DNA from: Saprospiraceae bacterium
GTDB taxonomy: Bacteria > Bacteroidota > Bacteroidia > Chitinophagales > Saprospiraceae
Length of the DNA: 64,000 bases
Reading direction: 5' to 3'
Assembly: GCA_019187225.1 (NCBI GenBank)
Contig: JABAQQ010000006.1
Coordinates: 1-64,000 of the forward strand
A model generated the notes under the pieces. That model was given only the letters and a program-made list of their open reading frames with translations. It had not been told where the DNA came from and did no database searches. Shown piece after piece: positions 1-64,000 of the stretch; position 1 is the stretch's first letter; every line of letters begins with the position of its first letter. Made by a program: the position numbers and the translations under genes.

Positions 1-90
1 CACCTCTTCCCTTTCCGAACAGAGTCGTTAAGCCCGCCAGCGCCGATGGTACTTGGACCGATGTCCCGGGAGAGTAGGTCGATGCCAACT
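1..90 (+). rRNA. rrf: 5S ribosomal RNA, 3' part
   Basis: The first ~90 bases carry the conserved 5S core: the loop B/C stretch ending in CCGAACAG, then GTTAAGCC, GCGCCGATGG and the loop E region ending GGGAGAGTAGG. The 5' end lies before the window, so this is a partial gene. The 3' boundary is estimated from helix I and may be off by a few bases. A strong terminator follows within 15 bases, as expected for the last gene of an rRNA operon, so 16S and 23S genes are inferred to lie just outside the window. Confidence 0.9.
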
Positions 91-102
91 CAAATCAATC
101 CA

Positions 103-136
103 GCGCCTGTCACTTCATCGTGGCAGGTGCTTTTTT
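103..136 (+). terminator. Rho-independent terminator of the rRNA operon
   Basis: An 11-bp stem (103-113 with 120-130, two G:U pairs) and a 6-base loop are followed directly by six T. It sits just after the 5S end and in the same direction. Confidence 0.85.
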
Positions 137-142
137 GTGCGC

Positions 143-199
143 CGAAACGGACTTCCGGCGAGGTACCGAGCGCGCCACCGCCGGAACCGACTTCCGGCG
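143..199. repeat. Dispersed CGGAAGTCCG-type repeat, copy 1
   Basis: Two copies of the core GACTTCCGGCG lie here between the rRNA terminator and the convergent gene. The reverse complement of the same core occurs twice at 19806-19881, next to GGTAC/GGTAT in both places. This points to a dispersed palindromic repeat family rather than chance. Confidence 0.45.
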
Positions 200-201
200 T
201 A

Positions 202-1446
202 CTATACCATCACTTCAGGTATATAATTCTTATACGCCCCCGATTTCAATTTTGCACCGACAGCGGTGAAAGCATCCAGTGTGATTCGAATATCCTCTTC
301 CGTGTGCGCGGCAGTCGGGATGAGGCGCAGGATAATCATACCCTTCGGAATGACCGGATACACCACGATGGAACAGAACACGCTGTAGTTGTCGCGCATG
401 TCTTTCACTAAGGCCATCGCTTCTTCTACTTCGCCGTGCATGTATACCGGTGTGACGCAGGTATTGGTGTCGCCGATGTCGAAGCCACGCTCCTTAAGGC
501 CGCTTTGCAGCAGACGGACGTTGTGCCAGAGTTTTTCGCGGAGTTCGGGGCGGTCGCGCAGGAGTTCAAAGCGTTTGAGCAGGCCTTCCACCAGCGGCAT
601 GGGCAGCGATTTGGCGAAGATCTGAGAGCGCATGTTGTATTTCAGGAACTGGATGATCTCCGGGCGGGCGGCGAGGAAACCGCCGATCAGCGCCATGCTC
701 TTGGCAAAAGTGCTGAAATAAATGTCCACGTCGTCGGTCACGCCTTGTTCTTCGGCGGCACCGGCCCCTGTTTTACCGAGCATGCCAAAGCCGTGCGCGT
801 CGTCAATGAACAGGCGAAAGCCGTATTTTTCCTTGAGCGTGCATATCTCGCGCAGCTTACCCTGGTCGCCGCGCATGCCGAACACACCCTCAGTGATGAC
901 GAGGATGCCGCCTTCGGTGCCGTCGGTAAGGCGTTTGGCGCGTTCGAGACATTTTTCGAGGCTGGCGATGTCGTTGTGCGTATAGGCAAAGCGTTTGCCC
1001 ATGTGCATGCGCACGGCATCCACGATGCAGGCGTGACTTTCGGCGTCGTATACGACCACGTCGTGGCGGGTGAGCAGGGTATCAATGGCGGAGAGCACGC
1101 CCTGGTAGCCGTAGTTGACCAGCAGTCCGGCTTCTTTGCCGACATGGTGCGCCAGTTGTTGCTCTAACTTTTGGTGGAGTTTGGTCTCACCCGACATCAT
1201 ACGTGCGCCCATCGGATAAGCAAAGCCCCAGCGGGCGGCAGCTTCTGCGTCGGTTTTACGGACTTCGGGGTGGTTGGCCAGGCCGAGATAGTTGTTGATG
1301 CTCCAGCATACCACCTCTTTGCCCTTGAATTTCATGCGGTTGCCAAGTTCGCCTTCCAGTTGGGGAAACATGTAATAGCCTTCGGCGACGTCGGCGTATT
1401 TGCCGAGCGGGCCGGCTTGCTTGAGAATGCGGTCGAATAAATCCAC
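202..1446 (-). CDS. Alpha-oxoamine synthase, probable serine palmitoyltransferase
   Basis: A PLP-dependent enzyme of the AONS/KBL/SPT family that condenses an amino acid with an acyl-CoA. In Bacteroidota the usual chromosomal member makes 3-ketodihydrosphingosine for sphingolipids, so serine palmitoyltransferase is the likely role (inference from phylum). Visible family marks are the PLP-stacking His138 (ESHAC), DDAHGFG at 215-221 and the Schiff-base lysine K249 in TFAKS, followed by a GG pair. Length of 414 residues fits the family. The start is GTG; no in-frame ATG lies upstream before a tandem GAGTGAT repeat. It follows the cysteine synthase-like gene on the same strand with a 104-base gap, and co-transcription is possible. 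8-amino-7-oxononanoate synthase or 2-amino-3-ketobutyrate ligase are alternatives. Confidence 0.78.
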   Translation of the reverse strand: MDLFDRILKQAGPLGKYADVAEGYYMFPQLEGELGNRMKFKGKEVVCWSINNYLGLANHPEVRKTDAEAAARWGFAYPMGARMMSGETKLHQKLEQQLAHHVGKEAGLLVNYGYQGVLSAIDTLLTRHDVVVYDAESHACIVDAVRMHMGKRFAYTHNDIASLEKCLERAKRLTDGTEGGILVITEGVFGMRGDQGKLREICTLKEKYGFRLFIDDAHGFGMLGKTGAGAAEEQGVTDDVDIYFSTFAKSMALIGGFLAARPEIIQFLKYNMRSQIFAKSLPMPLVEGLLKRFELLRDRPELREKLWHNVRLLQSGLKERGFDIGDTNTCVTPVYMHGEVEEAMALVKDMRDNYSVFCSIVVYPVIPKGMIILRLIPTAAHTEEDIRITLDAFTAVGAKLKSGAYKNYIPEVMV

Positions 1447-1452
1447 TTTTTC

Positions 1453-1471
1453 GAGTGATGAGTGATGAGTG
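1453..1471. repeat. Tandem GAGTGAT heptamers
   Basis: About 2.7 copies of a 7-base unit sit directly upstream of the GTG start of the alpha-oxoamine synthase gene. It is the shortest member of the heptamer arrays found throughout this window. Confidence 0.6.
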
Positions 1472-1550
1472 AAAAATAATGAACGATGTCAGCGGCGAAC
1501 TACGTCGCGGGTTGAACCGGATTCTTCATTTCTTTCAGATAAACAGGCAG

Positions 1551-2552
1551 TTAGCAAAGTTCCGGCACCTGTTCTTCCTCCATAAATCCCTGTTCTACCA
1601 TCCATTTGTCGTTGAATATCTTGCTGACGTATTTGCAGCCGTGGTCGGCGAAGAGCAGCACCGCAAGGTCGCCTTCTTTGAGTTCGTCTTTGATTTGCAG
1701 GAGACATTGCAGCGCGGCACCGCTGGAGTATCCGACCAACATTCCTTCCCGGCGGGCGATCTCGCGGGCGCGCAGGGCGCTGTCCCGGTCGGTCACTTTT
1801 ACGAAACGGTCTATCAGTTCGAAGTCCACGTTAGCCGGGATGATGTTTTTGCCCGTGCCTTCGATGCGGTAGGAATAGATTTCGGATTCGTCGTACACGC
1901 CCGTTTCGTGGTATTTTTTCAATACCGAGCCATAAGCATCTACGGCGATGACTTTGAGGTCGGGGTTTTGTTCGCGGAGAAAACGGCCCGAACCGCAGAG
2001 GGTGCCGCCGGTGCTGGCCGAGCCGATCAGGTGCGTGATGCGGCCCTGCGTTTGTTCCCAGATTTCGGGGCCGGTGGTCAGGTAGTGTGCATCGGCGTTG
2101 TCGGGATTAAAATTCTGGTTGACATAGTAAGCGCCGGGAATTTCTTTGGCCAATTGTTCGGCGCGGCGGTAGTAGGAGTTGGGATCGTTGGGTTTGGCGT
2201 CCTGGGGGCAAAGGATGACTTCGGCGCCCATTGCCCGGAGGTTGTTCAGTTTGTCTTCCGAAATCTTACTCGTCACGGTCAACACGCACTTGTAACCCTT
2301 GATAGCAGCCACCATGGCGAGGCTGAAACCTGTGTTGCCGCTTGTAGCGTCCACTACTGTGCCGCCGGGTTTGAGCAGGCCGAGGCGTTCGGCGCGTTCG
2401 ATCATGTGGAGCGCGATGCGATCCTTGGCGCTCAGTCCCGGATTGAAAGCCTCGATTTTGGCATATACCGCAGCGGGAATGTGGGAGACAACACTATTGA
2501 GACGGATAAGGGGGGTTTTACCGATGGTTTCAAGTATGTTGTTAAAGACCAT
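1551..2552 (-). CDS. PLP-dependent cysteine synthase / cystathionine beta-synthase family protein
   Basis: A fold-type II PLP enzyme of 333 residues. The N-terminal TIGKTPLIRL segment, PLP lysine K43 in LSAKDR, the substrate loop TSGNTG (70-75) and the phosphate-binding STGGT are all present. The SxKDR context and the later GTGKNIIP stretch resemble CBS and CysM-like enzymes more than classical CysK, but there are no C-terminal CBS domains. It should make cysteine from O-acetylserine or act in transsulfuration; which one cannot be told here. The reading frame runs 57 codons further upstream, but the family homology begins at the ATG at 2552, which I chose. A promoter-like pair lies 55 bases upstream. 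Confidence 0.85.
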   Translation of the reverse strand: MVFNNILETIGKTPLIRLNSVVSHIPAAVYAKIEAFNPGLSAKDRIALHMIERAERLGLLKPGGTVVDATSGNTGFSLAMVAAIKGYKCVLTVTSKISEDKLNNLRAMGAEVILCPQDAKPNDPNSYYRRAEQLAKEIPGAYYVNQNFNPDNADAHYLTTGPEIWEQTQGRITHLIGSASTGGTLCGSGRFLREQNPDLKVIAVDAYGSVLKKYHETGVYDESEIYSYRIEGTGKNIIPANVDFELIDRFVKVTDRDSALRAREIARREGMLVGYSSGAALQCLLQIKDELKEGDLAVLLFADHGCKYVSKIFNDKWMVEQGFMEEEQVPELC

Positions 2553-2607
2553 TCCTGACGTTTGTTTTGGCTTGATTAGTAATACGGGTGAAAGTTGCGA
2601 TGGCGTG

Positions 2608-2636
2608 CAAAGTAGGCACGTTTGAAAAATGGCAAA
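2608..2636 (-). promoter_or_regulatory. Possible promoter of the cysteine synthase-like gene
   Basis: On the minus strand TTTG (2636-2633) is followed after 18 bases by TACTTTG (2614-2608), close to the Bacteroidota -33/-7 consensus but one base short in the -7 box. A perfect TATTTTTG -7 box also lies at 2753-2746. Both would serve the gene starting at 2552. Confidence 0.35.
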
Positions 2637-2824
2637 AAGAAAATTGTGCAAACGGGAGACATTTCGGCGCACAACAAGGGAACGTTCGGTTGTTTTGCAC
2701 ACGCAAGGTCGGCGCATCTGCACAATTTGCCCGGGAAATCAGCGGCAAAAATAGGTCAAAACCTCCGAAAGCAGGATACCCATATTGAAAATGAAGTATT
2801 AACAAAAAAAATCACGGCGAATAC

Positions 2825-2854
2825 TTGACAAGTTAAAAAGTTTTATCACCTTTG
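2825..2854 (+). promoter_or_regulatory. Promoter upstream of small ORF
   Basis: TTG at 2825-2827, 19 bases, then CACCTTTG at 2847-2854, a seven of eight match to the TAnnTTTG box. The predicted transcript starts near 2861, about 70 bases before the small ORF at 2932. Confidence 0.45.
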
Positions 2855-2931
2855 GGCTGTAACACCGAATAATCGTTGGAGTTATAGTCAATACCTACAC
2901 ACATCATTCACTTTTAAATCCTCCCGTTTCT

Positions 2932-3030
2932 ATGCTTATTTTGTGCGTTACACTTGGATCGCTGCTATTGGTGCTCGCTGTCCCTAAGATTGCATCGTAT
3001 TGGTCGGCCGGCTCCCGCCGTTTCTCCTAA
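2932..3030 (+). CDS. Candidate small membrane protein (32 aa)
   Basis: A 33-codon ORF, ATG to TAA, too short for routine ORF calling. Its product starts MLILCVTLGSLLLVLAVP and ends with Arg and Ser, i.e. one hydrophobic helix followed by a short basic tail. A plausible promoter lies 78 bases upstream and a strong bidirectional terminator begins 47 bases after the stop, so the ORF occupies a complete transcription unit of its own in an otherwise empty 564-base gap. Function unknown. The coding status is inference from context and hydrophobicity. A non-coding small RNA is the alternative. Confidence 0.4.
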   Translation: MLILCVTLGSLLLVLAVPKIASYWSAGSRRFS

Positions 3031-3076
3031 CCGCTACAAAACCTTTTAATCCAATCCATATCTATACTGTTTCATG

Positions 3077-3113
3077 AAAAAACGGCTGCTTGGGAACACC
3101 TAAGCAGCCGTTT
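3077..3113. terminator. Bidirectional terminator
   Basis: A 15-bp stem (3080-3094 with 3099-3113, one G:U) with an AACA loop. An A-run flanks the left and T-rich sequence the right, so it can stop transcripts from either side. It lies three bases beyond the stop codon of the E2 gene (minus strand) and after the small ORF (plus strand). Confidence 0.85.
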
Positions 3114-3116
3114 GAT

Positions 3117-4412
3117 TTACAGGTCTAACAATAAATTCACCGGATCTTCGATCAGGTTTTTCAATCTGACCAAAAACGTCACCGAGGTGGAGCCATCAAT
3201 GATGCGGTGGTCGTAACTCAACGCCAGGTACATCATCGGACGTATCTTGATCTCTCCGTTGACCACCACAGGGCGTTCTTTGATGGCATGCATGCCGAGG
3301 ATGGCGCTTTGCGGTTCGTTGATGATCGGTGTGCTCATCAGGCTTCCGAAAATGCCGCCGTTGGTGATGGTGAAAGTGCCGCCGCTCATCTCTTCGAGCG
3401 ATAGTTTGCCGTCGCGGGCTTTGGTGGACAGGTCTTTGATCTTTAATTCCACCTCTGCAAAATTGAGACTTTCAACGTTGCGCACCGGTGGCACCACGAG
3501 GCCGTTGGGGGTTGAAATGGCGATGCTGATGTCCACGTAATCGTGATATATCACATCGTCGCCATCAATCATAGCGTTCACATCCGGCATTTCAAGCAGC
3601 ACTTTCGCACAAGCTTTGGCGAAAATGGACATGAAGCCGAGTTTGATGCCGTATTTTTTGACAAACACTTCCTGGTACTTTTCACGCATTTCCATGACAC
3701 CTGTCATGTCCGCTTCGTTGAAAGTGGTGAGCATGGCCGTATTGTTTTTGGCGCTCACCAGGCGTTTGGCGATGGTGCGGCGCATCCGGCTCATGCGCTC
3801 GCGGCGTTCGTTTCTTGAAAAAGCTATTGGTTGCTGGTTGCTGGTTGCTGGTTGCTGGGTTGGCGGCGTAGCGGGCTGAGAACTGCTACTGCTACTGCTA
3901 CTGCTACTGCTACTGCTACTGTTTCCACTGTTTACTGCTTTTTGTGCGTCTTCTTTCGTAATGCGTCCGTCACGTCCGGTGCCAGACACATCGGTGGGTT
4001 TGATGTTGCCTTCAGCGAGGATTTTGGCAGCGGCGGGTGAAGGAGTGCCTGTGGCGTAGTTGGTAGTGGCAGTAGCGGTGGCAGGCGCAGTCACTGGAAC
4101 GGTCTGTTCACTGCCACTGCCACTGCTACTGCTACTGCTACTGCCACTGCTACTGCCACTGCCACTGCCACTGCCATCTGTGTCTATTTTAGCAAACAAC
4201 GCGCCCACTGCCAAGTCTTCTCCTTCTTTGGCGACCCAGATCAATTTTCCAGCCGAGTCGGCGGAGAGTTCCTGGTTGGCTTTTTCGGTTTCTATCTCAC
4301 AAAGCGGCTCGTCCATGGCTACGATGGCGCCGTCGGGCTTCAGCCATTTGGAAAAGGTAACGCTGGATATTGATTCGCCCAAATTGGGGATCTTGAGTTC
4401 TATGACTGGCAT
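3117..4412 (-). CDS. sucB: Dihydrolipoyllysine succinyltransferase, E2 of 2-oxoglutarate dehydrogenase
   Basis: Transfers the succinyl group to CoA as the core of the 2-oxoglutarate dehydrogenase complex (TCA cycle). The order is an N-terminal lipoyl domain with lipoyl-lysine K44 in ETEKA, a Ser/Gly linker, a peripheral subunit-binding domain (SPAAAK...GTGRDGRI), a second Ser-rich and Gln/Pro linker, and the catalytic domain with H402 and D406 in DHRIIDG near the C terminus. It is 431 residues from ATG at 4412, where the lipoyl domain begins; the frame is open 22 codons further, without homology. Oddly, both linkers are encoded by simple repeats: ACTGCT/ACTGCC hexamers and GGTTGCT heptamers. 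The E1 gene is not in the window. The specificity for succinyl rather than acetyl groups is inferred from the overall sequence. Confidence 0.9.
3829..3921. repeat. Heptamer and hexamer repeats coding for the second E2 linker
   Basis: Four GGTTGCT units (3829-3856) and, from about 3882, repeated ACTGCT. On the coding strand they give the Gln/Pro/Ala stretch and a run of serines. The same hexamer fills the intergenic arrays at 9616-10053. Confidence 0.85.
4110..4176. repeat. ACTGCC/ACTGCT hexamer repeat coding for the first E2 linker
   Basis: About eleven 6-base units encoding alternating Ser and Gly between the lipoyl and subunit-binding domains. Because the unit is six bases long it keeps frame when copies are gained or lost. 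Confidence 0.85.
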
Positions 4413-4474
4413 TGTTGAATAAAGTATGATTCGTAAAAATCGGCAATCAGAGTTTCGGGCGCAAAAGTAGGCGT

Positions 4475-5305
4475 TCATTTCGGCGCTTTATAATCAAATT
4501 TCAACACCAGGCCTTCGCCTTTTTTACCTTCGCTGCTAAGGTGCAGGTTGCCTTCTGCGTCGAATGCGATGCCTTCAGGTTGGGGCAACAGTTTTTTGTC
4601 CAGGCGAACGGCGTAGCGAAGGGCGCCCGTTTTATAGTCCAGTACAGCGAGGCGTTTTTGAGCCGATGAAATCACATAAATATCGCCGGTAATAGGGTGT
4701 ATGGCGATTCCGGAAGGGCTGATGTAACGGTTTTTATCATCGCCGGTTGGTACCAGGCGGTTCACCGCTTCCGGATCGATCGTATAAACGGGTTTGCCGC
4801 TCAATTGTTTGGTTTTCAGATCGAAAGCGTAAATACGGCGCAATCCGGCACTGTCGGGATTTTGTTTGCAGGCCAGCAGCAGGGCAAAACGTTTGGCATC
4901 ATAACAAAGTCCTTCCACATCGTCCGTTTTTTTCAACGGCGATTTGTACTCCACGATGCTGGGAGTATCCGTATCCCAACAGCCGATTTCAAAAATATCG
5001 CCGTTGCTTTTGACCGAATACAGGCATTTCCCGACCATTTCCACACCTTCGAAGTCACCTTTGCTGCGGAAAAATACCTTGCGCAAAATGGCGCCGCCAC
5101 CGGCGCCGTCAATAAAAAATATTTCGCCCACCTCGTCAGCGATGGCCAAATAGATGCCTGCCGAATCGGTCGGGCTCAGGCCGGAAATTTCTTTCAGTTC
5201 TTCACTGACAAGGTTGATGATAAAGGAGGGGTTTGTCAGATCGTAGGGCAGGGTGTCGGGCGGAGCGGCGTAAAGCAACCCGCAAAGGGCGAGGGTAAGG
5301 GACAT
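4475..5305 (-). CDS. SdiA-regulated-type beta-propeller protein
   Basis: A 276-residue exported protein resembling the SdiA-regulated/YjiK family. The sequence repeats the pattern of six-bladed propellers: [24 protein letters not shown] with GDIYVIS, and PQPEGIAFD with GNLHLSSE, each a blade edge with a conserved Gly-hydrophobic core. The N terminus is a short hydrophobic signal with little positive charge. An in-frame stop 13-15 bases upstream confirms the start at 5305. It precedes the E2 gene by 62 bases on the same strand and may share its transcript, although no functional link is obvious. Substrate unknown; the family is thought to bind ligands or act as an esterase-like propeller. Confidence 0.75.
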
Positions 5306-5485
5306 ATAATGCGTAGTTTATTGTTCGTTTGCCTGCAGTTGATATCCGCGGGATATTGCCATGGAGAACCGACTGTAACAAAATACCCCGGTGGCGGATG
5401 CGAAAGCAGATTGTTGGTTCGGCAAAGGAACAACGTTTTTTCAAGTCCTTATTATATCCGGCGCTATCGGCGCTTCAAAAGAGAA

Positions 5486-5516
5486 CCCGCCCTGCAGCTT
5501 CGAGTTGCAGGACGGG
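5486..5516 (-). terminator. Possible terminator hairpin
   Basis: An 11-bp stem with one mismatch (5486-5496 with 5506-5516). On the minus strand it lies 45 bases after the HAD phosphatase gene and is followed by a short T-rich stretch only, so termination is uncertain. The rest of 5306-5560 shows nothing else I can name. Confidence 0.35.
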
Positions 5517-5560
5517 TGCCATCCGGGCGGTTCATCGCCTCAGCGTATTATCAGTACAAA

Positions 5561-6001
5561 TTATTCCGAAAAAACCTCAATTTCATGCGTTTTTACCACA
5601 AGGTCGGTGAATTTTCCCTTGAACCTCGTCGCACGCACAATATGGTTGTCAATCCAGTGGTAATTACCGCCGCGCGGTTTGCCGAAGAGGATGCCGTGGT
5701 ATTTGAAGCCGTGTTTGTTGAGCCAGGCTTCGGTGATCTCGCGGTGCGCTTCGGTGCGGCTGGTGAAAAAATACACGATATGCCCTTCATCGTACCAACG
5801 GTTGAGCATCACTAATGCGTCGGGGTAGGGCAGGACGGTTCCCATGCGTTCGGGTTCTTCGTTGGGCACATCGTCGCAGATGGTACCGTCAATGTCAATC
5901 AGAAAGTTCCGGACGTCGGAGGGCAATATAGGGCTGATGCGTTCTCCTTTTTCATTGAACGTTTCCCGGAGTGCAGGTTCATTATGCTCTTGATGTATCA
6001 T
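5561..6001 (-). CDS. HAD-superfamily phosphatase-like protein
   Basis: A 146-residue protein with the HAD motif I signature LIDIDGTICDD, where the two Asp are nucleophile and acid/base. Motif II is FFTSR, and a lysine and an acidic segment follow in the C-terminal half (FGKPRGG, WIDNH). There is no large cap domain, as in small HADs that act on phosphorylated sugars, nucleotides or proteins; the substrate is not evident. The frame continues to a TTG at 6019, but the ATG at 6001 fits better, because a TAACTTTG promoter box overlaps 6017-6024 and would place the transcript start near 6010. A 255-base gap with one hairpin follows it. Confidence 0.7.
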   Translation of the reverse strand: MIHQEHNEPALRETFNEKGERISPILPSDVRNFLIDIDGTICDDVPNEEPERMGTVLPYPDALVMLNRWYDEGHIVYFFTSRTEAHREITEAWLNKHGFKYHGILFGKPRGGNYHWIDNHIVRATRFKGKFTDLVVKTHEIEVFSE

Positions 6002-6016
6002 CGTGTTAGTTTTACG

Positions 6017-6024
6017 CAAAGTTA
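6017..6024 (-). promoter_or_regulatory. -7 promoter box of the HAD phosphatase gene
   Basis: Minus-strand TAACTTTG is an exact match to TAnnTTTG. No clear TTG lies at the usual -33 distance. The predicted leader is under 12 bases. Confidence 0.4.
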
Positions 6025-6079
6025 GGGTTTACGTCACAAATTATTTTCATAACTGACGATGTTGGCATTTGCCGCAGGA

Positions 6080-6113
6080 TTGCAGCGCGTTTCAGCAGGT
6101 AAATTTACCTTTG
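6080..6113 (+). promoter_or_regulatory. Promoter of the M16 protease gene
   Basis: TTG at 6080-6082, then 23 bases, then an exact TACCTTTG box at 6106-6113. The transcript would start near 6120, leaving an ~80-base leader before the ATG at 6202. Confidence 0.5.
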
Positions 6114-6201
6114 TAACACCCTTGCCGGCAACCCGGACGAGGCTGCGTACACCAATCTTTGATAATGATTGTTTTATCCAAATTTTTCAAGGCACAATAA
6201 C

Positions 6202-8952
6202 ATGAAGACGAATCAACTGCGTTTCTATTTTCCAATTTGGTTGCTTGTTTTGCTGACTTCTTTTTGCCTGTCGGCCCAATCTGCACTTCGCCTTCCGGAG
6301 GGCGTGCAATATGTCACTTCGGTAGAAGGGATCACTGAATACCGACTTGCCAATGGCTTGCAAGTGCTGTTGTTCCCCGATCCATCCAAGCCCATCATCA
6401 CCGTGAATGTCACCTACAAAGTCGGTTCCCGGCACGAAGGATACGGTGAAACGGGCATGGCGCATTTGCTGGAGCACCTGGTGTTCAAAGGGACGCCAAA
6501 ACACCCCAACATTCCGCAGGAATTGACCGAGCACGGCGCCCGTCCGAACGGCACCACCTCCTTCGACCGCACGAACTACTTTGAAACTTTCGACGCGACG
6601 GAAGAAAACCTGCGCTGGGCGCTCGACCTCGAAAGCGACCGGATGGTCAATTCCTTTATCGCTAAAAAAGACCTCGAAAGCGAATTCAGCGTCGTGCGCA
6701 ACGAATATGAATCGGGTGAAAACAGCCCCTTCGGCGTTCTGTACAAACGAATGCTCGGCACGGTGTTCCAATGGCACAACTACGGCAACTCCACCATCGG
6801 CGAAAAATCGGACATCGAAGGCGCGCCCATCGAGCGATTGCAGGCTTTTTACCGCAACTATTACCAACCCGACAACGCAGTGCTGATAGTGGCCGGTAAA
6901 ATTGACGAACAAAAAACGCTCGATCTCGTGCACCAGTACTTTTCCAAAATACCGAAACCGGCCCGTCAGATCATTCCCACCTACACGGAGGAGCCCACGC
7001 AGGACGGCGAACGTCAGATTACGTTGCGCCGCACCGGCGACGTGCAGGTATTCACCTGTATGTACCGCACACCTGCCGCCACCCACTCCGATCACGCGCC
7101 GCTGTCCGTTTTGGGCAACCTGCTGAGCGACGAACCTTCGGGCCGCTTGTACAAAGCACTGGTGGAGAATAAAAAAGCATCGAGTGTGAGCGGAGGCGCA
7201 ATGGGTTTTGCGGAAGCGGGGCTTATGGGCTTTTGGGCCGAAGTGCGCCTCGAACAATCGCTTCCTGACGCCCAGCAGGCGATGCTGTCGGTGCTGGATG
7301 ATCTGAAAAACAATCCGCCTACCAATGAAGAGGTGGAAAAAGCCAGAACGCGTATATTGAAAAACATAGAAATGTCGCTTAAACAAAGCGACCGCGTGGG
7401 CCTGAGCCTGAGCAATTACATCGGTCAGGGCGACTGGCGCCTGATCTTTTATTACCGCGACATGATCGAAAAAGTGACCCCCGACGATGTAAGCCGTGTG
7501 GCGCTGCGCTATCTCAAACCCGCCAACCGCACGCTCGGCTTTTTTATTCCCGAACAAAATCCAGACCGGGCCGAGATCCCCGATGCGCCCAATATTGCTG
7601 AAATGCTCAAGGATTACAAAGGCAAGGCGGCCCTTGCCCAAGGTGAAGATTTCGATCCCTCGCCCGCCAACATCGAGCAACGCACCACCCGTGGCAAATG
7701 CGCGAATGGCATGGAATACGCCTTTTTGCCGAAAGAAAATCGCGGCGACGTGGTGAATGCGACCATCACTTTCCGTTTCGGAACCCTGGAAAACCTGCAA
7801 AACCAGCAAATGGTGGGCAACGCTACCGCTTCCATGCTCGACAAGGGCACAACGGACAAAACCCGCCAGCAGATAAAGGATTTGCAAGACCAGCTCAAAG
7901 CGCGCATCAGCGTGTTCGGCGGCCCATCATCGGCGACGGTCAGCATCGAAACCGATCGCGAACACCTCGCCGACGCCATCCGGCTTGCAGGGGAAATACT
8001 CCGCAAACCTTCTTTCCCGCAAAATGAGTTCGACAAACTCCGCGAAGAGTATCTCGCCGGGCTCGAACAGCAAAAAACCGACCCCAGAGCCCTGGCTTTT
8101 AATGCTTACAGCCGCATTACGAATCCCTACAAAGCAGGCGACCCACGCTACATTATGACGTTCGGCGAAGAAGTCGAAGCCGTTCAGGCCGTTACGCTCG
8201 ACCAGGTGAAGGCTTTTTATCAAAAATTCTATGGCGCATCGGACGCTACCTGCGCCATAGTGGGTGATTTCGACCAGAAACAGATCGAAACTGTGCTGAA
8301 GGAGACGTTCTGCGATTGGAAATCCCCCTCTCCTTTCAAACGCATCGAGAACAAATACATTCCCGTAGCTGCCCGGACGGAGGTGATTCAAACTCCCGAC
8401 AAGGCGAACGCCAACTTAGTGGCAGGTTATGGCTTCGCTATGCGCAACGACCATCCGGACTATCCCGCGCTTACCATTGGCGGCTACATGCTCGGCGGAG
8501 GTTTTCTCAACTCCCGCCTTGCCACCCGTATCCGTCAGAAAGAAGGGCTGAGCTATGGTGTGGGTGGCCGGTTCATGGCCAGCGCCCTCGATGAAGACGG
8601 CGGTTTTTCGGCAAACGCCATTTACAACCCTCAAAACGTGGAAAAACTGGAAGCCGCATTTAAGGAAGAAATAGAAAAAGTGGTCAAAGACGGCTTTACT
8701 CAGGAGGAACTGACGGCTGCCAAGTCCGGATGGCTTCAGTCCCAAAAAGTTAGTCGTTCGAGCGACAACGGCGTCGCGAGTAAGCTCAGTCAGTACCTGT
8801 TTATGGACCGGTCTATGAACTGGGACGCCGATTTTGAAAGCAAAGTGGAAAAACTGACGCTGGCTGAAGTGAACCAGGCGATGAAAAAATACCTCGATTA
8901 TTCAAAAATGATCATTGTGAAGGCCGGGGATTTTAAAAAGGACAAACCATGA
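6202..8952 (+). CDS. M16 family zinc metalloprotease
   Basis: A pitrilysin/insulinase-type peptidase of 916 residues with a signal peptide (MKTNQLRF... ending LSAQ), so it acts in the periplasm or at the outer membrane. The inverted zinc motif HxxEH is H88-L-L-E91-H92, and the downstream Glu ligand lies in the NEYESGE segment. The C-terminal half repeats the M16 fold without the zinc motif and contains the conserved GGGFLNSRL and RxxxGLSYG signature. One chain therefore holds both halves of the usual two-part clamshell. The frame extends 11 codons upstream of the ATG at 6202; the signal peptide decides the start. It overlaps the next gene by four bases (ATGA), implying translational coupling. 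Confidence 0.9.
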   Translation: MKTNQLRFYFPIWLLVLLTSFCLSAQSALRLPEGVQYVTSVEGITEYRLANGLQVLLFPDPSKPIITVNVTYKVGSRHEGYGETGMAHLLEHLVFKGTPKHPNIPQELTEHGARPNGTTSFDRTNYFETFDATEENLRWALDLESDRMVNSFIAKKDLESEFSVVRNEYESGENSPFGVLYKRMLGTVFQWHNYGNSTIGEKSDIEGAPIERLQAFYRNYYQPDNAVLIVAGKIDEQKTLDLVHQYFSKIPKPARQIIPTYTEEPTQDGERQITLRRTGDVQVFTCMYRTPAATHSDHAPLSVLGNLLSDEPSGRLYKALVENKKASSVSGGAMGFAEAGLMGFWAEVRLEQSLPDAQQAMLSVLDDLKNNPPTNEEVEKARTRILKNIEMSLKQSDRVGLSLSNYIGQGDWRLIFYYRDMIEKVTPDDVSRVALRYLKPANRTLGFFIPEQNPDRAEIPDAPNIAEMLKDYKGKAALAQGEDFDPSPANIEQRTTRGKCANGMEYAFLPKENRGDVVNATITFRFGTLENLQNQQMVGNATASMLDKGTTDKTRQQIKDLQDQLKARISVFGGPSSATVSIETDREHLADAIRLAGEILRKPSFPQNEFDKLREEYLAGLEQQKTDPRALAFNAYSRITNPYKAGDPRYIMTFGEEVEAVQAVTLDQVKAFYQKFYGASDATCAIVGDFDQKQIETVLKETFCDWKSPSPFKRIENKYIPVAARTEVIQTPDKANANLVAGYGFAMRNDHPDYPALTIGGYMLGGGFLNSRLATRIRQKEGLSYGVGGRFMASALDEDGGFSANAIYNPQNVEKLEAAFKEEIEKVVKDGFTQEELTAAKSGWLQSQKVSRSSDNGVASKLSQYLFMDRSMNWDADFESKVEKLTLAEVNQAMKKYLDYSKMIIVKAGDFKKDKP

Positions 8953-9623
8953 AGAACATCTGGCTTCCGGCGTTTGCCATTGCTTCACTGATCAACCTGA
9001 TTGGCGTGGCGCTGGCAAATAAAAACCTGGTATTCATTACGAAACCGCTGTTGATGCCCTTGCTGGCGGTCTGGTTGGCGATGGAAACCCATCGCCAACC
9101 ACCGCGTTTTTTGAAAAAAATGGTGCTTGCCGGGCTTGCCTTTGCCACCCTGGGCGATGTGCTGCTCCTCTATGGCGAACAACCGCTTTTTTTCATGCTG
9201 GGATTGGCGGCATTTTTATTAACCCACCTTTCTTATATCACCGGCTTTGCTTCCGTCAGACAGTTTGACAAGGGTTTTTTGCGCAGGCAACCTATGTGGC
9301 TCTTGCCTTTTGCGGCATTTGCGCTCGGTTTGCTGGTCTGGCTGTGGCCGGGCATTCCTGCCGGAATGAAATTGCCGGTAAGCATTTATGCTGTAGTCAT
9401 CACGGTCATGGCGCTGAGCGTCGTCAATTTAAAGGAGAGCATTTCCACCGGCACTCACCGAATGATGACGGCCGGAGCGGTATTGTTCATGTTATCGGAC
9501 AGCCTGATCGCGGTGAGCCGCTTCGGCGGCCATATTCCTTCACCCGGAATACTCATCATGGCGACTTATATCGTCGGACAGTTTTTGATCGTGAAAGGTG
9601 TGCGGGAGGCTTTAAAGCAGTAG
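8949..9623 (+). CDS. YhhN family membrane protein, lysoplasmalogenase-like
   Basis: A 224-residue protein made almost entirely of hydrophobic helices, seven or eight by eye, of the YhhN/TMEM86 family. Characterised members hydrolyse the vinyl-ether bond of lysoplasmalogens in the membrane. The family hallmarks LGDVLLLY, FLLTHLSYI and LFMLSDSLIAVSRF are visible, with conserved Asp residues in membrane segments. Its start overlaps the M16 protease stop. The TAG stop codon (9621-9623) lies inside the first unit of a GGCAGT repeat array, so the gene runs exactly to the repeat. Activity on plasmalogens in this organism is inference. Confidence 0.85.
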   Translation: MKNIWLPAFAIASLINLIGVALANKNLVFITKPLLMPLLAVWLAMETHRQPPRFLKKMVLAGLAFATLGDVLLLYGEQPLFFMLGLAAFLLTHLSYITGFASVRQFDKGFLRRQPMWLLPFAAFALGLLVWLWPGIPAGMKLPVSIYAVVITVMALSVVNLKESISTGTHRMMTAGAVLFMLSDSLIAVSRFGGHIPSPGILIMATYIVGQFLIVKGVREALKQ

Positions 9624-9750
9624 CAGTGGCAGTGGCAGTGGCAGTAGCAGTGGCAGTGGCAGTGGCAGTAGCAGTGGCAGTGGCAGTGGCAGTGGCAGTA
9701 GCAGTGGCAGTGGCAGTGGCAGTGGCAGTGGCAGTAGCAGGAGCAGTGGG
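9616..9750. repeat. GGCAGT/AGCAGT hexamer array, left arm
   Basis: About 22 units of a 6-base repeat (GGCAGT with interspersed AGCAGT), starting within the last codons of the YhhN gene and supplying its stop codon. The array at 9873-10053 is the same repeat in the opposite orientation. Confidence 0.9.
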
Positions 9751-9872
9751 CAGGAGCGATGTGCCGGCGTTGTTCAAAATTCTGTGTCAATTCTTTTGGC
9801 GCACTTGTGTTAAAATTTTGATTATCAATATTTTAAAAAAATTTTAAACACAGATTTTTGAGCACCCTCGAT

Positions 9873-10053
9873 GTGCCCACTGCCACTGCCCACTGCCCAC
9901 TGCCACTGCTACTGCCCACTGCTACTGCTACTGCCCGCTGCCACTGCTACTGCCCACTGCCACTGCCCACTGCCACTGCTACTGCCACTGCTACTGCCCA
10001 CTGCCACTGCTACTGCCCACTGCCACTGCTACTGCCCACTGCCACTGCCCACC
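9873..10053. repeat. CACTGC-type hexamer array, right arm
   Basis: About 180 bases of CCACTG/CTACTG units mixed with CCCACTG heptamers, i.e. the reverse complement of the left array. Its right end lies inside the last codons of lgt and supplies that gene's TAG stop (10029-10031). The ~120-base spacer contains only AT-rich sequence. Confidence 0.9.
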
Positions 10054-11231
10054 GCCTGCCGATTTTTTTTCCACACAAAAATCATCCCTCCGATACTTCC
10101 AAAAAAGAGGAGGACGGAGATGATCTCGGCCTGCGTCAGTTGCATACCCAGTACGTCGTGCACCACATTGACGCGGATTTTTTCAATTAAAAACCGCTCT
10201 ACAGCGATCAGGGCGAGGTAAATGAAAAAAAGCATGCCGGGTATATGGATGCGTTTGCGCAGTGCCCACAGGATGCCGAAAATGGCGAGCATCATCATCA
10301 CTTCGTAAAAAGGCGTGGGATAAACGGGGTCGGACAGTTGCATGCAGTAGTCCCATGAACAATCAGGGATGGATATGCTCGGCACGGGGTCGGTGTTCGT
10401 AGTATTGAGCACATTATGAGGATAGCGCGATGCCCACGCCCAATCGGGCAACCAGGAGAGCCAGTCTGGTTTCGGTGTGTTGTTCACGATACCCCAGTCG
10501 CCGTCGCCGGAAAGTTGACAGCCGATGCGGCCAACACCATAACCCGCCGTCAGGGCAGGCGCTACCGCGTCGGCCGAGGGCCAGAAGGGGATGTTGTTGC
10601 GCCACATATACGTCACCACGGCTACAAATCCCAGCACCAACCCGCCGAAAAATGCCAGTCCACCGCCGGAAGTGAGCGAACCGATAGGGTCTTGCAGAAA
10701 GGATTCCCAATTGTCGAACAAATCGAAAACTTTAGCGCCGACGATGCCGCCCACAGCTGCCCAAACGGTCATTTCGCTGATGCGGTCGTGCGGATAGATC
10801 AATACCTCGCGGGTCACGGGTGGATTTTTGCGCTTCCGGTGCGCATCCCACCAGGTGAGGCCACCCATAACGGCTGCGCCAAACAAACCGGCCAGCCAAT
10901 GCATTTTTCCGGAAAGGATCACCGAAGCCGGGTCCACCCGGAAAATGTCGTAATGTTGATAGGCATACATTCCCTTGCCCGCCAGCAACAGACCGACTAC
11001 CGCATTCGATATGATCTCACCCGGCGTGGCAGGCAATCCCTCCGTTGCCGTCGTTTTGGCCGGCTGGTAGAAACCTTCCCCCGCTTTCCTCTTCAGCTCG
11101 ATGTAGTACACCACCGCACTGGTCAGAAAAGCGATGGCGAGAAAAAAACCGAAGGTCTTAAAGATCGAAAGCCAGTTGTCCGGCTGGGTGCCAAACAACG
11201 CGTGCGCGAGGTATGAAAGATCGGGATACAT
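10029..11231 (-). CDS. lgt: Prolipoprotein diacylglyceryl transferase
   Basis: Transfers diacylglycerol from phosphatidylglycerol to the lipobox cysteine of prolipoproteins in the inner membrane, the first step of lipoprotein maturation. The signature GVGRIGCQLSGDGDWG contains the essential Arg. Several transmembrane helices and the PTPFYE and LIEKIRVN segments in the C-terminal part also fit Lgt. It has 400 residues from the ATG at 11231. The frame continues another 36 codons, but these are a translation of the GTGAGAG repeat. The last residues (AVGSGSGQ) and the stop come from the hexamer array, so the natural C terminus has been replaced or extended by repeat sequence. The gene fits the several predicted lipoproteins nearby. 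Confidence 0.92.
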   Translation of the reverse strand: MYPDLSYLAHALFGTQPDNWLSIFKTFGFFLAIAFLTSAVVYYIELKRKAGEGFYQPAKTTATEGLPATPGEIISNAVVGLLLAGKGMYAYQHYDIFRVDPASVILSGKMHWLAGLFGAAVMGGLTWWDAHRKRKNPPVTREVLIYPHDRISEMTVWAAVGGIVGAKVFDLFDNWESFLQDPIGSLTSGGGLAFFGGLVLGFVAVVTYMWRNNIPFWPSADAVAPALTAGYGVGRIGCQLSGDGDWGIVNNTPKPDWLSWLPDWAWASRYPHNVLNTTNTDPVPSISIPDCSWDYCMQLSDPVYPTPFYEVMMMLAIFGILWALRKRIHIPGMLFFIYLALIAVERFLIEKIRVNVVHDVLGMQLTQAEIISVLLFFGSIGGMIFVWKKNRQAVGSGSGQ

Positions 11232-11232
11232 G

Positions 11233-11281
11233 TGTGAGAGTCGTGAGAGGGTGAGAGTCGTGAGAGGCGTGAGAAGGTGAA
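11233..11281. repeat. GTGAGAG-based tandem repeat
   Basis: Five GTGAGA(G) units with 1-2 base spacers immediately before the lgt start codon, inside the predicted 5' leader. Confidence 0.75.
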
Positions 11282-11336
11282 AGAGGCTAAAAGGAAATAA
11301 ATGTTTGAGAACCAATTTTTTGTATAAAAACCGCGG

Positions 11337-11344
11337 CAAAGATA
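11337..11344 (-). promoter_or_regulatory. -7 promoter box of lgt
   Basis: Minus-strand TATCTTTG matches TAnnTTTG exactly, 106 bases before the lgt start. The leader would include the GTGAGAG repeat. No clear -33 element is seen. Confidence 0.45.
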
Positions 11345-11465
11345 AAAAGGAGAGTGGGAAAATTATTTTACACAGGGCGGCCTTTCGTAAAATCGAAGCA
11401 GGAATGATATTAAACGAAAAAAACGACTTTTGCCCATCCTAAACCAGGAACCGGCAACTGATAAC

Positions 11466-11484
11466 AAATAACCAACAACCAACA
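11466..11484. repeat. AACCAAC heptamer repeat before trmB
   Basis: About 2.5 units ending two bases before the GTG start codon of trmB. The same unit occurs before sodA at 12236-12284. Confidence 0.6.
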
Positions 11485-11486
11485 CC

Positions 11487-12179
11487 GTGGGCCGCAAAAA
11501 CAAACTCCGCAAATTCGCCGAGGTGCTTTCGTTTCCAAACGTATATGAATGCTACAACGTTCAGCAACCAACGTTGGTCGGCGCGGGCATGGAGCCGATT
11601 GACCTCAAAGGGAAATGGAACGAATTGCATTTCAAAAACGACCATCCGATCACCCTCGAACTCGCCTGCGGCGGCGGCGAATACACCGTAGGGCTGGCCC
11701 GGCAATTTCCGGAGCGCAATTTTATCGGGGTGGATGTGAAAGGCAACCGCCTGTGGAAAGGCGCAAAAACTGCCCTCGGGCAAAATATCGCCAACGCCGC
11801 GTTCCTGCGCACCCGCATCGAGATCATCGAACACTTTTTTGCGCCGAACGAAGTCAGCGAGATATGGATCACTTTCCCCGACCCTTTTCCACGTGCCAGC
11901 AAGGAAAACCGGCGGCTTACCTCGCCTTTTTTTCACGAAAAATACCGGCAGATACTCCTACCCGGCGGGCTCGTGCACCTGAAACACGACGATCCCGCTT
12001 TTTATCAATTCACCCTCGACACCATTGCGGCCGACCCCCGTTGCACGTTGATCTATAAAAATGACGACATCTATGCCGGACCGCTGCCTTATCCCGAACT
12101 CGCCATACAGACCTTGTACGAGTCATTTCACCTAGCGGAAGGAAAGAAAATAAAATACGTGCGGTATAAAATTTCGTAA
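11487..12179 (+). CDS. trmB: tRNA (guanine-N7-)-methyltransferase
   Basis: Makes m7G46 in the tRNA variable loop using SAM. The 230-residue protein has the N-terminal GRKNKL basic start typical of TrmB from this phylum, the SAM-binding [11 protein letters not shown] segment, the acidic VDVKG at the end of strand 2, and the diagnostic FPDPFPR motif for tRNA recognition. The start is GTG, directly after a heptamer array; the methionine-like position matches the family N terminus. A GACTTTTG box at 11425-11432 could be its promoter. Confidence 0.92.
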
Positions 12180-12235
12180 CGTACCGGCAATCCGTCTGCG
12201 GCATAACTGAACTTCTTACTTTTACCATTGTTCTC

Positions 12236-12284
12236 CACCAACCAACAACCAACAACCAATCACTAATAACTAATAACCAATCCA
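12236..12284. repeat. AACCAAC/AACCAAT heptamer array before sodA
   Basis: About seven loosely conserved 7-base units fill the space up to two bases before the sodA ATG. A TACTTTTA box at 12217-12224, a near match to the -7 consensus, lies at its left edge. Confidence 0.7.
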
Positions 12285-12286
12285 TC

Positions 12287-12904
12287 ATGGCTTTTACTCT
12301 GCCCGACCTCCCTTACGCTTTCAGCGCCCTCGAACCGCACGTGGATGCCCGCACCATGGAAATCCACCACGGCAAACACCACGCCGCCTACGTCAACAAC
12401 CTGAACGCCGCCCTGCAGGGCAGCGACTATGAAGGCAAAAGCCTCGAAGAACTGATGGCCAATATCTCCAAACTCCCGGTCGCTGTGCGCAACAACGGCG
12501 GCGGCCACTGGAACCATACGATGTTCTGGGAGATCATGAGCCCGAACGGAGGCGGCGAACCCACCGGCGACGTGGCTTCCAAGATCGCCAAAAATTTCGG
12601 CTCCTTCGACGAGTTCAAAAAACAATTCTCGCAAGCCGCCACTACCCGCTTCGGCTCCGGCTGGGCCTGGCTCTGCGTGGACGGCGATGACAACCTATTC
12701 GTGACCAGCACACCCAATCAGGATAACCCGTTGATGGACGTCGCCGAGAAAAAAGGCCAGCCCATCCTCGGCCTCGATGTATGGGAACACGCCTACTATC
12801 TTCACTACCAGAACCGCAGACCCGACTACATCGCCGCTTGGTGGAACGTGGTGAATTGGGAGGAAGTGGAACGGCGGTATAGGAGCGCGGTAAGGTCGAA
12901 TTGA
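12287..12904 (+). CDS. sodA: Superoxide dismutase, Mn/Fe family
   Basis: Converts superoxide to peroxide and oxygen in the cytoplasm. All four metal ligands are visible: H27, H77, D164 and H168 (DVWEHAYY). The TPNQDNP segment places the active-site Gln as in Mn-type enzymes such as E. coli SodA, so manganese or cambialistic use is likely; metal choice cannot be settled from sequence alone. Length (205 residues) and the C-terminal NRRPDYI and WNVVNW blocks are standard. It is followed by a strong terminator and stands alone. Confidence 0.95.
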
Positions 12905-12985
12905 GATGGAGTGGTTTGAAAATGCTTTGAGATTGCCTCCCGGAAATGAATCACTTTTACATTGGGTGTAAATGATAAAAATATA

Positions 12986-13026
12986 CCGCCCGGCCAAGCA
13001 TTATTGCGTTGGCCGGGCGGTTTTTT
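12986..13026 (+). terminator. Terminator after sodA
   Basis: A GC-rich stem of about 15 bp with one bulge (12986-13000 with 13005-13020) followed by six T. It separates sodA from the convergent subtilase gene. Confidence 0.88.
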
Positions 13027-13063
13027 ATGAGAATGCAGGGGAGTGGTCAGTCACCGGAAAAGG

Positions 13064-14395
13064 TCAGATGCGGGAAGCCGCTTTATACACCACGCCGTTT
13101 CTCGTCACCGTTCCGTTTTGCAGCGGGTTGGCTTGGCGCCAGTGCACGATGCCTGCTACGTGCGGGGTTGCCATCGAAGTGCCCGTCATGTAAGCGTAGC
13201 CGCTGCCAAGGTAAGTGGAATAGACGCTCGTACCGACTCCAATCCAGTCAATCGGCGCGCCGTTGGTAACCAGATTGTAGTTGGAGCTGGTGTTCCAGGC
13301 ATTCGCGCAGGTCATATTGGCGATGGTCAGGATCTTGGTGCCGCTGATGCATCCTGGCTGGTAGTTGCCTGCGTAGGCTCCATTGTTGCCTGCTGCGATA
13401 ATCACCCATGTGCCCGAATTGCCGAGATTTTGGACGGCTGCTTTCAGGGGAGAATAAGTAGCGCAACCCGAACCGTAGTAGCCGCCGATGCTGAGGTTGA
13501 CCACATCACCTGCAATGTCGTAGATTGATACGTGGTTGAGGGCTGCGAGAAGCGTGGAATTATAGTAAGTATTGCCGCAACCGTCGAATATTTTGACCGG
13601 TACGACCCAGGCGCCTGCCGACATGCCTACGACGCCAATGGTATTGTTTTTGGCAGCCGCCGTGCCAGCCACATGAGTGCCGTGGCCGAGGCAATCCTCG
13701 TAAGTGCCGCCCACGAATGATTTGGCATAGGTAGCATTGGTGACTACGTTCAGGTCGGGGTGGCTCGACTGGACGCCGGAGTCCACGATCCAGATCCATT
13801 TATCGCTGGTGCTGCCGTTGGCGGAACCGCCGTGGCGGGTGATGCCGCAAGGCGTGATCTGCGCTTCGGGCGCGTCGCCGGGCTGATCCACGGATTCCAG
13901 CACGTCGTTGACAGCGATCTGCATGTCTTGTTCGATGCTTTTCACATTGGGGTCGTCCAGTAGGGCTTTTACCTGGTCTGCGGTGAGTTCGGCGGTGAAG
14001 CCGGCAATTAGTTGGCCATAAGTAGCGGACACTTTATCGCGGGCAATCCCAACCTGGGCGATGAAGTTTTCCACGCCGGCCTCGACTTCCTGGCGACGGC
14101 TGGCGCTGCGGTCTTCAATGGCAGTAGGACGCAAAGGTGTTTCCGTTTCATCGAGAACGGCCGGACGCAGGTAACTTTCCTCCAGCATCACGATATAGCG
14201 GCCGGGTACGCCTTGTTTTTCAGGTACGAAAAAACGTTCGGGGTGTTGGGCTGCCAGGGCGGCGATGCTGCCGGCATCGGTCAGATTTTGTCCGGGTTCG
14301 AAGAAGTTGTCTTTACGGCAGGAGGGAAAAAACAGGGAAGCGAGGGTGGCAACTGCGAGGGTGAGCGTTGCAAGACGAATTTCAAACGATTTCAT
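13064..14395 (-). CDS. Subtilisin-like (S8) serine protease, predicted lipoprotein
   Basis: A 443-residue exported protease. The signal sequence ends in a lipobox-like FPSC with C26, so the protein is probably lipid-anchored. An inhibitor-I9-type propeptide follows (GRYIVMLEE and the GFTAELTADQV segment, ~65-160). The catalytic domain shows D205 (IVDSGV), H238 (GHGTHVAG), oxyanion N337 (AAGNNG) and S407 (GTSMATPH), the order of the proteinase K/subtilisin group. There is no T9SS sorting domain, unlike many secreted proteases of this phylum. Several Cys residues suggest disulfides. Neighbours are unrelated. Confidence 0.92.
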   Translation of the reverse strand: MKSFEIRLATLTLAVATLASLFFPSCRKDNFFEPGQNLTDAGSIAALAAQHPERFFVPEKQGVPGRYIVMLEESYLRPAVLDETETPLRPTAIEDRSASRRQEVEAGVENFIAQVGIARDKVSATYGQLIAGFTAELTADQVKALLDDPNVKSIEQDMQIAVNDVLESVDQPGDAPEAQITPCGITRHGGSANGSTSDKWIWIVDSGVQSSHPDLNVVTNATYAKSFVGGTYEDCLGHGTHVAGTAAAKNNTIGVVGMSAGAWVVPVKIFDGCGNTYYNSTLLAALNHVSIYDIAGDVVNLSIGGYYGSGCATYSPLKAAVQNLGNSGTWVIIAAGNNGAYAGNYQPGCISGTKILTIANMTCANAWNTSSNYNLVTNGAPIDWIGVGTSVYSTYLGSGYAYMTGTSMATPHVAGIVHWRQANPLQNGTVTRNGVVYKAASRI

Positions 14396-14545
14396 GTTGT
14401 CAGAATTTAAATGGTAAATGATGGTGCGTTTACGTTCTTAAAAGTTGGTGGCTGTTTTTACCGATAGGTACCCACCTGCCACCCGACTTTTGTGAGTGGA
14501 TTGCACCTTTTTAAAAATGTTATCAGCAACGCAGCTTCGCGGGAT

Positions 14546-14581
14546 AAAAAAATTGCCCGGTCGTACTTGCATACGCCGGGC
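14546..14581 (-). terminator. Terminator after folE
   Basis: On the minus strand a 10-bp GC-rich hairpin with a one-base bulge (14555-14581) is followed by a run of T. It lies 37 bases after the folE stop. Confidence 0.75.
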
Positions 14582-14617
14582 GGTCGTGTTTGATTTGTTT
14601 TTTCCCTCTAAAATGAT

Positions 14618-15313
14618 CTACTCAGGCATTCTGGAATGCACAGCCATAAGGAATTCCTGTTTGGTTGTCTCGTTCAGAAATTTCCCGGAATATTCTGCCG
14701 TGATGGTGCTCGCGCCGTGGTGTTCCACGCCGCGCGCCTGGACGCACATGTGACGGGCATCTATGTAGACCGCCACATCGTCCGTTTTTAATACTTTTTT
14801 CAATTCCTCCGCGATTTGTATCGTGAGGCGCTCCTGCACCTGCGGGCGGCGCGCAAAAAAGTCCACGATGCGGTTTAGTTTGGAAAGACCGATCACGCGG
14901 CCATTGGGAATGTAAGCCACGTGCGCCACGCCGAAGATCGGCTGGAAATGATGCTCGCAAGTGCTTTGTAAAGGGATGTTGCGCTCCACGACAAGCCGCC
15001 GGTATTGGTATTTGTTTTCAAAAGTGGTCATGGCGGGTTTGTTGACAGGATTGAGGCCGCGAAATATTTCGTTCACGTACATCTTTGCGACCCGGCGTGG
15101 AGTGCCGCGCAAGCTGTCGTCGCGCAGGTCGAGGCCGAGCAAATCCATGATCTCTGCAAAATGGCCGGAAATCCGTTCGATTTTCTCGGCATCACTCAGT
15201 TCAAATGCATGGGCGTTCAAGGGCGTGTCGGAAGCAGTCGCAATATGAAGATCACCCAGATCGTCCGTGTCGGCAAGGCCAGCAACGTGGCCGTTCAGCA
15301 TGAAGTCAGACAT
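14618..15313 (-). CDS. folE: GTP cyclohydrolase I
   Basis: Converts GTP to dihydroneopterin triphosphate, first step of folate/pterin synthesis (or feeding queuosine synthesis; a queuosine-precursor transporter is encoded at 42.5 kb). The zinc ligands C119, H122 (TCEHHF) and C190 (HMCVQARG) are in place, and RGTPRRVAKM and SKLNRIVDFFARRPQ are the standard helices. The ATG at 15313 gives 231 residues; the frame extends 26 codons without homology. The N-terminal ~40 residues are variable in this family. Confidence 0.95.
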   Translation of the reverse strand: MSDFMLNGHVAGLADTDDLGDLHIATASDTPLNAHAFELSDAEKIERISGHFAEIMDLLGLDLRDDSLRGTPRRVAKMYVNEIFRGLNPVNKPAMTTFENKYQYRRLVVERNIPLQSTCEHHFQPIFGVAHVAYIPNGRVIGLSKLNRIVDFFARRPQVQERLTIQIAEELKKVLKTDDVAVYIDARHMCVQARGVEHHGASTITAEYSGKFLNETTKQEFLMAVHSRMPE

Positions 15314-15672
15314 TAAATAAAGATTTTTACAGATTGAACGCAGAGCCCGCATCGGTTTTTGAAATGCGCTTAATACGAGCAGGAGTTCCAATGGAACAAC
15401 ACGGCCTGAAAACTGTTTAACCTTTTTGATTTAATTTTTATAATTTATTAAACAAAACCATATCGAATACCAATTTTTAGTGAGATATAAGTGCACAGAA
15501 CCTGGAAATAAACAACATTTAAGCGTTTTGTAAGGCGAGACCGTCACTTTTGCTGCATGGTTCGGACGTTCGACCTCAGAAACAATAAATACGAATCGCG
15601 AAGGTCGCCCGGGTAAAAAGAGGATACGGACGAACCTTTGCCCGGGTGATTCGAGCACAACTTCAATTAATC
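15314..15672. other. Intergenic region between divergent genes
   Basis: 359 bases separate folE (left) from the hypothetical gene at 15673 (right). CACTTTTG (15547-15554) and AACCTTTG (15633-15640) are one-mismatch matches to the -7 box reading right. I see no gene, RNA or repeat here. Confidence 0.4.
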
Positions 15673-16143
15673 ATGGCAGTATCAAATTTTGAAATTTCGG
15701 GTTTGGGCGCAGGGACAGTTGTAGGTACCTGCGAATTGCACGAAGGCCTCAGCGGCGCGGGATTTCCTGAATCTCCGGTAGGAGGGTCTCCTTCGAACAA
15801 TCTTTTTCAGTCCGACCAGGACCTGATTGTCCGGGTCAAGTGGGACGAATTCAATCCCGATGCTATTTTCCTGATCGGCGGCGAATGGAGGATCGATGTG
15901 CTCATCGAACCGATTGATACGGGTGGCGCTGCTTCGGTAAAAAATGCAACGCAGGTCTCCAACGGCCAGGCAGGCAATCCGTACCAGGTTGATCTGACTT
16001 TCCTCGCAGGCACACTCCCCCTCGGACTGCATCGCGTGGTGGTGGCCATGCAGTGGTTCTCAACTCCCGGTCCCGGCGGATTGCCCGGCCCACTTGCCAG
16101 CTTCAGTGAGATCGGCGTGATCAAGATCTATCAGGAGCCATAA
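15673..16143 (+). CDS. Uncharacterised protein, probable beta-sandwich
   Basis: I do not recognise this 156-residue protein. It has no signal peptide or membrane helix and is rich in alternating hydrophobic and polar stretches (LIVRVKWDE, WRIDVLIEPID, HRVVVAMQWF, SEIGVIKIYQ) with Gly/Pro turns, which suggests a small all-beta fold. The ATG at 15673 is the better start; nine further upstream codons carry no obvious pattern. A terminator separates it from the next, also unrecognised, gene at 16234, so the two may form an attenuated unit. A SARP-type regulator gene follows 1 kb downstream. Confidence 0.65.
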   Translation: MAVSNFEISGLGAGTVVGTCELHEGLSGAGFPESPVGGSPSNNLFQSDQDLIVRVKWDEFNPDAIFLIGGEWRIDVLIEPIDTGGAASVKNATQVSNGQAGNPYQVDLTFLAGTLPLGLHRVVVAMQWFSTPGPGGLPGPLASFSEIGVIKIYQEP

Positions 16144-16177
16144 CCTGAATTTGGCGACGCTATTGTCCGACAAAAAA

Positions 16178-16211
16178 GAAGGGGTCCCGGGAAAGGGGCC
16201 TCTTCCTTTTT
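16178..16211 (+). terminator. Terminator between two hypothetical genes
   Basis: An 11-bp stem with two G:U pairs (16178-16188 with 16195-16205), loop GGGAAA, followed by a T-rich tail. It lies 34 bases after the stop at 16143 and 22 bases before the next ATG. Confidence 0.7.
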
Positions 16212-16233
16212 CATCTTCTTAAGCTCCCCAACC

Positions 16234-16812
16234 ATGACCACCGAAAGAAACAATTTTCAAACAGGCGAAGCCGAAGCATTAGAAACCCCGCGGCATTACT
16301 TCGACCTGAAATTCTATCCAGACGGACGCGGCGTCATTCAATACCCACTGACCCAGGAAAGGCTGTGCTTTGAAGGATTGGACGAGCATGCCATTCTCGG
16401 TTTTGTCAGGTCCAAGCTGACACTCCTGCCGGTAAAAAACCGTGCCCGGTTAGTTTCCTCCTCTTCAACAAAAACGGCTAAAAAGAAAAATGAGTTAAAG
16501 ATCAGCCTGCCGTTCTCCACCATCAGCACAGAAGAACTGGCCCGCATACGGAAAATCGAAGTTGGTATCGTTACGAATAACCCGGAAGCAGAGGAGATCC
16601 GATCGGCATATTTCTTTCTCAAAGCGCTTAAAAACGGGCACATATTTCATTTGGACAAATGCCCGGTCAACGGGCAAACGACATTACCCGGCAGCAGACA
16701 GTCCCATATCGCATTGCCAGCACTGGAAACCGGTTTGTACCGATTGATGGCCATGAGGGAAAACACCCTTAATCCATTTAAAGCGGATGGATGTCTTTTT
16801 CAGGTCATTTGA
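16234..16812 (+). CDS. Uncharacterised 192-aa protein
   Basis: Not recognised. The N-terminal ~65 residues (HYFDLKFYPDGRG...LDEHAILGFVRSKL) and the C-terminal half look like folded domains. Between them lies a Ser/Thr/Lys-rich linker around residues 74-88. No signal peptide or membrane segment, so it is predicted to be cytoplasmic. Codon use resembles its neighbours. It ends one base before the convergent stop of the small Cys-containing gene on the other strand. Context (preceding beta-sandwich protein, following SARP-type regulator) hints at a small regulated group, which is inference. Confidence 0.6.
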   Translation: MTTERNNFQTGEAEALETPRHYFDLKFYPDGRGVIQYPLTQERLCFEGLDEHAILGFVRSKLTLLPVKNRARLVSSSSTKTAKKKNELKISLPFSTISTEELARIRKIEVGIVTNNPEAEEIRSAYFFLKALKNGHIFHLDKCPVNGQTTLPGSRQSHIALPALETGLYRLMAMRENTLNPFKADGCLFQVI

Positions 16813-16813
16813 T

Positions 16814-17041
16814 TCAATTGTAAGGCGCATTGCGCACATCCAGTCCGGGTGGCAGACAGTATCCTTCGTGCAGCACAAAGGGGTCGAGACCTTCCGTGAC
16901 GTGGGTTTCCCGCGTGCGCCAGTTGTACCGGCGCCGGTAGCCGCAGCCGGGGTCGGGGCAGGAAAAAGTGATCCAATCGCCGTCTTTTTGGGCGGTGCAT
17001 TGGTGTTTTTCGGAGTGTTCGCTCAGAATTTCTAATTTCAT
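16814..17041 (-). CDS. Small cysteine-containing protein (75 aa)
   Basis: A 75-residue ORF from ATG at 17041 with a possible zinc-ribbon-like segment: one Cys at position ~15, then CPDPGC followed by Tyr/Arg-rich YRRRYNW, and a late Cys. The stop codon lies directly against the stop of the convergent gene at 16812. The gene shares its upstream region with the promoter of the regulator at 17127. I chose the ATG at 17041, since the frame upstream (to 17095) crosses that promoter. Function unknown; it is kept because of its balanced composition and tight packing between neighbours. Confidence 0.5.
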   Translation of the reverse strand: MKLEILSEHSEKHQCTAQKDGDWITFSCPDPGCGYRRRYNWRTRETHVTEGLDPFVLHEGYCLPPGLDVRNAPYN

Positions 17042-17050
17042 ATAAATAAA

Positions 17051-17081
17051 TTTGGATACGTCATAAATGGGAGTAACTTTG
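17051..17081 (+). promoter_or_regulatory. Promoter of the SARP/BTAD-type regulator gene
   Basis: TTTG at 17051-17054, exactly 19 bases, then TAACTTTG at 17074-17081: a full match to the Bacteroidota housekeeping consensus. The transcript would begin near 17088 with a ~39-base leader. Confidence 0.7.
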
Positions 17082-17126
17082 CAGAAACCACACAATATCC
17101 CTTAAACTGCTCAAACTTCCAAAGCC

Positions 17127-18404
17127 ATGCCCCAGGGAAAAATTGCCATGCTCGGAGCCCCCGCGGCTTTCGGGGATTTTTTTGAACAACTGTTCTGCCA
17201 GTTTTACGAAGTTGAACGTTTGCCGGCGCTTCGGGAGGAATCCTGCTCAAAGGTACAATCCGCCCGCGTCATTTTTCTCTTCCACAACCCTCCCCGTCTC
17301 GACGCCTTACAAACTTTGCTCTCTTTGCGTCGGAAGGTGACGGCGCCCATCGTGCTGGTTTTTCTCCGGCATTGCGCTGAATGGGTACAATCTGCCTACA
17401 GACGCGGCGCTTCCGACGTGCTGTTGCACCCGGGAGAGCGCGAGCACGTGCTCGATTGTTTTTACCGCAATTACCACAATACCAAAGATATTACGGCTTC
17501 CAAATGGAGCCGTATGGCGAATTGGTTCGAACAGTTTTTTAGCCCGAATCCGAAACTCGGCTTTATGCCGGAATACCTGAACCCGTCTTCAACTCCAATT
17601 GTTGTTGCTTCCGAAGCGCCTCCCGATATCGGGGCCAATCTGTTCGGGCACTTTTCCCTCCGCGTGAGGGGCAGGCCGGTAAGCAATTTTCCGAGCCGAA
17701 AAGTCCTCGAACTATTTGCTCACTTGTTGTTGCATTGCGACAAACCTGTGCAGCGCGACAACCTACTGGGCATATTCTGGCCCGATTATCCGCAGGAAAG
17801 CGCCAAAAATTCGTTGAATGTGGCCATACATTCCTTGCGGCGTTTTCTGCAGCCGTACCTGCCCGGTTGCGAGATCATCACTTTTTCGCATGGATGTTAC
17901 GGGTTTTCTCCCGAACTGACCATTCGCACCGACACGGCTTCGTTTCAGCATCATCTGAACGCCGCTAACGATGCCTTGCACCGCGGCGAAACAACAAGCG
18001 CCATGTCGGCGCTCCACCAGGCGCTCCACGTGTACAGGGGGGATTTTCTGGCCAATTTTCGCGCCGAAGAATGGATAGAAGATCACCGCAATCACCTGCG
18101 GGAAAAATACCTGCAGGCGCTCAGCCGGATGTCCGATTATTTTTTCGGAAAAAAAGATTTCTACCTCACCATCAATGTTTGCAACCAAATGCTCGATACG
18201 GACTACACGCTCGAGCCCGTACACCGGCGTTTGATGGAGTGTTATCTGGCTATCGACGAGCGCAATCTGGCCATCCGGCAATTCAAAAAATGCGAACAGA
18301 TGATGGACAGGTATTTTGAGACCAAACCCTCGCGCCGTACGGACGAATTATACCGGCAAGCCCTTCAAAGCAGTATCCTGACTGTTCAGGAGCCTGGCTT
18401 TTAA
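17127..18404 (+). CDS. SARP-type transcriptional regulator (wHTH plus BTAD domain)
   Basis: A 425-residue regulator. Residues ~1-120 look like a response-regulator receiver fold without a clear phospho-acceptor Asp (VIFLFHNPP replaces the usual acidic pocket), so phosphorylation is doubtful. Residues ~172-262 form an OmpR-like winged helix (FPSRKVLELFAHLL, then NSLNVAIHSLRRFL). Residues ~270-415 match the bacterial transcriptional activation (BTAD) domain of alpha-helical TPR-like repeats, typical of AfsR/SARP proteins. It has its own promoter. Its 3' end overlaps the convergent FAD oxidoreductase gene by 57 bases. Target genes are unknown; the adjacent unrecognised genes are candidates. Confidence 0.75.
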   Translation: MPQGKIAMLGAPAAFGDFFEQLFCQFYEVERLPALREESCSKVQSARVIFLFHNPPRLDALQTLLSLRRKVTAPIVLVFLRHCAEWVQSAYRRGASDVLLHPGEREHVLDCFYRNYHNTKDITASKWSRMANWFEQFFSPNPKLGFMPEYLNPSSTPIVVASEAPPDIGANLFGHFSLRVRGRPVSNFPSRKVLELFAHLLLHCDKPVQRDNLLGIFWPDYPQESAKNSLNVAIHSLRRFLQPYLPGCEIITFSHGCYGFSPELTIRTDTASFQHHLNAANDALHRGETTSAMSALHQALHVYRGDFLANFRAEEWIEDHRNHLREKYLQALSRMSDYFFGKKDFYLTINVCNQMLDTDYTLEPVHRRLMECYLAIDERNLAIRQFKKCEQMMDRYFETKPSRRTDELYRQALQSSILTVQEPGF

Positions 18405-19670
18405 CAGCGAATAAAATTTCTCTTCTCCGAATGCGGTAGGGTCCACCCGCCCCATTCGGGCCGCGGAGCAGGCATCTTTGGTGAGATAGATTTTTCCGCC
18501 CAGATTCCACACGAGTTCGTCCAGTTGGTGGACCAAATTAAAAATCGTGCGGGTGCGGGGAAAATCCAGCGCCAGCGAATACCCCCGAAGGGGAAAGGAG
18601 TGCACTGCTTCCGGCGGCCGCTCGCCGTGGCGTTTCAACACAGTCAGGAACGGCGTTTCCGAACTGTTCCGGATCGTTTCCATGACGCGCCGGATGCCGT
18701 CGAAACTGTTTTCTTCCGGCAGGCAAAACTGGTATTGGATGAAGCCGCGCCGCCCGTACAGGCGATTCCAGTTCTGCACCCGGTCGAGCGGATAAAAATA
18801 GGTGTCGAGGTCTACGAAGCGTTCGCCCGTTTTGGCCCTTGAAAAAATAATCTCGTTGTGCAGGCGGATGGACAAGGGATTTAAAATCCAGGACGGGGCG
18901 AAAAAAGGCACATTGCGGGGCTTTTTTGCAGGCAAACTCAGCATCTCCTGTGTGGAGGATGAGGGGGAATGCTCCGCCAGAAAAACCACGCCCCGTCCCG
19001 CCGAGCGTCCGGAAGCTGTGCCGTCGAGCCAGCCAGCCGCATAAGACCAGCGTCGGTTATCGTCGAAAGCACGGAAAAGACTGTCGAAGTCAGCCGCTTG
19101 TACGGCAGTCTGCCGCATCTGCCCGGATTCGATTTTCATCAGCTGAAACCTGGCGGAAAGGATAATGCCCGTCCATCCCATGCCCCCGCAGGTTTGCCAG
19201 AACAAAGCGTTGTTCTCAGTACGGGAGCAGGTCAGCACCTGCCCGTTGGCGGTCATCAATTCGAAGGAGATCAGCCAGTTGGAGAAACATCCTTTTGCCG
19301 GGTGGTTTTTGCCGTGTACGTCGCTGGCAATAGCGCCGCCTACAGTAATATATTTGATGCCGGGAGTCACGTGGAAAAACCAGCCTGCCGGGAGGATGAC
19401 GTTTAAAAGGTCGGACAACAAGACCCCCGCTTCGCACTCTACGATGCCTGTTTCCCGGTCGAAATGCAACAGCCGGTTGAATTGCAGCGTGGAAAGCACA
19501 TGAGGAGCGAGCGCCGCATCGCCATAGCACTTGCCGTTGCCGCGCGCGATGAGGCGTTCGCGCGACAGGACATAATCGCGGGTTTCCGCTGTATTTTCCG
19601 GTGTGGCGATCTCTGCCTCCGCGACGGGATAATTGGCCCAGTTGGCCAGCATTCTTGTGGTGATGGTCAT
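18348..19670 (-). CDS. FAD-binding oxidoreductase, DprE1-like
   Basis: A 440-residue flavoprotein of the PCMH/VAO fold. The FAD domain shows RGNGKCYGDAAL, an ECEAGVLLSDLL segment and the HVTPGIKYITVGGAIASDVHGKNHP block, which is the pattern of DprE1, the decaprenylphosphoryl-beta-D-ribose 2'-oxidase, and of aldonolactone oxidases. A role in oxidising a polyprenyl-phospho-sugar is likely but not proven; a DPPR-synthase-like prenyltransferase is encoded at 54048. The start ATG at 19670 follows a repeat-rich leader. The last 18 codons overlap the convergent regulator gene. Confidence 0.78.
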   Translation of the reverse strand: MTITTRMLANWANYPVAEAEIATPENTAETRDYVLSRERLIARGNGKCYGDAALAPHVLSTLQFNRLLHFDRETGIVECEAGVLLSDLLNVILPAGWFFHVTPGIKYITVGGAIASDVHGKNHPAKGCFSNWLISFELMTANGQVLTCSRTENNALFWQTCGGMGWTGIILSARFQLMKIESGQMRQTAVQAADFDSLFRAFDDNRRWSYAAGWLDGTASGRSAGRGVVFLAEHSPSSSTQEMLSLPAKKPRNVPFFAPSWILNPLSIRLHNEIIFSRAKTGERFVDLDTYFYPLDRVQNWNRLYGRRGFIQYQFCLPEENSFDGIRRVMETIRNSSETPFLTVLKRHGERPPEAVHSFPLRGYSLALDFPRTRTIFNLVHQLDELVWNLGGKIYLTKDACSAARMGRVDPTAFGEEKFYSLLKARLLNSQDTALKGLPV

Positions 19671-19688
19671 GATCCGGATGTTGTTCTC

Positions 19689-19796
19689 CCGCAGATTGAG
19701 GCAGATTTTGCATTTATTTAAAAAATATCTGCGGGAATCTGCGAAATAAAATCTGCGTCAATCTGCGGGGAATAATCTGCGTCAATCTGCGGGAAT
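19689..19796. repeat. ATCTGCG repeats with inverted partner
   Basis: Five AATCTGCG units between 19735 and 19792, and an inverted partner at 19689-19709 that pairs with 19748-19768 (20 of 21 bases). It fills the leader of the DprE1-like gene. Confidence 0.75.
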
Positions 19797-19805
19797 AAAA
19801 CTTCG

Positions 19806-19912
19806 CGGAAAGGTACGCCGGAAGTCCGTTCCGGTGGACATCCTGGAGCGGAAAGGTATGCCGGAAGTCCGTTCCGGCGGGCAATCGCCGGGACGAACTC
19901 CGGCGCAAAGGA
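19806..19912. repeat. Dispersed CGGAAGTCCG-type repeat, copy 2
   Basis: Two near-identical ~33-base direct repeats (19806-19839 and 19849-19881), each containing GCCGGAAGTCCGTTCCGG, itself almost palindromic. A third, weaker palindrome follows at 19886-19905. It is related to the repeat at 143-199 in opposite orientation. Confidence 0.6.
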
Positions 19913-19957
19913 AATTTTCTTTCAGACGAATTACCCCCTGGCGAAACGGCGAATTGC

Positions 19958-19965
19958 TACTTTTG
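19958..19965 (+). promoter_or_regulatory. -7 promoter box of fabH
   Basis: TACTTTTG, an exact TAnnTTTG match, ~99 bases before the fabH start. The -33 region is weak. Confidence 0.45.
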
Positions 19966-20024
19966 CGTCGCTTTAAATAGGAGGGAAAAATCCATACTAC
20001 CCTTCATTCGATCATTGAACATTC

Positions 20025-20045
20025 GGACGGAAAAGAATTCCGTCC
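20025..20045 (+). promoter_or_regulatory. Leader hairpin before fabH
   Basis: A perfect 8-bp stem (20025-20032 with 20038-20045) with a 5-base loop ends 18 bases before the fabH ATG. It could affect translation, but no T-run follows. Confidence 0.35.
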
Positions 20046-20063
20046 TACGCTTAACCAATCACA

Positions 20064-21053
20064 ATGGGCAAAATTCACGCTGCCATTACCGGCGTACAGG
20101 GCTGGGTACCCGAAACCAAACTGACCAATGCTGACCTTGAAAAAATGGTGGACACCAACGACGAGTGGATCGTTTCGCGTACGGGCATCCGCGAGCGCCG
20201 CATCCTCAAAACACCAGGCTGGGCCACCAGCGATATGGCCGCCGAGGCTGTGAAGGGTTTGCTCGAAAAAACCAACACCAAACCGGGCGAAATTGACCTG
20301 CTTATCGTCGCTACAGTCACCGGCGACATGGTATTTCCCGATACGGCCAATACCGTGTGCGACAAAGTAGGCGCGAAAAATGCCTTCGGCTACGATATCA
20401 ACGCTGCCTGCTCCGGTTTTTTGTTCGCTTTGTCCACGGGTGCCCAATTCGTGCAGAATGAAACCTACAACAAAGTCGTCGTCGTCGGCGCCGACATGAT
20501 GTCGTCCATCATTGACTATACCGACCGCAATACCTGCGTCATTTTTGGCGACGGCGCGGGCGCCGTGCTGCTGGAACCGCGCAAGGACGGCAACGGCATC
20601 CTTGATTTCGTGTTGCGCGGCGACGGCTCCGGGCGCGAACTGCTGCACATGAAAGCCGGCGGTTCGTTGCATCCCGCCACCGTAGAGACCGTAATGGCCC
20701 GCGAACACTTCGCCTGGCAGGACGGCAAGCGCGTCTTCGTGCAGGCCGTCAAAGGCATGACCGGCGCCTGCGAAGAGATCATCCGCCGCAACAAAATGAC
20801 CACCGAAGATGTGCAGTGGATCGTGCCGCACCAGGCCAACATGCGCATCATCACTTCCGTGGCCGAACACCTGCACTTCCCGCTGGAGCGCGTGATGATC
20901 AACATAGACAAATACGGCAACACCACCGCCGCTACGCTACCGCTCTGCCTCTGGGAATACGAAGACCGCCTGAAAAAGGGCGACAATGTGATCCTGACCG
21001 CCTTCGGCGGCGGATTTACCTGGGGGGCGGTGTATTTGAAGTGGGCGTATTGA
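20064..21053 (+). CDS. fabH: 3-oxoacyl-ACP synthase III (KAS III)
   Basis: Starts fatty-acid synthesis by condensing an acyl-CoA with malonyl-ACP. The catalytic triad is complete: C116 in NAACSGF, H256 in VPHQAN and N286 in YGNTTAA. The NDEWIVSRTGIRERRI stretch near the N terminus and the GGGFTWGAVYL tail are standard. Length is 329 residues. It stands alone rather than in a plsX-fabH operon. A degraded copy of its last ~11 codons lies 1.2 kb downstream at 22218-22256. Confidence 0.95.
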   Translation: MGKIHAAITGVQGWVPETKLTNADLEKMVDTNDEWIVSRTGIRERRILKTPGWATSDMAAEAVKGLLEKTNTKPGEIDLLIVATVTGDMVFPDTANTVCDKVGAKNAFGYDINAACSGFLFALSTGAQFVQNETYNKVVVVGADMMSSIIDYTDRNTCVIFGDGAGAVLLEPRKDGNGILDFVLRGDGSGRELLHMKAGGSLHPATVETVMAREHFAWQDGKRVFVQAVKGMTGACEEIIRRNKMTTEDVQWIVPHQANMRIITSVAEHLHFPLERVMINIDKYGNTTAATLPLCLWEYEDRLKKGDNVILTAFGGGFTWGAVYLKWAY

Positions 21054-21061
21054 GGGTTTTG

Positions 21062-21379
21062 TTATGGATTTGCCTGAAATTGCCGGGTTCCCACTACGGA
21101 GAGTACAATATGATGTTCAACACCCGCTTCAGCCTCGGCGGCCAGCAAATGCTCAGTGGATATTTTAAAACAGGCCATCACATCCTCATCTGCAAATGAA
21201 GGGGAGTTGGAAACGTCAATTACCACACTCGCGTTTTGAAAGGCTTCATTCAAACCTTCTTTTGTAAGGGTGTTCACCCCGGTGCCCGGGGATGCCGCCA
21301 GTACTTCGTACTTGTCTTGCAACATGGCTTCTAATTGTCTGCCGATCAGGCCCGTACCGCCGATGATTACTATTTTCAT
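21062..21379 (-). pseudogene. Truncated NAD(P)-dependent epimerase/NmrA-like gene
   Basis: The 105 codons from ATG at 21379 encode a clean Rossmann start (KIVIIGGTGLIGRQL) through the strand ending VLSVVGT, then stop. Full SDR/NmrA-like proteins of this type continue for about 140 further residues, which are absent here: fabH ends only eight bases beyond. The remnant is therefore 3'-truncated and presumably non-functional. It follows the secreted-protein gene at 21459 on the same strand. The cut marks the left border of the accessory segment. Confidence 0.75.
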
Positions 21380-21458
21380 CCTGCTTTGATTTTTATGATT
21401 TTTCCCGCCTCGCCTGGTCTCCCCCAAGCGGGGAAGACCAAACAAGGCCAAAAATAAA

Positions 21459-21899
21459 CTATACCACAATGAATTTCCTCCCGTGCACATCCACCACATC
21501 TTTGCTGTTGGGCAAGTAGGCCTTTGTTTGCTGAAACTCGAAGGAGTCACCCTTCGACAGGCTTTTCAACTGGGCGACCATTTCGCCGGTAAGCATGCTG
21601 GACTGATTCTTCAGCGTTTTTGTTTTGCCGTTTTTCGTAACACTTAGGGTAAATTGAAAAATCCGCGAGCCTTTTGCGCAACCCTCCACTTTGACTTCGG
21701 TATTGCTTTCAATTTCCTTCCGCGTGATCTCGCCGCCAAATTTTCCGGCAAAAACCACGTAAGCGCCGCCGTAAGCAGACTCGACGGTGGCCTCCGCGCT
21801 TGTTGACGGAGTTATGGCCGGAACGGAGAAACCGGCTAAAAAGCTGGCGGGCAGCAGCAGCAGGGTCAGATACAAAAGATGCTTTACCTTGTTTTTCAT
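21459..21899 (-). CDS. Secreted protein, GldM-C-terminal-like fold
   Basis: A 146-residue exported protein: basic start, a long hydrophobic signal (LLYLTLLLLPASFLAG) and a mature part of alternating beta-type strands. The arrangement GGEITRKEI, FQFTLSVTK, LKSLSKGDSFEF and the final GRKFIVV resembles the C-terminal domain of GldM, a gliding/T9SS motor protein, but it is a single small domain, so this is only weak similarity. The ATG at 21899 is chosen because the signal starts there; a TACTTTTG box lies 33 bases upstream. It precedes the truncated epimerase fragment by 79 bases. Confidence 0.6.
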   Translation of the reverse strand: MKNKVKHLLYLTLLLLPASFLAGFSVPAITPSTSAEATVESAYGGAYVVFAGKFGGEITRKEIESNTEVKVEGCAKGSRIFQFTLSVTKNGKTKTLKNQSSMLTGEMVAQLKSLSKGDSFEFQQTKAYLPNSKDVVDVHGRKFIVV

Positions 21900-21931
21900 G
21901 ACTAAAAAAGTTTTGGTGAACTGATTTTTTA

Positions 21932-21939
21932 CAAAAGTA
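21932..21939 (-). promoter_or_regulatory. -7 promoter box of the secreted-protein gene
   Basis: Minus-strand TACTTTTG, an exact match, 33 bases from the start codon at 21899. Confidence 0.45.
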
Positions 21940-22217
21940 TCCCTGTGTGTTAGTCCGAAAATTGGAAAGTGTAGCAACTACCGGCCCCCGATGACCGACA
22001 ACCTGATTTTTGCGCTGAACGCCGTTGGGCGACTGTATTCGTCGTTGGTCTACTGAAATTTGGTTCCGTTTTTAGATATTGTCGGGAAGACGTGCATCTT
22101 TCGACTTCTGGCTTCCTCCGCATCTATCATTGAGGAGTTTGAATGTAACGAAACACCCCTGCCGTACAAGGGAGCCGGCGCCCGTTGCGTAGAGCTTGGC
22201 AACGGCGAGGTTGGGAA

Positions 22218-22256
22218 ATCGGCAGCGGATTCACTTGGAGGGCGGTGTATCTGTGA
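22218..22256 (+). pseudogene. Remnant of a second fabH 3' end
   Basis: In one frame this stretch reads GSGFTWRAVYL then stop, nearly identical to the fabH tail GGGFTWGAVYL, with most nucleotides conserved over ~34 bases. Upstream sequence (21978-22217) shows no further FabH similarity, so only the very end of a gene copy remains. The rest of 21900-22334 holds no convincing gene. TAAATTTG at 22268-22275 could be a promoter box for the TPR gene. Confidence 0.5.
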
Positions 22257-22334
22257 GAAATGTGTTTTAAATTTGCCCGATAAACCTATGAGAGGGCCTT
22301 GGGAACCAAGCGCGGCGAAAAAACAACATGAAAC

Positions 22335-23117
22335 ATGCTACAAGCAACAAATCTGCCGGATCATCTGCACCCAGACGCACTTCACGCGGCAATACAGCAT
22401 TCACGCGGCGTGATATTATTACACTCGCGCACTATCGAGAAAAATCCGAGTGATGTAGAAGCTTACCTGGCCCGCGCTGCAGAGTATTATATGTTGGGCG
22501 AAATAGATGCCGCCCAACATGACTACGAAGCGGTACTCACCCAGCATCCGGGGCATTCTGCTGCCCTTTCCGGCCGAGGTAACTGTCGGAATAATCGGGG
22601 TGAATTTGCTTTGGCCATTCAAGACCATACGCTGGCTATCAGCCTCGACCCTGGTAGGGCCGAACTCTATATGAACAGAGGGAATGCGTATGGAAATCGA
22701 GGTCTTCTGAGAGAAGCGCTCATTGACCAAACGAAAGCTGTTGAGCTGTCCCCGTCTGGATCATGGTACTACTACAATCGCGCGGTCACATATGAAAGAA
22801 TGGGAATGCCCGAAGAGGTCCTCGCTGATTGTGCGAAAGCCATTGAACTGACCCCGGTATTTCCAGAAGCGCATTTCAAACGTGCCAATGCCTTTGCTGC
22901 AATAGGGAAATGGAAGGATGCTCTGTCATCATATAACGCTGTTCTGGCCACTCAACCCTACAATGTTGATGCTTTGGTGAACGCTGGTCAAATTCTCCTC
23001 CTAATGGGCCAAGATAATCAAGCTGTCACTTATCTTTCTAAAGCGGCCGAACTGGGCGATCATGAGGCACGTGTCGCCGCCCAGAAAGTGAAGGCTAAAC
23101 TCCTTCGCGACTCCTGA
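22335..23117 (+). CDS. TPR-repeat protein
   Basis: A 260-residue protein almost wholly built of tetratricopeptide repeats (about six, from residue ~38 to 250), recognisable by the W/Y-L-G-A-Y-A-P spacing in segments such as YLARAAEYYMLGE, YMNRGNAYGNRG and YNRAVTYERMG. No signal peptide, so cytoplasmic. The 14-base gap to the TIR gene downstream implies one transcript, and a scaffold or sensor role for the TIR protein is plausible (inference). Codon and base composition are less GC-rich than in the genes outside the island. Confidence 0.8.
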   Translation: MLQATNLPDHLHPDALHAAIQHSRGVILLHSRTIEKNPSDVEAYLARAAEYYMLGEIDAAQHDYEAVLTQHPGHSAALSGRGNCRNNRGEFALAIQDHTLAISLDPGRAELYMNRGNAYGNRGLLREALIDQTKAVELSPSGSWYYYNRAVTYERMGMPEEVLADCAKAIELTPVFPEAHFKRANAFAAIGKWKDALSSYNAVLATQPYNVDALVNAGQILLLMGQDNQAVTYLSKAAELGDHEARVAAQKVKAKLLRDS

Positions 23118-23131
23118 AGTTGATTCTATCC

Positions 23132-23854
23132 ATGAGTCTATCCATACTTTCCATAGTCCATTCCCGAGGTGTCTATACCTTTCCATATTCAGGTGTAGTG
23201 ATCCTTCTTGAATTGTCACTTACCGCACGCCGCGAAAAGCGCCCCCTCATTGAAGTATTTCGGGAGGCACATATTGAGGAAGTGCTGCTAACTCATCTTG
23301 AAGACAGTGGCTCATGGTTCTACAGACATCTGATTGCCTTGGCTACCGTCGGAGGGCAGATTGAATCGTTTGATCCGGTTCCTGCTGAATGGGAGTCGCT
23401 AGTGGGCAGATTCTGGGAAATGGCCTCCAGGAACGATGGGAAAATCATGGCGGAGATTGTCGTTTTTCTAAGTTATAGTAGACAGGACATCGCTATGGCA
23501 CGGGAGGTCGCGTACAAGTTACGCGAGAAAAAGATGGCAGTGTGGCACGATGAACTGGAGAGCCGTGTAGGGGACCCGATCATAGAAATGATCAGTAAGG
23601 GTATTGATGAAGCCAACGCGATGGTTGTGCTTGTGTCTAAAGCGTCAATGGCATCGTCTTGGGTGTGTGCAGAAATTGAAATAGCAGTGAAACGAAACCT
23701 GCCAATTTTCCCAGTGCTTCTTGAAAATTGCAATATTCATAGCGCTTTGCGGGGCATTGTCTACGAGGATTTCCGTAACGTTGTGAATAGAGCGGAGCAA
23801 CTTGAGCGGCTTGCAGCAGCGATTCTTAGGAAGACAAAGGCGCCCTCAACGTGA
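23132..23854 (+). CDS. TIR-domain protein with intact catalytic Glu
   Basis: Residues ~108-205 form a TIR domain: VVFLSYSRQD at strand A, AVWHDELESRVGD (BB-loop region), AMVVLVSKASMASSW at strand D, and E181 in the SWVCAEIEIA helix, at the position of the catalytic Glu of NAD-cleaving TIR proteins. Residues 1-105 are a helical domain I do not recognise. TIR enzymes of bacterial defence cleave NAD+ or make cyclic ADP-ribose; that activity is inferred from E181. A TTG at 23120 is in frame, but the ATG at 23132 is preferred. It lies directly behind the TPR gene. Confidence 0.82.
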   Translation: MSLSILSIVHSRGVYTFPYSGVVILLELSLTARREKRPLIEVFREAHIEEVLLTHLEDSGSWFYRHLIALATVGGQIESFDPVPAEWESLVGRFWEMASRNDGKIMAEIVVFLSYSRQDIAMAREVAYKLREKKMAVWHDELESRVGDPIIEMISKGIDEANAMVVLVSKASMASSWVCAEIEIAVKRNLPIFPVLLENCNIHSALRGIVYEDFRNVVNRAEQLERLAAAILRKTKAPST

Positions 23855-24097
23855 GATTCCCGCCGCACCAGGGTGTTGTCACCCGGCGCACCCGCCTGAA
23901 GTGTCCAGCGCAAATTCCAACCTCACCAACACCGCTGGCTCAAGGCTTCAGCCTTGTGCACAGGCTCTGCCGGCAAATCAATCAAGCCCTGTTTTAGTTT
24001 GTCCGGATCTGACATCTCCTTGTCCTTTTTCGCGCTTTTTACTGCTCCACCTTTGCAGTGTCAATTTCGACAAACATAACGATAAAAGTAAAACGAA

Positions 24098-24928
24098 ATG
24101 AGTGCGAAAAACAAATCCATGATGTTCAAAAACACCCCGGCCATCGCTATTGCGATCATGCTGCTTTCTTTCCTGGGGTCATGTAAGAAAGAGGTCTTTA
24201 GCCCCGAATTAACCAGGGAATTTTCCATTCAATCCACCGCGAATGGAGCAAACTACGATATAAAAGTCGGGTTGCCGGCCAATTTCGATCCAGGGATGGA
24301 AAAATACGCCACGATCTATGTGTTGGATGGGGAAGATAATTTTGATTTCGTATCCAACCAATGCAAAGAAATTTCCGATAAAAATGCGGTGGAGAAGGTA
24401 TTGGTCGTAGGTATAGGGTATGGGAAGGACCGGAGTATAGATTACACCCCCACTAAAATCAGTTCAGAGACAGGTGGCGCTCCTGAATTTTTAAATTTTA
24501 TCAAAACCCAATTGATCCCTGAAATGGAAGCGCAATTTGGTGTGGATACAGCGAGGAGTAGCCGGGTGATTCTCGGCCATTCTTACGGAGGGTTGTTTGG
24601 CGCTAATGTTTTTTGTGTTGATAATGAATTGTTTGGCAATTATATTTTGCTAAGCCCTTCCTTGTGGTTCGATGACCTGATCTCACTTCAACTTGAAAAG
24701 GATTACCGGGAGCACAACAAGGACAGGTCACAATTGGTCTTCATGGGAATTGGTGCGGCAGAAAACCTTGGTAGAATGCAAGCCCCTTTCGAGGCTTTTT
24801 ATCAAACGCTTCGTGACAACTATTCCGACATACGATTGACACAAAACCGGGAAGAGGATCTGGATCACATGGGTTCAAAGAACCCGAACATCATCAAAGG
24901 ACTGAACTATTATTTTCAAAACAGGTAA
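24098..24928 (+). CDS. Esterase-like alpha/beta hydrolase, predicted lipoprotein
   Basis: A 276-residue protein of the putative esterase (esterase D/enterochelin esterase-like) family. The signal sequence ends in the lipobox LGSC (C29), typical of Bacteroidota lipoproteins. The nucleophile elbow is GHSYGG with S162, preceded by the oxyanion strand IYVLDGEDNFD. A late DHMG near the C terminus provides the likely His. Substrates could be S-formylglutathione-like, acyl-peptide or siderophore esters; not decidable. A CACCTTTG box at 24048-24055 may be its promoter. It starts a run of four closely spaced, lower-GC genes. Confidence 0.8.
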   Translation: MSAKNKSMMFKNTPAIAIAIMLLSFLGSCKKEVFSPELTREFSIQSTANGANYDIKVGLPANFDPGMEKYATIYVLDGEDNFDFVSNQCKEISDKNAVEKVLVVGIGYGKDRSIDYTPTKISSETGGAPEFLNFIKTQLIPEMEAQFGVDTARSSRVILGHSYGGLFGANVFCVDNELFGNYILLSPSLWFDDLISLQLEKDYREHNKDRSQLVFMGIGAAENLGRMQAPFEAFYQTLRDNYSDIRLTQNREEDLDHMGSKNPNIIKGLNYYFQNR

Positions 24929-24976
24929 TCACTGAGGCTCTCATTCTTTTTCACCAACTTTTCAAAAACAATTGTC

Positions 24977-25594
24977 ATGAGCTCATTAAAATATCTCTTG
25001 CTCCTCTCCGCTCTTTTGGTTTCAGCCCGGGGGTTTGCACAAAAAATACCGGCAACGATAACCGATAAACATACGCCGGTGGTAAGGCTGCTGACCATAG
25101 AGCCGGGGATTGGCATCCATACAAATTTTGGTGTGGATCTCCTTTTAACGAACCTGATTCAATGGAATCCGTATAAGCGCCTTAGTGTTGCTTCACACTC
25201 GTCTTTTAATGTGAATAATATAACTCAAAGAAATTTTAATCATATAAAAACGAATTACAACTATTCGATCAATCAGAAATTTGGTGTTGGCACTTCACTA
25301 TATTCTAAAAGAAGTACACATACCTTCCTGCTGATGGTCGGGGCCAGGTATACCAGCTATAAGGAGACCCTTGACAGTGATGATTTTGAAAAGACAGGTG
25401 TCGCAATTGACGCTTTAAGTCCTGATTATGGATTGATGTATAGCCTGAAACGGGGATGGAAAAAATGTTTTTTTACCTTTCGCACCTATTTACCGCTATA
25501 TCCCTGGCCTGTGAAAGGTTCAAACCCGTTATATTTGGATGGCAATATGAACAATATTTCCCTGGAACTCGGGATCGGAGTGAAAATAAGATAA
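24977..25594 (+). CDS. Exported beta-barrel-like protein
   Basis: 205 residues with a clear signal peptide (LKYLLLLSALLVSARGFAQ). The mature part alternates polar and hydrophobic residues and is rich in aromatic residues at strand ends (YKRLSVASHS, FGVGTSLYSK, FTFRTYLPLYPW), as expected for a small outer-membrane beta-barrel. No family is recognised. It lies 48 bases after the esterase gene and 11 bases before the regulator gene, so it probably shares their transcript. Confidence 0.65.
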   Translation: MSSLKYLLLLSALLVSARGFAQKIPATITDKHTPVVRLLTIEPGIGIHTNFGVDLLLTNLIQWNPYKRLSVASHSSFNVNNITQRNFNHIKTNYNYSINQKFGVGTSLYSKRSTHTFLLMVGARYTSYKETLDSDDFEKTGVAIDALSPDYGLMYSLKRGWKKCFFTFRTYLPLYPWPVKGSNPLYLDGNMNNISLELGIGVKIR

Positions 25595-25605
25595 AAACGC
25601 AAATC

Positions 25606-26523
25606 ATGAGAAAAATGGTCTTCATCATACCGCCCACTGTTGAGTTGCTCGACCTGGCGGGTCCGGTACAGGTATTTACCGAAGCTAAATTTAATGGTTT
25701 TGAAATAGCGCTTGAATATTATCAATTTCAGGAAATGCCTGTGAGCACCTGCGGGCTTGGTTTTGGTGCGCTGCCAAATTATAAAGAGGCAAAATTAAAA
25801 GAAGGTGATTTTGTCTTTGTGCCCGGTATGAGTTATGAATACTATACGAGCATTTCTTTCAAGGCCGAAAGAGCATTTTTTGATTGGTTAAAAGAATGTT
25901 CGGACAAGCAAATAAATGTTTGTTCCATATGCGATGGCGCTTTTGCCCTGGGCCATGCAGGTTTATTGAAAGATACTGAATGTACTACACACTGGAGAAG
26001 GATCAATGAATTGCAAAAGCAATTTCTATCGGCAAAAGTAGTCACTGATGTGCTCTATATAAAGAGCAACAATGTTTACACCAGCGCAGGCATTAGTGCC
26101 GGTATAGATTTGGCGCTTGCGATTCTTGAAGAATTAAAGGGCGCGTTTTTTACGCATAAAATAGCACGTGGGCTTGTTGTATATCACAGAAGGAGCGGAA
26201 GGCATAGCCAGCAAAGTATTTACTTGGATTACAGGAACCATATTAATCCACAAATTCATGAAGTGCAGGATTACCTGATAGATAATCTTTCAAAAGAACA
26301 TAGTGTTGAAACACTTGCCTTACATGTTGGAATGAGCCCAAGAAATCTTAGCAGGGTTTTTAAGGAAAAAACCGGAACTACTATTTTGGAATACCTGACT
26401 TTGCTGCGTAGGGAATATGCCAATACAATGCTTAATAATCCGGAATACACTATAGAGTATATCGCTTCAAAATGTGGGTTTAAATCAGCCCGCCAATTGC
26501 AACGGATACTGAAAGAAAAATAA
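25606..26523 (+). CDS. GlxA-type AraC-family transcriptional regulator
   Basis: A 305-residue regulator. Residues ~1-180 are a DJ-1/PfpI-like class I glutamine amidotransferase fold with VCSICDGAFALGHAGLL, where Cys sits at the nucleophile-elbow position, and residues ~210-305 are an AraC HTH pair (VETLALHVGMSPRNLSRVFKE). The arrangement is that of the GlxA/FtrA group, in which the amidotransferase part usually senses a ligand. The frame is open upstream through the barrel gene, but homology begins at ATG 25606. It likely controls the neighbouring esterase and membrane genes (inference). Confidence 0.88.
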   Translation: MRKMVFIIPPTVELLDLAGPVQVFTEAKFNGFEIALEYYQFQEMPVSTCGLGFGALPNYKEAKLKEGDFVFVPGMSYEYYTSISFKAERAFFDWLKECSDKQINVCSICDGAFALGHAGLLKDTECTTHWRRINELQKQFLSAKVVTDVLYIKSNNVYTSAGISAGIDLALAILEELKGAFFTHKIARGLVVYHRRSGRHSQQSIYLDYRNHINPQIHEVQDYLIDNLSKEHSVETLALHVGMSPRNLSRVFKEKTGTTILEYLTLLRREYANTMLNNPEYTIEYIASKCGFKSARQLQRILKEK

Positions 26524-26558
26524 CCAATCGTATCAAATCGTTCAAAACAAATCAAATT

Positions 26559-26951
26559 ATGACAGCAACACTTATCGGCATATCAGCAGGATTATTTACC
26601 ATATTGATCGTCGCTTTGTTCAAGCGGGTTGACAAGAACCTCTTCTATGGTTTGGTTTTAGCAGGTATTGGCTTCCTGTATATTGGGTATTCCTGGACTG
26701 ATATTGCCGATCTGATTCTGAATATCCTGCAGGCATTGTTCTTTCTGGTGCTTGCTTACTTCGGCGTTAAAAAGAATTCAAATTTTTTGATCGCCGGGTA
26801 TTTCATCCACGGGCTTTGGGACTTTATTTATAGTCATGTTGGAAACTCTGATCTACTTCCACCGCACTACGATTTGTTTTGTTCGACGTACGATTTCATG
26901 ATTGGCTTTTATCTTTTAATGATTAAATATACTAAAAACCGCACACCGTAG
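26559..26951 (+). CDS. DUF6010-like small membrane protein
   Basis: 130 residues with four hydrophobic helices. The YFIHGLWDFIYSH segment with paired His and Asp resembles the signature of DUF6010 proteins; the assignment is from memory and not certain. It starts 35 bases after the GlxA-type regulator and is likely co-transcribed. Function unknown. Confidence 0.6.
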   Translation: MTATLIGISAGLFTILIVALFKRVDKNLFYGLVLAGIGFLYIGYSWTDIADLILNILQALFFLVLAYFGVKKNSNFLIAGYFIHGLWDFIYSHVGNSDLLPPHYDLFCSTYDFMIGFYLLMIKYTKNRTP

Positions 26952-27057
26952 AACATCGCCTTTACTCCTCTGTTATCTGGTAATTGAGTTTGCCTTACAG
27001 TTCATCCAAAAAACCACTAATGAGGAAACGCCAAACGCGGCGGTAAAACATAAAAAC

Positions 27058-27627
27058 ATGAACCACCTGAATAAAAAGGAGTTGTCACCGGAACAACGCA
27101 AAGAGCTGCTCGGCACATTGAAAGCCCGTTTTGAGAAAAACATGAACCGCCATACAGGTCTTGAATGGGCTAAAGTGCTGACAAGGCTGGAAGCCAACCC
27201 TGAAAAACTGTGGTCGCTCCGTGTAATGGAAGAAACCGGTGGCGAACCGGATGTTGTCGGCCATGATCCAAAGACGGGCGGATACATTTTTTATGATTGC
27301 TCGGCGGAAAGCCCCAAAGGTCGCAGAAGTGTTTGTTACGACCCTGAGGCGCTGGAGTCGAGGAAAGAGCATAAACCAGCCGACAGCGCTGTGGGTATGG
27401 CCGAAGAGATGGGAGTCGGGATTTTAACGGAAGAACAATACCGGGAGCTGCAACAACTTGGCGCATTCGATACGAAAACGTCGAGTTGGATAAAAACACC
27501 TTCGGATATCAGAAAATCCGGCGGCGCCCTTTTTTGTGATCGCCGCTACGGCCATGTCTTCGTGTATCACAACGGAGCGGAATCTTACTATGCCGCGCGG
27601 GGGTTTCGGGGGGTATTGAGGGTTTGA
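27058..27627 (+). CDS. DUF4256 family protein
   Basis: 189 residues matching the pattern of DUF4256 (also annotated as a restriction-modification-like protein of unknown function): the N-terminal LLGTLKARFEKNMNRH, the central EETGGEPDVVGHD and FYDCSAESPKGRRSVCYD, and the C-terminal GGALFCDRRYGHVFVYHNGAESYYAARGF region with the residues typical of the family. No signal or membrane segment. It ends the run of intact island genes; a DUF2200 remnant follows after 48 bases. Confidence 0.8.
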   Translation: MNHLNKKELSPEQRKELLGTLKARFEKNMNRHTGLEWAKVLTRLEANPEKLWSLRVMEETGGEPDVVGHDPKTGGYIFYDCSAESPKGRRSVCYDPEALESRKEHKPADSAVGMAEEMGVGILTEEQYRELQQLGAFDTKTSSWIKTPSDIRKSGGALFCDRRYGHVFVYHNGAESYYAARGFRGVLRV

Positions 27628-27675
27628 ATGTTGCGCAGGCAGGGAAAGAGACTACATCCCGGCGGTGTCTTTTAA

Positions 27676-27834
27676 CCGGCGCAAGTCAATGCTCACCTCA
27701 TTACGGGTGTAATCTGTGGCGATCGGGTAGAAGAAATTGAAAATCCTTTAACGCAACAGATAAGGTATTTGGACAAGTTGGTGGATGAATTGGCGAAAGG
27801 ACGCAAGATGGAGAAAATTTTGCGAGTTGCGTAA
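27676..27834 (+). pseudogene. C-terminal remnant of a DUF2200-type gene
   Basis: The frame reads [11 protein letters not shown], then [19 protein letters not shown], then a [11 protein letters not shown] tail before TAA: the last ~50 residues of DUF2200 proteins, which are normally ~115 residues long. An in-frame TAA at 27673-27675 cuts it off and no N-terminal part is visible upstream. A 5'-truncated relic at the right edge of the accessory segment. Confidence 0.7.
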
Positions 27835-27890
27835 ATATCTTTACCCCTCCAAACAACCGAGTCCGCTAACCATCCACAACCACCCGACTT

Positions 27891-29090
27891 ATGCACTACC
27901 ACGCTCTTGGAAAAATACCGCCCAAACGCCACACCCAGTTCCGCAAACCCGACGGCTCGCTCTACCACGAAGAACTGTTCAGCACCGAGGGTTTCAGCAA
28001 CAACTACTCGCTGCTCTATCACTGCAACGCACCCACACAAATCGTGCAGGTGGGCGAGCCGTACAGCGTTGCGCCCAAAACGGTGCACGACAAGCAGTTG
28101 AAACACAGGTGTTTGAAAGGTTTTCACATCGAGCCGCAGGACGACTACCTCCAGTCGCGCAAGCCGGTACTGGTGAACAACGACTGCAAAGTCATTCTTT
28201 CCGCGCCGTGCAAAAGCATGACCGGTTACTACTACAAAAACGCCGATGCCGACGAGGTAATTTTTGTGCACGAAGGCTCCGGCACGTTGCGCACGATGTA
28301 CGGCTCCCTGAATTTTGAATACGGCGACTACCTCGTGATCCCGCGCGGCACGACGCACCAACTGGAGTTCGACAGCGAAAAAAACCGCCTGCTCATCGTG
28401 GAAAGTTACGGCCCCATCACCACGCCGAAACGCTACCGCAACCACTACGGCCAGTTGATGGAACATGCGCCGTTCTGTGAGCGCGACATTCGCAAACCCG
28501 CTGATCTGGAGACTTATGACGAGCGCGGCGATTTCCTGTTTTACATTAAAAAGCAGGACAACATTTACCCCTACCACTACCTCAATCATCCTTTCGACGT
28601 GGTGGGCTGGGACGGTTTCGTGTATCCCTTCGCGTTCAGCATCCACAATTTCGAGCCGATCACGGGTCGCCTGCACATGCCGCCGCCGATACACCAGACC
28701 TTCGACGGGCACAACTTTGTGATCTGCTCCTTCGTGCCGCGCATGTACGACTACCACCCGCTCTCGATTCCCGCACCCTACAACCACTCCAACATTGACT
28801 CCGATGAGGTGCTCTATTACGTGGACGGCGACTTCATGAGCCGCAAACACGTGGAGCGCGGCATGATCACGCTGCACCCCGGCGGCATCCCGCACGGCCC
28901 GCACCCCGGCACGGTGGAAAAAAGCATCGGCGCCAAAGAAACCCGCGAACTGGCCGTCATGGTGGACACTTTCCGCCCGTTGCTGATGACCGAATACGCT
29001 GCCGGCATCGAAGACCCGGAATATTATCACTCCTGGATACCGGAAGCGGTGGCGGGGAATGGGGTTCAACATGTGGATATTGCACCTTGA
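27891..29090 (+). CDS. hmgA: Homogentisate 1,2-dioxygenase
   Basis: Opens the ring of homogentisate to maleylacetoacetate in tyrosine/phenylalanine breakdown. The 399-residue cupin protein has HxNxDSDEVLYYVDG and the following HPGGIPHGPHPG block, which carry the Fe(II)-binding His and Glu residues of the family; the N-terminal YHALGKIPPKRHTQF is also characteristic. The short length is usual for Bacteroidota members. A TATCTTTA box at 27836-27843 may be its promoter. Other tyrosine-degradation genes are not adjacent. Confidence 0.93.
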   Translation: MHYHALGKIPPKRHTQFRKPDGSLYHEELFSTEGFSNNYSLLYHCNAPTQIVQVGEPYSVAPKTVHDKQLKHRCLKGFHIEPQDDYLQSRKPVLVNNDCKVILSAPCKSMTGYYYKNADADEVIFVHEGSGTLRTMYGSLNFEYGDYLVIPRGTTHQLEFDSEKNRLLIVESYGPITTPKRYRNHYGQLMEHAPFCERDIRKPADLETYDERGDFLFYIKKQDNIYPYHYLNHPFDVVGWDGFVYPFAFSIHNFEPITGRLHMPPPIHQTFDGHNFVICSFVPRMYDYHPLSIPAPYNHSNIDSDEVLYYVDGDFMSRKHVERGMITLHPGGIPHGPHPGTVEKSIGAKETRELAVMVDTFRPLLMTEYAAGIEDPEYYHSWIPEAVAGNGVQHVDIAP

Positions 29091-29112
29091 AGGTTTGATT
29101 TACGATTGCAGA

Positions 29113-29211
29113 TTAAGTACATGGACAATGGATTTTTGACATTGGACATTTGACCAAATGATTGGTTTTCAAGGTCAAACGTCCAATGTCTAATGTCAAT
29201 TTATTTTATCC
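29113..29211. repeat. Dispersed ~100-bp element, copy A
   Basis: Begins TTAAGTACATGGACA and ends TTTATTTTATCC. It is closely similar along its length to 50978-51077, 22 kb away. It contains TTGACATTGGACA-type units on the left and the inverted GTCCAATGTC units on the right, so it can fold on itself. The remainder of 29212-29336 is AT-rich with no gene. Confidence 0.75.
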
Positions 29212-29336
29212 AGTTACTTACATGATTTTAAATTTTAGAAATAGAAATTCGATGTGCGCAGTTCGATGTCACGCTCGGCAACATCTAAAATCTAAAATCA
29301 TATAATCTGCAATCTTAAATCATGAAGTCCCCCGTT

Positions 29337-29528
29337 TTACCGTGCCAAAATCTCTGGCAAACGGAACGGAACCATCGCCACCAACACGATGAACGTGATG
29401 ACGGCGGCTGGGATGGTCACCAGCAGAAGCAATGCATTGAGAAAAAAGTGGCTGGAAGTGACGGCAGGCTCATATTGAACCCGCACGGAGCGAGGCGCTT
29501 TCAGCACCTCTTGCGTGGTGTTTGTCAT
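29337..29528 (-). CDS. Small membrane protein (63 aa)
   Basis: 63 residues with a polar N-terminal half (MTNTTQEVLKAPRSVRVQYEP) and one long C-terminal hydrophobic helix (LLLLVTIPAAVITFIVLVAMV), ending in FRLPEILAR. The ORF lies alone in a ~670-base gap between hmgA and the YeaQ-like gene. A 96-codon ORF on the other strand lacks such structure. Function unknown. Confidence 0.5.
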   Translation of the reverse strand: MTNTTQEVLKAPRSVRVQYEPAVTSSHFFLNALLLLVTIPAAVITFIVLVAMVPFRLPEILAR

Positions 29529-29645
29529 AATATGCGTGGATTGATGTTAAAAAAGCGGATTAGAATTACTGCCCCTTTTACGCAAGGGCGTTTTTTTTGT
29601 TTCTCCGTCCTGTGAATAATTTTCAATCTAATATGTGAAACGTTC

Positions 29646-29677
29646 TTGCTCAGAACACGGGCGATTGTGTACGTTTG
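29646..29677 (+). promoter_or_regulatory. Promoter of the GlsB/YeaQ-like gene
   Basis: TTG at 29646-29648, 21 bases, then an exact TACGTTTG box at 29670-29677. The start codon follows 81 bases later. Confidence 0.6.
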
Positions 29678-29758
29678 TCCATTACTTCCCCGCAACGGAC
29701 AGCAATCTTGCCATCAAAACGGGAGCAACCAACTTTTTTTCACCTAACATTCTGCAAC

Positions 29759-30016
29759 ATGGAACTGAACACACTCATCGTCATTTTGGTCATCGGCGCA
29801 GCCGCAGGCTGGCTGGCCGGATTTATCCGCCAGGGCTATGGCTTCGGCGTGCTGGGCAATATCGTCATCGGTATTCTCGGCAGTTTCCTGGGCAACTGGC
29901 TTTTCGGCCAACTCGGTATCAGCATTGGCAGCGGCATCATCAGCCATATCGTGACGGCGGTCATCGGGGCATTGATACTGCTGTTTTTGATCGGGCTGAT
30001 TCGAAAAGCGAAATGA
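29759..30016 (+). CDS. GlsB/YeaQ/YmgE-type membrane protein
   Basis: 85 residues in three hydrophobic helices with the Gly-rich pattern of the transglycosylase-associated/GlsB family: GAAAGWLAGFIRQGYGFGVLGNIVIGILGSFLG. Members are inner-membrane proteins induced by stress; the biochemical role is not known. The frame extends 28 codons upstream without homology, and the promoter and family N terminus support the ATG at 29759. Confidence 0.85.
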   Translation: MELNTLIVILVIGAAAGWLAGFIRQGYGFGVLGNIVIGILGSFLGNWLFGQLGISIGSGIISHIVTAVIGALILLFLIGLIRKAK

Positions 30017-30024
30017 ATAGTATT

Positions 30025-30126
30025 GTTGAGAAGGGTTAATAAAGGTTGATGACGTAGAGTACGCTGCGATCCGGGCGTATGCTACGTCATCAACCTTCAT
30101 CAACTTTTCTCAACCTTCATCAACCA
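30025..30126. repeat. Inverted repeat built of TCATCAACCT units
   Basis: A 33-base arm at 30025-30057 pairs with 30082-30114, perfectly over the inner 16 bases and with four mismatches beyond. It fills the space between the YeaQ-like gene and the GH13 gene. Confidence 0.8.
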
Positions 30127-30139
30127 TTTTGAACTTGCT

Positions 30140-32050
30140 ATGATCCGTTTTCTTTCCCTCTCCTTTTTTCTGTTTTTTTCTTTTGTCAATTCTTCTTCGT
30201 GCAAGAATTTCATCGGCAATCCACATAAAACGCCGCTGCCGGAACGAACTGTTCCTGCCACCAACAGCGGCCTGCGCGTGGAACCTGCCAACTGGTGGGC
30301 CGGCATGAAACACAACCGGGTGGAGGTTCTGTTTCAGCGCGACGACCTGGCCTCGTATGAGGTTACATTAGGAAAAACGGACGGGGTAAAATTGATCAAA
30401 GCCGAAAAAGGCGACAGTCCCAATTACCTCTTTGTCACGCTGGAGATCAGTCCCAAAGCGCAGGCACAAAAGGTTCCGGTCATTTTTTCAAAAGGAACGA
30501 ACACCTTCACGCACGAGTACCCGGTATTGTCCCGCAACCGGGCCGTTAAAGGCCAGGGCGTGACCAGCCGGGATGTGATCTACCTTATTTTTCCCGACCG
30601 GTTTGCCAATGGCGACCCCTCTAACGACAATGTCCCGGGTATGCTCCAGGGGCTGCAACGCGACGAACTCGTCGGCCGGCACGGCGGCGATTTGAAAGGC
30701 ATCCGCGACCACCTCGATTACATCCGGGACCTGGGATTTACGGCGATCTGGCTCAATCCCGAACTCGAAAACGACCAGGCCGATGCCTCCTATCACGGTT
30801 ATGCCGTGACCGATCACTACCGCGTGGACCGGCGTTTCGGCACCAACGAACAATTCCGCGAACTCGTGGCTGAATGCCACCGCCGGGGCATCAAAGTCAT
30901 CCGCGACGTGGTGCTCAACCACATCGGCGACAACCATTACTGGATGAAAGATTTGCCGGCACAGGACTGGGTGAACCAATGGCCGGAGTTTACGCGCACC
31001 AATTACCGCGCTCCTGCCTTGCTCGATCCTTATGCTTCAGAATACGACAAAAAACATTTCAGCGACGGCTGGTTCGACAAGCGGATGCCCGACCTCAACC
31101 AACGCAACCCGCACGTGGCCAATTATTTGATCCAACAGGCCATCTGGTGGATAGAATGGGCAGGGCTCGACGACCTGCGGATTGATACCTATCCATATTC
31201 CGACCAAGCGTTTTGCACGCGCTGGGTGACGGCGTTGTTGGAAGAATATCCCAACCTCGGCATATTCGGCGAAGCATGGGAGCATGCCGTTCCGGTGGTA
31301 GGCTATTTCGCCGACGACCAGCCGATGAAACGGGCGAACTTCGACTCCAACCTGCCGGGAGTGATTGATTTCCAATTGTGTTTCGCCGTCCGCGAAGCGC
31401 TTACCCGTGAGCAGGGCTGGACCGAAGGTGCAGCCAAAATCTATTACACCCTCGCCCAGGACTATTTTTACAAAGACCCCTACAAAAACCAGATCATGCT
31501 CGACAACCACGACATGACGCGGATTTTTAGTCACGTCGGCGAGGACCTGGATAAGTTTAAAGCGGGCATGGCCTTCCTGCTCACCATGCGCGGCATCCCG
31601 CAGATCTATTACGCCACTGAAATACTCGGCACGGGCTTCGAAGCGCCCTCTCACGGCAATATCCGCAAGGATTTTCCCGGTGGCTGGCCTGACGACCCGC
31701 TGAATAAATTCACAGCCGAAGGTCGTACGGCAGCGGAAAACGAAGCGTTCAACTTTACCCGTGCGCTCATCCGTTACCGCAACGCGACACCCGCCCTGCA
31801 GACGGGAAAACTCATGCAGTTTGTCCCGGAAAACGGCGTGTACGTGTATTTCCGCTACGACGAAGCGAAGACGGTGATGGTTGTTCTGAATTTTTCAAAT
31901 GACAATAAAACACTCGAAACCAGCCGTTTCGCTGAACGGATGGCAGGATTTGCAAAAGCGAAAAATGTGGCGACGGGGGAGATTTTGAACGATATTTCGA
32001 AAGTGGTGGTGGGGAAGAATGGAACGGTAGTTCTCGAAATGATGCAATAA
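30140..32050 (+). CDS. GH13 glycoside hydrolase, cyclomaltodextrinase/neopullulanase-like
   Basis: A 636-residue exported enzyme that should cleave alpha-1,4-glucans. An N-terminal beta domain (~40-140) precedes the (beta/alpha)8 barrel, which starts at DVIYLIFPDRFANGD. Catalytic residues are D349 (LRIDTYP), E378 (FGEAWEH) and D458 (LDNHDMTR); DVVLNHIGD is conserved region I. A C-terminal beta domain ends the chain. The N terminus is hydrophobic and ends in SSSC (C21), a poor lipobox, so periplasmic location with or without a lipid anchor is possible. Lone gene without SusCD neighbours; convergent to the TIR-TPR-SDR gene with a 4-base gap. Confidence 0.9.
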   Translation: MIRFLSLSFFLFFSFVNSSSCKNFIGNPHKTPLPERTVPATNSGLRVEPANWWAGMKHNRVEVLFQRDDLASYEVTLGKTDGVKLIKAEKGDSPNYLFVTLEISPKAQAQKVPVIFSKGTNTFTHEYPVLSRNRAVKGQGVTSRDVIYLIFPDRFANGDPSNDNVPGMLQGLQRDELVGRHGGDLKGIRDHLDYIRDLGFTAIWLNPELENDQADASYHGYAVTDHYRVDRRFGTNEQFRELVAECHRRGIKVIRDVVLNHIGDNHYWMKDLPAQDWVNQWPEFTRTNYRAPALLDPYASEYDKKHFSDGWFDKRMPDLNQRNPHVANYLIQQAIWWIEWAGLDDLRIDTYPYSDQAFCTRWVTALLEEYPNLGIFGEAWEHAVPVVGYFADDQPMKRANFDSNLPGVIDFQLCFAVREALTREQGWTEGAAKIYYTLAQDYFYKDPYKNQIMLDNHDMTRIFSHVGEDLDKFKAGMAFLLTMRGIPQIYYATEILGTGFEAPSHGNIRKDFPGGWPDDPLNKFTAEGRTAAENEAFNFTRALIRYRNATPALQTGKLMQFVPENGVYVYFRYDEAKTVMVVLNFSNDNKTLETSRFAERMAGFAKAKNVATGEILNDISKVVVGKNGTVVLEMMQ

Positions 32051-32054
32051 TTCC

Positions 32055-34490
32055 TCACCTTCCACTCCGGTTTATCACCGTTGCGCTCGCTTGCTGCGTC
32101 CCGAACATCTGAATATCCTGCACATTCACGTGCGGAGGCCGCGTCGCCATCCAGTAAATCGCTTCTGCCACGTCGCTCGACTTCAAAGGTTGGAAATCGT
32201 CGTAAATCCGGGCGCGTTCGGCGTCGCCGTCGAAGCGGGTGATGGCAAATTCCGTCTCCTCCACGTGTCCCGGACTGACCTGGCTGACGCGAATGTTGTA
32301 TTGGTGCAGGTCGAGGCGCATGGAACGTGTGAGCGCTTCCACGGCGAATTTGGTGGCGCAATAAACGTTCCCGTTCGCATACACCTCTTTCCCGGCGCTG
32401 CTGCTGATATTGATGATGTGTCCCCGGCGGCGGGCGACCATACCCGGCGCGACGGCGTGGGTGACGTAAAGCAAACCTTTGATGTTCGTGTCAATCATCT
32501 GCTCCCAATGGTTGGGATTGCCTTCGTGGATGGGTGCAAGGCCTTTGGCGAGTCCGGCGTTGTTGACCAGGATGTCAATGTTTTGCCAGGATTCGGGCAG
32601 GTTGTCGAGGGCGGCTTGCACGGCGCCTTGTTCGCGCACGTCGAAAGGCAGCATGAGCACGTCGGCATGGAGTTCTTCTTCGAATTCGGTTTTCAACAGA
32701 ACCAGGCGTTCCACGCGTCGGCCGGTGAGAATGACCCGGTGGCCGTTGCGGGCAAACACCTCCGCAGTAGCGCGACCGATGCCCGAGGTGGCGCCGGTAA
32801 CAAGTACCGTCAGCACTTCGCGTTTTTCAAGAATGGACTGCGGAGCGGGGACGGCTTCGGCTGGCGGCGGCGCAACCCATTTCTCTTCCGCAATCATTTC
32901 CGTCCCGAGCGACGATGCAGGCCGGAAAAGGCGGTCGTTCTCCGCCGTCCGGAGCGCTGGATTGAGCAGGACAGCTTGGGTATAGTGAGCCTCAGCGAGC
33001 GCCGGATCGTCGTTTTGCAGCACTGATCCAGCCAGCGCGAGGTGCACTTCCGCGTCATTGGGGTCTTGTTCGAGGGCTTTGTGCAGGTAATGCACAGCAG
33101 TTTCCCGGTAGTCCCGCAAATGCTCGGAAGTCATCAGTCCGAGTTTGCGGAAAACGCCGGGGAATTGAGGATCAATTTCCGCGGCGCGGTCCCAGCAGTA
33201 TTTGGCGAACAGGTAGTCGCCTTTTTCGGCGGCCATATCGCCCATCAGATCGTAGGATTTAGCTTCGTTCTCTTCGGTTGACGGTTGACGGTTGACGGTA
33301 GACGGGGCTTCATCCGTTGCAGCCGGTTCAGGAGAAGCGGTCTCTTCCCGGGGGTGTAGTTTGGAATGCGCAAATTCGAGTTCGTGTTTGATCCGTTCGT
33401 TGTCGGGGTGTTGTTCGAGCGTAAATTGCAGCAATTCCAGCCCGCGCTCGATGTGTCCCTTGTCAATCCAAAACCAGGCATCGCGGATAGCCTGTTCGAT
33501 CTGGGCTTCGATATTTTGTGGATCAACCGATTCTGCTTCTGCCAGAGAAAAGCCGGTTTCGGCGATATCCAGGTCTGCTGGCGGCAATTCGGCGGCAGGG
33601 AGCTCCTCCGTTTTTTCCTCTGTTTCCATTTGTTGTATCAGCGTATCCATGCCGTTAAAATGGCCGTTGCCGGTGGGAATTTCAGCAGCGGCTTCCTGTT
33701 CCGTAGCAAAGTCGAGGTCTTCATCCGCCCATCCGCCGGTGGGCGGCACAGGTTGTTCCGTATCTTCCATTTCTGCCGGTTCAGGAATGAGGGGGCCGGC
33801 GACGATGGGCATTCCGGTCAGTTCCTGGTGTGGGGCAGTTTGGGGGATAGGCGGCGTGTTGTCTTGTGGAATATAGGTCGCCTGGGCGAGTTGCCGGTAT
33901 TGCGTATGCCATTCCTGCAGGCCGAATTGTTTGAAAAACAGGGCGTAATCGTCATCGGTAAACCTTTCCCATGTTACATACCCCGACTCGCGCAGGAAGC
34001 TGATGAACTCGCCCATTTCATTGGCTATATTTCGGGTTGCGTTTAGCTCTTCTTCCAGGGCGGCCTTCGCTTCGCCCTCGCTGTGCTGGTAGCGGTCGCT
34101 CAGTTCGAGCCAGGCCGTCTGCCAGAAGTTCATGTATTGCAAGGCGTACACCATGCGGTCGAAATGCGTTTCCACGTATTCGAAGGTGGCGCCTCCGTCG
34201 TGGCTCACCTTGCCATCGGCTACCACCACGAGCAGGCGCCGGGCGCGCTGCAGGGCTTGTGCGGTGGTCAATGCGCCGCTCATACAAGCGGCGTTTTTGA
34301 AAAAATTGTCGGTCAGGAACAGGATGACCGGATCTCCCGCTTCCAGCAGGCGGCCGCTGAAAGTACCCGGCTTTTCTTCTATCCGGTCGGTGATGTGTTC
34401 GAAAGGAATGCCGATGCGGTTGAGTTGATGTTCGAGGTTGACGGCTAATTCGGCGTTGTCGTGGCAATATGCGAGGACGATCCGGTTCAT
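32055..34490 (-). CDS. TIR-TPR-SDR fusion protein
   Basis: An 811-residue protein with three parts. Residues ~1-120 look like a TIR domain (MNRIVLAYCHDN, VILFLTDNFFKNAACMSGAL), but no Glu stands at the catalytic position, so it may be a non-enzymatic interaction domain. Residues ~215-345 are an acidic, Pro-rich linker, followed by TPR-like helices (~346-540). Residues ~559-811 are a complete classical short-chain dehydrogenase: TGATSGIG at 565-572, NNAG at 643-646, catalytic Ser in NISSSAG, and Y710/K714. The SDR resembles YdfG-like NADP-dependent dehydrogenases. The part of the linker reading STVNRQPST is encoded by GGTTGAC heptamers. ATG 34490 is chosen since the TIR-like part begins there; a perfect 30-bp hairpin lies just upstream. 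Function unknown. Confidence 0.8.
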   Translation of the reverse strand: MNRIVLAYCHDNAELAVNLEHQLNRIGIPFEHITDRIEEKPGTFSGRLLEAGDPVILFLTDNFFKNAACMSGALTTAQALQRARRLLVVVADGKVSHDGGATFEYVETHFDRMVYALQYMNFWQTAWLELSDRYQHSEGEAKAALEEELNATRNIANEMGEFISFLRESGYVTWERFTDDDYALFFKQFGLQEWHTQYRQLAQATYIPQDNTPPIPQTAPHQELTGMPIVAGPLIPEPAEMEDTEQPVPPTGGWADEDLDFATEQEAAAEIPTGNGHFNGMDTLIQQMETEEKTEELPAAELPPADLDIAETGFSLAEAESVDPQNIEAQIEQAIRDAWFWIDKGHIERGLELLQFTLEQHPDNERIKHELEFAHSKLHPREETASPEPAATDEAPSTVNRQPSTEENEAKSYDLMGDMAAEKGDYLFAKYCWDRAAEIDPQFPGVFRKLGLMTSEHLRDYRETAVHYLHKALEQDPNDAEVHLALAGSVLQNDDPALAEAHYTQAVLLNPALRTAENDRLFRPASSLGTEMIAEEKWVAPPPAEAVPAPQSILEKREVLTVLVTGATSGIGRATAEVFARNGHRVILTGRRVERLVLLKTEFEEELHADVLMLPFDVREQGAVQAALDNLPESWQNIDILVNNAGLAKGLAPIHEGNPNHWEQMIDTNIKGLLYVTHAVAPGMVARRRGHIINISSSAGKEVYANGNVYCATKFAVEALTRSMRLDLHQYNIRVSQVSPGHVEETEFAITRFDGDAERARIYDDFQPLKSSDVAEAIYWMATRPPHVNVQDIQMFGTQQASATVINRSGR
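33276..33303. repeat. GGTTGAC heptamers inside the fusion-protein gene
   Basis: Three to four 7-base units in the coding region of the flexible linker ahead of the second group of TPRs. This is another instance of a heptamer array lying in a tolerant protein segment. Confidence 0.75.
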
Positions 34491-34504
34491 GGCAAGGATG
34501 CGGG

Positions 34505-34570
34505 AATGAATTTGTGGCGGCGTGCAAAAAATTTCATTCAAAATTTTTTGCACGCCGCCACAAATTCATT
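34505..34570. repeat. Perfect 30-bp inverted repeat upstream of the fusion gene
   Basis: Arms 34505-34534 and 34541-34570 are exactly complementary, with a 6-base loop. The hairpin ends 14 bases before the start codon at 34490. No T-run follows on the minus strand, so it is not a standard terminator. The remaining bases to 34723 show no gene. Confidence 0.95.
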
Positions 34571-34723
34571 TACAGTTTTAAATTGTGATACAAATCGGTT
34601 TTGGTTTTTGAGGTTCAAGTTGGATGAAGAATGGCGACAGCCTGAATCATGACCAGTGTTCAAAAAAACAGATCATTCAAAACGACCAACATCAATGAAT
34701 TCTTCCTTTTAATGCTCACCGTG

Positions 34724-36040
34724 TCATTCTGAGCGCAGCGTTTCGATCAACTCCGAGAACTCCTGCTTGAACGCTCCGTAACGGGAAGTAGCCGGGCCGT
34801 CGAAGCCGGTGTGAATGCGGCGTACGCGGTTTTTTTTGTCCAGAACAATCATGGTGGGGAATGCCATGATATGATCGAGTGCCGGGAACACTTTGGAGGC
34901 TTCAGCTTTGTCAGTCTTCCCGCCATATACTATGTCAAAGGGTATGCCTAATTTCTTTTTGTATTCCATCAATTGGGTATTGGCCTGGGCGGGGTCTTTG
35001 TGTCGCTCGAAGGAAATGCCGACGATAGCGAGGTCTTGGGCGGCGTCGGGGTTGGCTTTGAGGAATTCCCGGAGAAACACTTGTTCGTCGCGGCAATTGG
35101 GACACCAAGTGCCCATTATGGTAAAAATTTTGATTTTGCCGTCGAATTCCGGAGAAGGAAACGTCAGATCGCGGCCTTCCGGTGTTTTCAGGTGGAAAGA
35201 AATATTTGCACCCGCTTTCAGGGTGGTGAGCGAGTCGGCATTGGCCAGGCGGAAATTGGGATCGCGCCAGGCCGTCCAGAGGGTGCGGTAGTGTTTGCCA
35301 GACCTGTATTCGCCAAATAAACTGTCACTCCGGATGCTGCCGCTGAACAGGTAGGCGTGCCAGCCGTTGAAAGAGGACATCCAAAACTTGCGTCCCTGCA
35401 CCGTGCCTTCGAGGAAGCGGTAATCGCCTGTTTCTGTGCGGAATGTGCCTTCCAGCCGGTTGCCGCTTTGTTTGAATTCGCCAATGGCTTTATCCGGGTT
35501 TTCCGTGTCGGTACCGATGAGCGTTGCCCATTCGCCGCTCAGGTCTTTTTCGGGCGCTTGCGTCAGGGTAGTAAAGCGGTAGTCGCGTCCGGCCTGCGCG
35601 TAAAATGGGATACGGTAGTTCTCCCTCGTTTTCACGATCCACTCGCCCTGCATCGTACCGCCGCGTATTTCAGCGTGGATATACGTCTGGTACTCAGGGA
35701 AATGCACGTTCATGGTATCGCGGGCGCGGCTGCGGTCGCGCCCGTATTGGATGCTGTCGAGCCGTATGCGCTCCGAGCCGTTGATGATCTCGATGTAAAA
35801 ACGTTCATCGTCGAGGTAGGTTACCTCAAAATTGAAAGGCAGGTCGCCTTCCTTGAATTGCTCGTGCAGGACAAAAACGGTGTCTTTGTCGCGTACCGGT
35901 ACCTGGTATTTTTCCAACTCCAGCACACCCCGCCATATCCCCGGCGCAACGCGGGTAAAACTCGTATCGGTGGTGACGCAGCGCGGGGCGAACAAAGCCG
36001 CGAACAATACTAAAAAACTGAAAGCCAAATATTTGTGCAT
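34724..36040 (-). CDS. TlpA-like thioredoxin-fold protein
   Basis: A 438-residue exported protein. After the signal (possible lipobox APRC, C21), residues ~30-270 form a beta-rich domain with repeated GEW.../GTF... strands, as in lipocalin-like N-terminal parts of TlpA-family proteins of this phylum. Residues ~275-438 are a thioredoxin fold with the redox pair in WCPNC (C313, C316) and the cis-Pro loop AFPT. It probably reduces or exchanges disulfides in the periplasm; the partner is unknown. It stands alone with ~95 bases to the T9SS gene upstream. Confidence 0.85.
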   Translation of the reverse strand: MHKYLAFSFLVLFAALFAPRCVTTDTSFTRVAPGIWRGVLELEKYQVPVRDKDTVFVLHEQFKEGDLPFNFEVTYLDDERFYIEIINGSERIRLDSIQYGRDRSRARDTMNVHFPEYQTYIHAEIRGGTMQGEWIVKTRENYRIPFYAQAGRDYRFTTLTQAPEKDLSGEWATLIGTDTENPDKAIGEFKQSGNRLEGTFRTETGDYRFLEGTVQGRKFWMSSFNGWHAYLFSGSIRSDSLFGEYRSGKHYRTLWTAWRDPNFRLANADSLTTLKAGANISFHLKTPEGRDLTFPSPEFDGKIKIFTIMGTWCPNCRDEQVFLREFLKANPDAAQDLAIVGISFERHKDPAQANTQLMEYKKKLGIPFDIVYGGKTDKAEASKVFPALDHIMAFPTMIVLDKKNRVRRIHTGFDGPATSRYGAFKQEFSELIETLRSE

Positions 36041-36136
36041 ATCCTTTGCGTTTGAAAAACTGCCGCTGAAACAGGGATGAAGGTGAGTTGTTCATCGGCA
36101 CGGAAGTATATTCTACGTTACCAACCTCATCAACTT

Positions 36137-39100
36137 TCATCGAACCACCGCCATTTTTCGCACAAATACTTCATTGTCAACAAAGATAAACACCGTGTAT
36201 ATCCCGGGTGGGTAATCGCTCAGGTCAACCGGAAGTATCAATTCATCCCCTTTAGTTTCCGGGTTTTCCAATACCGGACGCCCGTTTGCGTCGCGCACGG
36301 CCAAGCGCACGGCGGCGGTTTGGAATAGTTTTATAAAAAGAGAGGACGGGCCGGTGGCCGGATTGGGTGAAAGCGACAGGTGTTGAAAAACAGCAGCTTC
36401 GTTTGTATTGGAGACAACTCCAATTTCAATGCCCAGTACTGTTGTGCATCCTGCAGCATCTGTCACTGTCACTGTGTAAATGCCTGCGGGGATGTTCCCG
36501 ATGTCTTGCGTCGTCGCTCCGTTGCTCCAGGCATATTCGTATGGCGGAACACCTCCGAATACCGATAAATCAATGCTTCCGTCGTTTGCTCCGGGAGAGG
36601 AAGCGTCCGAGAAAGTGGCATCAATCTCAATAGGGATCGAGGTGGCGTTGTTCACGATCGCAGCCGCTTGCGCCGAACAGCCGTTTGGCGCGGTCACCGT
36701 CAACAGGTAAATTCCCGCTTCCGAAACGATCGGGTCTTCCTCCGTCGAAGTAAAGCCACCTGGCCCTGTCCAGAAAAAAGTTGCGCCGGGTGTGTTCGAT
36801 CCGCCGTTCAACTGCAGCTCCGGGTCGGTGCAGGTCAATGTTCCGCCTTCGGCATAAACATTGGGCTGACTCCCGTCGGTTTCGATGGTGATGGACGCAG
36901 TGGACGTGCAGCCGTTCCCCGGGCCTGTGACTGTCAGGGTATACGTGCCGTGTAAAGTGACTTCCACAACAGCAAAGAATGAAGTAAAGCCACCCGGCCC
37001 CGTCCATTCAAAGGTAACGCCCGGTGTCGGTGACTCGCCCGTGAGTTGGATCTTCGGCATCTGGCAGGTCAGCAGTCCACCGCCATCGGATACTATCGAA
37101 GCGCCCGGGGGGGCAGTGTCCTCCGTCACCGTCATGGTTGCCGTGCTCGTACAGCCGTTGGCATCGTTGGTTGCGGTCAGCGTGTAATCGCCGGGGCAGG
37201 CGATCAACGGAGGGGGTGTGGTGATGCACGGACCTTCCCAATGGTAAGAAATCCCCGGAAAGCCGCCCGGCAGACTGATCGCCGGAGTGGCGCACGTAAT
37301 TGTCACATCCTGCAAAGCGGGAACCGACGGAATCGCCACATCCTGAAGGACAAAAACCGTTTCGGTTGCAGTACAACCGTTCAGGCAAGATTCGATTTGG
37401 AGGGTATAAACGCCGGGGACGGTGACCTCGGCGATGTGGCTGGTTGAGAAAAAGCCTCCGGGGCCTGTGATGAAGCAACTGCAAATATTGGGTGAGAGCG
37501 TTATCGAAATCGTTACCGAGGTGTCAGTACAGGTGAGGATGCCGCTCACATCGGTTGTAAACAGGGGGGGGGTAGTGTTCTGTAAAACCGTTGTCGTCGC
37601 TGTGTTGGTGCAGCCGTTGGCCAATGTCACGGACACCATATAATTTCCACCCGCTGTGACCACAACATTTTGATCGTCCGCAGAAAAATTGTTCGGCCCC
37701 GACCACTGGAACGAGACTCCTGCAGGGGCGGACACGGCGGCCAATTCCACCTCTTGATTGAGACAAGTGATGATATCGCCGGTGTTGTCTATGCTGACTG
37801 CCGGTGGCGAAGCGGGAGCATAAATGACAGACGCCATCGCTCCCGTGCTGGTATTCCGGTAAATACCGCCGCCCGGAGAGGTTTGCCGCTTCACAGCCCG
37901 CACCTGGTAGTACAAGGTGTCTTCAACAGGAGCCTCATCGAAGAAAGAAGTTCCGGCCACCGGATCGCTGTTCAGCCGGGTGTATTCCCCGTGTTTGTTC
38001 TTCGAAGCGTAAATATGATAACCCACTACCGCAGTATCCGCTGAGGGTGACCATTCGATCAGCACTTTTCCGCAACCGGAGATCGCGGTCGCATTCGCCG
38101 GAGGCGCGACGATGTGCGCCCGAAGGGTTGGGTCGCCGAGCAGGGCGGTTTGTATCCCGCCTTCGCCGGAAAGAGAGGGAAAATAGCCGCTGTTGTACAC
38201 TGCATTGTGCGTTTCTTTCATACAATAGCCGATGGTCTCTCCCGAAGCCAGCGCCTGGTAAAAATGGTGGGGCCTGCCTGCCCACGAACAGGTCAGGATG
38301 CCGCCCCGCGAGGCCAGGGCAGAAGGCATGAAGGGATTGGTCTCAAAATCCCAGTCGCCGTGGTAACTGCCGAAAAGGTTGGAAAATACGATGTTCACCG
38401 AGTCGGTGGCGAAATTGGTGCTGTTGCCCACGCCACCTGCGCTGGAATACCCACCGCTGCCGCATCCGTAGCCCATCAGGTAGGACTGCGGGTTGGAATC
38501 GTTGAAAAAATCGGCAGCGATCACGTTGGCCTCACCCACGAGAGGGTACGCATTCCGGTAGCCGTTCGCGGCAAAGGCTTCTCCGTTGAAATACATAAAG
38601 TTGTCGTCCACCAGCGCCTTGTTTTCAACAGTATAAGCGCCCGTGCGCCAGCGGTGATTCTTGTCTAAGTAGCGCCGCAGCAGTTCCACCGTCGTCGCGC
38701 CGAAAGTACCCTGTGTCAGACGTCTGAAATCCACCCGGCCCAACTGCAATTCCACCGGCGAGGGAAGGGTGTTTTGGTCGAATTTACCGTCGCCCGGTAC
38801 GTTGTGGTTGGCAGCCCGGGCCGGTGAAGTATTATTGACCGAAGCGTCCGACCACAGGCTGTTGTTGACGTCGGCGTAGTAAACATCGGCTGGCCAGGCG
38901 CCCGCGTGTTCGGGGTGGCCGTCCCAGGCGTAATTGCCGGAGTAAGGAATGGGTATTTTCCCCAACAGGAAGACCGACCTGACCTGGGCAGGGTCGGCGT
39001 TAAAATCCGCGACGATTTGGTTTTTAACCGATTGCACGGTCGCCGAAGTATCCGTGATGTGTTCGATGATCTGCCAGCCGTCGCCAGTGAGGTCTTCGCG

Positions 39101-39529
39101 CAGGCGTTCCAGTTCGGGTGCGAGCGGCGCTGCGATGTCGGCATCCACGAACAACAGCACTTTGCCCCGGTTTTCAGTCGCAGGCGCTTCTACTGCGACC
39201 TGCACATAACCGTAGGCGTTGACGTTTGAGGAGCGGCGGAGGTGGTACTCGTACGTTAGACCGGAAACCACGTTGGTGTCGGTCAGTGTTGATTGGGTGC
39301 TGTTGGCGGCGCTCAGCAACTGGATCCACTGGAATCCGCTCTGGCCTTTGGTGCGTCGCTGAATGAGCAGGTTCGACGCCGAAGGATTCGGCCACGTCAG
39401 GGTGATGCCGGCGGGGGCGGAGCTGACCGTTGCCGTGACGGGCACGGTGACGTCTTTGACTGTTTGTGCGGGTAAGATGTTGATTATCTGGAGGAAAATC
39501 AGGGCAGCAAATGTAAATTTTGCTTGCAT
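36137..39529 (-). CDS. Large T9SS-secreted protein with C25-like and Ig-like repeats
   Basis: 1130 residues from ATG 39529, with a signal peptide. By eye: a first Fn3-like domain, then a large domain starting GKVLLFVDADIAAPL with LGKIPIPYSG that resembles the gingipain-like (C25) fold seen in many T9SS cargo proteins, though I cannot confirm a catalytic His/Cys pair. A second Fn3 domain follows, then five Ig/PKD-like repeats of ~65-70 residues with conserved LTC, WTGPGGF and NGC. A SprB-like repeat (GSIDLSVFGGVPPYEYAW...) precedes the C-terminal sorting domain (SLSPNPATGPS...FVRKMAVVR). It is exported through PorSS and fixed to or released from the surface. Function is probably adhesive or degradative. 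Confidence 0.82.
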   Translation of the reverse strand: MQAKFTFAALIFLQIINILPAQTVKDVTVPVTATVSSAPAGITLTWPNPSASNLLIQRRTKGQSGFQWIQLLSAANSTQSTLTDTNVVSGLTYEYHLRRSSNVNAYGYVQVAVEAPATENRGKVLLFVDADIAAPLAPELERLREDLTGDGWQIIEHITDTSATVQSVKNQIVADFNADPAQVRSVFLLGKIPIPYSGNYAWDGHPEHAGAWPADVYYADVNNSLWSDASVNNTSPARAANHNVPGDGKFDQNTLPSPVELQLGRVDFRRLTQGTFGATTVELLRRYLDKNHRWRTGAYTVENKALVDDNFMYFNGEAFAANGYRNAYPLVGEANVIAADFFNDSNPQSYLMGYGCGSGGYSSAGGVGNSTNFATDSVNIVFSNLFGSYHGDWDFETNPFMPSALASRGGILTCSWAGRPHHFYQALASGETIGYCMKETHNAVYNSGYFPSLSGEGGIQTALLGDPTLRAHIVAPPANATAISGCGKVLIEWSPSADTAVVGYHIYASKNKHGEYTRLNSDPVAGTSFFDEAPVEDTLYYQVRAVKRQTSPGGGIYRNTSTGAMASVIYAPASPPAVSIDNTGDIITCLNQEVELAAVSAPAGVSFQWSGPNNFSADDQNVVVTAGGNYMVSVTLANGCTNTATTTVLQNTTPPLFTTDVSGILTCTDTSVTISITLSPNICSCFITGPGGFFSTSHIAEVTVPGVYTLQIESCLNGCTATETVFVLQDVAIPSVPALQDVTITCATPAISLPGGFPGISYHWEGPCITTPPPLIACPGDYTLTATNDANGCTSTATMTVTEDTAPPGASIVSDGGGLLTCQMPKIQLTGESPTPGVTFEWTGPGGFTSFFAVVEVTLHGTYTLTVTGPGNGCTSTASITIETDGSQPNVYAEGGTLTCTDPELQLNGGSNTPGATFFWTGPGGFTSTEEDPIVSEAGIYLLTVTAPNGCSAQAAAIVNNATSIPIEIDATFSDASSPGANDGSIDLSVFGGVPPYEYAWSNGATTQDIGNIPAGIYTVTVTDAAGCTTVLGIEIGVVSNTNEAAVFQHLSLSPNPATGPSSLFIKLFQTAAVRLAVRDANGRPVLENPETKGDELILPVDLSDYPPGIYTVFIFVDNEVFVRKMAVVR

Positions 39530-39659
39530 GTCAGAGCAGCGTTGGTGAGCGGAAAAATGTGGGGGTAAGATGCACAAAGCTCCGAAAATTGCTGCTTTAT
39601 AAGTGGGGCTATTTTTTGACTTTCAATATCCGGCCCACTTCGGTATCTGAAACCAACAA

Positions 39660-40079
39660 TCATTTTTCAATCTCAAACTTATACTCCACTACCTCAATGC
39701 GCGGATTGCCCGCCGCGTCGGTTTGTTTGAAAACGACGTTGATGCCGATGGTCTCGGGCGCGTCTTTTTCCGTGCTGTCGAACACGGCGTCCAAACGCCC
39801 TTTGCCACCGGGAGCGATGATGCCGCGCGGAAAATCCACTTTCGTGCATTCGCAGGCATCCACAATATCTATTTGGATATCAGCGCCGGAAGTGTTGGTG
39901 AATTCAAAAAACAAAGTGCGCTTTTCGCCTTTTTTCACCGTTCCGAGGTCCACCATTTTTTTGTCCCAGGTGACGAAGGTGGGAGTTTGGGGAGTTTGAG
40001 TGATTTGTGTTGTTTGAGCAGTGGTGCAGGAATGGAAAATACCGAGTGTGAGCAGGGAGAAAAGAATATTCAGTTTCAT
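39660..40079 (-). CDS. DUF1573 lipoprotein
   Basis: 139 residues. The signal ends in FHSC (C18), so it is a probable lipoprotein. The mature domain has the DUF1573 pattern: VDLGTVKKGEKRTLFFEFTNTS, then DACECT, then IAPGGKGRLDAVFDS, an Ig-like (ASH-type) fold. The frame extends 79 codons upstream into a palindromic repeat without homology, so the ATG at 40079 is the start. Its short Thr/Gln/Pro stretch after the anchor is a flexible linker. Role unknown. Confidence 0.85.
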   Translation of the reverse strand: MKLNILFSLLTLGIFHSCTTAQTTQITQTPQTPTFVTWDKKMVDLGTVKKGEKRTLFFEFTNTSGADIQIDIVDACECTKVDFPRGIIAPGGKGRLDAVFDSTEKDAPETIGINVVFKQTDAAGNPRIEVVEYKFEIEK

Positions 40080-40138
40080 GTTATCTGTTGGATAATCAGT
40101 TTTTTTGTTTAAAGTAACCAACTTAAGCAAATTGAGTC

Positions 40139-40284
40139 CCGGCTGGCGCGAATCCCGGCTGGCGCGAGTCTCCGACTCGTGCCGATTATTCCCGCGTCTC
40201 CGACGCGAATCACGAAGCGTCGGAGACGCCAGGATATCAGGCACGAGTCGGAGACTCGCGCCAGCCGGGATTCGCGCCAGCCGG
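40139..40284. repeat. Nested palindrome with perfect 45-base arms
   Basis: Arms 40139-40183 and 40240-40284 are exactly complementary. Inside lies a second perfect stem, 40194-40206 with 40217-40229. The arms contain GAGTCTCCGACTC and the core contains GCGTCTCCGACGC, so the element is made of related palindromic units, like REP/BIME elements. It sits 60 bases upstream of the DUF1573 gene and 28 bases after the Hsp70 gene. Confidence 0.93.
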
Positions 40285-40312
40285 AATGACTCCAATGACG
40301 GCCATGACGGTT

Positions 40313-42196
<1,884 letters not shown>

Positions 42197-42234
42197 GCGT
42201 ATATAAAGAGAGGTCGTTTCACAGGTACACTGTA

Positions 42235-42350
42235 CATTGAAAATTGGACGTTGCACATTGTACATTTTATTTTTATAAAATTGGAAATTAGCAATTTAGA
42301 AATAAAAATTTCATCAATGTTCAATTTCCAATGTCCAATGACCAATTTAC
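42235..42350. repeat. Degenerate TTGGAC/GTCCAA inverted element
   Basis: ATTGGACGTTG-type units on the left and CCAATGTCCAATG-type units on the right with an AT-rich centre, matching in layout the elements at 43325, 50978 and 62195. It lies in the 319-base gap between the divergent Hsp70 and transporter genes; the remainder of the gap to 42515 shows nothing clear. Confidence 0.55.
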
Positions 42351-42515
42351 AAGTGCTTACGCGACAACTTCAAATGGGCTTGGTTTGGGGGACGCGAAGG
42401 TAAACAGTCCAAAAAACTTTTGGTTGGCAGGCAACCGCTCACAATGTTTTTAGAACCTTGCGCAGGCAAATGAATTACCCTGAATTACACTCAATGACTA
42501 TAATTTCCCTCTTCC

Positions 42516-43322
42516 ATGCGCGAATTCTTTTCTTCCAGACCCAACCGCCTCTGGGTAGTGCTTGCGGGTTTTTTCACGACCAACGCGATCGTGGCCGAAT
42601 TCATCGGCGTCAAGTTGTTTTCCCTTGAAAAGACCTTCGGTTTCGAACCGGTCAACTGGACTTTGTTCGGCCAGAGCAATCTGGCTTTCACGCTGACGGC
42701 GGGGGTGCTGTTATGGCCCGCAGTCTTTGTCATGACCGATATCATCAATGAATACTATGGCCGGCGTGGCGTAAAAATGCTCTCTTACCTGACGGCGGGC
42801 CTGATCGCCTACGGTTTCCTCATGGTATTTCTGGCGATAGGGCTCGAACCGGCGGATTTCTGGCGCACGGCACACATCAAGCCCGACTGGACGCCCGAGC
42901 AACAGGAATGGATGCGTTCGCAGGTGACGGATTACGACGCGGCCTACGGCATCGTGTTCGGGCAAAGCCTGTGGATCGTCGTCGGTTCGCTCGTGGCATT
43001 TTTGGTGGCGCAGGTCGTGGACGTGGGTGTTTTTCACCGCATCAAAGCGGCGACGGGAGAGAACAAGATCTGGCTGCGGGCGACGGGCAGCACCCTGGTA
43101 TCACAGTTTCTGGACAGTTTCGTGGTCGTGTTCATCGCCTTGTACATCGGCCAACAGTTACCGTTTTTGCAGGTGCTGGCGATCTCGATCATGAGTTACA
43201 TCTACAAAGGTGTGATGGCAGTGGTGCTGACGCCTGTGATCTACTTAGTGCACGGCGCCATCGAGCGGTACCTGGGTCATGACCTGGCAAAACAAATGAA
43301 AGAAGCCGCACAAAAGGCATGA
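42516..43322 (+). CDS. Queuosine precursor transporter (YhhQ/VUT family)
   Basis: 268 residues with six to seven transmembrane helices. The family signature is present as FVMTDIINEYYGRRG and as DSFVVVFIALYIGQ near the C terminus, with conserved Asp and Asn in the membrane. YhhQ-type proteins import 7-deazaguanine precursors (preQ0/preQ1) for queuosine in tRNA. An insertion between helices three and four (LEPADFWRTAH..., ~40 residues) is usual for Bacteroidota members. A large repeat array begins at its stop codon. Confidence 0.88.
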   Translation: MREFFSSRPNRLWVVLAGFFTTNAIVAEFIGVKLFSLEKTFGFEPVNWTLFGQSNLAFTLTAGVLLWPAVFVMTDIINEYYGRRGVKMLSYLTAGLIAYGFLMVFLAIGLEPADFWRTAHIKPDWTPEQQEWMRSQVTDYDAAYGIVFGQSLWIVVGSLVAFLVAQVVDVGVFHRIKAATGENKIWLRATGSTLVSQFLDSFVVVFIALYIGQQLPFLQVLAISIMSYIYKGVMAVVLTPVIYLVHGAIERYLGHDLAKQMKEAAQKA

Positions 43323-43324
43323 TT

Positions 43325-43760
43325 TTTTGACGTTGGACTATTGGACTATTGGACGTTGGACAATCTGACATTGGACAATCAGACATTGGACAATCAGACA
43401 TTGGACAATCAGACATTGGACAATCAGACATTGGACAATCAGACATTGGACGTTGGACAATCTGACGTTGGACAATCTGACGTTGGACAATCTGACATTG
43501 GACAATCTGACATTGGATGTTGGACAATCTGACATTGGACCTTGGACAATCTGACATTGGACAATCAGACATTGGACGTTGGACAAAAGCAGTTCAATAG
43601 TCTAATAGTCTAACATCCAATAGTCCAGCGTCCAACGTCCAATAGTCCAGCGTCCAACGTCCAATAGTCCAGCATCCAACGTCCAATAGTCCAGCATCCA
43701 ACGTCCAATAGTCCAGCATCCAACGTCCAATAGTCCAACGTCCAATAATCCAACATCCAA
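43325..43760. repeat. Large inverted TTGGAC / GTCCAA repeat array
   Basis: The entire space between the transporter and nudK genes. The left part (43333-43585) is a TTGGAC-based array with a 15-base higher unit (ACATTGGACAATCAG or ...CTG). The right part (~43597-43760) consists of about six 22-base units containing GTCCAATAGTCC and CATCCAAC, i.e. the reverse orientation. The array starts two bases after one stop codon and ends four bases before the next ATG. Confidence 0.93.
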
Positions 43761-43764
43761 ACAC

Positions 43765-44346
43765 ATGAACAACGAAAAAGTAAAAATCCTGAAAACCGAA
43801 GTATTGTCGGACAATTGGTACACCTTGTGGAAGATCACGTTCGAATTCCAAAAGCACGACGGCGCCTGGGAAACGCAAAGCCGCGAAGCCTACGACCGCG
43901 GCAACGGCGCGACGATCCTGTTGTACAACCCGGAAAACCGCACGGTCATCCTGACCAACCAGTTCCGCATGCCCACCTATGTCAATGGAAATGACACAGG
44001 TATGCTGATCGAAGCCTGTGCTGGTCTGCTGGACCTCGACAACCCGGAGGATTGTATCCGCCGCGAAACGGAAGAAGAGACGGGTTATAAAGTCACCGAT
44101 GTGCGCAAGGTGTTCGAGGCGTATATGTCGCCGGGCTCGGTGACCGAGATCCTGCACTTTTTTGTGGCCGAATATTCCAAAGACATGAAAATCGGCGACG
44201 GCGGCGGACTGGAGCACGACCAGGAAAACATCGAGGTGCTGGAATTGCCCTTCGACACGGCGCTGCAGATGATAGAAGACGGGCAGATCCGCGACGGCAA
44301 AACGATCCTGTTGTTGCAGTACGCGCAAATTCACAGGTTGCTTTGA
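43765..44346 (+). CDS. nudK: Nudix hydrolase, NudK-like (GDP-mannose pyrophosphatase)
   Basis: 193 residues. The Nudix box runs from G87 to Y108 and has the catalytic part RETEEETGY intact, while the first Glu of the consensus (Gx5E) is Asn93. The N-terminal [28 protein letters not shown] strand set and the ACAGLLD loop are those of NudK, which hydrolyses GDP-mannose and related nucleotide sugars. Asn for Glu at one consensus position may alter metal binding only mildly. Convergent with the kinase-like gene, with 3 bases between. Confidence 0.85.
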
Positions 44347-44349
44347 AAC

Positions 44350-44934
44350 TCACATAAACCGCGCGAACGGCACACCCTCCCGTTTCCACGAGACGGCTTT
44401 CAGGATCAAGGCCGCTACGTGTTCCGGGCTGCGGTGCGTCGTATCCACCACCAGGTCGAAATTGTGCAAATTGGCGCAATCGGCGCCGTATTTCGCCAAA
44501 AAACGCGCGTTTTCGCTTTGCTTGCGGGCGAGTATCTTGGCGATGGCCTCTTCTTTCGTGGCGTATTCCTCGCTTTTGCGGTGAGGGTCGTTGATGATGC
44601 GTTCGGCCGCTACAACGACGTCGGTTTGTAAGTATACTTTGAACGAGCCGGGCAGGAAAAACCACGCCATGCGGCTGTCCACGATATAGCCGTTCGGGTC
44701 TTTTCCCAAATCTGTAAAAATCCCGTCAATGCGCTGGTCAATGCCCGGATCGGTGTCGGCGCGGCGGTTCATTTCGAGCGTGTCGAGACCGAGTTCCTGC
44801 GCGAGTTGGCGCTGGATGCGTCCCGTGGAGACGTATTCGAAACCGGTTTTTTCGCACAAAATCCTGGATACGGCGCTTTTGCCGCTGCCGAGGTCGCCGG
44901 TGATGGTGATCTTGATGGAGGATGGAATTTGCAT
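44350..44934 (-). CDS. Cytidylate kinase-like P-loop protein
   Basis: 194 residues with a Walker A motif GDLGSGKS near the N terminus, a GRIQRQLAQELG helix and a DSRMAWFFLPG strand. This is the arrangement of the cytidylate-kinase-like (Cmk2) family, which phosphorylates CMP/dCMP or an unknown nucleotide. Residues around KSEEYATKEEAIAKILARKQSENARF form the lid. It has its own -7 box (TACTTTTG) 20 bases upstream. True CMP specificity is not proven by the sequence. Confidence 0.8.
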   Translation of the reverse strand: MQIPSSIKITITGDLGSGKSAVSRILCEKTGFEYVSTGRIQRQLAQELGLDTLEMNRRADTDPGIDQRIDGIFTDLGKDPNGYIVDSRMAWFFLPGSFKVYLQTDVVVAAERIINDPHRKSEEYATKEEAIAKILARKQSENARFLAKYGADCANLHNFDLVVDTTHRSPEHVAALILKAVSWKREGVPFARFM

Positions 44935-44953
44935 ACTTTTTCAAAAAGAGCGG

Positions 44954-44961
44954 CAAAAGTA
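44954..44961 (-). promoter_or_regulatory. -7 promoter box of the kinase-like gene
   Basis: Minus-strand TACTTTTG, exact consensus, 20 bases before the start codon. The leader would be about 12 bases. Confidence 0.5.
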
Positions 44962-45159
44962 GCGATTCGGGTTAATTAGAGAAATTGAGGTAATTGCAGT
45001 ATTTGGAGTAATACGGGGAAAACAATGACAGCCAGGTATTTGTCCTTTACCTTCGCCGTTGTTTTCGGGCTACCGGCGAGCGTTGGCTGTGCATTTTTTT
45101 GTCATCCTGTCGGGAAGTGCCATCCAACCATTTCAAACGTCCATTCCTCACTCCGTCCC

Positions 45160-46617
45160 ATGACGCTTCATCCTGAAACGCTCATCATAGTTGCAGTTTA
45201 CGTTTTCACGCTGTTCACGGTGGCGCGCGTGCTGCTCGACAACGGCAACACGCCGAAGGCAATGAGTTATGCGATCTTGGCGATCATGTTGCCGGTCGTA
45301 GGGAGTGTTGCCTATTTCGTACTGGGGGTGAATTACCGGAAGAAAAGGATTTACAGCAAAAAACTCAAGGCAACCGGTAAATTCCTGCAAACCATACGCG
45401 AAAAATTCGTGACCGCTACCGAGCGGCTCATCCAGCGCGACGCCCCGCAATTGGGCGGCCACACCGAACTGGCCGAATTGCTGTTGCGCGAAGCCGGGGA
45501 GCCGCTGTCGCTCAACCGCGTCACGCTCCTGAACAACGGCGAAGAGAAATTCCCCGCCGTGCTCGAAGATTTGGAGAAGGCGCAGCATTTCATTCACATC
45601 GAATATTACATCTACGAGGACGACGGCATAGGCAACCGGATAAAAGAGGTACTGATCCGCAAAGCGAAGGAGGGCGTGAAAGTTCGTTTTATCTACGACG
45701 ACTTCGGCAGCCGGAGTTTGCGGGAAGATTTTCTGGGCGCATTGAAAAAGGGCGGGGTGGACGCCGTGCCTTTTTACCGCGTGTTCTGGCCGTTTTTAGC
45801 CAGCCGGATGAATTACCGCAACCACCGCAAGATCATCGTGATTGACGGCCATACCGGCTACGTCGGCGGCATCAACATTTCGGATCGCTACCTCAATACC
45901 GTGAAAACCAACCGGTTCTACTGGCGCGACATCCACGCGCGCATCGAAGGCCCTGCAGTGTGGACGCTTCAATACACTTTCCTGGCCGACTGGAATTTCT
46001 GCTCGCGGCGGCGCATCAACCCCGACGAGCAGCTCTTTCCGCACACACAAAAAGCGCAGGCAGAACTGACGGAACTGGTGCAAATCGTCGCCGGTGGCCC
46101 CGACTATCCCCGTTCGGCCATCATGCTCAGTTATTTCACGGCCATCGCCAATGCCAACGAGCGGATCTACCTGACGTCGCCCTATTTCATCCCCAATGCA
46201 AGCATTTTCGATGCGCTGCGTAAAGCCGCGCTGAGCGGGAAGGACGTGCGCCTGCTCGTGCCCGGCATTTCGGACGCGGGCTTCGCCAACGCTGCTTCAC
46301 GCGCTTTTTACCAGGAATTGCTCGAGTGCGGCGTGAAAATTTACCTGTACCAAAAAGGCTTCGTGCACTCCAAAACCCTGATCGTGGACGACTACCTGAG
46401 TTTTGTGGGCACCGCGAATATGGACAACCGCAGTTTCGACCTGAATTTCGAGATCAACGCTGTGATCTACGGCAAAGAGTTTTGCGGGCGCCTTGCCGAT
46501 TCGTTCCTTGCCGATCTGAACGACAGCAAACTCATCGCCCTGCAAACCTGGCGGCGGCGCAGCCGGTGGCAGGTGTTGGGGGATAAGATCGCAAGGTTGT
46601 TTTCGCCGTTGTTGTAA
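45160..46617 (+). CDS. cls: Cardiolipin synthase, phospholipase D family
   Basis: 485 residues. Two N-terminal transmembrane helices (VAVYVFTLFTVARVLL and YAILAIMLPVVGSVAYFVLG) precede two phospholipase-D catalytic halves with HKD motifs HRKIIVIDG and HSKTLIVDD, each followed by the GxxN/D sequence (YVGGINISD, FVGTANMDNRSF). It joins phosphatidylglycerol molecules into cardiolipin at the inner membrane. The ATG at 45160 is used because the first membrane helix begins there; 45 codons upstream are without homology. Confidence 0.93.
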   Translation: MTLHPETLIIVAVYVFTLFTVARVLLDNGNTPKAMSYAILAIMLPVVGSVAYFVLGVNYRKKRIYSKKLKATGKFLQTIREKFVTATERLIQRDAPQLGGHTELAELLLREAGEPLSLNRVTLLNNGEEKFPAVLEDLEKAQHFIHIEYYIYEDDGIGNRIKEVLIRKAKEGVKVRFIYDDFGSRSLREDFLGALKKGGVDAVPFYRVFWPFLASRMNYRNHRKIIVIDGHTGYVGGINISDRYLNTVKTNRFYWRDIHARIEGPAVWTLQYTFLADWNFCSRRRINPDEQLFPHTQKAQAELTELVQIVAGGPDYPRSAIMLSYFTAIANANERIYLTSPYFIPNASIFDALRKAALSGKDVRLLVPGISDAGFANAASRAFYQELLECGVKIYLYQKGFVHSKTLIVDDYLSFVGTANMDNRSFDLNFEINAVIYGKEFCGRLADSFLADLNDSKLIALQTWRRRSRWQVLGDKIARLFSPLL

Positions 46618-46648
46618 TCAACCCCATCCCGACCTTTCCAATTCCTTT

Positions 46649-46656
46649 TACATTTG
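46649..46656 (+). promoter_or_regulatory. -7 promoter box of the CotH/T9SS gene
   Basis: TACATTTG, an exact consensus, 14 bases before the ATG, predicting a leader of only ~8 bases. -33 element not clear. Confidence 0.45.
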
Positions 46657-46670
46657 CCCAAAATACCGCC

Positions 46671-48956
46671 ATGTCAAAACTTCTACCCATTATTGCCCTG
46701 CTTACCCTCTCCAATTTTTTAAACGCCCAAACCTTCACCGCCACCGGCGGCCCCATTCCCGACGACGGTTCCATCATCGTGTTCAGTCTGACGGTGAGCG
46801 GTCTGCCGGCAACAGTGGACACGCAAACCTTCGGCCTCGAAAGCGTGTGCCTCAATGCCGCCCACACCTGGGATTCCGACCTGTCCGTCAGCCTGCGCTC
46901 GCCCGACGGCAAAGTGATCCCGCTGTTTTCGGGCATCGGCGGCGACCTCGACGGGTTCGTCAACACCTGCCTGAGCGGCAATGCCGCGACCTCCATTTAC
47001 GAGGCGCCGTACCCCTTCACCGGCACCTTCCGGCCTTTCGGCGACATGGGGGTTTTGAACAACGGCCAGGACCCCAACGGCACGTGGCAGTTGGTTATCC
47101 TCGATACCTATGCTTATGCCGACGCCGGCATACTTTTCGACTGGAGCATCACTTTCGGCGCGCAACCCTGCAAACCCTTTCCGTTTTCCTCGAGCGATCT
47201 GCCCATAATCAGGATCAGCACCGGAGGCCAGCCCATCCCGAACGAGCCGAAAATTGACGCGCAAATGGAGGTCATTGACAACGGCCCCGGGCAGCGCAAT
47301 TACCTGTCCCAGACCGACTACGCTTTCGCCGGCCCTATCGGCGTCGAACTGCACGGCAACAGCACACAGGGTTTTCCGAAAAAATCCCTCCGCCTCGAAA
47401 CCCGCGATTCGCTCGGCGATGACCTCGATGTGTCGCTGCTGGGACTGCCGGAATCGAGCGATTACGTGCTGAGCGCCAATTTCTCGGACAAGACCCTGAT
47501 GCGCAATGCCCTGGCGTACGATCTATCCCGCCGCCTGGGACAATACGCCAGCCGCACGCGCTTCTGCGAAGTCGTTGTAGACAATACCTACCAGGGCGTG
47601 TACCTGCTGACCGAAAAAATAAAACGCGGCAAAAACCACGTAGACATTCCCAAACTAAGTGAAGCCGACACAACGGGCGTGGCGCTCACAGGCGGCTATA
47701 TCGTCAAAATTGACTGGAACAGTTCGCCCGGCTGGACCTCGCCGTTTTCGCAGCCCAACAGTCCCAATATTTACACGTATTTTCAGCACGAATACCCTCA
47801 GTGGGACGAAATGCACCCGGCGCAAACCGGCTATATCCGCCGTTATGTGGACAGTTTTGAGGTGGCGCTGGCGGGAGCGGAGTTTCAGGACGCCCTTTCC
47901 GGCTGGCGGCGTTTTGCCGATGAAAAATCGTTTCTTGATTTCCTTTACGTCAATGAGATGAGCCGCAACGTGGACGGCTACCGCCTCAGCACTTATTTCC
48001 ACAAACAACGCGACGACAAAGGCGGCAAACTCCGCATGGGGCCGGTATGGGATTTCGACCTGGCCTGGTACAACGCGGATTACTGTAACAACTGGCTTAC
48101 TGCCGGCTGGGCGTTCGACATCAACTATGTATGTCCCGACGCCGGTGTGCCTTTCTGGTGGGAGCGGCTGATGCAGGATACCCTCTACACCCAAAACCTC
48201 GCCTGCCGCTGGCAGTCGCTGCGGGCGTCCACCCTGCGCACCGACAGCATTTTCGGGGCGATAGATTCGATGGCGGCGGTGGTGCAGGAGGCGCAGGCGC
48301 GCAACTTTCAATACTGGCCCATCCTCGGCGTGTACGTATGGCCGAACCCCGGCGCTTTGCCCGATACCTACGCCGGTGAAGTTCAAAAGATGAAAAACTG
48401 GATCGCCGACCGGCTCGACTGGCTCGATTTCTCTTTCGAAACCTTCCTGCCGGCGCTCGACGCCGGTTTTTCCGCGTCGCCGTCGGGCGCGCTCGACTGG
48501 CAATTCACGCCTGCCGTTGCCAACGATGCCTACACCTATGCGTGGGACTTCGACGACGGCACCACATCCGCGGAAATGGCTCCGCAACATCAATTCCCCG
48601 GTCCCGGAACCTACGCCGTACAACTCACAGTATCTACTGCCTACGGCTGCAGCAGCACGACGCAGCAGATCATTCACATCGTCAACACCGGGACGGACGA
48701 AGCGGCAGCCGGCGCGTTGCGCGTTTTTCCCAATCCCGCTGCCGAAAACCTGACCCTGATCCTGCCGGAGGGTTTTTCTTTCCCTGCTACGGTCCGGCTC
48801 GTCAATGCCTTAGGCAAGGCGGCTTCGGAACAACAACATACCGGTGGCGGGAAACAAATACATTTGAATATCCGCGATTTGCCGTCGGGTGTTTACAGCG
48901 TTGTGGTGGAAGGCCCGGAAAAGCGCTTGCCGGCACGGGTAGTGGTACAGCATTAA
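46671..48956 (+). CDS. CotH-kinase domain protein with proprotein-convertase-like and T9SS domains
   Basis: 761 residues with a signal peptide ending NAQ. Residues ~20-165 match a P/Homo-B (proprotein convertase) domain (DLSVSLRSPDGKVIPL, DPNGTWQLVILDTYAYADAGILFDWSITF). Residues ~185-560 are a CotH-like kinase domain: GNSTQGFPKKSLRLE, LMRNALAYDLSRRLG, GVYLLTEKIKRGKNHVDI and KLRMGPVWDFDLAW with the Asp pair of spore-coat kinases. A PKD domain (~595-670, AYTYAWDFDDGTTS) and a C-terminal sorting domain (VFPNPAAENLTLIL) follow. It should be secreted by T9SS; the phosphorylated partner is unknown. Confidence 0.88.
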   Translation: MSKLLPIIALLTLSNFLNAQTFTATGGPIPDDGSIIVFSLTVSGLPATVDTQTFGLESVCLNAAHTWDSDLSVSLRSPDGKVIPLFSGIGGDLDGFVNTCLSGNAATSIYEAPYPFTGTFRPFGDMGVLNNGQDPNGTWQLVILDTYAYADAGILFDWSITFGAQPCKPFPFSSSDLPIIRISTGGQPIPNEPKIDAQMEVIDNGPGQRNYLSQTDYAFAGPIGVELHGNSTQGFPKKSLRLETRDSLGDDLDVSLLGLPESSDYVLSANFSDKTLMRNALAYDLSRRLGQYASRTRFCEVVVDNTYQGVYLLTEKIKRGKNHVDIPKLSEADTTGVALTGGYIVKIDWNSSPGWTSPFSQPNSPNIYTYFQHEYPQWDEMHPAQTGYIRRYVDSFEVALAGAEFQDALSGWRRFADEKSFLDFLYVNEMSRNVDGYRLSTYFHKQRDDKGGKLRMGPVWDFDLAWYNADYCNNWLTAGWAFDINYVCPDAGVPFWWERLMQDTLYTQNLACRWQSLRASTLRTDSIFGAIDSMAAVVQEAQARNFQYWPILGVYVWPNPGALPDTYAGEVQKMKNWIADRLDWLDFSFETFLPALDAGFSASPSGALDWQFTPAVANDAYTYAWDFDDGTTSAEMAPQHQFPGPGTYAVQLTVSTAYGCSSTTQQIIHIVNTGTDEAAAGALRVFPNPAAENLTLILPEGFSFPATVRLVNALGKAASEQQHTGGGKQIHLNIRDLPSGVYSVVVEGPEKRLPARVVVQH

Positions 48957-48978
48957 CAAAACCGGAAACCAGCGGACG

Positions 48979-49980
48979 ATGAAAAACAAACATCTTCTGA
49001 TACTTTTTCTCGCTACCGCCGCCCTGGGGCTGCTGGCACGGCGCTTTCCGTGGTTCAGGGCACACGTGTTCCAAACCGATCTTATCGCGGTGGATACGGC
49101 AAGCGTGACCCAGATTTCCGTTTTTCAGCCCGGTGAGCCCGAACTTCTGCTCGAACGCACGGAAGGCGGCTGGGCGGCGGCGCAGGAGATGCGGGCCGTG
49201 ACGGTTGCGCCGGAACACATCGCACCCGTTCTGGCAGCGCTTTCCTCGATCCGTTCGCTGCGCATCGTGAAAACCGCCATGCCCGACACTCTGGGATTCT
49301 CGGGAAAAAAACGCGTGCAGGTTGTCGTTTTGAAGGAAGGAGATTTGCTCGAACAATTTGAGATCGGCGACGAAATATTGGAAAACGGCCAACCGGCCAC
49401 CTTTATCCGCCTCAACCGGCACGAAGGCGTCTATCTGGTGGAAAGCCATTTGCGCGGTATTTTTTCAAAAAACCTCGACGATTTCCGGGAGAATACCATC
49501 GCGCGGTTCGACCCCTCGACGGTGCGGGCTGTTGCGTTGGAACGACCCGACTCGATGCCCGTTTTTTTTCAAAAAAATGATTCCACAGGGTATTGGGAAA
49601 CACCCGGAAAAGTTGCTTTCCCCAATGATTCAGTGCAAATCTGGCTCAACCTTTTCACCCGCCTGAACGGAAGCCCCTATGCCGATCACTTCGACGAAAG
49701 CCGCGCGCGGGAGACGCTCGACAGCCGGATAACGCTGTATCTTGCCACATCCGATTCGCTGGTTTTCAGCGTGTTCTATGTAAAACCACCGGATTTGCCG
49801 GAAGAACTGCCCTTGTCGAAGATCAAGACTTTGCCGCTATATGTCCTGCATTCGTCCCAAAATGCCGCCAACTATTTCGCTCCGCCGGATACGGCTCTGC
49901 TGCGCCGGATTTGCCGGGGGGCGATTCCCACAGATACCGGCAAACGAACCGTTTCGGGCAAAACACCCAACGCGCAATGA
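48979..49980 (+). CDS. DUF4340 domain protein
   Basis: 333 residues with one N-terminal membrane anchor (LLILFLATAALGLLA). The rest is a repeated beta-alpha domain resembling DUF4340 (VTQISVFQPGEPELLLERTEGGW..., LGFSGKKRVQVVVLKEG, FIRLNRHEGVYLVESHL). Family members often sit near Gld/ABC export genes, but none are here. It follows the CotH gene by 22 bases, suggesting one transcript. Function unknown. Confidence 0.78.
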   Translation: MKNKHLLILFLATAALGLLARRFPWFRAHVFQTDLIAVDTASVTQISVFQPGEPELLLERTEGGWAAAQEMRAVTVAPEHIAPVLAALSSIRSLRIVKTAMPDTLGFSGKKRVQVVVLKEGDLLEQFEIGDEILENGQPATFIRLNRHEGVYLVESHLRGIFSKNLDDFRENTIARFDPSTVRAVALERPDSMPVFFQKNDSTGYWETPGKVAFPNDSVQIWLNLFTRLNGSPYADHFDESRARETLDSRITLYLATSDSLVFSVFYVKPPDLPEELPLSKIKTLPLYVLHSSQNAANYFAPPDTALLRRICRGAIPTDTGKRTVSGKTPNAQ

Positions 49981-50018
49981 CAATTATTCTATGACCGCAA
50001 TGAATCTCTTTGGTATTC

Positions 50019-50087
50019 AACACACAGGCACATAGTCCACATAGCAATGAAAACCAACAGACTATGTGAACTATGTGCCTATGTGTT
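50019..50087. repeat. Inverted repeat built of CACATAG units
   Basis: A 26-base arm (50019-50044) pairs with 50062-50087 with two mismatches; the right arm is followed by TTATTTTG. The hairpin sits between the DUF4340 and UbiA-family genes and could act as a terminator. Confidence 0.85.
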
Positions 50088-50117
50088 TATTTTGTCCATG
50101 TACTTCTTTTACTTTCA

Positions 50118-50981
50118 ATGACAAACTACCTCTCGCTCATCAAATTCGCCCACACGATATTCGCCATGCCGTTTGCCCTGACAGCGTTTTTTATTGCCCA
50201 TGCGCAACAGAACGAAGGCGTGGACTGGCTGAAACTGGCGTTCGTGGTATTGTGTATGGTTTTTGCCCGCAGTGCGGCCATGGCATTCAACCGCTACCTC
50301 GACCGCGACATTGATGCCGCGAACCCACGCACGAAAGTCCGCGAAATTCCGGCGGGAGTCATTTCCCCCCGGGCGGCGCTGGGATTTGTCGCAGCCAACT
50401 GCCTGCTGTTCATCGCGACCACGTGGTTCATCAACCCCCTCTGCTTTTTCCTTTCGCCGGTGGCGCTGGCGGTCGTGCTGGGATACAGTTACACCAAACG
50501 TTTCACCTGGTTGTGTCACCTGGTGCTGGGTCTGGGCTTGTCACTGGCGCCGGTGGGGGCTTATCTGGCTGTCACGGGCCGGTTCGATTGGATTCCGGTT
50601 TTGTACGGTCTGGCGGTGTTGTTGTGGGTGGCGGGATTCGACGTGATCTATGCCCTGCAGGATGAAGAGTTCGACCAATCACAGCAACTCTACTCGATGC
50701 CTTCGTTTTTCGGGAAAAAACGCGCGCTCCGCATTTCCGAATGGATGCACCTCGGCACCGCGGCACTGATGGTCTATGCGGGCAACCGCCTGCACTCCGA
50801 AGTGCCCGGCACCGGCTGGCTGCTGTGGGCTGGCACGGTCATTTTTCTGGGACTTTTGTTGTATCAGCATTTAATTGTGAAACCAAACGACCTTAGTCGC
50901 GTCAATATGGCGTTTTTCACCACCAACGGCGTGGCGAGCCTGATCTTCGGCGCGCTCACCATTCTCGATCTGGTGAATTAA
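50118..50981 (+). CDS. UbiA-family prenyltransferase, 4-hydroxybenzoate-type
   Basis: 287 residues and about eight transmembrane helices. The first Asp-rich motif is NRYLDRDIDAANPRT and the second DVIYALQDEEFDQ, the Mg2+-prenyl-diphosphate binding pair. Homologues of this type act in menaquinone synthesis (UbiA or the futalosine-pathway MqnP). The exact acceptor (4-hydroxybenzoate or a naphthoquinone precursor) cannot be read from sequence. The TAA stop lies within the dispersed repeat element that follows. Confidence 0.85.
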   Translation: MTNYLSLIKFAHTIFAMPFALTAFFIAHAQQNEGVDWLKLAFVVLCMVFARSAAMAFNRYLDRDIDAANPRTKVREIPAGVISPRAALGFVAANCLLFIATTWFINPLCFFLSPVALAVVLGYSYTKRFTWLCHLVLGLGLSLAPVGAYLAVTGRFDWIPVLYGLAVLLWVAGFDVIYALQDEEFDQSQQLYSMPSFFGKKRALRISEWMHLGTAALMVYAGNRLHSEVPGTGWLLWAGTVIFLGLLLYQHLIVKPNDLSRVNMAFFTTNGVASLIFGALTILDLVN

Positions 50982-51077
50982 GTACATGGACATTGGATTT
51001 TTGACATTGGACATCAGATTATTTGATTGGTTTTCAGGGTCTAAAAGTCCAACGTCCAATGTCAATTTATTTTGTCC
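50978..51077. repeat. Dispersed ~100-bp element, copy B
   Basis: Shares the order AAGTACATGGACA, GGATTTTTGACATTGGACAT, GATTGGTTTTCA and GTCAATTTATTTT with copy A at 29113. Its first bases contain the stop codon of the prenyltransferase gene (TAA at 50979-50981). Confidence 0.75.
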
Positions 51078-51136
51078 GCATATTAAAAACAATTGTCTGA
51101 ATCCACCCGCCTTCGCCGAGGCTTCGGCGGGTAAAC

Positions 51137-51390
51137 CCGTCTACCGTCTACCGTCCACCGTCCACCGTCCACCCTCCACCGTCCACCGTCTACCGTCTAC
51201 CGTCCACCGTCCACCGTCCACCGTCCACCGTCCACCGTCTACCGTCCACCGTCTACCGTCCACCCTCCACCGTCCACCGTCTACCGTCTACCGTCCACCG
51301 TCCACCGTCCACCGTCTACCGTCCACCGTCTACCGTCCATCGTCCACCGTCCACCGTCCACCGTCCACCGTCTACCGTCCACCGTCTACC
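51137..51390. repeat. ACCGTCC/ACCGTCT heptamer array before purN
   Basis: About 36 consecutive 7-base units (CCACCGT with variants CTACCGT and CCACCCT), ending directly at the purN GTG. The unit contains no stop in any forward frame, so the reading frame of purN stays open through the whole array (repeating Pro, Pro/Leu, Ser, Thr, Val, His/Tyr, Arg). Confidence 0.95.
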
Positions 51391-51978
51391 GTGCAACACA
51401 TCGCCATTTTCGCTTCCGGCGCAGGTTCCAATGCCCGCAAGATCATCGAGTATTTCAAAAATGCTACCGATGTGCGGGTGGCATTGGTAGTGTCCAACAA
51501 AAAAGACGCCGGCGTGCTCGACATCGCCCGCGAACACGGCATTCCGACGCACATTATTGACCGTTCGTCGTTTTATGGCACGGAGGATTTGCTGGGAATT
51601 CTGAAAAAGCACGACATTGGCTTTATTGTTCTGGCGGGATTCCTGTGGTTGATACCCTCCTATCTGGTACAGGCGTATGAAAAAAAGATGGTCAACATCC
51701 ATCCGGCTTTATTGCCGCAATTCGGAGGAAAGGGTATGTATGGGATGCACGTGCACGAAGCGGTAAAGGCAAGCGGCGCTGCGGAAACGGGTATTACAAT
51801 TCATTTCGTTAATGAACACTACGACGAAGGCGATATCGTTTTTCAGGAGCGGTGCGCCGTGTTGCCGGAGGATACACCTGCCGATATCGCCCGCAAGGTG
51901 CAGCGGTTGGAACATCTGTATTTTCCGAAAGTGGTTGAAAAACTGGTGTCAGCCTCAAATAATCCAATCAATTTTTAA
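51391..51978 (+). CDS. purN: Phosphoribosylglycinamide formyltransferase
   Basis: Formylates GAR in purine synthesis with 10-formyl-tetrahydrofolate. From GTG at 51391 it is 195 residues, the usual PurN length. The SGAGSNARKII loop, N102 and H104 in NIHPALLP, and D145 in HYDEGD are the family residues. Translation beginning further upstream would add ~135 residues of repeat-encoded Pro/Ser/Thr sequence; the family starts exactly at HIAIFASG, so I chose the GTG. That GTG differs by one base from the repeat unit ACCGTC. Confidence 0.9.
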   Translation: MQHIAIFASGAGSNARKIIEYFKNATDVRVALVVSNKKDAGVLDIAREHGIPTHIIDRSSFYGTEDLLGILKKHDIGFIVLAGFLWLIPSYLVQAYEKKMVNIHPALLPQFGGKGMYGMHVHEAVKASGAAETGITIHFVNEHYDEGDIVFQERCAVLPEDTPADIARKVQRLEHLYFPKVVEKLVSASNNPINF

Positions 51979-52037
51979 TCCGCCTTCCACTTATCAACAA
52001 ATAAAAAATCCTTTCCCAACCTGAAAATCGAACGCCG

Positions 52038-53915
52038 ATGAAACATTATTTAGCTTTTTGGGCGCTCTCGCTGCCCCTCTTGCCATTAGCGCTTCCTGCA
52101 CAGGATGCCACTCCCGTAGCCCTCGTCGCTGAAGAGATGCTGACCGCCGGAAAAATCGGCGAAGCCGCCGCTCAATACGAACAGGCTGCCCGGCTGAACG
52201 CCAACAATTCCGTTATGCTGTACAAAGCGGCCGAAGCGTATTACCGGGTGCGCGATTACGAGAAAGCAGTCAGTTGTTATTCCGAAGTGCAACAGGAATA
52301 CGAACGTTACGAATTGGCGGGGCTGCGCTACGCCCGTTCGCTCAAACAAAGCGGCCGGTATACCGAAGCCATGGAGGCTTTCAAAGAATTTGCCCGGCGC
52401 TACAAAGGCGCGCGCAAAGCGCAGATCATCGGAGTGGTGACCAACGAAGTGAAAGGTTGCGAAATGGCGCTGGAAATGGCCCAGCAGCAGGTTTCAGCCG
52501 TTCTGCCCGCTGAAGTAAATATTCTGCCGGCGGAGGTGAACAGCCCGGAGAACGAATTTGCCCCCGTTCCTTTTTCAGACAACCTGCTTTATTTTTCCAC
52601 CCTCGCACAGGGACGGGTACAATTGATGCGCTCGCACCGCAAGGCGGGCACATGGCAGGCTCCTTCTCCTGCCTCCGGCCTGCCGGCATCGGTATCGGCG
52701 CGTTATGGCAACGGTACTTTTTCGCCCGATGGCAACCGGTTTTATTGCACCCAGTGCGACGAGCCTTCTGCAGAGGAACGCGGCGGCAACGGTCTGCGTA
52801 CCCGCTGCAACCTGTTTCTGCTCCGCCGCACGGCCGACGGCACCTGGAGCGAGCCGGAGCGCTTGCGCGATTACATCAACGTGCCCAATCACACGGCTAC
52901 ACATCCATTTGTAGTGACCGACCGGGGGCGCGAACTGCTGTTTTTTGCCAGCGACCGCGAAGGCGGTTTCGGCGGACTGGATCTGTACGTCTGCGAACGC
53001 CCGCTCGATTCGGACGACCTCGATTTTTCATTTCCTCAAAACCTCGGCAATACCGTCAACACGGCGGGCGACGAGGTGACGCCGTTTTTCGACCCCGCTT
53101 CGCAGACCTTGTGGTTCAGCAGCAACAGCCACGTTTCGCTGGGGGGGCTGGATGTTTTTAAAAGCGTGCGGGCAGCCGGCAAATGGTCGAAACCCGAAAA
53201 TGCGGGCATGCCTGTAAATTCCCCCGCTGACGATTTTTTCCTGGTAATGAAAAAAAACGGCGGCGGCTTTTTTGTGTCCAACCGCCATTTTGGCGCGAAA
53301 ACCAGCACCCGCGACGAAGATGTTTTTGAGTTTTTTCCTAAAGAACCGCCTGTCGCACTGACAGGTACTGTGCTGGAACAAGGTACCAACCAGCCGCTTT
53401 CCGATTGTATGGTGGCGCTGTACGAGGTAGATGGCGCCAACCGGCCCCATTTGCTGGAAGTGCGTCCTTCGGCCAACGGCACGTTCCGTTTCTCCGTCGC
53501 GCCGCGCAGCCATTACCGCGTCGAAGTGACCAAGGAAGGTTATGAAACATCCGTTGCACAGACGGATATGACTGAAAATGAATTGATGGTATTGCTCGAA
53601 CGCTCGGCGCGCTTCACAGCCAAAGACACCACGGGCGCTACCTTCAGTCTGGCCGATCTGTCGCCCGCTGTGCCGGCCCGGCAGGCATCCGTATACCGGG
53701 TCCACTTAGAGATACAACCCGATTTCAATGCACAGGCGCCCCGGTACGGCGCCGCCCGCGCCTTTGGCAACATCATCGCCGAACCCCTGCCCGAACAAGG
53801 TATTGTGCGGGTGCTGCTCGGCGATTTTCCGGACGCCAAAACGGCCAATGACGTCGCTGTCGCATTGCGCATCGAAGGAGCCTTCCCTCAGGCATTTGTA
53901 GTAAAAGGAAATTAG
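52038..53915 (+). CDS. PorE-like periplasmic protein with TPR, PD40 propeller, CRD and SPOR domains
   Basis: 625 residues with a signal peptide ending PAQD. TPR helices (~25-140) are followed by a PD40-type propeller (~160-425: YGNGTFSPDGNRFY, LLFFASDREGGFGGLDLYV, LWFSSNSHVSLGGLDVFK). Next comes a carboxypeptidase-regulatory-like beta domain (~430-530, ALTGTVLEQGTNQPLSDCMVALYEV). A SPOR-like domain (~550-625, VYRVHLEIQPDFN... VLLGDFPDAKTANDVAVALR) ends the chain. PorE, which links the T9SS to the cell wall, has the same order but ends in OmpA; here SPOR, which binds denuded peptidoglycan, replaces it. Role inferred. Confidence 0.78.
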   Translation: MKHYLAFWALSLPLLPLALPAQDATPVALVAEEMLTAGKIGEAAAQYEQAARLNANNSVMLYKAAEAYYRVRDYEKAVSCYSEVQQEYERYELAGLRYARSLKQSGRYTEAMEAFKEFARRYKGARKAQIIGVVTNEVKGCEMALEMAQQQVSAVLPAEVNILPAEVNSPENEFAPVPFSDNLLYFSTLAQGRVQLMRSHRKAGTWQAPSPASGLPASVSARYGNGTFSPDGNRFYCTQCDEPSAEERGGNGLRTRCNLFLLRRTADGTWSEPERLRDYINVPNHTATHPFVVTDRGRELLFFASDREGGFGGLDLYVCERPLDSDDLDFSFPQNLGNTVNTAGDEVTPFFDPASQTLWFSSNSHVSLGGLDVFKSVRAAGKWSKPENAGMPVNSPADDFFLVMKKNGGGFFVSNRHFGAKTSTRDEDVFEFFPKEPPVALTGTVLEQGTNQPLSDCMVALYEVDGANRPHLLEVRPSANGTFRFSVAPRSHYRVEVTKEGYETSVAQTDMTENELMVLLERSARFTAKDTTGATFSLADLSPAVPARQASVYRVHLEIQPDFNAQAPRYGAARAFGNIIAEPLPEQGIVRVLLGDFPDAKTANDVAVALRIEGAFPQAFVVKGN

Positions 53916-54031
53916 GGATTGGGGATTGGGGATTGCGGATTGGGGATTGCGGATTTTGCGGGAACGAATGCATTTAGTGCCAGCGCTTACAATCCGCAAT
54001 CCGCAATCCGCAATCCGAAATCCCCAATCCC
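53915..54031. repeat. Inverted GGGATTG / CAATCCC heptamer array
   Basis: Left arm 53915-53955 starts in the stop codon of the PorE-like gene and right arm 53991-54031 is its reverse complement with three mismatches over 41 bases. The loop is 35 bases. The right arm ends five bases before the promoter box at 54036. Confidence 0.95.
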
Positions 54032-54035
54032 TCCT

Positions 54036-54043
54036 TACCTTTG
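54036..54043 (+). promoter_or_regulatory. -7 promoter box predicting a leaderless transcript
   Basis: Exact TACCTTTG with its last base only five before the ATG at 54048. At the usual spacing the transcript would begin at or inside the start codon. The array on its left leaves no clear -33 motif. Confidence 0.5.
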
Positions 54044-54047
54044 CCCC

Positions 54048-54932
54048 ATGTCTCTCCGTCAACTCCTGACGCTTATCCGCCCGGAACACTGGGTCAAAAA
54101 CCTGTTTTTATACATTCCGGCTTTTTTTGCTGCGCGGTTGAGCGAACCCGTAGTATTGCGTGATGCGACGTTCGGATTTATAGCGTTTTGCCTGATTGCT
54201 TCTGCCGTATATGTGCTCAACGATCTGGTAGACGCACCGCAGGACCGCAATCACCCCGACAAACGCCGCAGGCCGATCGCCAGTGGGGAAGTCAGCGTCT
54301 GGCAAGGTGTGGCAATCCTGACAGCCCTGCTTTTCGGCGGTACGGCCCTGGCCTCCTACCTGAGCCGGGAAATGCTGATCTACAGCCTGTTGTATTTTAT
54401 AGTCAATGTATTTTATTCTTTTTCCCTGAAACACATCGCCATCATAGACATTTCGCTGATCGGCCTGGGATTCCTGTTGCGGGTATTTGCGGGTGGCGCA
54501 GTCACGGGGGTGGAGGTGTCGCAGTGGCTCATAGTGCTGACATTTTTGCTGGCCATGATCCTGGCCCTGGCCAAGCGGCGCGGCGAATATCTTGTGGAGA
54601 CTAAAGGGCATACTTTCCGCAAGGCGTTGGAAGGTTATAACCTGCCTTTTCTCGATGTGAGCATGGTCGTTTGCTCCACTGTCGCCATCGTTGCCTACCT
54701 GATGTATTGCTTTTCGCCGGAAGTAACCGGGCGCATCGGTTCGGAAAAGATCTACTACACGGCCTTTTTCGTTATCATCGGCATTCTGCGCTATTTGCAG
54801 TTGACCCTGGTGTACAACAAAACCGAATCGCCTACGCGGGCGCTGTTGCGCGATGGTTTTTTACAGATCGTGCTGTTGAGCTGGATTGGCTCGTTCGCCT
54901 GGTTGTTGTATGCGAAGAAATGGTTTTTATAA
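54048..54932 (+). CDS. UbiA-family phosphoribosyltransferase, DPPR-synthase-like
   Basis: 294 residues, eight to nine membrane helices. The N-terminal RPEHWVKNLFLYIPAFFA and NDLVDAPQDRNHPDKRRRPIASG are diagnostic of decaprenyl-phosphate phosphoribosyltransferase (Rv3806c/UbiA type), which attaches 5-phosphoribose to a polyprenyl phosphate. The product is the precursor that DprE1 oxidises in actinobacteria; a DprE1-like gene lies at 18348 in this window. The start ATG at 54048 is supported by a promoter box and family N terminus; the upstream frame is translated repeat. Confidence 0.85.
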   Translation: MSLRQLLTLIRPEHWVKNLFLYIPAFFAARLSEPVVLRDATFGFIAFCLIASAVYVLNDLVDAPQDRNHPDKRRRPIASGEVSVWQGVAILTALLFGGTALASYLSREMLIYSLLYFIVNVFYSFSLKHIAIIDISLIGLGFLLRVFAGGAVTGVEVSQWLIVLTFLLAMILALAKRRGEYLVETKGHTFRKALEGYNLPFLDVSMVVCSTVAIVAYLMYCFSPEVTGRIGSEKIYYTAFFVIIGILRYLQLTLVYNKTESPTRALLRDGFLQIVLLSWIGSFAWLLYAKKWFL

Positions 54933-54971
54933 CTTCACCTGCAACCTTGTAACCTTTTAACCCCTTCCAAC

Positions 54972-56678
54972 CTAAAACCCCCCTGCCGCATCATCGCCCC
55001 GCTCGTCCGCAACGCCCTGCCAAATTCCGTCGGCGAGGCGAAGGATCGCTTCCACCCGTCCGATGGGGTCGCGCGGCTCCACAAAATGCCCCATCTCGAT
55101 GAGTTGTTGGATCACGGCTTCCGTCAGCGCGCCTTCTTCGATGAATATCTTGTCGGGCGTCCACTGATGGTGGAAGCGTTTGGCCTGCACCGCTTCGGGC
55201 AATGACATGCCGAACTCCGCCACATTGACGATCACCTGAAATACGCTGGTCGGGATGGTGGTGCCGCCGGGAGTACCCACCACCAGCCAGGTTTTACCGC
55301 CTTTGGTGGCGATGACGGGCGTCATGCTGCTGAGCGGGCGTTTATCCGGGGCGACGGCATTGGCTTTACCGCCGATTGCTCCGTAGAGGTTGGGAGCGCC
55401 CGGCTTCGCGCTGAAATCGTCCATTTCGTTGTTCAGGATAAAACCTGCGCCACTTACAACGACGCGGCTGCCGTAACTATCGTTCAACGTCGTCGTTACC
55501 GATACGGCGTTTCCTTCCGGGTCAATGATGGAAAAGTGCGTCGTCTCTTCACTCTCTTTGATCTGTCCCGCCGTTACTTTAGCGCTTGGGGTGGCTTTAT
55601 TTGGTTGAAAATCAGCCATTCTGGATTTTAGATATGCCATATCGGTCAGTTTTTTGACCGGTACTTTCCAGAAATCGGGATCGCCCATATGCATCGCGCG
55701 GTCGGCATAGGCGCGCCGTTCGGCTTCGACCATGAGGTGGACGGCGGCGGTGGAGTGAAATCCCGAATCTTTGAGAGGATGGTCGCCGGTCATGGCCAGT
55801 AGCTGACGGAGCAGGATTCCTCCGCTGCTTGGCGGCGGCATAGTGATGATGTGCAGGTTTTTATAGTCGAATTCGAGGGGCGTGCGCCACACGCTTTTGT
55901 ACCGGCGCAGGTCTTCCCTGGTGATGAGACCGCCCGTTTTGCTCATTTCGTTGACAATCAGCGAGGCGGTCGCACCTTTGTAAAAATCGTCACGGCCATA
56001 GCCGGCGATGCGGGAGAGCGTGACAGCGAGTTCTTTCTGAATGAGCCAGTCGCCCGCCACCCAGTTTTCTAATTTGACGAAAGCGGGTTGAATGCTGCTG
56101 TGGCGGATAAAAGTGAAGCGTTCTTCGTTGAGGTTTTGCGCTTCCTGTTCGGTGATCTGATACCCCCTGATGGCCAGTTCGATGGCGGGTGTCACGAGTT
56201 CGCCCCAGGGGCGGCGGCCATACTTTTTATGCGCTTCCCACATGCCGTCCACGGTGCCCGGCACGCCGCAGGCCAGGACGCCGAGCCGGCTTTTATTGGG
56301 CAACACATTGCCGGCGGAATCGAGATACATCTTTTCTGTGGCTGCCGCCGGCGCTTTTTCGCGGTAGTCGAGCGCCGCTGTTTGGTCGTCTTTTCCATGG
56401 TAGATCAAGAAACCGCCGCCACCGATATTGCCCGCCTGCGGATAAACCACGGCGAGGGCAAATTGAACAGCTACCGCCGCATCTACGGCATTGCCGCCTT
56501 TGCGCAACACGTCGAGGCCCACTTTGGTCGCCAGTGGATGCGCCGTCACGACCATCGCGCTGTCGCCGGTGGCTTCTTTCTGAATGTCGTAGGGGAAGGG
56601 GACAATCTGCGCCCGAATGTGGGCCAGCGTACAGAAAAGTGCGAGCAACAAAGCGGTTTTTTTGCCTAAATACTTCAT
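54972..56678 (-). CDS. ggt: Gamma-glutamyltransferase
   Basis: 568 residues with a signal peptide ending IRAQ, so periplasmic. It cleaves or transfers the gamma-glutamyl group of glutathione and related peptides. The autoprocessing nucleophile is T379 (first residue of TTHFSIID, the start of the small subunit). GNIGGGGFLIYH, DYREKAPAAAT, GVPGTVDGMW, LNNEMDDFS and the RPLSSMTPVI lid/oxyanion region with SSM are as in E. coli GGT. The frame continues 113 codons upstream across the divergent promoter without homology. Confidence 0.95.
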   Translation of the reverse strand: MKYLGKKTALLLALFCTLAHIRAQIVPFPYDIQKEATGDSAMVVTAHPLATKVGLDVLRKGGNAVDAAVAVQFALAVVYPQAGNIGGGGFLIYHGKDDQTAALDYREKAPAAATEKMYLDSAGNVLPNKSRLGVLACGVPGTVDGMWEAHKKYGRRPWGELVTPAIELAIRGYQITEQEAQNLNEERFTFIRHSSIQPAFVKLENWVAGDWLIQKELAVTLSRIAGYGRDDFYKGATASLIVNEMSKTGGLITREDLRRYKSVWRTPLEFDYKNLHIITMPPPSSGGILLRQLLAMTGDHPLKDSGFHSTAAVHLMVEAERRAYADRAMHMGDPDFWKVPVKKLTDMAYLKSRMADFQPNKATPSAKVTAGQIKESEETTHFSIIDPEGNAVSVTTTLNDSYGSRVVVSGAGFILNNEMDDFSAKPGAPNLYGAIGGKANAVAPDKRPLSSMTPVIATKGGKTWLVVGTPGGTTIPTSVFQVIVNVAEFGMSLPEAVQAKRFHHQWTPDKIFIEEGALTEAVIQQLIEMGHFVEPRDPIGRVEAILRLADGIWQGVADERGDDAAGGF

Positions 56679-56729
56679 CCTGAATTGTTTAAAAAACAAA
56701 AGCCACTTTGCGGAACAAATGGCGGACCG

Positions 56730-56737
56730 CAAACCTA
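56730..56737 (-). promoter_or_regulatory. -7 box of ggt
   Basis: Minus-strand TAGGTTTG, exact consensus, 52 bases before the ggt start and next to the plus-strand promoter at 56746. The two genes share one 117-base divergent control region. Confidence 0.4.
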
Positions 56738-56745
56738 TGACGCGA

Positions 56746-56778
56746 TTTGCACACATCGGGAAGTTCGCGCTACATTTG
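56746..56778 (+). promoter_or_regulatory. Promoter of the GDYIV-motif protein gene
   Basis: TTTG at 56746-56749, 21 bases, TACATTTG at 56771-56778, full consensus. The transcript would start near 56785 and so includes the TTG at 56796 but not the upstream ATG at 56685. Confidence 0.65.
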
Positions 56779-56795
56779 GCAAAAATTGGAAGGCT

Positions 56796-57296
56796 TTGAG
56801 CGCGAAAACCGTATTTTCCCAACAGGAAATTTTGCAAAAACTCCGCCCCTTGCTGGAGTCGGAGGGTGCCATTTATCACAAAAAACGCAACATCCTGGCT
56901 AAAAGGGCGAAAGGAGGCGAGCGCGTTGAAACCGTGACGGGCGACGGAGTGGAAACCATCAACGAAGCCGGATCCGGAGACTACATCGTACAAAACCAGA
57001 CAGAAGCCGGAGAGCAATACGTCGTCCCTGAAAATGAATTTTTGAAAAAATACGCGCCGGTGGGAAAGCCGACCCGCCAGGGTTTTGCAGAGTATCGCTC
57101 CACCGGAAAGATCGTCGCGCTCGAACTGACCGCCGAAAAACTCAAGGCGCTGGGTTTGCCCCGCGAATTCAAATTCAAAACCGACTGGGGTGAAGACATG
57201 GTCGCCAAAGCGGGCGATTTCATGGGCGGACCGGCAGATTTTTCGGAAGTGTATCGCCTGGCAAGGAAGGAGTTTTTTGAAACGTATGCTTTATAA
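56796..57296 (+). CDS. Uncharacterised protein with GDYIV-type segment
   Basis: 166 residues from a TTG start, chosen because the promoter at 56746-56778 excludes the further-upstream ATG. The central part GDYIVQNQTEAGEQYVVPENEFLKKYAPV resembles a short segment (GDYIV-x-N...Y-V...F-x-x-Y) found in several proteins of unknown function. An N-terminal Lys/Arg-rich helix and a C-terminal FKTDWGEDMVAKAGDFMGGPADFSEVYRL block follow no family I can name. No signal or membrane segment. Divergent from ggt. Confidence 0.55.
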   Translation: MSAKTVFSQQEILQKLRPLLESEGAIYHKKRNILAKRAKGGERVETVTGDGVETINEAGSGDYIVQNQTEAGEQYVVPENEFLKKYAPVGKPTRQGFAEYRSTGKIVALELTAEKLKALGLPREFKFKTDWGEDMVAKAGDFMGGPADFSEVYRLARKEFFETYAL

Positions 57297-57297
57297 C

Positions 57298-57418
57298 GTT
57301 GGATTGTTGGACGTTGGATATTGAACTCCGGACCGTGAAAGCATTCAACGCCATCCAACGTCCAACAATCCAACAATCCAACGTCCAACAATCCAACAAT
57401 CCAACATCCAACGTCAAT
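57298..57418. repeat. Inverted TTGGAC / GTCCAA array
   Basis: A perfect 22-base stem (57298-57319 with 57353-57374) plus further right-hand GTCCAACAATCCAAC units to 57418. It starts two bases after the stop codon at 57296 and ends 10 bases before the next ATG. Confidence 0.9.
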
Positions 57419-57428
57419 TTTCTCGCAA

Positions 57429-57905
57429 ATGGAAATGAAATCTAAAACCAAAATGAGCCCGGAAGAATACCTGGAACTCCGGGTGGACGACCAATACAAA
57501 TGGTATGAAAAAAAGAGCGCCCGGAACAAACGATGGTTTTTTACCTCCCAATCGCTCGTCATCATATGCAGCGCCCTGATCCCCTTGTGCGTCGGGTATT
57601 CGGACAATGAAAATCTGGAATGGCTGAAATATGTCGGTGGCTTTTTGGGCGCTATTGTGGCGATACTTGGCGGTGTCATGTCCTTGAAAAAATACCGCGA
57701 AAACTGGCGCCTCTACCGGGCTTCCGCTGAAGCGTTGCAGCGCGAAAAGTATCTGTATTTCAACCGGATAGGTTCCTACGACGACCCGGACGAAGGCAAG
57801 ATATTTAAGTTGTTCGTAGAGCGCGTCGAGCAGATACTGGCTTCGGAAAATACACTGTGGGCATCGGTGCGCGCGGCAAAAACGGAGGAAAACGGACAGG
57901 ATTGA
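57429..57905 (+). CDS. DUF4231/SLATT-type membrane protein
   Basis: 158 residues with two central transmembrane helices (FFTSQSLVIICSALIPLCVG and YVGGFLGAIVAILGGVMSLKKY) between amphipathic helices, the layout of DUF4231/SLATT proteins. The motif YLELRVDDQYKWYEKKSARNKR at the N terminus and NWRLYRASAEALQREKYLYF after the helices are family hallmarks. SLATT proteins are proposed membrane effectors in nucleotide-signalling defence systems, but nothing adjacent supports such a system here. It precedes the beta-helix gene by 35 bases. Confidence 0.8.
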   Translation: MEMKSKTKMSPEEYLELRVDDQYKWYEKKSARNKRWFFTSQSLVIICSALIPLCVGYSDNENLEWLKYVGGFLGAIVAILGGVMSLKKYRENWRLYRASAEALQREKYLYFNRIGSYDDPDEGKIFKLFVERVEQILASENTLWASVRAAKTEENGQD

Positions 57906-57940
57906 TACAGCGACGCTGCCGTGTTTATATTGAAATAAGT

Positions 57941-59431
57941 ATGCGATCATTTATCCCGATCATTTGCCTCTTTCTGAGTGGCCCGGCCGGTGCTACCACA
58001 CTTCACGTAGGCGCAGGCCATCCCTACGCCACCCTTAGCGCCGCCGTCGCCGTTGTCGCGCCCGGCGACACCATTTTTATTCACGCGGGTTCATATCCCG
58101 GCGGCTTGTATTTTGCCAACCTTCAGGGCACATCGGGTCAATGGATCACCATCAGCAATGCACCCGGCGAAACGGTCGTCTTCGAAGGCGGCGGCAATGC
58201 CATTCAACTGACCGATCCGGCGTATCTGCGCCTGTACGGCCTTATTTTCCAGCACCAGACCGGCAATGGCGTGAATGTGGATGACGGCGGGTCTTATGCT
58301 TCGCCTGCCCATCATGTAGTGTTTGAAGACTGTGTTTTTCGCGATATGTCCGCCTCGGGCAACAACGACCTGCTGAAACTTTCGGGTCTCGATTATTTCG
58401 AGGTGCGGAACTGTACTTTTCAAAATGGTGCGGCAGGCGGCAGCGGCATAGACATGGTGGGGTGCCATCATGGCCTGATCGAAGACAATTTTTTTGAAAA
58501 TCTTGGCTCCAATTCCATTCAGTGCAAGGGCGGCAGCGAATGGGTGCGCATCGAAGGCAATTTTTTCCGCGACGGTGGACAGCGAACGCTCAACCTCGGC
58601 GGCAGTACCGGCCTGCAATTTTTCCGGCCCGATACTGCCCACTTTGAAGCAGCCAATCTCCAGGTGTATGCCAACATCATCGTCGGATCCTGGGCGCCCG
58701 TCGCCTACGTCGGTGCAGTGAACGTAGAAGTCGCCAACAACACCATCTACCAACCGGAGAATTGGGTCGTCCGCATCCTGCAGGAAACCGTTGACCCCGA
58801 CCGTTTCCTTGAATGCGGCGACAACTCATTCATCAACAACATCGTATGGCTCGGCGACGACCTGAACACGGAAGTGAACATCGGCCCGAACACGGCGCCC
58901 GAAACTTTCGTATTTTCCAACAACCTCTGGTTCAATGCCAGCGACGCCAATTGGCCCGGCCCCAATCTGCCCGTAGCGGAAACGAATACCATTCTGAACG
59001 ACGACCCGCTATTCAACGATCCGGCGAACGATGATTTTTCCATTCCGCCGGGCAGTCCAGCCGCGGGAGCCGGCACACCGGTACCCCTGCTGGATTTCGA
59101 TTATTTGGGACAAGCATTCGCTACGCCGCCTTCCATCGGAGCGATAGAAGCCAATCCGGTATCGGGGGAAAAAGAGCCGGAAGCGATGCTTCCTGTGAGG
59201 GTGTTTCCCAATCCTGCGACCGGAGCCGTTCGGTTGGAGTGGTATACAATCCCGGCGGCACCTGTACACGTACAGGTTTTCAACACCGCCGGACAGGTGG
59301 TACGGTCACAGGAATTTGACACCCGAACCGGATCGGCAGAACTCGATCTGTCCATGTTGGCCGGAGGGTTGTACGTGTTGCGTGCGGTTGCAGCGGAACA
59401 ATGGTGGCAGATGTCGCTCGTGAAATTGTAA
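57941..59431 (+). CDS. Parallel beta-helix T9SS protein
   Basis: 496 residues with a signal peptide (RSFIPIICLFLSGPAGA). Residues ~20-390 show the repeating pattern of a right-handed parallel beta-helix (LRLYGLIFQHQTGNGV, FEVRNCTFQNGA, HGLIEDNFFENLGS, VEVANNTIYQ), as in pectate-lyase-like proteins. A C-terminal T9SS sorting domain (VRVFPNPATGAVRLEW, ending in VKL) follows a short linker. It is probably surface-bound or secreted and may act on polysaccharides; no catalytic residues are evident. Confidence 0.85.
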   Translation: MRSFIPIICLFLSGPAGATTLHVGAGHPYATLSAAVAVVAPGDTIFIHAGSYPGGLYFANLQGTSGQWITISNAPGETVVFEGGGNAIQLTDPAYLRLYGLIFQHQTGNGVNVDDGGSYASPAHHVVFEDCVFRDMSASGNNDLLKLSGLDYFEVRNCTFQNGAAGGSGIDMVGCHHGLIEDNFFENLGSNSIQCKGGSEWVRIEGNFFRDGGQRTLNLGGSTGLQFFRPDTAHFEAANLQVYANIIVGSWAPVAYVGAVNVEVANNTIYQPENWVVRILQETVDPDRFLECGDNSFINNIVWLGDDLNTEVNIGPNTAPETFVFSNNLWFNASDANWPGPNLPVAETNTILNDDPLFNDPANDDFSIPPGSPAAGAGTPVPLLDFDYLGQAFATPPSIGAIEANPVSGEKEPEAMLPVRVFPNPATGAVRLEWYTIPAAPVHVQVFNTAGQVVRSQEFDTRTGSAELDLSMLAGGLYVLRAVAAEQWWQMSLVKL

Positions 59432-59438
59432 TGATCTG

Positions 59439-59567
59439 CTAAAACCCCGCCGCGTATTCCACAAGTATGCTTATTAATGCCAATCCCGCCAGCCACCAGG
59501 CCAGCGTGGGAAGTCCGGAGCGATACAATCCGAAAGACGCGACACCGAACAGTATCAACTTGAACAC
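59439..59567 (-). pseudogene. Possible remnant of a YrdB/DUF2568 gene, or a 42-aa membrane peptide
   Basis: From a GTG at 59567 the frame encodes two hydrophobic segments, FKLILFGVASFGLYRSG and LAWWLAGLALISILVEYAA. They resemble the C-terminal half of DUF2568 (YrdB) proteins. An in-frame TAA at 59585-59583 cuts off any N-terminal half and none is visible upstream. It is either a 5'-truncated relic or a tiny membrane gene. Confidence 0.4.
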
Positions 59568-59672
59568 CAGCAAAGTTTTTTAATTTGCATTCAACTTTCC
59601 ACTGACGTTTAAACACATTTCCCCCAAAAACTCGTTTAAGGAGGAATTTCACGGAACCGAAAAACATCCGCT

Positions 59673-60728
59673 ATGCGACAAATTCACCTCCTCTTTGTCT
59701 TTTCCTTCTTTTTCAGCTCTACCGCTCTGACGCAAAGCCACGCCGACTGCGCGACGGCGATGGAAATTTGCAAAAAACAGGTATACCACGTGGACAAAAC
59801 CGGCGGCGAAGGCGCCAACAATACCGAAGCCGACTTCATTGCCTGTTTTATGAACAGCGAAAACTTTGGTAATGCCGAGGAAAACTCCACCTGGATCAAA
59901 TTCGAGATCGCCAAAAGCGGCACGCTCACCTTCGCCATCACACCCCATCGCCTCGACGACGATATTGATTTTGTGGTGTTCAAACTGCCCGCCAGCGGCA
60001 ATTGCAACGACAAGCAGATTGTGCGCTGCATGGCCGCCGGCGACGCGGCGGAGAATGCTTTCGGCAGTCCCTGCATGGGCGAAACCGGTCTCCGCAACGG
60101 TGAAAAAGACACCAGCGAAGACGCAGGCTGCGCCGATACCCTGGACAATGCCTGGCTTGCTCCGCTGAAAGTGGTGGAAAAAGAAAAATATGTGATCCTG
60201 ATCAGCAATGTGTCATCGAGGGGACCCGGATTCAGCATCCGTTTCGGCGGCTCGGCTAAACTGCCCTGCGACGAGGAACCCAAACCGGTGGCCAAAAAAC
60301 CTGAAGCGAAAAAGCCCGCCGCCAAACCGCTGCCCAAGCCAAAACCTCCCGCTGTTGCCGCTGCCAGCCCTTTCAAACCCGATTCCATCGGCGGGCGCGC
60401 AGTCGAAGTAGGCGAGTCTTTGAATGTAAAAAACCGCAAGATCAGGGTGAAAATCTGGGACAGCCAGATCGAGGACGGCGATATCATTTCCATTTACCTC
60501 AACGACAAAAAAGTGGTGGATCGCGTGTACCTGCGCCTGATCCCCCAGGAATTTGAGATACAGTTGCCCCCCGGCAATGAACACTACCTCACGGTGTTTG
60601 CCGACGACTTTGGAAAAGCCGAACCCAACACGGCTATGGTATCCGTATTCGACGGCGTGAAAGAGCAAACGATTGATCTTGTGGCGGGAAGGAAAAAGCA
60701 GGAGAGCGTGAAGATTATTACCGATTAA
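59673..60728 (+). CDS. Secreted cysteine-rich protein with Lys/Pro linker
   Basis: 351 residues with a signal peptide (IHLLFVFSFFFSSTALTQ). An N-terminal domain (~22-200) starts SHADCATAMEICKK and holds six or more Cys, probably disulfide-bonded, with FEIAKSGTLTFAITPHRLDDDIDFVVFKLP as a beta-sandwich core; such domains occur at the N terminus of large PKD/T9SS proteins in this phylum. A Lys/Pro/Ala linker (~205-235) leads to a C-terminal beta domain (~240-351, KIRVKIWDSQIEDGDIISIYLNDKKVVD). No sorting domain. Function unknown, likely cell-surface or periplasmic. Confidence 0.72.
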   Translation: MRQIHLLFVFSFFFSSTALTQSHADCATAMEICKKQVYHVDKTGGEGANNTEADFIACFMNSENFGNAEENSTWIKFEIAKSGTLTFAITPHRLDDDIDFVVFKLPASGNCNDKQIVRCMAAGDAAENAFGSPCMGETGLRNGEKDTSEDAGCADTLDNAWLAPLKVVEKEKYVILISNVSSRGPGFSIRFGGSAKLPCDEEPKPVAKKPEAKKPAAKPLPKPKPPAVAAASPFKPDSIGGRAVEVGESLNVKNRKIRVKIWDSQIEDGDIISIYLNDKKVVDRVYLRLIPQEFEIQLPPGNEHYLTVFADDFGKAEPNTAMVSVFDGVKEQTIDLVAGRKKQESVKIITD

Positions 60729-61105
60729 GGTTTGAGGGTTTGAGGGGTGTGGACACGCTCGGTTTTAGCTTGTGAGTACAGCGCAAATTAAGTTTGTTTG
60801 GTTTAAAGAGTTGATAAACATTTGAATATCAACCTTATAGATTTTTGTCAACTTAATTGGCACTGAACTGATTTTGACGGTGCAAATATTCCTAAACCAT
60901 GTTCAATCCATTCAAAATCCGTACCTCCATTTCAAGTGATGAGATCGGATGAAACAGGTTTTTGTCCAGCCACGATAGCAGCACATCTCAGCGCTTCTTT
61001 TTTCAGCAAAAATTGGAGCGCCTAAACGTTTCCTTCAATTGGCTGTTTCAGTAAAAACAACCTTGGTACCCTCCAATCAGAAACCATGAAACCTGCTTTT
61101 TAGAT
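60729..61105. other. Intergenic region with possible decayed element
   Basis: 377 bases without a gene. GCGCAAATTAAGTTT at 60781 and its inverted counterpart at 60849-60863 (12 of 15 bases) enclose a perfect 7-bp hairpin (60810-60833). This is compatible with a small decayed inverted-repeat element. From 60895 to 61105 I see no structure or ORF of note. Confidence 0.3.
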
Positions 61106-62194
61106 ATGCTCGGCTTCCGCTTTACCGATTTCAAGCCCGACCCGAACCAGACAACGTTCGACCGGCTGTTCAAAATTTTCCAGGAACTCATGCTCTACAC
61201 GTCGGGCGACGTGTACGAGGCGCTCGCATGGCTCACCGAACTCGATAAGCAGTACAAACTGACCAGCGACGACTACGGAATGGGCGACTTCATCCGCGAA
61301 CTGGAAGAGCGCGGATACATCCGGCGCGACGGCGACGGCAACGGAGGCATGGGGCCGACTTCCAAACTCGAGATCAGCCTGCGGCAAAAAAGCCTCGACG
61401 ACATTTTCGGCGACCTGAAAAAAGCCAAAAGCGGCAAACACGATACCCATATCATCGGCCGGGGCGATGAATTCACCGCCGACGTAAAGCCTTACGAATT
61501 CGGAGACCGCCTCGAAAACCTGGCAGTTACCAATTCCCTGCGCAACGCTTATATCAACCACGGCATCGAGGAGTTCAATATGACCCAGGACGACCTCGAA
61601 ATGCACGAGACTTACTACCAAAGTCAGATGTCGTGCGTGCTGATGATTGACATTTCACACTCGATGATCCTCTACGGTGAAGACCGCATCACACCCGCCA
61701 AAAAAGTCGCGCTCGCGTTGGCTGAATTCATCAAGACCCGCTACCCCAAGGATACACTCGACATCATTGTATTCGGCGACGACGCCTGGCCCATCGAACT
61801 GAAGGACGTTCCCTACTTAGAAGTCGGTGAATACCATACGAATACCGTTGCCGGGCTGGAACTCGCGCTCGACATTCTCAAACGCCGCCGCAACCCCAAC
61901 AAACAGATTTTTATGATCACCGACGGCAAACCCACTTGTCTGAAAATCGGAAAAAACTATTACAAAAACTCCTTCGGCCTCGACCGCAAGATCGTTAACC
62001 GCTGCCTCAACCTCGCTATGCGCTGCCGCAAATTAGGCGTGCCCATCACCACATTCATGATCGCCCGCGACCCCTATCTCGTGCGTTTCGTAGAGGCATT
62101 TACGCAGACGAACAACGGCAAGGCGTTTTATTCGAGCCTGCAGGGACTGGGCTCCTTCGTGTTGGAAAATTATAAGAAGAGAAAGCGGAAATAA
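61106..62194 (+). CDS. VWA-domain protein
   Basis: 362 residues, no signal peptide. Residues ~175-355 form a von Willebrand A domain with the MIDAS motif D182-I-S-H-S186 and further MIDAS-region acidic residues in VFGDDAWP and MITDGKP. The N-terminal ~170 residues are helical (FDRLFKIFQELMLYTSGDVYEALAWL) with a Gly-rich insert (~75-85). Such proteins commonly pair with a MoxR-type AAA ATPase, which is not adjacent here; the gene stands alone. Probably a cytosolic chaperone-type partner of a metal enzyme, but this is inference. Confidence 0.85.
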   Translation: MLGFRFTDFKPDPNQTTFDRLFKIFQELMLYTSGDVYEALAWLTELDKQYKLTSDDYGMGDFIRELEERGYIRRDGDGNGGMGPTSKLEISLRQKSLDDIFGDLKKAKSGKHDTHIIGRGDEFTADVKPYEFGDRLENLAVTNSLRNAYINHGIEEFNMTQDDLEMHETYYQSQMSCVLMIDISHSMILYGEDRITPAKKVALALAEFIKTRYPKDTLDIIVFGDDAWPIELKDVPYLEVGEYHTNTVAGLELALDILKRRRNPNKQIFMITDGKPTCLKIGKNYYKNSFGLDRKIVNRCLNLAMRCRKLGVPITTFMIARDPYLVRFVEAFTQTNNGKAFYSSLQGLGSFVLENYKKRKRK

Positions 62195-62310
62195 GCACTT
62201 AGACATTGGACGTTGGACAGCTGGACGTTGGACTTTTAGCCTTGTAAATCAATTATTTAGTCCAACGTCCAATGTCCAACGTCTAACTCTCGAACGTCCA
62301 ACGTCCGTTT
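62195..62310. repeat. TTGGAC / GTCCAA inverted array
   Basis: Three TTGGACGT-type units, an AT-rich centre, then five GTCCAACGTCCAAT-type units in reverse orientation. It begins right at the stop of the VWA gene and fills most of the convergent gap to the SafE-type gene. Confidence 0.85.
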
Positions 62311-62335
62311 TTTTTCGCAGACCTGAACAACCGGG

Positions 62336-63028
62336 TCAATGACATTCATACCCCGCTTTCGGCACGGCCGATTCGAACAGCAACAGATCGAGGTGCAGCC
62401 CCCTTTGTAAGAGCAATAACCCGGCTAGGGTGAGCAGAATGGGTTGTGCCAATCTTATTTTTTGCCGGATAGAAAAACCGAGCGAGCGGCCGAAAACGCT
62501 CACGGTCAGCATCAAAGGCAAGGTTCCCAGCCCAAACAGCGCCATAAAAAGACCTCCCTCTATTCCCCGGCTGGTTGCGATGGCTCCGGCAAGTGCGGCA
62601 TACACCATCCCGCAGGGCAACAGGCCGTTGAGCAGACCGACGCCGAATGCAGCGCCATTTGAATTTTGATTCAACAAACGACCGATGCGCAACTGTACGC
62701 TCCTGGTGAATCTTCCGAACCCGGGCAAGTTCGTCACCAATTGTTCGAAGCGCCAGGCCATAAATGCCATCGCCAGCATCAACACCCCCGCTCCGATGGA
62801 AAGTCCTTGCTGTATCCCGGCCAGCGCAATGCTCTTTCCCAGCAGGCCGAACAACACTCCTAACGCGGCATAGGTCAGAATGCGCCCCGCGTGATAGGTC
62901 AGCATTTCACGCAAAACATGCCGCCTCCCCGCTGCATCGAGCGGCAGTGCCAGCATCAGCGGGCCGCACATGCCGACGCAGTGCAGACTAGCGGCAAGAC
63001 CGAGCAGGAGTGGGGTAATCACTGTCAT
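62336..63028 (-). CDS. Sulfite exporter TauE/SafE-family (DsbD-like) membrane protein
   Basis: 230 residues in six or seven hydrophobic helices. HCVGMCGPLML near the N terminus and GLLPCGMVYAALAGA in the middle are the signature of the cytochrome-oxidase-linked SafE/DsbD_2 group (COG2836), in which the Cys residues may handle copper or electrons. It is encoded behind the CcoH and CcoG genes, the usual place for this protein in cbb3 oxidase clusters, so a role in oxidase assembly is likely. The start ATG at 63028 fits the first helix. Confidence 0.85.
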   Translation of the reverse strand: MTVITPLLLGLAASLHCVGMCGPLMLALPLDAAGRRHVLREMLTYHAGRILTYAALGVLFGLLGKSIALAGIQQGLSIGAGVLMLAMAFMAWRFEQLVTNLPGFGRFTRSVQLRIGRLLNQNSNGAAFGVGLLNGLLPCGMVYAALAGAIATSRGIEGGLFMALFGLGTLPLMLTVSVFGRSLGFSIRQKIRLAQPILLTLAGLLLLQRGLHLDLLLFESAVPKAGYECH

Positions 63029-63108
63029 GAAACAAGTAATTATCGTTATTGCGTCATCGAGTCGTACTGGTCATTATCAGGGTCATTGGTCAAACAAATA
63101 AAATGACT

Positions 63109-63555
63109 TTAATGACTCTTCATTACGTTAACCGTCGTTTCCCAGAAATACCCTTTTCCGTCGGCTTCCCAGTCGAGTTCGACGCGCCATCTGCCGCTCG
63201 CAAGGTTTGCCGCAGGAATTTCGATTGCATTTGTATTTTCGATCTTCACCGAAAAATCGTCGCGGGTAGTCGCTGAACGGTAGAATTTGGCCGAACCGCC
63301 GGAAACGTTCATACCGGACGGAAACTGAACGGAAATCGTTTTATCCGGAGTATTGAAACGCGCCACCGGAAGATTGGCCAACGTGGATGCGTTTTGTTTT
63401 TTGTCCATCCGCGCCTGGTAATTCAGGTCGAGATCGTAGTAGTTTTTTTGCACCAGACCCGGATCGTGTTGGCGGGAGGCGAACACCACGCCGACCATGC
63501 TCAGCGCGAAAATTCCGTATGCGAGTGCGATGCCGGTTCCCCAGTTGAATTTCAT
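63109..63555 (-). CDS. ccoH: FixH/CcoH-type cbb3 oxidase assembly protein
   Basis: 148 residues from ATG 63555: one N-terminal membrane helix (GIALAYGIFALSMVGVVFA), then a periplasmic beta domain. QHDPGLVQKNYYDLDLNYQARMDK is the diagnostic FixH region (Y-Y-x-x-x-L-x-Y). It should help mature or stabilise the cbb3 cytochrome oxidase. The frame continues 13 codons upstream through a TATGAGTG repeat, without homology. Between CcoG and the SafE-type gene on the same strand. Confidence 0.87.
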   Translation of the reverse strand: MKFNWGTGIALAYGIFALSMVGVVFASRQHDPGLVQKNYYDLDLNYQARMDKKQNASTLANLPVARFNTPDKTISVQFPSGMNVSGGSAKFYRSATTRDDFSVKIENTNAIEIPAANLASGRWRVELDWEADGKGYFWETTVNVMKSH

Positions 63556-63590
63556 TGTATGAGTGTATGAGTATTTGAGTGTTTGAATGA
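63556..63590. repeat. GTATGAGT-type octamer repeat before ccoH
   Basis: Four loosely conserved 8-base units (TATGAGTG, TATGAGTA, TTTGAGTG, TTTGAATG) directly in front of the ccoH start codon. Confidence 0.55.
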
Positions 63591-63612
63591 GCACGCTCCT
63601 CTACTGCTACTG

Positions 63613-64000
63613 CTATCTTCCCGGTCCCATGAAGTTGGTATCCACTGCGTCTATTTTTTTCCCTTCGGAAATAACTTCTATCCTGATCGGTGTTTTACGC
63701 CCTTTCAATTGTTCTATCGGCATTTCCAAAAAGAAAGCGCCTTCGATCTTACTCCCTTTTTCAATGCCGGTGGGCGCCTGGCCCACGATCTGAATCACGG
63801 CACCGGGAGTGGCGGTTTTTAGTTCGATGGGCAGGTTTTTGGAGGATTTGTTGAGGAGGGTATAGGTATAAAGATTCGTCAGGTGCGTATCGTCTTTTTG
63901 CTGGTAAAGTTGCCCCGGCGAACGCAAAATGATGGTCTCTATTACACCGCGCCGTGCGATCAGGAATACGTCGAGTGCGATCAGGGCGAGCAGCACTGCC
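63613..64000 (-). CDS. ccoG: CcoG-type cytochrome oxidase accessory protein, C-terminal part
   Basis: The last ~129 residues of a protein continuing beyond the window. A transmembrane helix (LLALIALDVFLIARRG) is followed by VIETIILRSPGQLYQQ and an Ig-like C-terminal domain (LTNLYTYTLLNKSSKNLPIELK, GRKTPIRIEVISEGKKID), the C terminus of CcoG/FixG ferredoxin-type proteins. The [4Fe-4S] half is outside the window. It lies 58 bases upstream of ccoH on the same strand, forming the cbb3 assembly cluster. Truncated only by the window edge. Confidence 0.85.
   Translation of the reverse strand, partial: AVLLALIALDVFLIARRGVIETIILRSPGQLYQQKDDTHLTNLYTYTLLNKSSKNLPIELKTATPGAVIQIVGQAPTGIEKGSKIEGAFFLEMPIEQLKGRKTPIRIEVISEGKKIDAVDTNFMGPGR

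Follow-up and report, generated by a model that had tools for sequence, protein, structure and literature searches.

TIR domains have been studied mostly as immune enzymes or immune adaptors. Among short-chain dehydrogenases (SDRs), IsfD is NADPH-dependent and falls, according to the available part of its description (PMC6616044), in a 3-hydroxyacid dehydrogenase group that is ubiquitous in bacteria. A protein that joins the two, that is, a TIR–SDR fusion, is not described in the accessible portions of three surveys of TIR and conflict systems (PMC7075850, PMC8195603 and PMC7159879), and none was found in the titles and abstract starts of the open-licence PMC literature, in keeping with the initial annotation of this DNA, which knew of no characterized protein with the order TIR–TPR–SDR. 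Here we describe such a protein, encoded in a 64,000-nucleotide stretch of a Saprospiraceae genome (hereafter, the window); this conserved chain is real and its parts are known, and its architecture is apparently undescribed.

The fusion gene runs on the minus strand from 34490 to 32055 and translates into 811 residues plus a stop codon, with no internal stops. The Met at 34490 coincides with the start of the alignable part among orthologues, and an alternative GTG start lies 21 codons upstream of it. Four regions make up the chain (all on the minus strand): a TIR-like domain (residues 1–203, with a core of approximately 1–110 and long helices at 113–168; 33882..34490), recognized from TIR_2, a family profile, an AlphaFold model and Foldseek; an acidic, proline-rich linker (residues 204–324; 33519..33881), recognized from its composition, low pLDDT and low identity; TPR-like helical repeats (residues 325–525; 32916..33518); and a YdfG-like SDR (residues 556–811 plus the stop codon; 32055..32825), recognized from adh_short, NCBIfam and PDB matches and from conserved catalytic residues. 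The linker holds 27 Asp and Glu, one Lys or Arg and 17 Pro among its 121 residues, and among the four regions its identity is lowest in 10 of 11 orthologue pairs and ties for lowest in the remaining one; pLDDT is below 50 across residues 172–325. The TPR assignment draws on both repeat profiles (Pfam TPR_2, TPR_11 and TPR_19, matching between residues 410 and 511) and helical pairs (helices over residues 324–522 of the AlphaFold model), bearing in mind the low confidence of the AlphaFold models (mean pLDDT 58.7, and 70.1 for residues 1–203; four alignment rows), which do not cover oligomers. Judged by eye, the protein has no evident signal peptide. The order of TIR, linker, TPR and SDR within a single chain, as the initial annotation had read it, is borne out by the open frame, the profile matches and the relatives.

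By profile comparison, the N-terminus is a divergent TIR domain, an assignment that is weak on the window sequence alone and firmer with its relatives. Taken singly, the N-domain of the window protein matches Pfam TIR_2 at E = 5e-4 (20.9 bits; gathering cut-off 28), and a single-sequence search of the PDB returned one match (E = 0.19) and no TIR. Across the family, TIR_2 is matched at E ≤ 0.01 by 39 of 55 members (best E = 6.4e-10), or by 40 of 56 when the outgroup L159 is included (best E = 2e-16, which is the value of L159 itself). A profile built from the 55 members has the MyD88 TIR as its top PDB match (E = 9.2e-6), a rank that is retained with or without L159 (E = 9e-6). Next come de novo designed proteins (E = 0.003 and above) and further adaptor TIRs (E = 0.05 and above); an in-genus profile, built from 28 members, did no better than E = 0.59, with the TRAM TIR. 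Foldseek with the AlphaFold model of residues 1–203 returned TIR structures at all of ranks 1–9 (best E = 4.4e-3; TM-scores below 0.5), and in this model strands and helices alternate up to residue 91, with the fifth strand not clear (pLDDT 70, four rows). The initial annotation had staked its TIR-like N-terminus on a TIR profile match for residues 1–130; both TIR_2 in the relatives and the family profile supplied it. The region also carries signs of constraint. Tyr119 and Trp123 are invariant, and dN/dS is 0.03–0.18 in those 9 of the 11 orthologue pairs that have dS < 2, next to 0.03–0.09 for the SDR (in its ten computable pairs) and 0.14–0.33 for the linker (values obtained in five pairs). 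The linker value exceeds that of the TIR region in all four pairs computable for both, barely so in the closest pair (0.140 versus 0.129). These estimates indicate that the TIR region is under purifying selection, a strong constraint despite its degenerate site.

This degeneracy concerns the catalytic column, in which Gly72 of the window protein takes the place of the usual Glu; we fixed the column by aligning the C-M-x-E of L159 to what we take to be the bacterial TIR pattern. The Glu in helix C by which an enzymatic (NADase) TIR is recognized is thus not found in the window protein, and the trait is family-wide: 90 of the 92 family TIRs have no Glu in this column. Among all 93 aligned TIRs, three have Glu there (L038, L108 and the outgroup L159) and 40 have Gly. 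In eight further rows a Glu precedes this column by one position (in none does it follow by one), so that a shifted active Glu is possible in some members, and the TIR could still bind a nucleotide. Elsewhere in the window, a second TIR protein (23120–23854, plus strand; TIR_2 at 23462–23812) has a canonical-looking SSWVCAEIE that retains the Glu, and is directly preceded by a protein that is TPR-like by eye (22335–23117, plus strand).

The dehydrogenase appears intact. Its sequence meets the definition of a classical SDR, with the cofactor motif GxxxGxG (G566, G570 and G572), N643-N644-A645-G646 and the tetrad N669, S697, Y710 and K714 all present. In an alignment of 116 SDRs, selected by match to the family's own SDR profile, the cofactor glycines are kept in every row, as are N669, S697 and K714 (116/116 each), and Y710 in 115. 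Arg591 (116/116) and Arg592 (115/116) follow strand 2, which we take to be the NADP-type pattern, and an NADP(H)-type enzyme with an intact active site is predicted. The SDR part matches Pfam adh_short at E = 2.2e-57, and its best PDB relative is 3asu (E = 1.4e-67; titled "Short-chain dehydrogenase/reductase SDR"), with 6ixj ("Sulfoacetaldehyde reductase") more distant; we understand 3asu and 3asv to be E. coli YdfG, an NADP-dependent 3-hydroxy acid dehydrogenase, and 6ixj to be IsfD. YdfG is also the best NCBIfam family (266 bits), and because this score falls below the curated equivalog cut-off of 411, the substrate is a guess. Of the initial annotation, then, the domain order, the lost TIR Glu (now seen in only 3/93 aligned TIRs) and the complete SDR with cofactor motif, NNAG and Y710/K714 all stand; its rationale that TIR and SDR were joined since both touch NAD(P) found no direct support, because the TIR site looks inactive.

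A search for the same architecture in relatives, as the initial annotation had proposed, finds the fusion recurring in 31 coded genera of one family. In a whole-protein search of 60 relatives, the fusion or contig-cut pieces of it occurred in 35 of 37 same-genus genomes, the other two being G028 (76% complete) and G036 (89% complete), and elsewhere in the order, strong best matches were lone SDRs in frames of approximately 254–317 residues. No fusion was found in a further same-genus genome, G372, in which a weak TIR match lies at the far end of a 1,008-residue frame without an SDR and belongs to a different protein. In a set of 396 genomes from the order, the N-domain profile matched 84, of which 83 belong to a single family, and nearly all genomes with a match carry one copy. 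Outside the genus, 71 genomes had a TIR match; the loci of 60 were retrieved (11 were left out), of which 53 have TIR and SDR in one frame, two lie at a contig edge, three are split, and two have TIR–TPR without an SDR in the chain (L114, and L159 from another family). On the SDR tree, the fused rows represent 31 coded genera, besides some rows without a code, and the unfused rows 15 coded genera; the two sets share no genus. One fusion, L022, comes from a public record titled Thermoanaerobaculia and groups inside the genus of the window on this tree; it is probably a mis-binned contig. Among 395 genomes sampled from the phylum, the TIR profile matched eight at E = 1e-6, five of them outside the family; neither these five nor L159 have an SDR in the TIR chain (0/6 out-of-family TIR matches).

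Departures from the fused state also occur. In genus g49 (L141–L143), TlpA, TIR–TPR and SDR follow one another as three separate genes. In L114 (genome G345), the TIR–TPR protein sits beside TlpA and has approximately 120 C-terminal residues after the TPR; no YdfG-like SDR was found in G345 at E = 1e-70 among the matches listed, nor in the stretch adjoining the TIR–TPR gene. This combination means that the module does not necessarily serve the SDR.

The gene neighbours, which the initial annotation had also suggested recording, centre on this TlpA/ResA-like thioredoxin protein. In the window it is encoded at 34724..36040 on the minus strand (438 aa) and has a WCPNC motif, Pfam matches to AhpC-TSA (E = 2.4e-7) and Redoxin, and an N-terminus that reads by eye as lipoprotein-like; it probably faces the periplasm. 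WCPNC is present in 89 of 93 TlpA homologues. The homologues beside the fusion in L107, L112, L117 and L119 have frames of 846–897 nt, are without WCPNC and are possibly split or truncated. Of the 90 TIR-bearing loci that could be tested (L042 and L128, with short upstream sequence, L054 and the outgroup L159 being left out), 72 have TlpA as the immediate upstream neighbour of the TIR gene, in the same orientation. These 72 span 31 coded genera as well as rows without a code, and split, SDR-less and contig-cut loci are counted among them. Of the 18 exceptions, four belong to the genus of the window and one to g39 (with TlpA approximately 1.1 kb upstream), and the others come from g27, g59 and g64. 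Unfused SDR loci from other genera of the family (L164–L183) have TlpA directly upstream in 19 of 20 cases, with no TIR or TPR match in their stretches; these 20 were hand-picked, not drawn at random, from short open frames among the matches listed. Ten standalone SDR loci outside the family's SDR clade (three from other families of the order and seven public Bacteroidota records) have no TlpA upstream, L068 offering only 272 upstream bases. Within the family, the TlpA–SDR pair is therefore the common denominator, and TIR–TPR stands between the two, usually fused to the SDR; given that TlpA precedes fused, split and unfused SDRs, the TIR–TPR module stands inside an older TlpA–SDR pair.

An SDF-family symporter lies upstream of TlpA on the same strand, up to approximately 3.4 kb away, in 24 loci both fused and unfused, which supports both being the same locus; the three tested are nearest to GltP, under its cut-off, and the 20 kb of the window covered by this comparison contained no SDF symporter. 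In three g27 loci (L145, L147 and L148), a PLP enzyme (of the PALP family in the two tested) takes the upstream place of TlpA. Both neighbours hint at amino-acid or dicarboxylate chemistry. In the window, TlpA and the fusion gene are 233 bases apart (10 in L031), and between them lies a perfect 30-bp inverted repeat with a 6-nt loop (34505..34570), the searched pattern of which occurs once in the genome and is absent from the corresponding stretches of L031, L032, L033, L021 and L034. Other strong inverted repeats in the window are found at 30025–30114, 43499–43715, 57298–57374 and 62199–62279.

The SDR tree (116 rows; contig-edge rows and L054, the matches of which are identical to those of L023, were left out) requires three changes between TIR-bearing and unfused rows, and the joint and TlpA-only trees (81 rows; TlpA pieces under approximately 330 residues were left out of the joint tree) require four each. 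With so few changes, the TIR-bearing or unfused state is strongly inherited. Either an early single fusion with losses or repeated gain would account for the pattern, the deep branches being poorly supported.

We hold with moderate confidence that TIR–TPR is a non-enzymatic scaffold on an intact, NADP(H)-type, YdfG-like dehydrogenase; the domains, active sites, selection and locus states were read from sequence, and from them we infer the scaffold role. The probable substrates of the dehydrogenase would be small 3-hydroxy acids or hydroxy-amino acids, with the corresponding aldehydes. The TIR domain would self-associate or bind a partner, the TPR would bind a ligand protein, and these contacts may cluster or localize the SDR (presumably a tetramer, as expected for the YdfG type) and so tune the enzyme, which may share a redox or aldehyde-handling step with TlpA. 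The suggestion made in the initial annotation, of a sensor or assembly domain that controls the dehydrogenase, is compatible with the data. We also put forward, tentatively, a more specific version in which the enzymatically dead TIR is a MyD88-like assembly switch, such that TPR-gated clustering toggles the NADPH-dependent SDR in step with the thiol-redox state that TlpA handles.

A doubtful alternative to this scaffold is that the module does nothing but bind partners, that is, TIR–TPR docks the SDR to the TlpA pathway or the envelope through its TPR and the TIR is a folded cap without self-assembly. The adjoining TlpA gene in fused, split and unfused loci would suit such docking, as would L114, which keeps TIR–TPR beside TlpA with no SDR in the chain; however, TlpA is not adjacent in 18 of the 90 loci, and (both points judged by eye) it probably faces the periplasm whereas the TIR–TPR–SDR chain lacks an evident signal peptide. 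We regard it as unlikely that the TIR instead still works in some unusual way as an enzyme or nucleotide binder, sensing metabolites derived from NAD(P) and switching the dehydrogenase. In favour of such a role are an SDR of the NAD(P) kind, strong constraint on a TIR region with invariant residues of its own (Tyr119 and Trp123), and a Glu one column early in 8/93 rows; yet Glu is missing from the catalytic column in nearly the whole family (90/92).

Defence proteins often contain TIR and TPR, and the window's genome has 25 TIR_2 matches; an anti-phage or other conflict effector, acting by depletion or alteration of NADP(H), must be considered. We judge this very improbable: against PADLOC (Thoeris and others) the window protein matched no family at E ≤ 1, the N-domain has no match in phage or plasmid collections at E = 1e-5, nearly every genome with a TIR match carries a single copy, the neighbourhood of the gene recurs across 31 coded genera, and the state changes few times on the SDR tree. 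There is next to no chance that the chain is an assembly or annotation artefact in which a frameshift or faulty join has merged two genes, as the initial annotation had allowed. Nothing beyond the two-gene state in g49 speaks for it, and the identical single open frame in many independent genomes refutes it. The non-enzymatic scaffold remains the reading that we prefer.

In this locus, which looks metabolic, an apparently inactive TIR has been stably kept across much of a bacterial family. The locus also offers natural controls, as the same gene pair occurs without TIR, with a separate TIR–TPR gene, and fused. Together with a simple spectrophotometric SDR assay, these controls make the role of a non-enzymatic bacterial TIR directly testable; if the scaffold reading is true, an immune-style assembly domain may control ordinary metabolism.

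Compared with known systems, the chain resembles each in part. MyD88, TRAM and TIRAP, the adaptor TIRs, are the best solved TIR matches of the family profile, and the TIR here likewise has no catalytic Glu; unlike them, the window protein is bacterial and fused to TPR and a dehydrogenase, and its self-assembly is putative. L159 (genome G038, another family of the order) shares the succession of TIR then TPR and is matched by the family profile (TIR_2 at E = 1.3e-15), but its catalytic column holds a Glu and its chain lacks an SDR, the SDR of G038 being a separate gene on another contig with no TlpA beside it. The unfused pairs of L164–L183 share the TlpA gene upstream of an orthologous SDR (19/20), whereas their stretches are without a TIR or TPR match. 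YdfG and IsfD are alike to the dehydrogenase in sequence, catalytic residues and arginines. They are, however, single-domain chains (248 and 256 residues), whereas here the SDR follows approximately 550 residues made up of TIR, linker and TPR, and its C-terminus also differs from that of outgroup SDRs in having Gly810 (106/106 family SDRs) where nine of ten outgroup rows have a gap.
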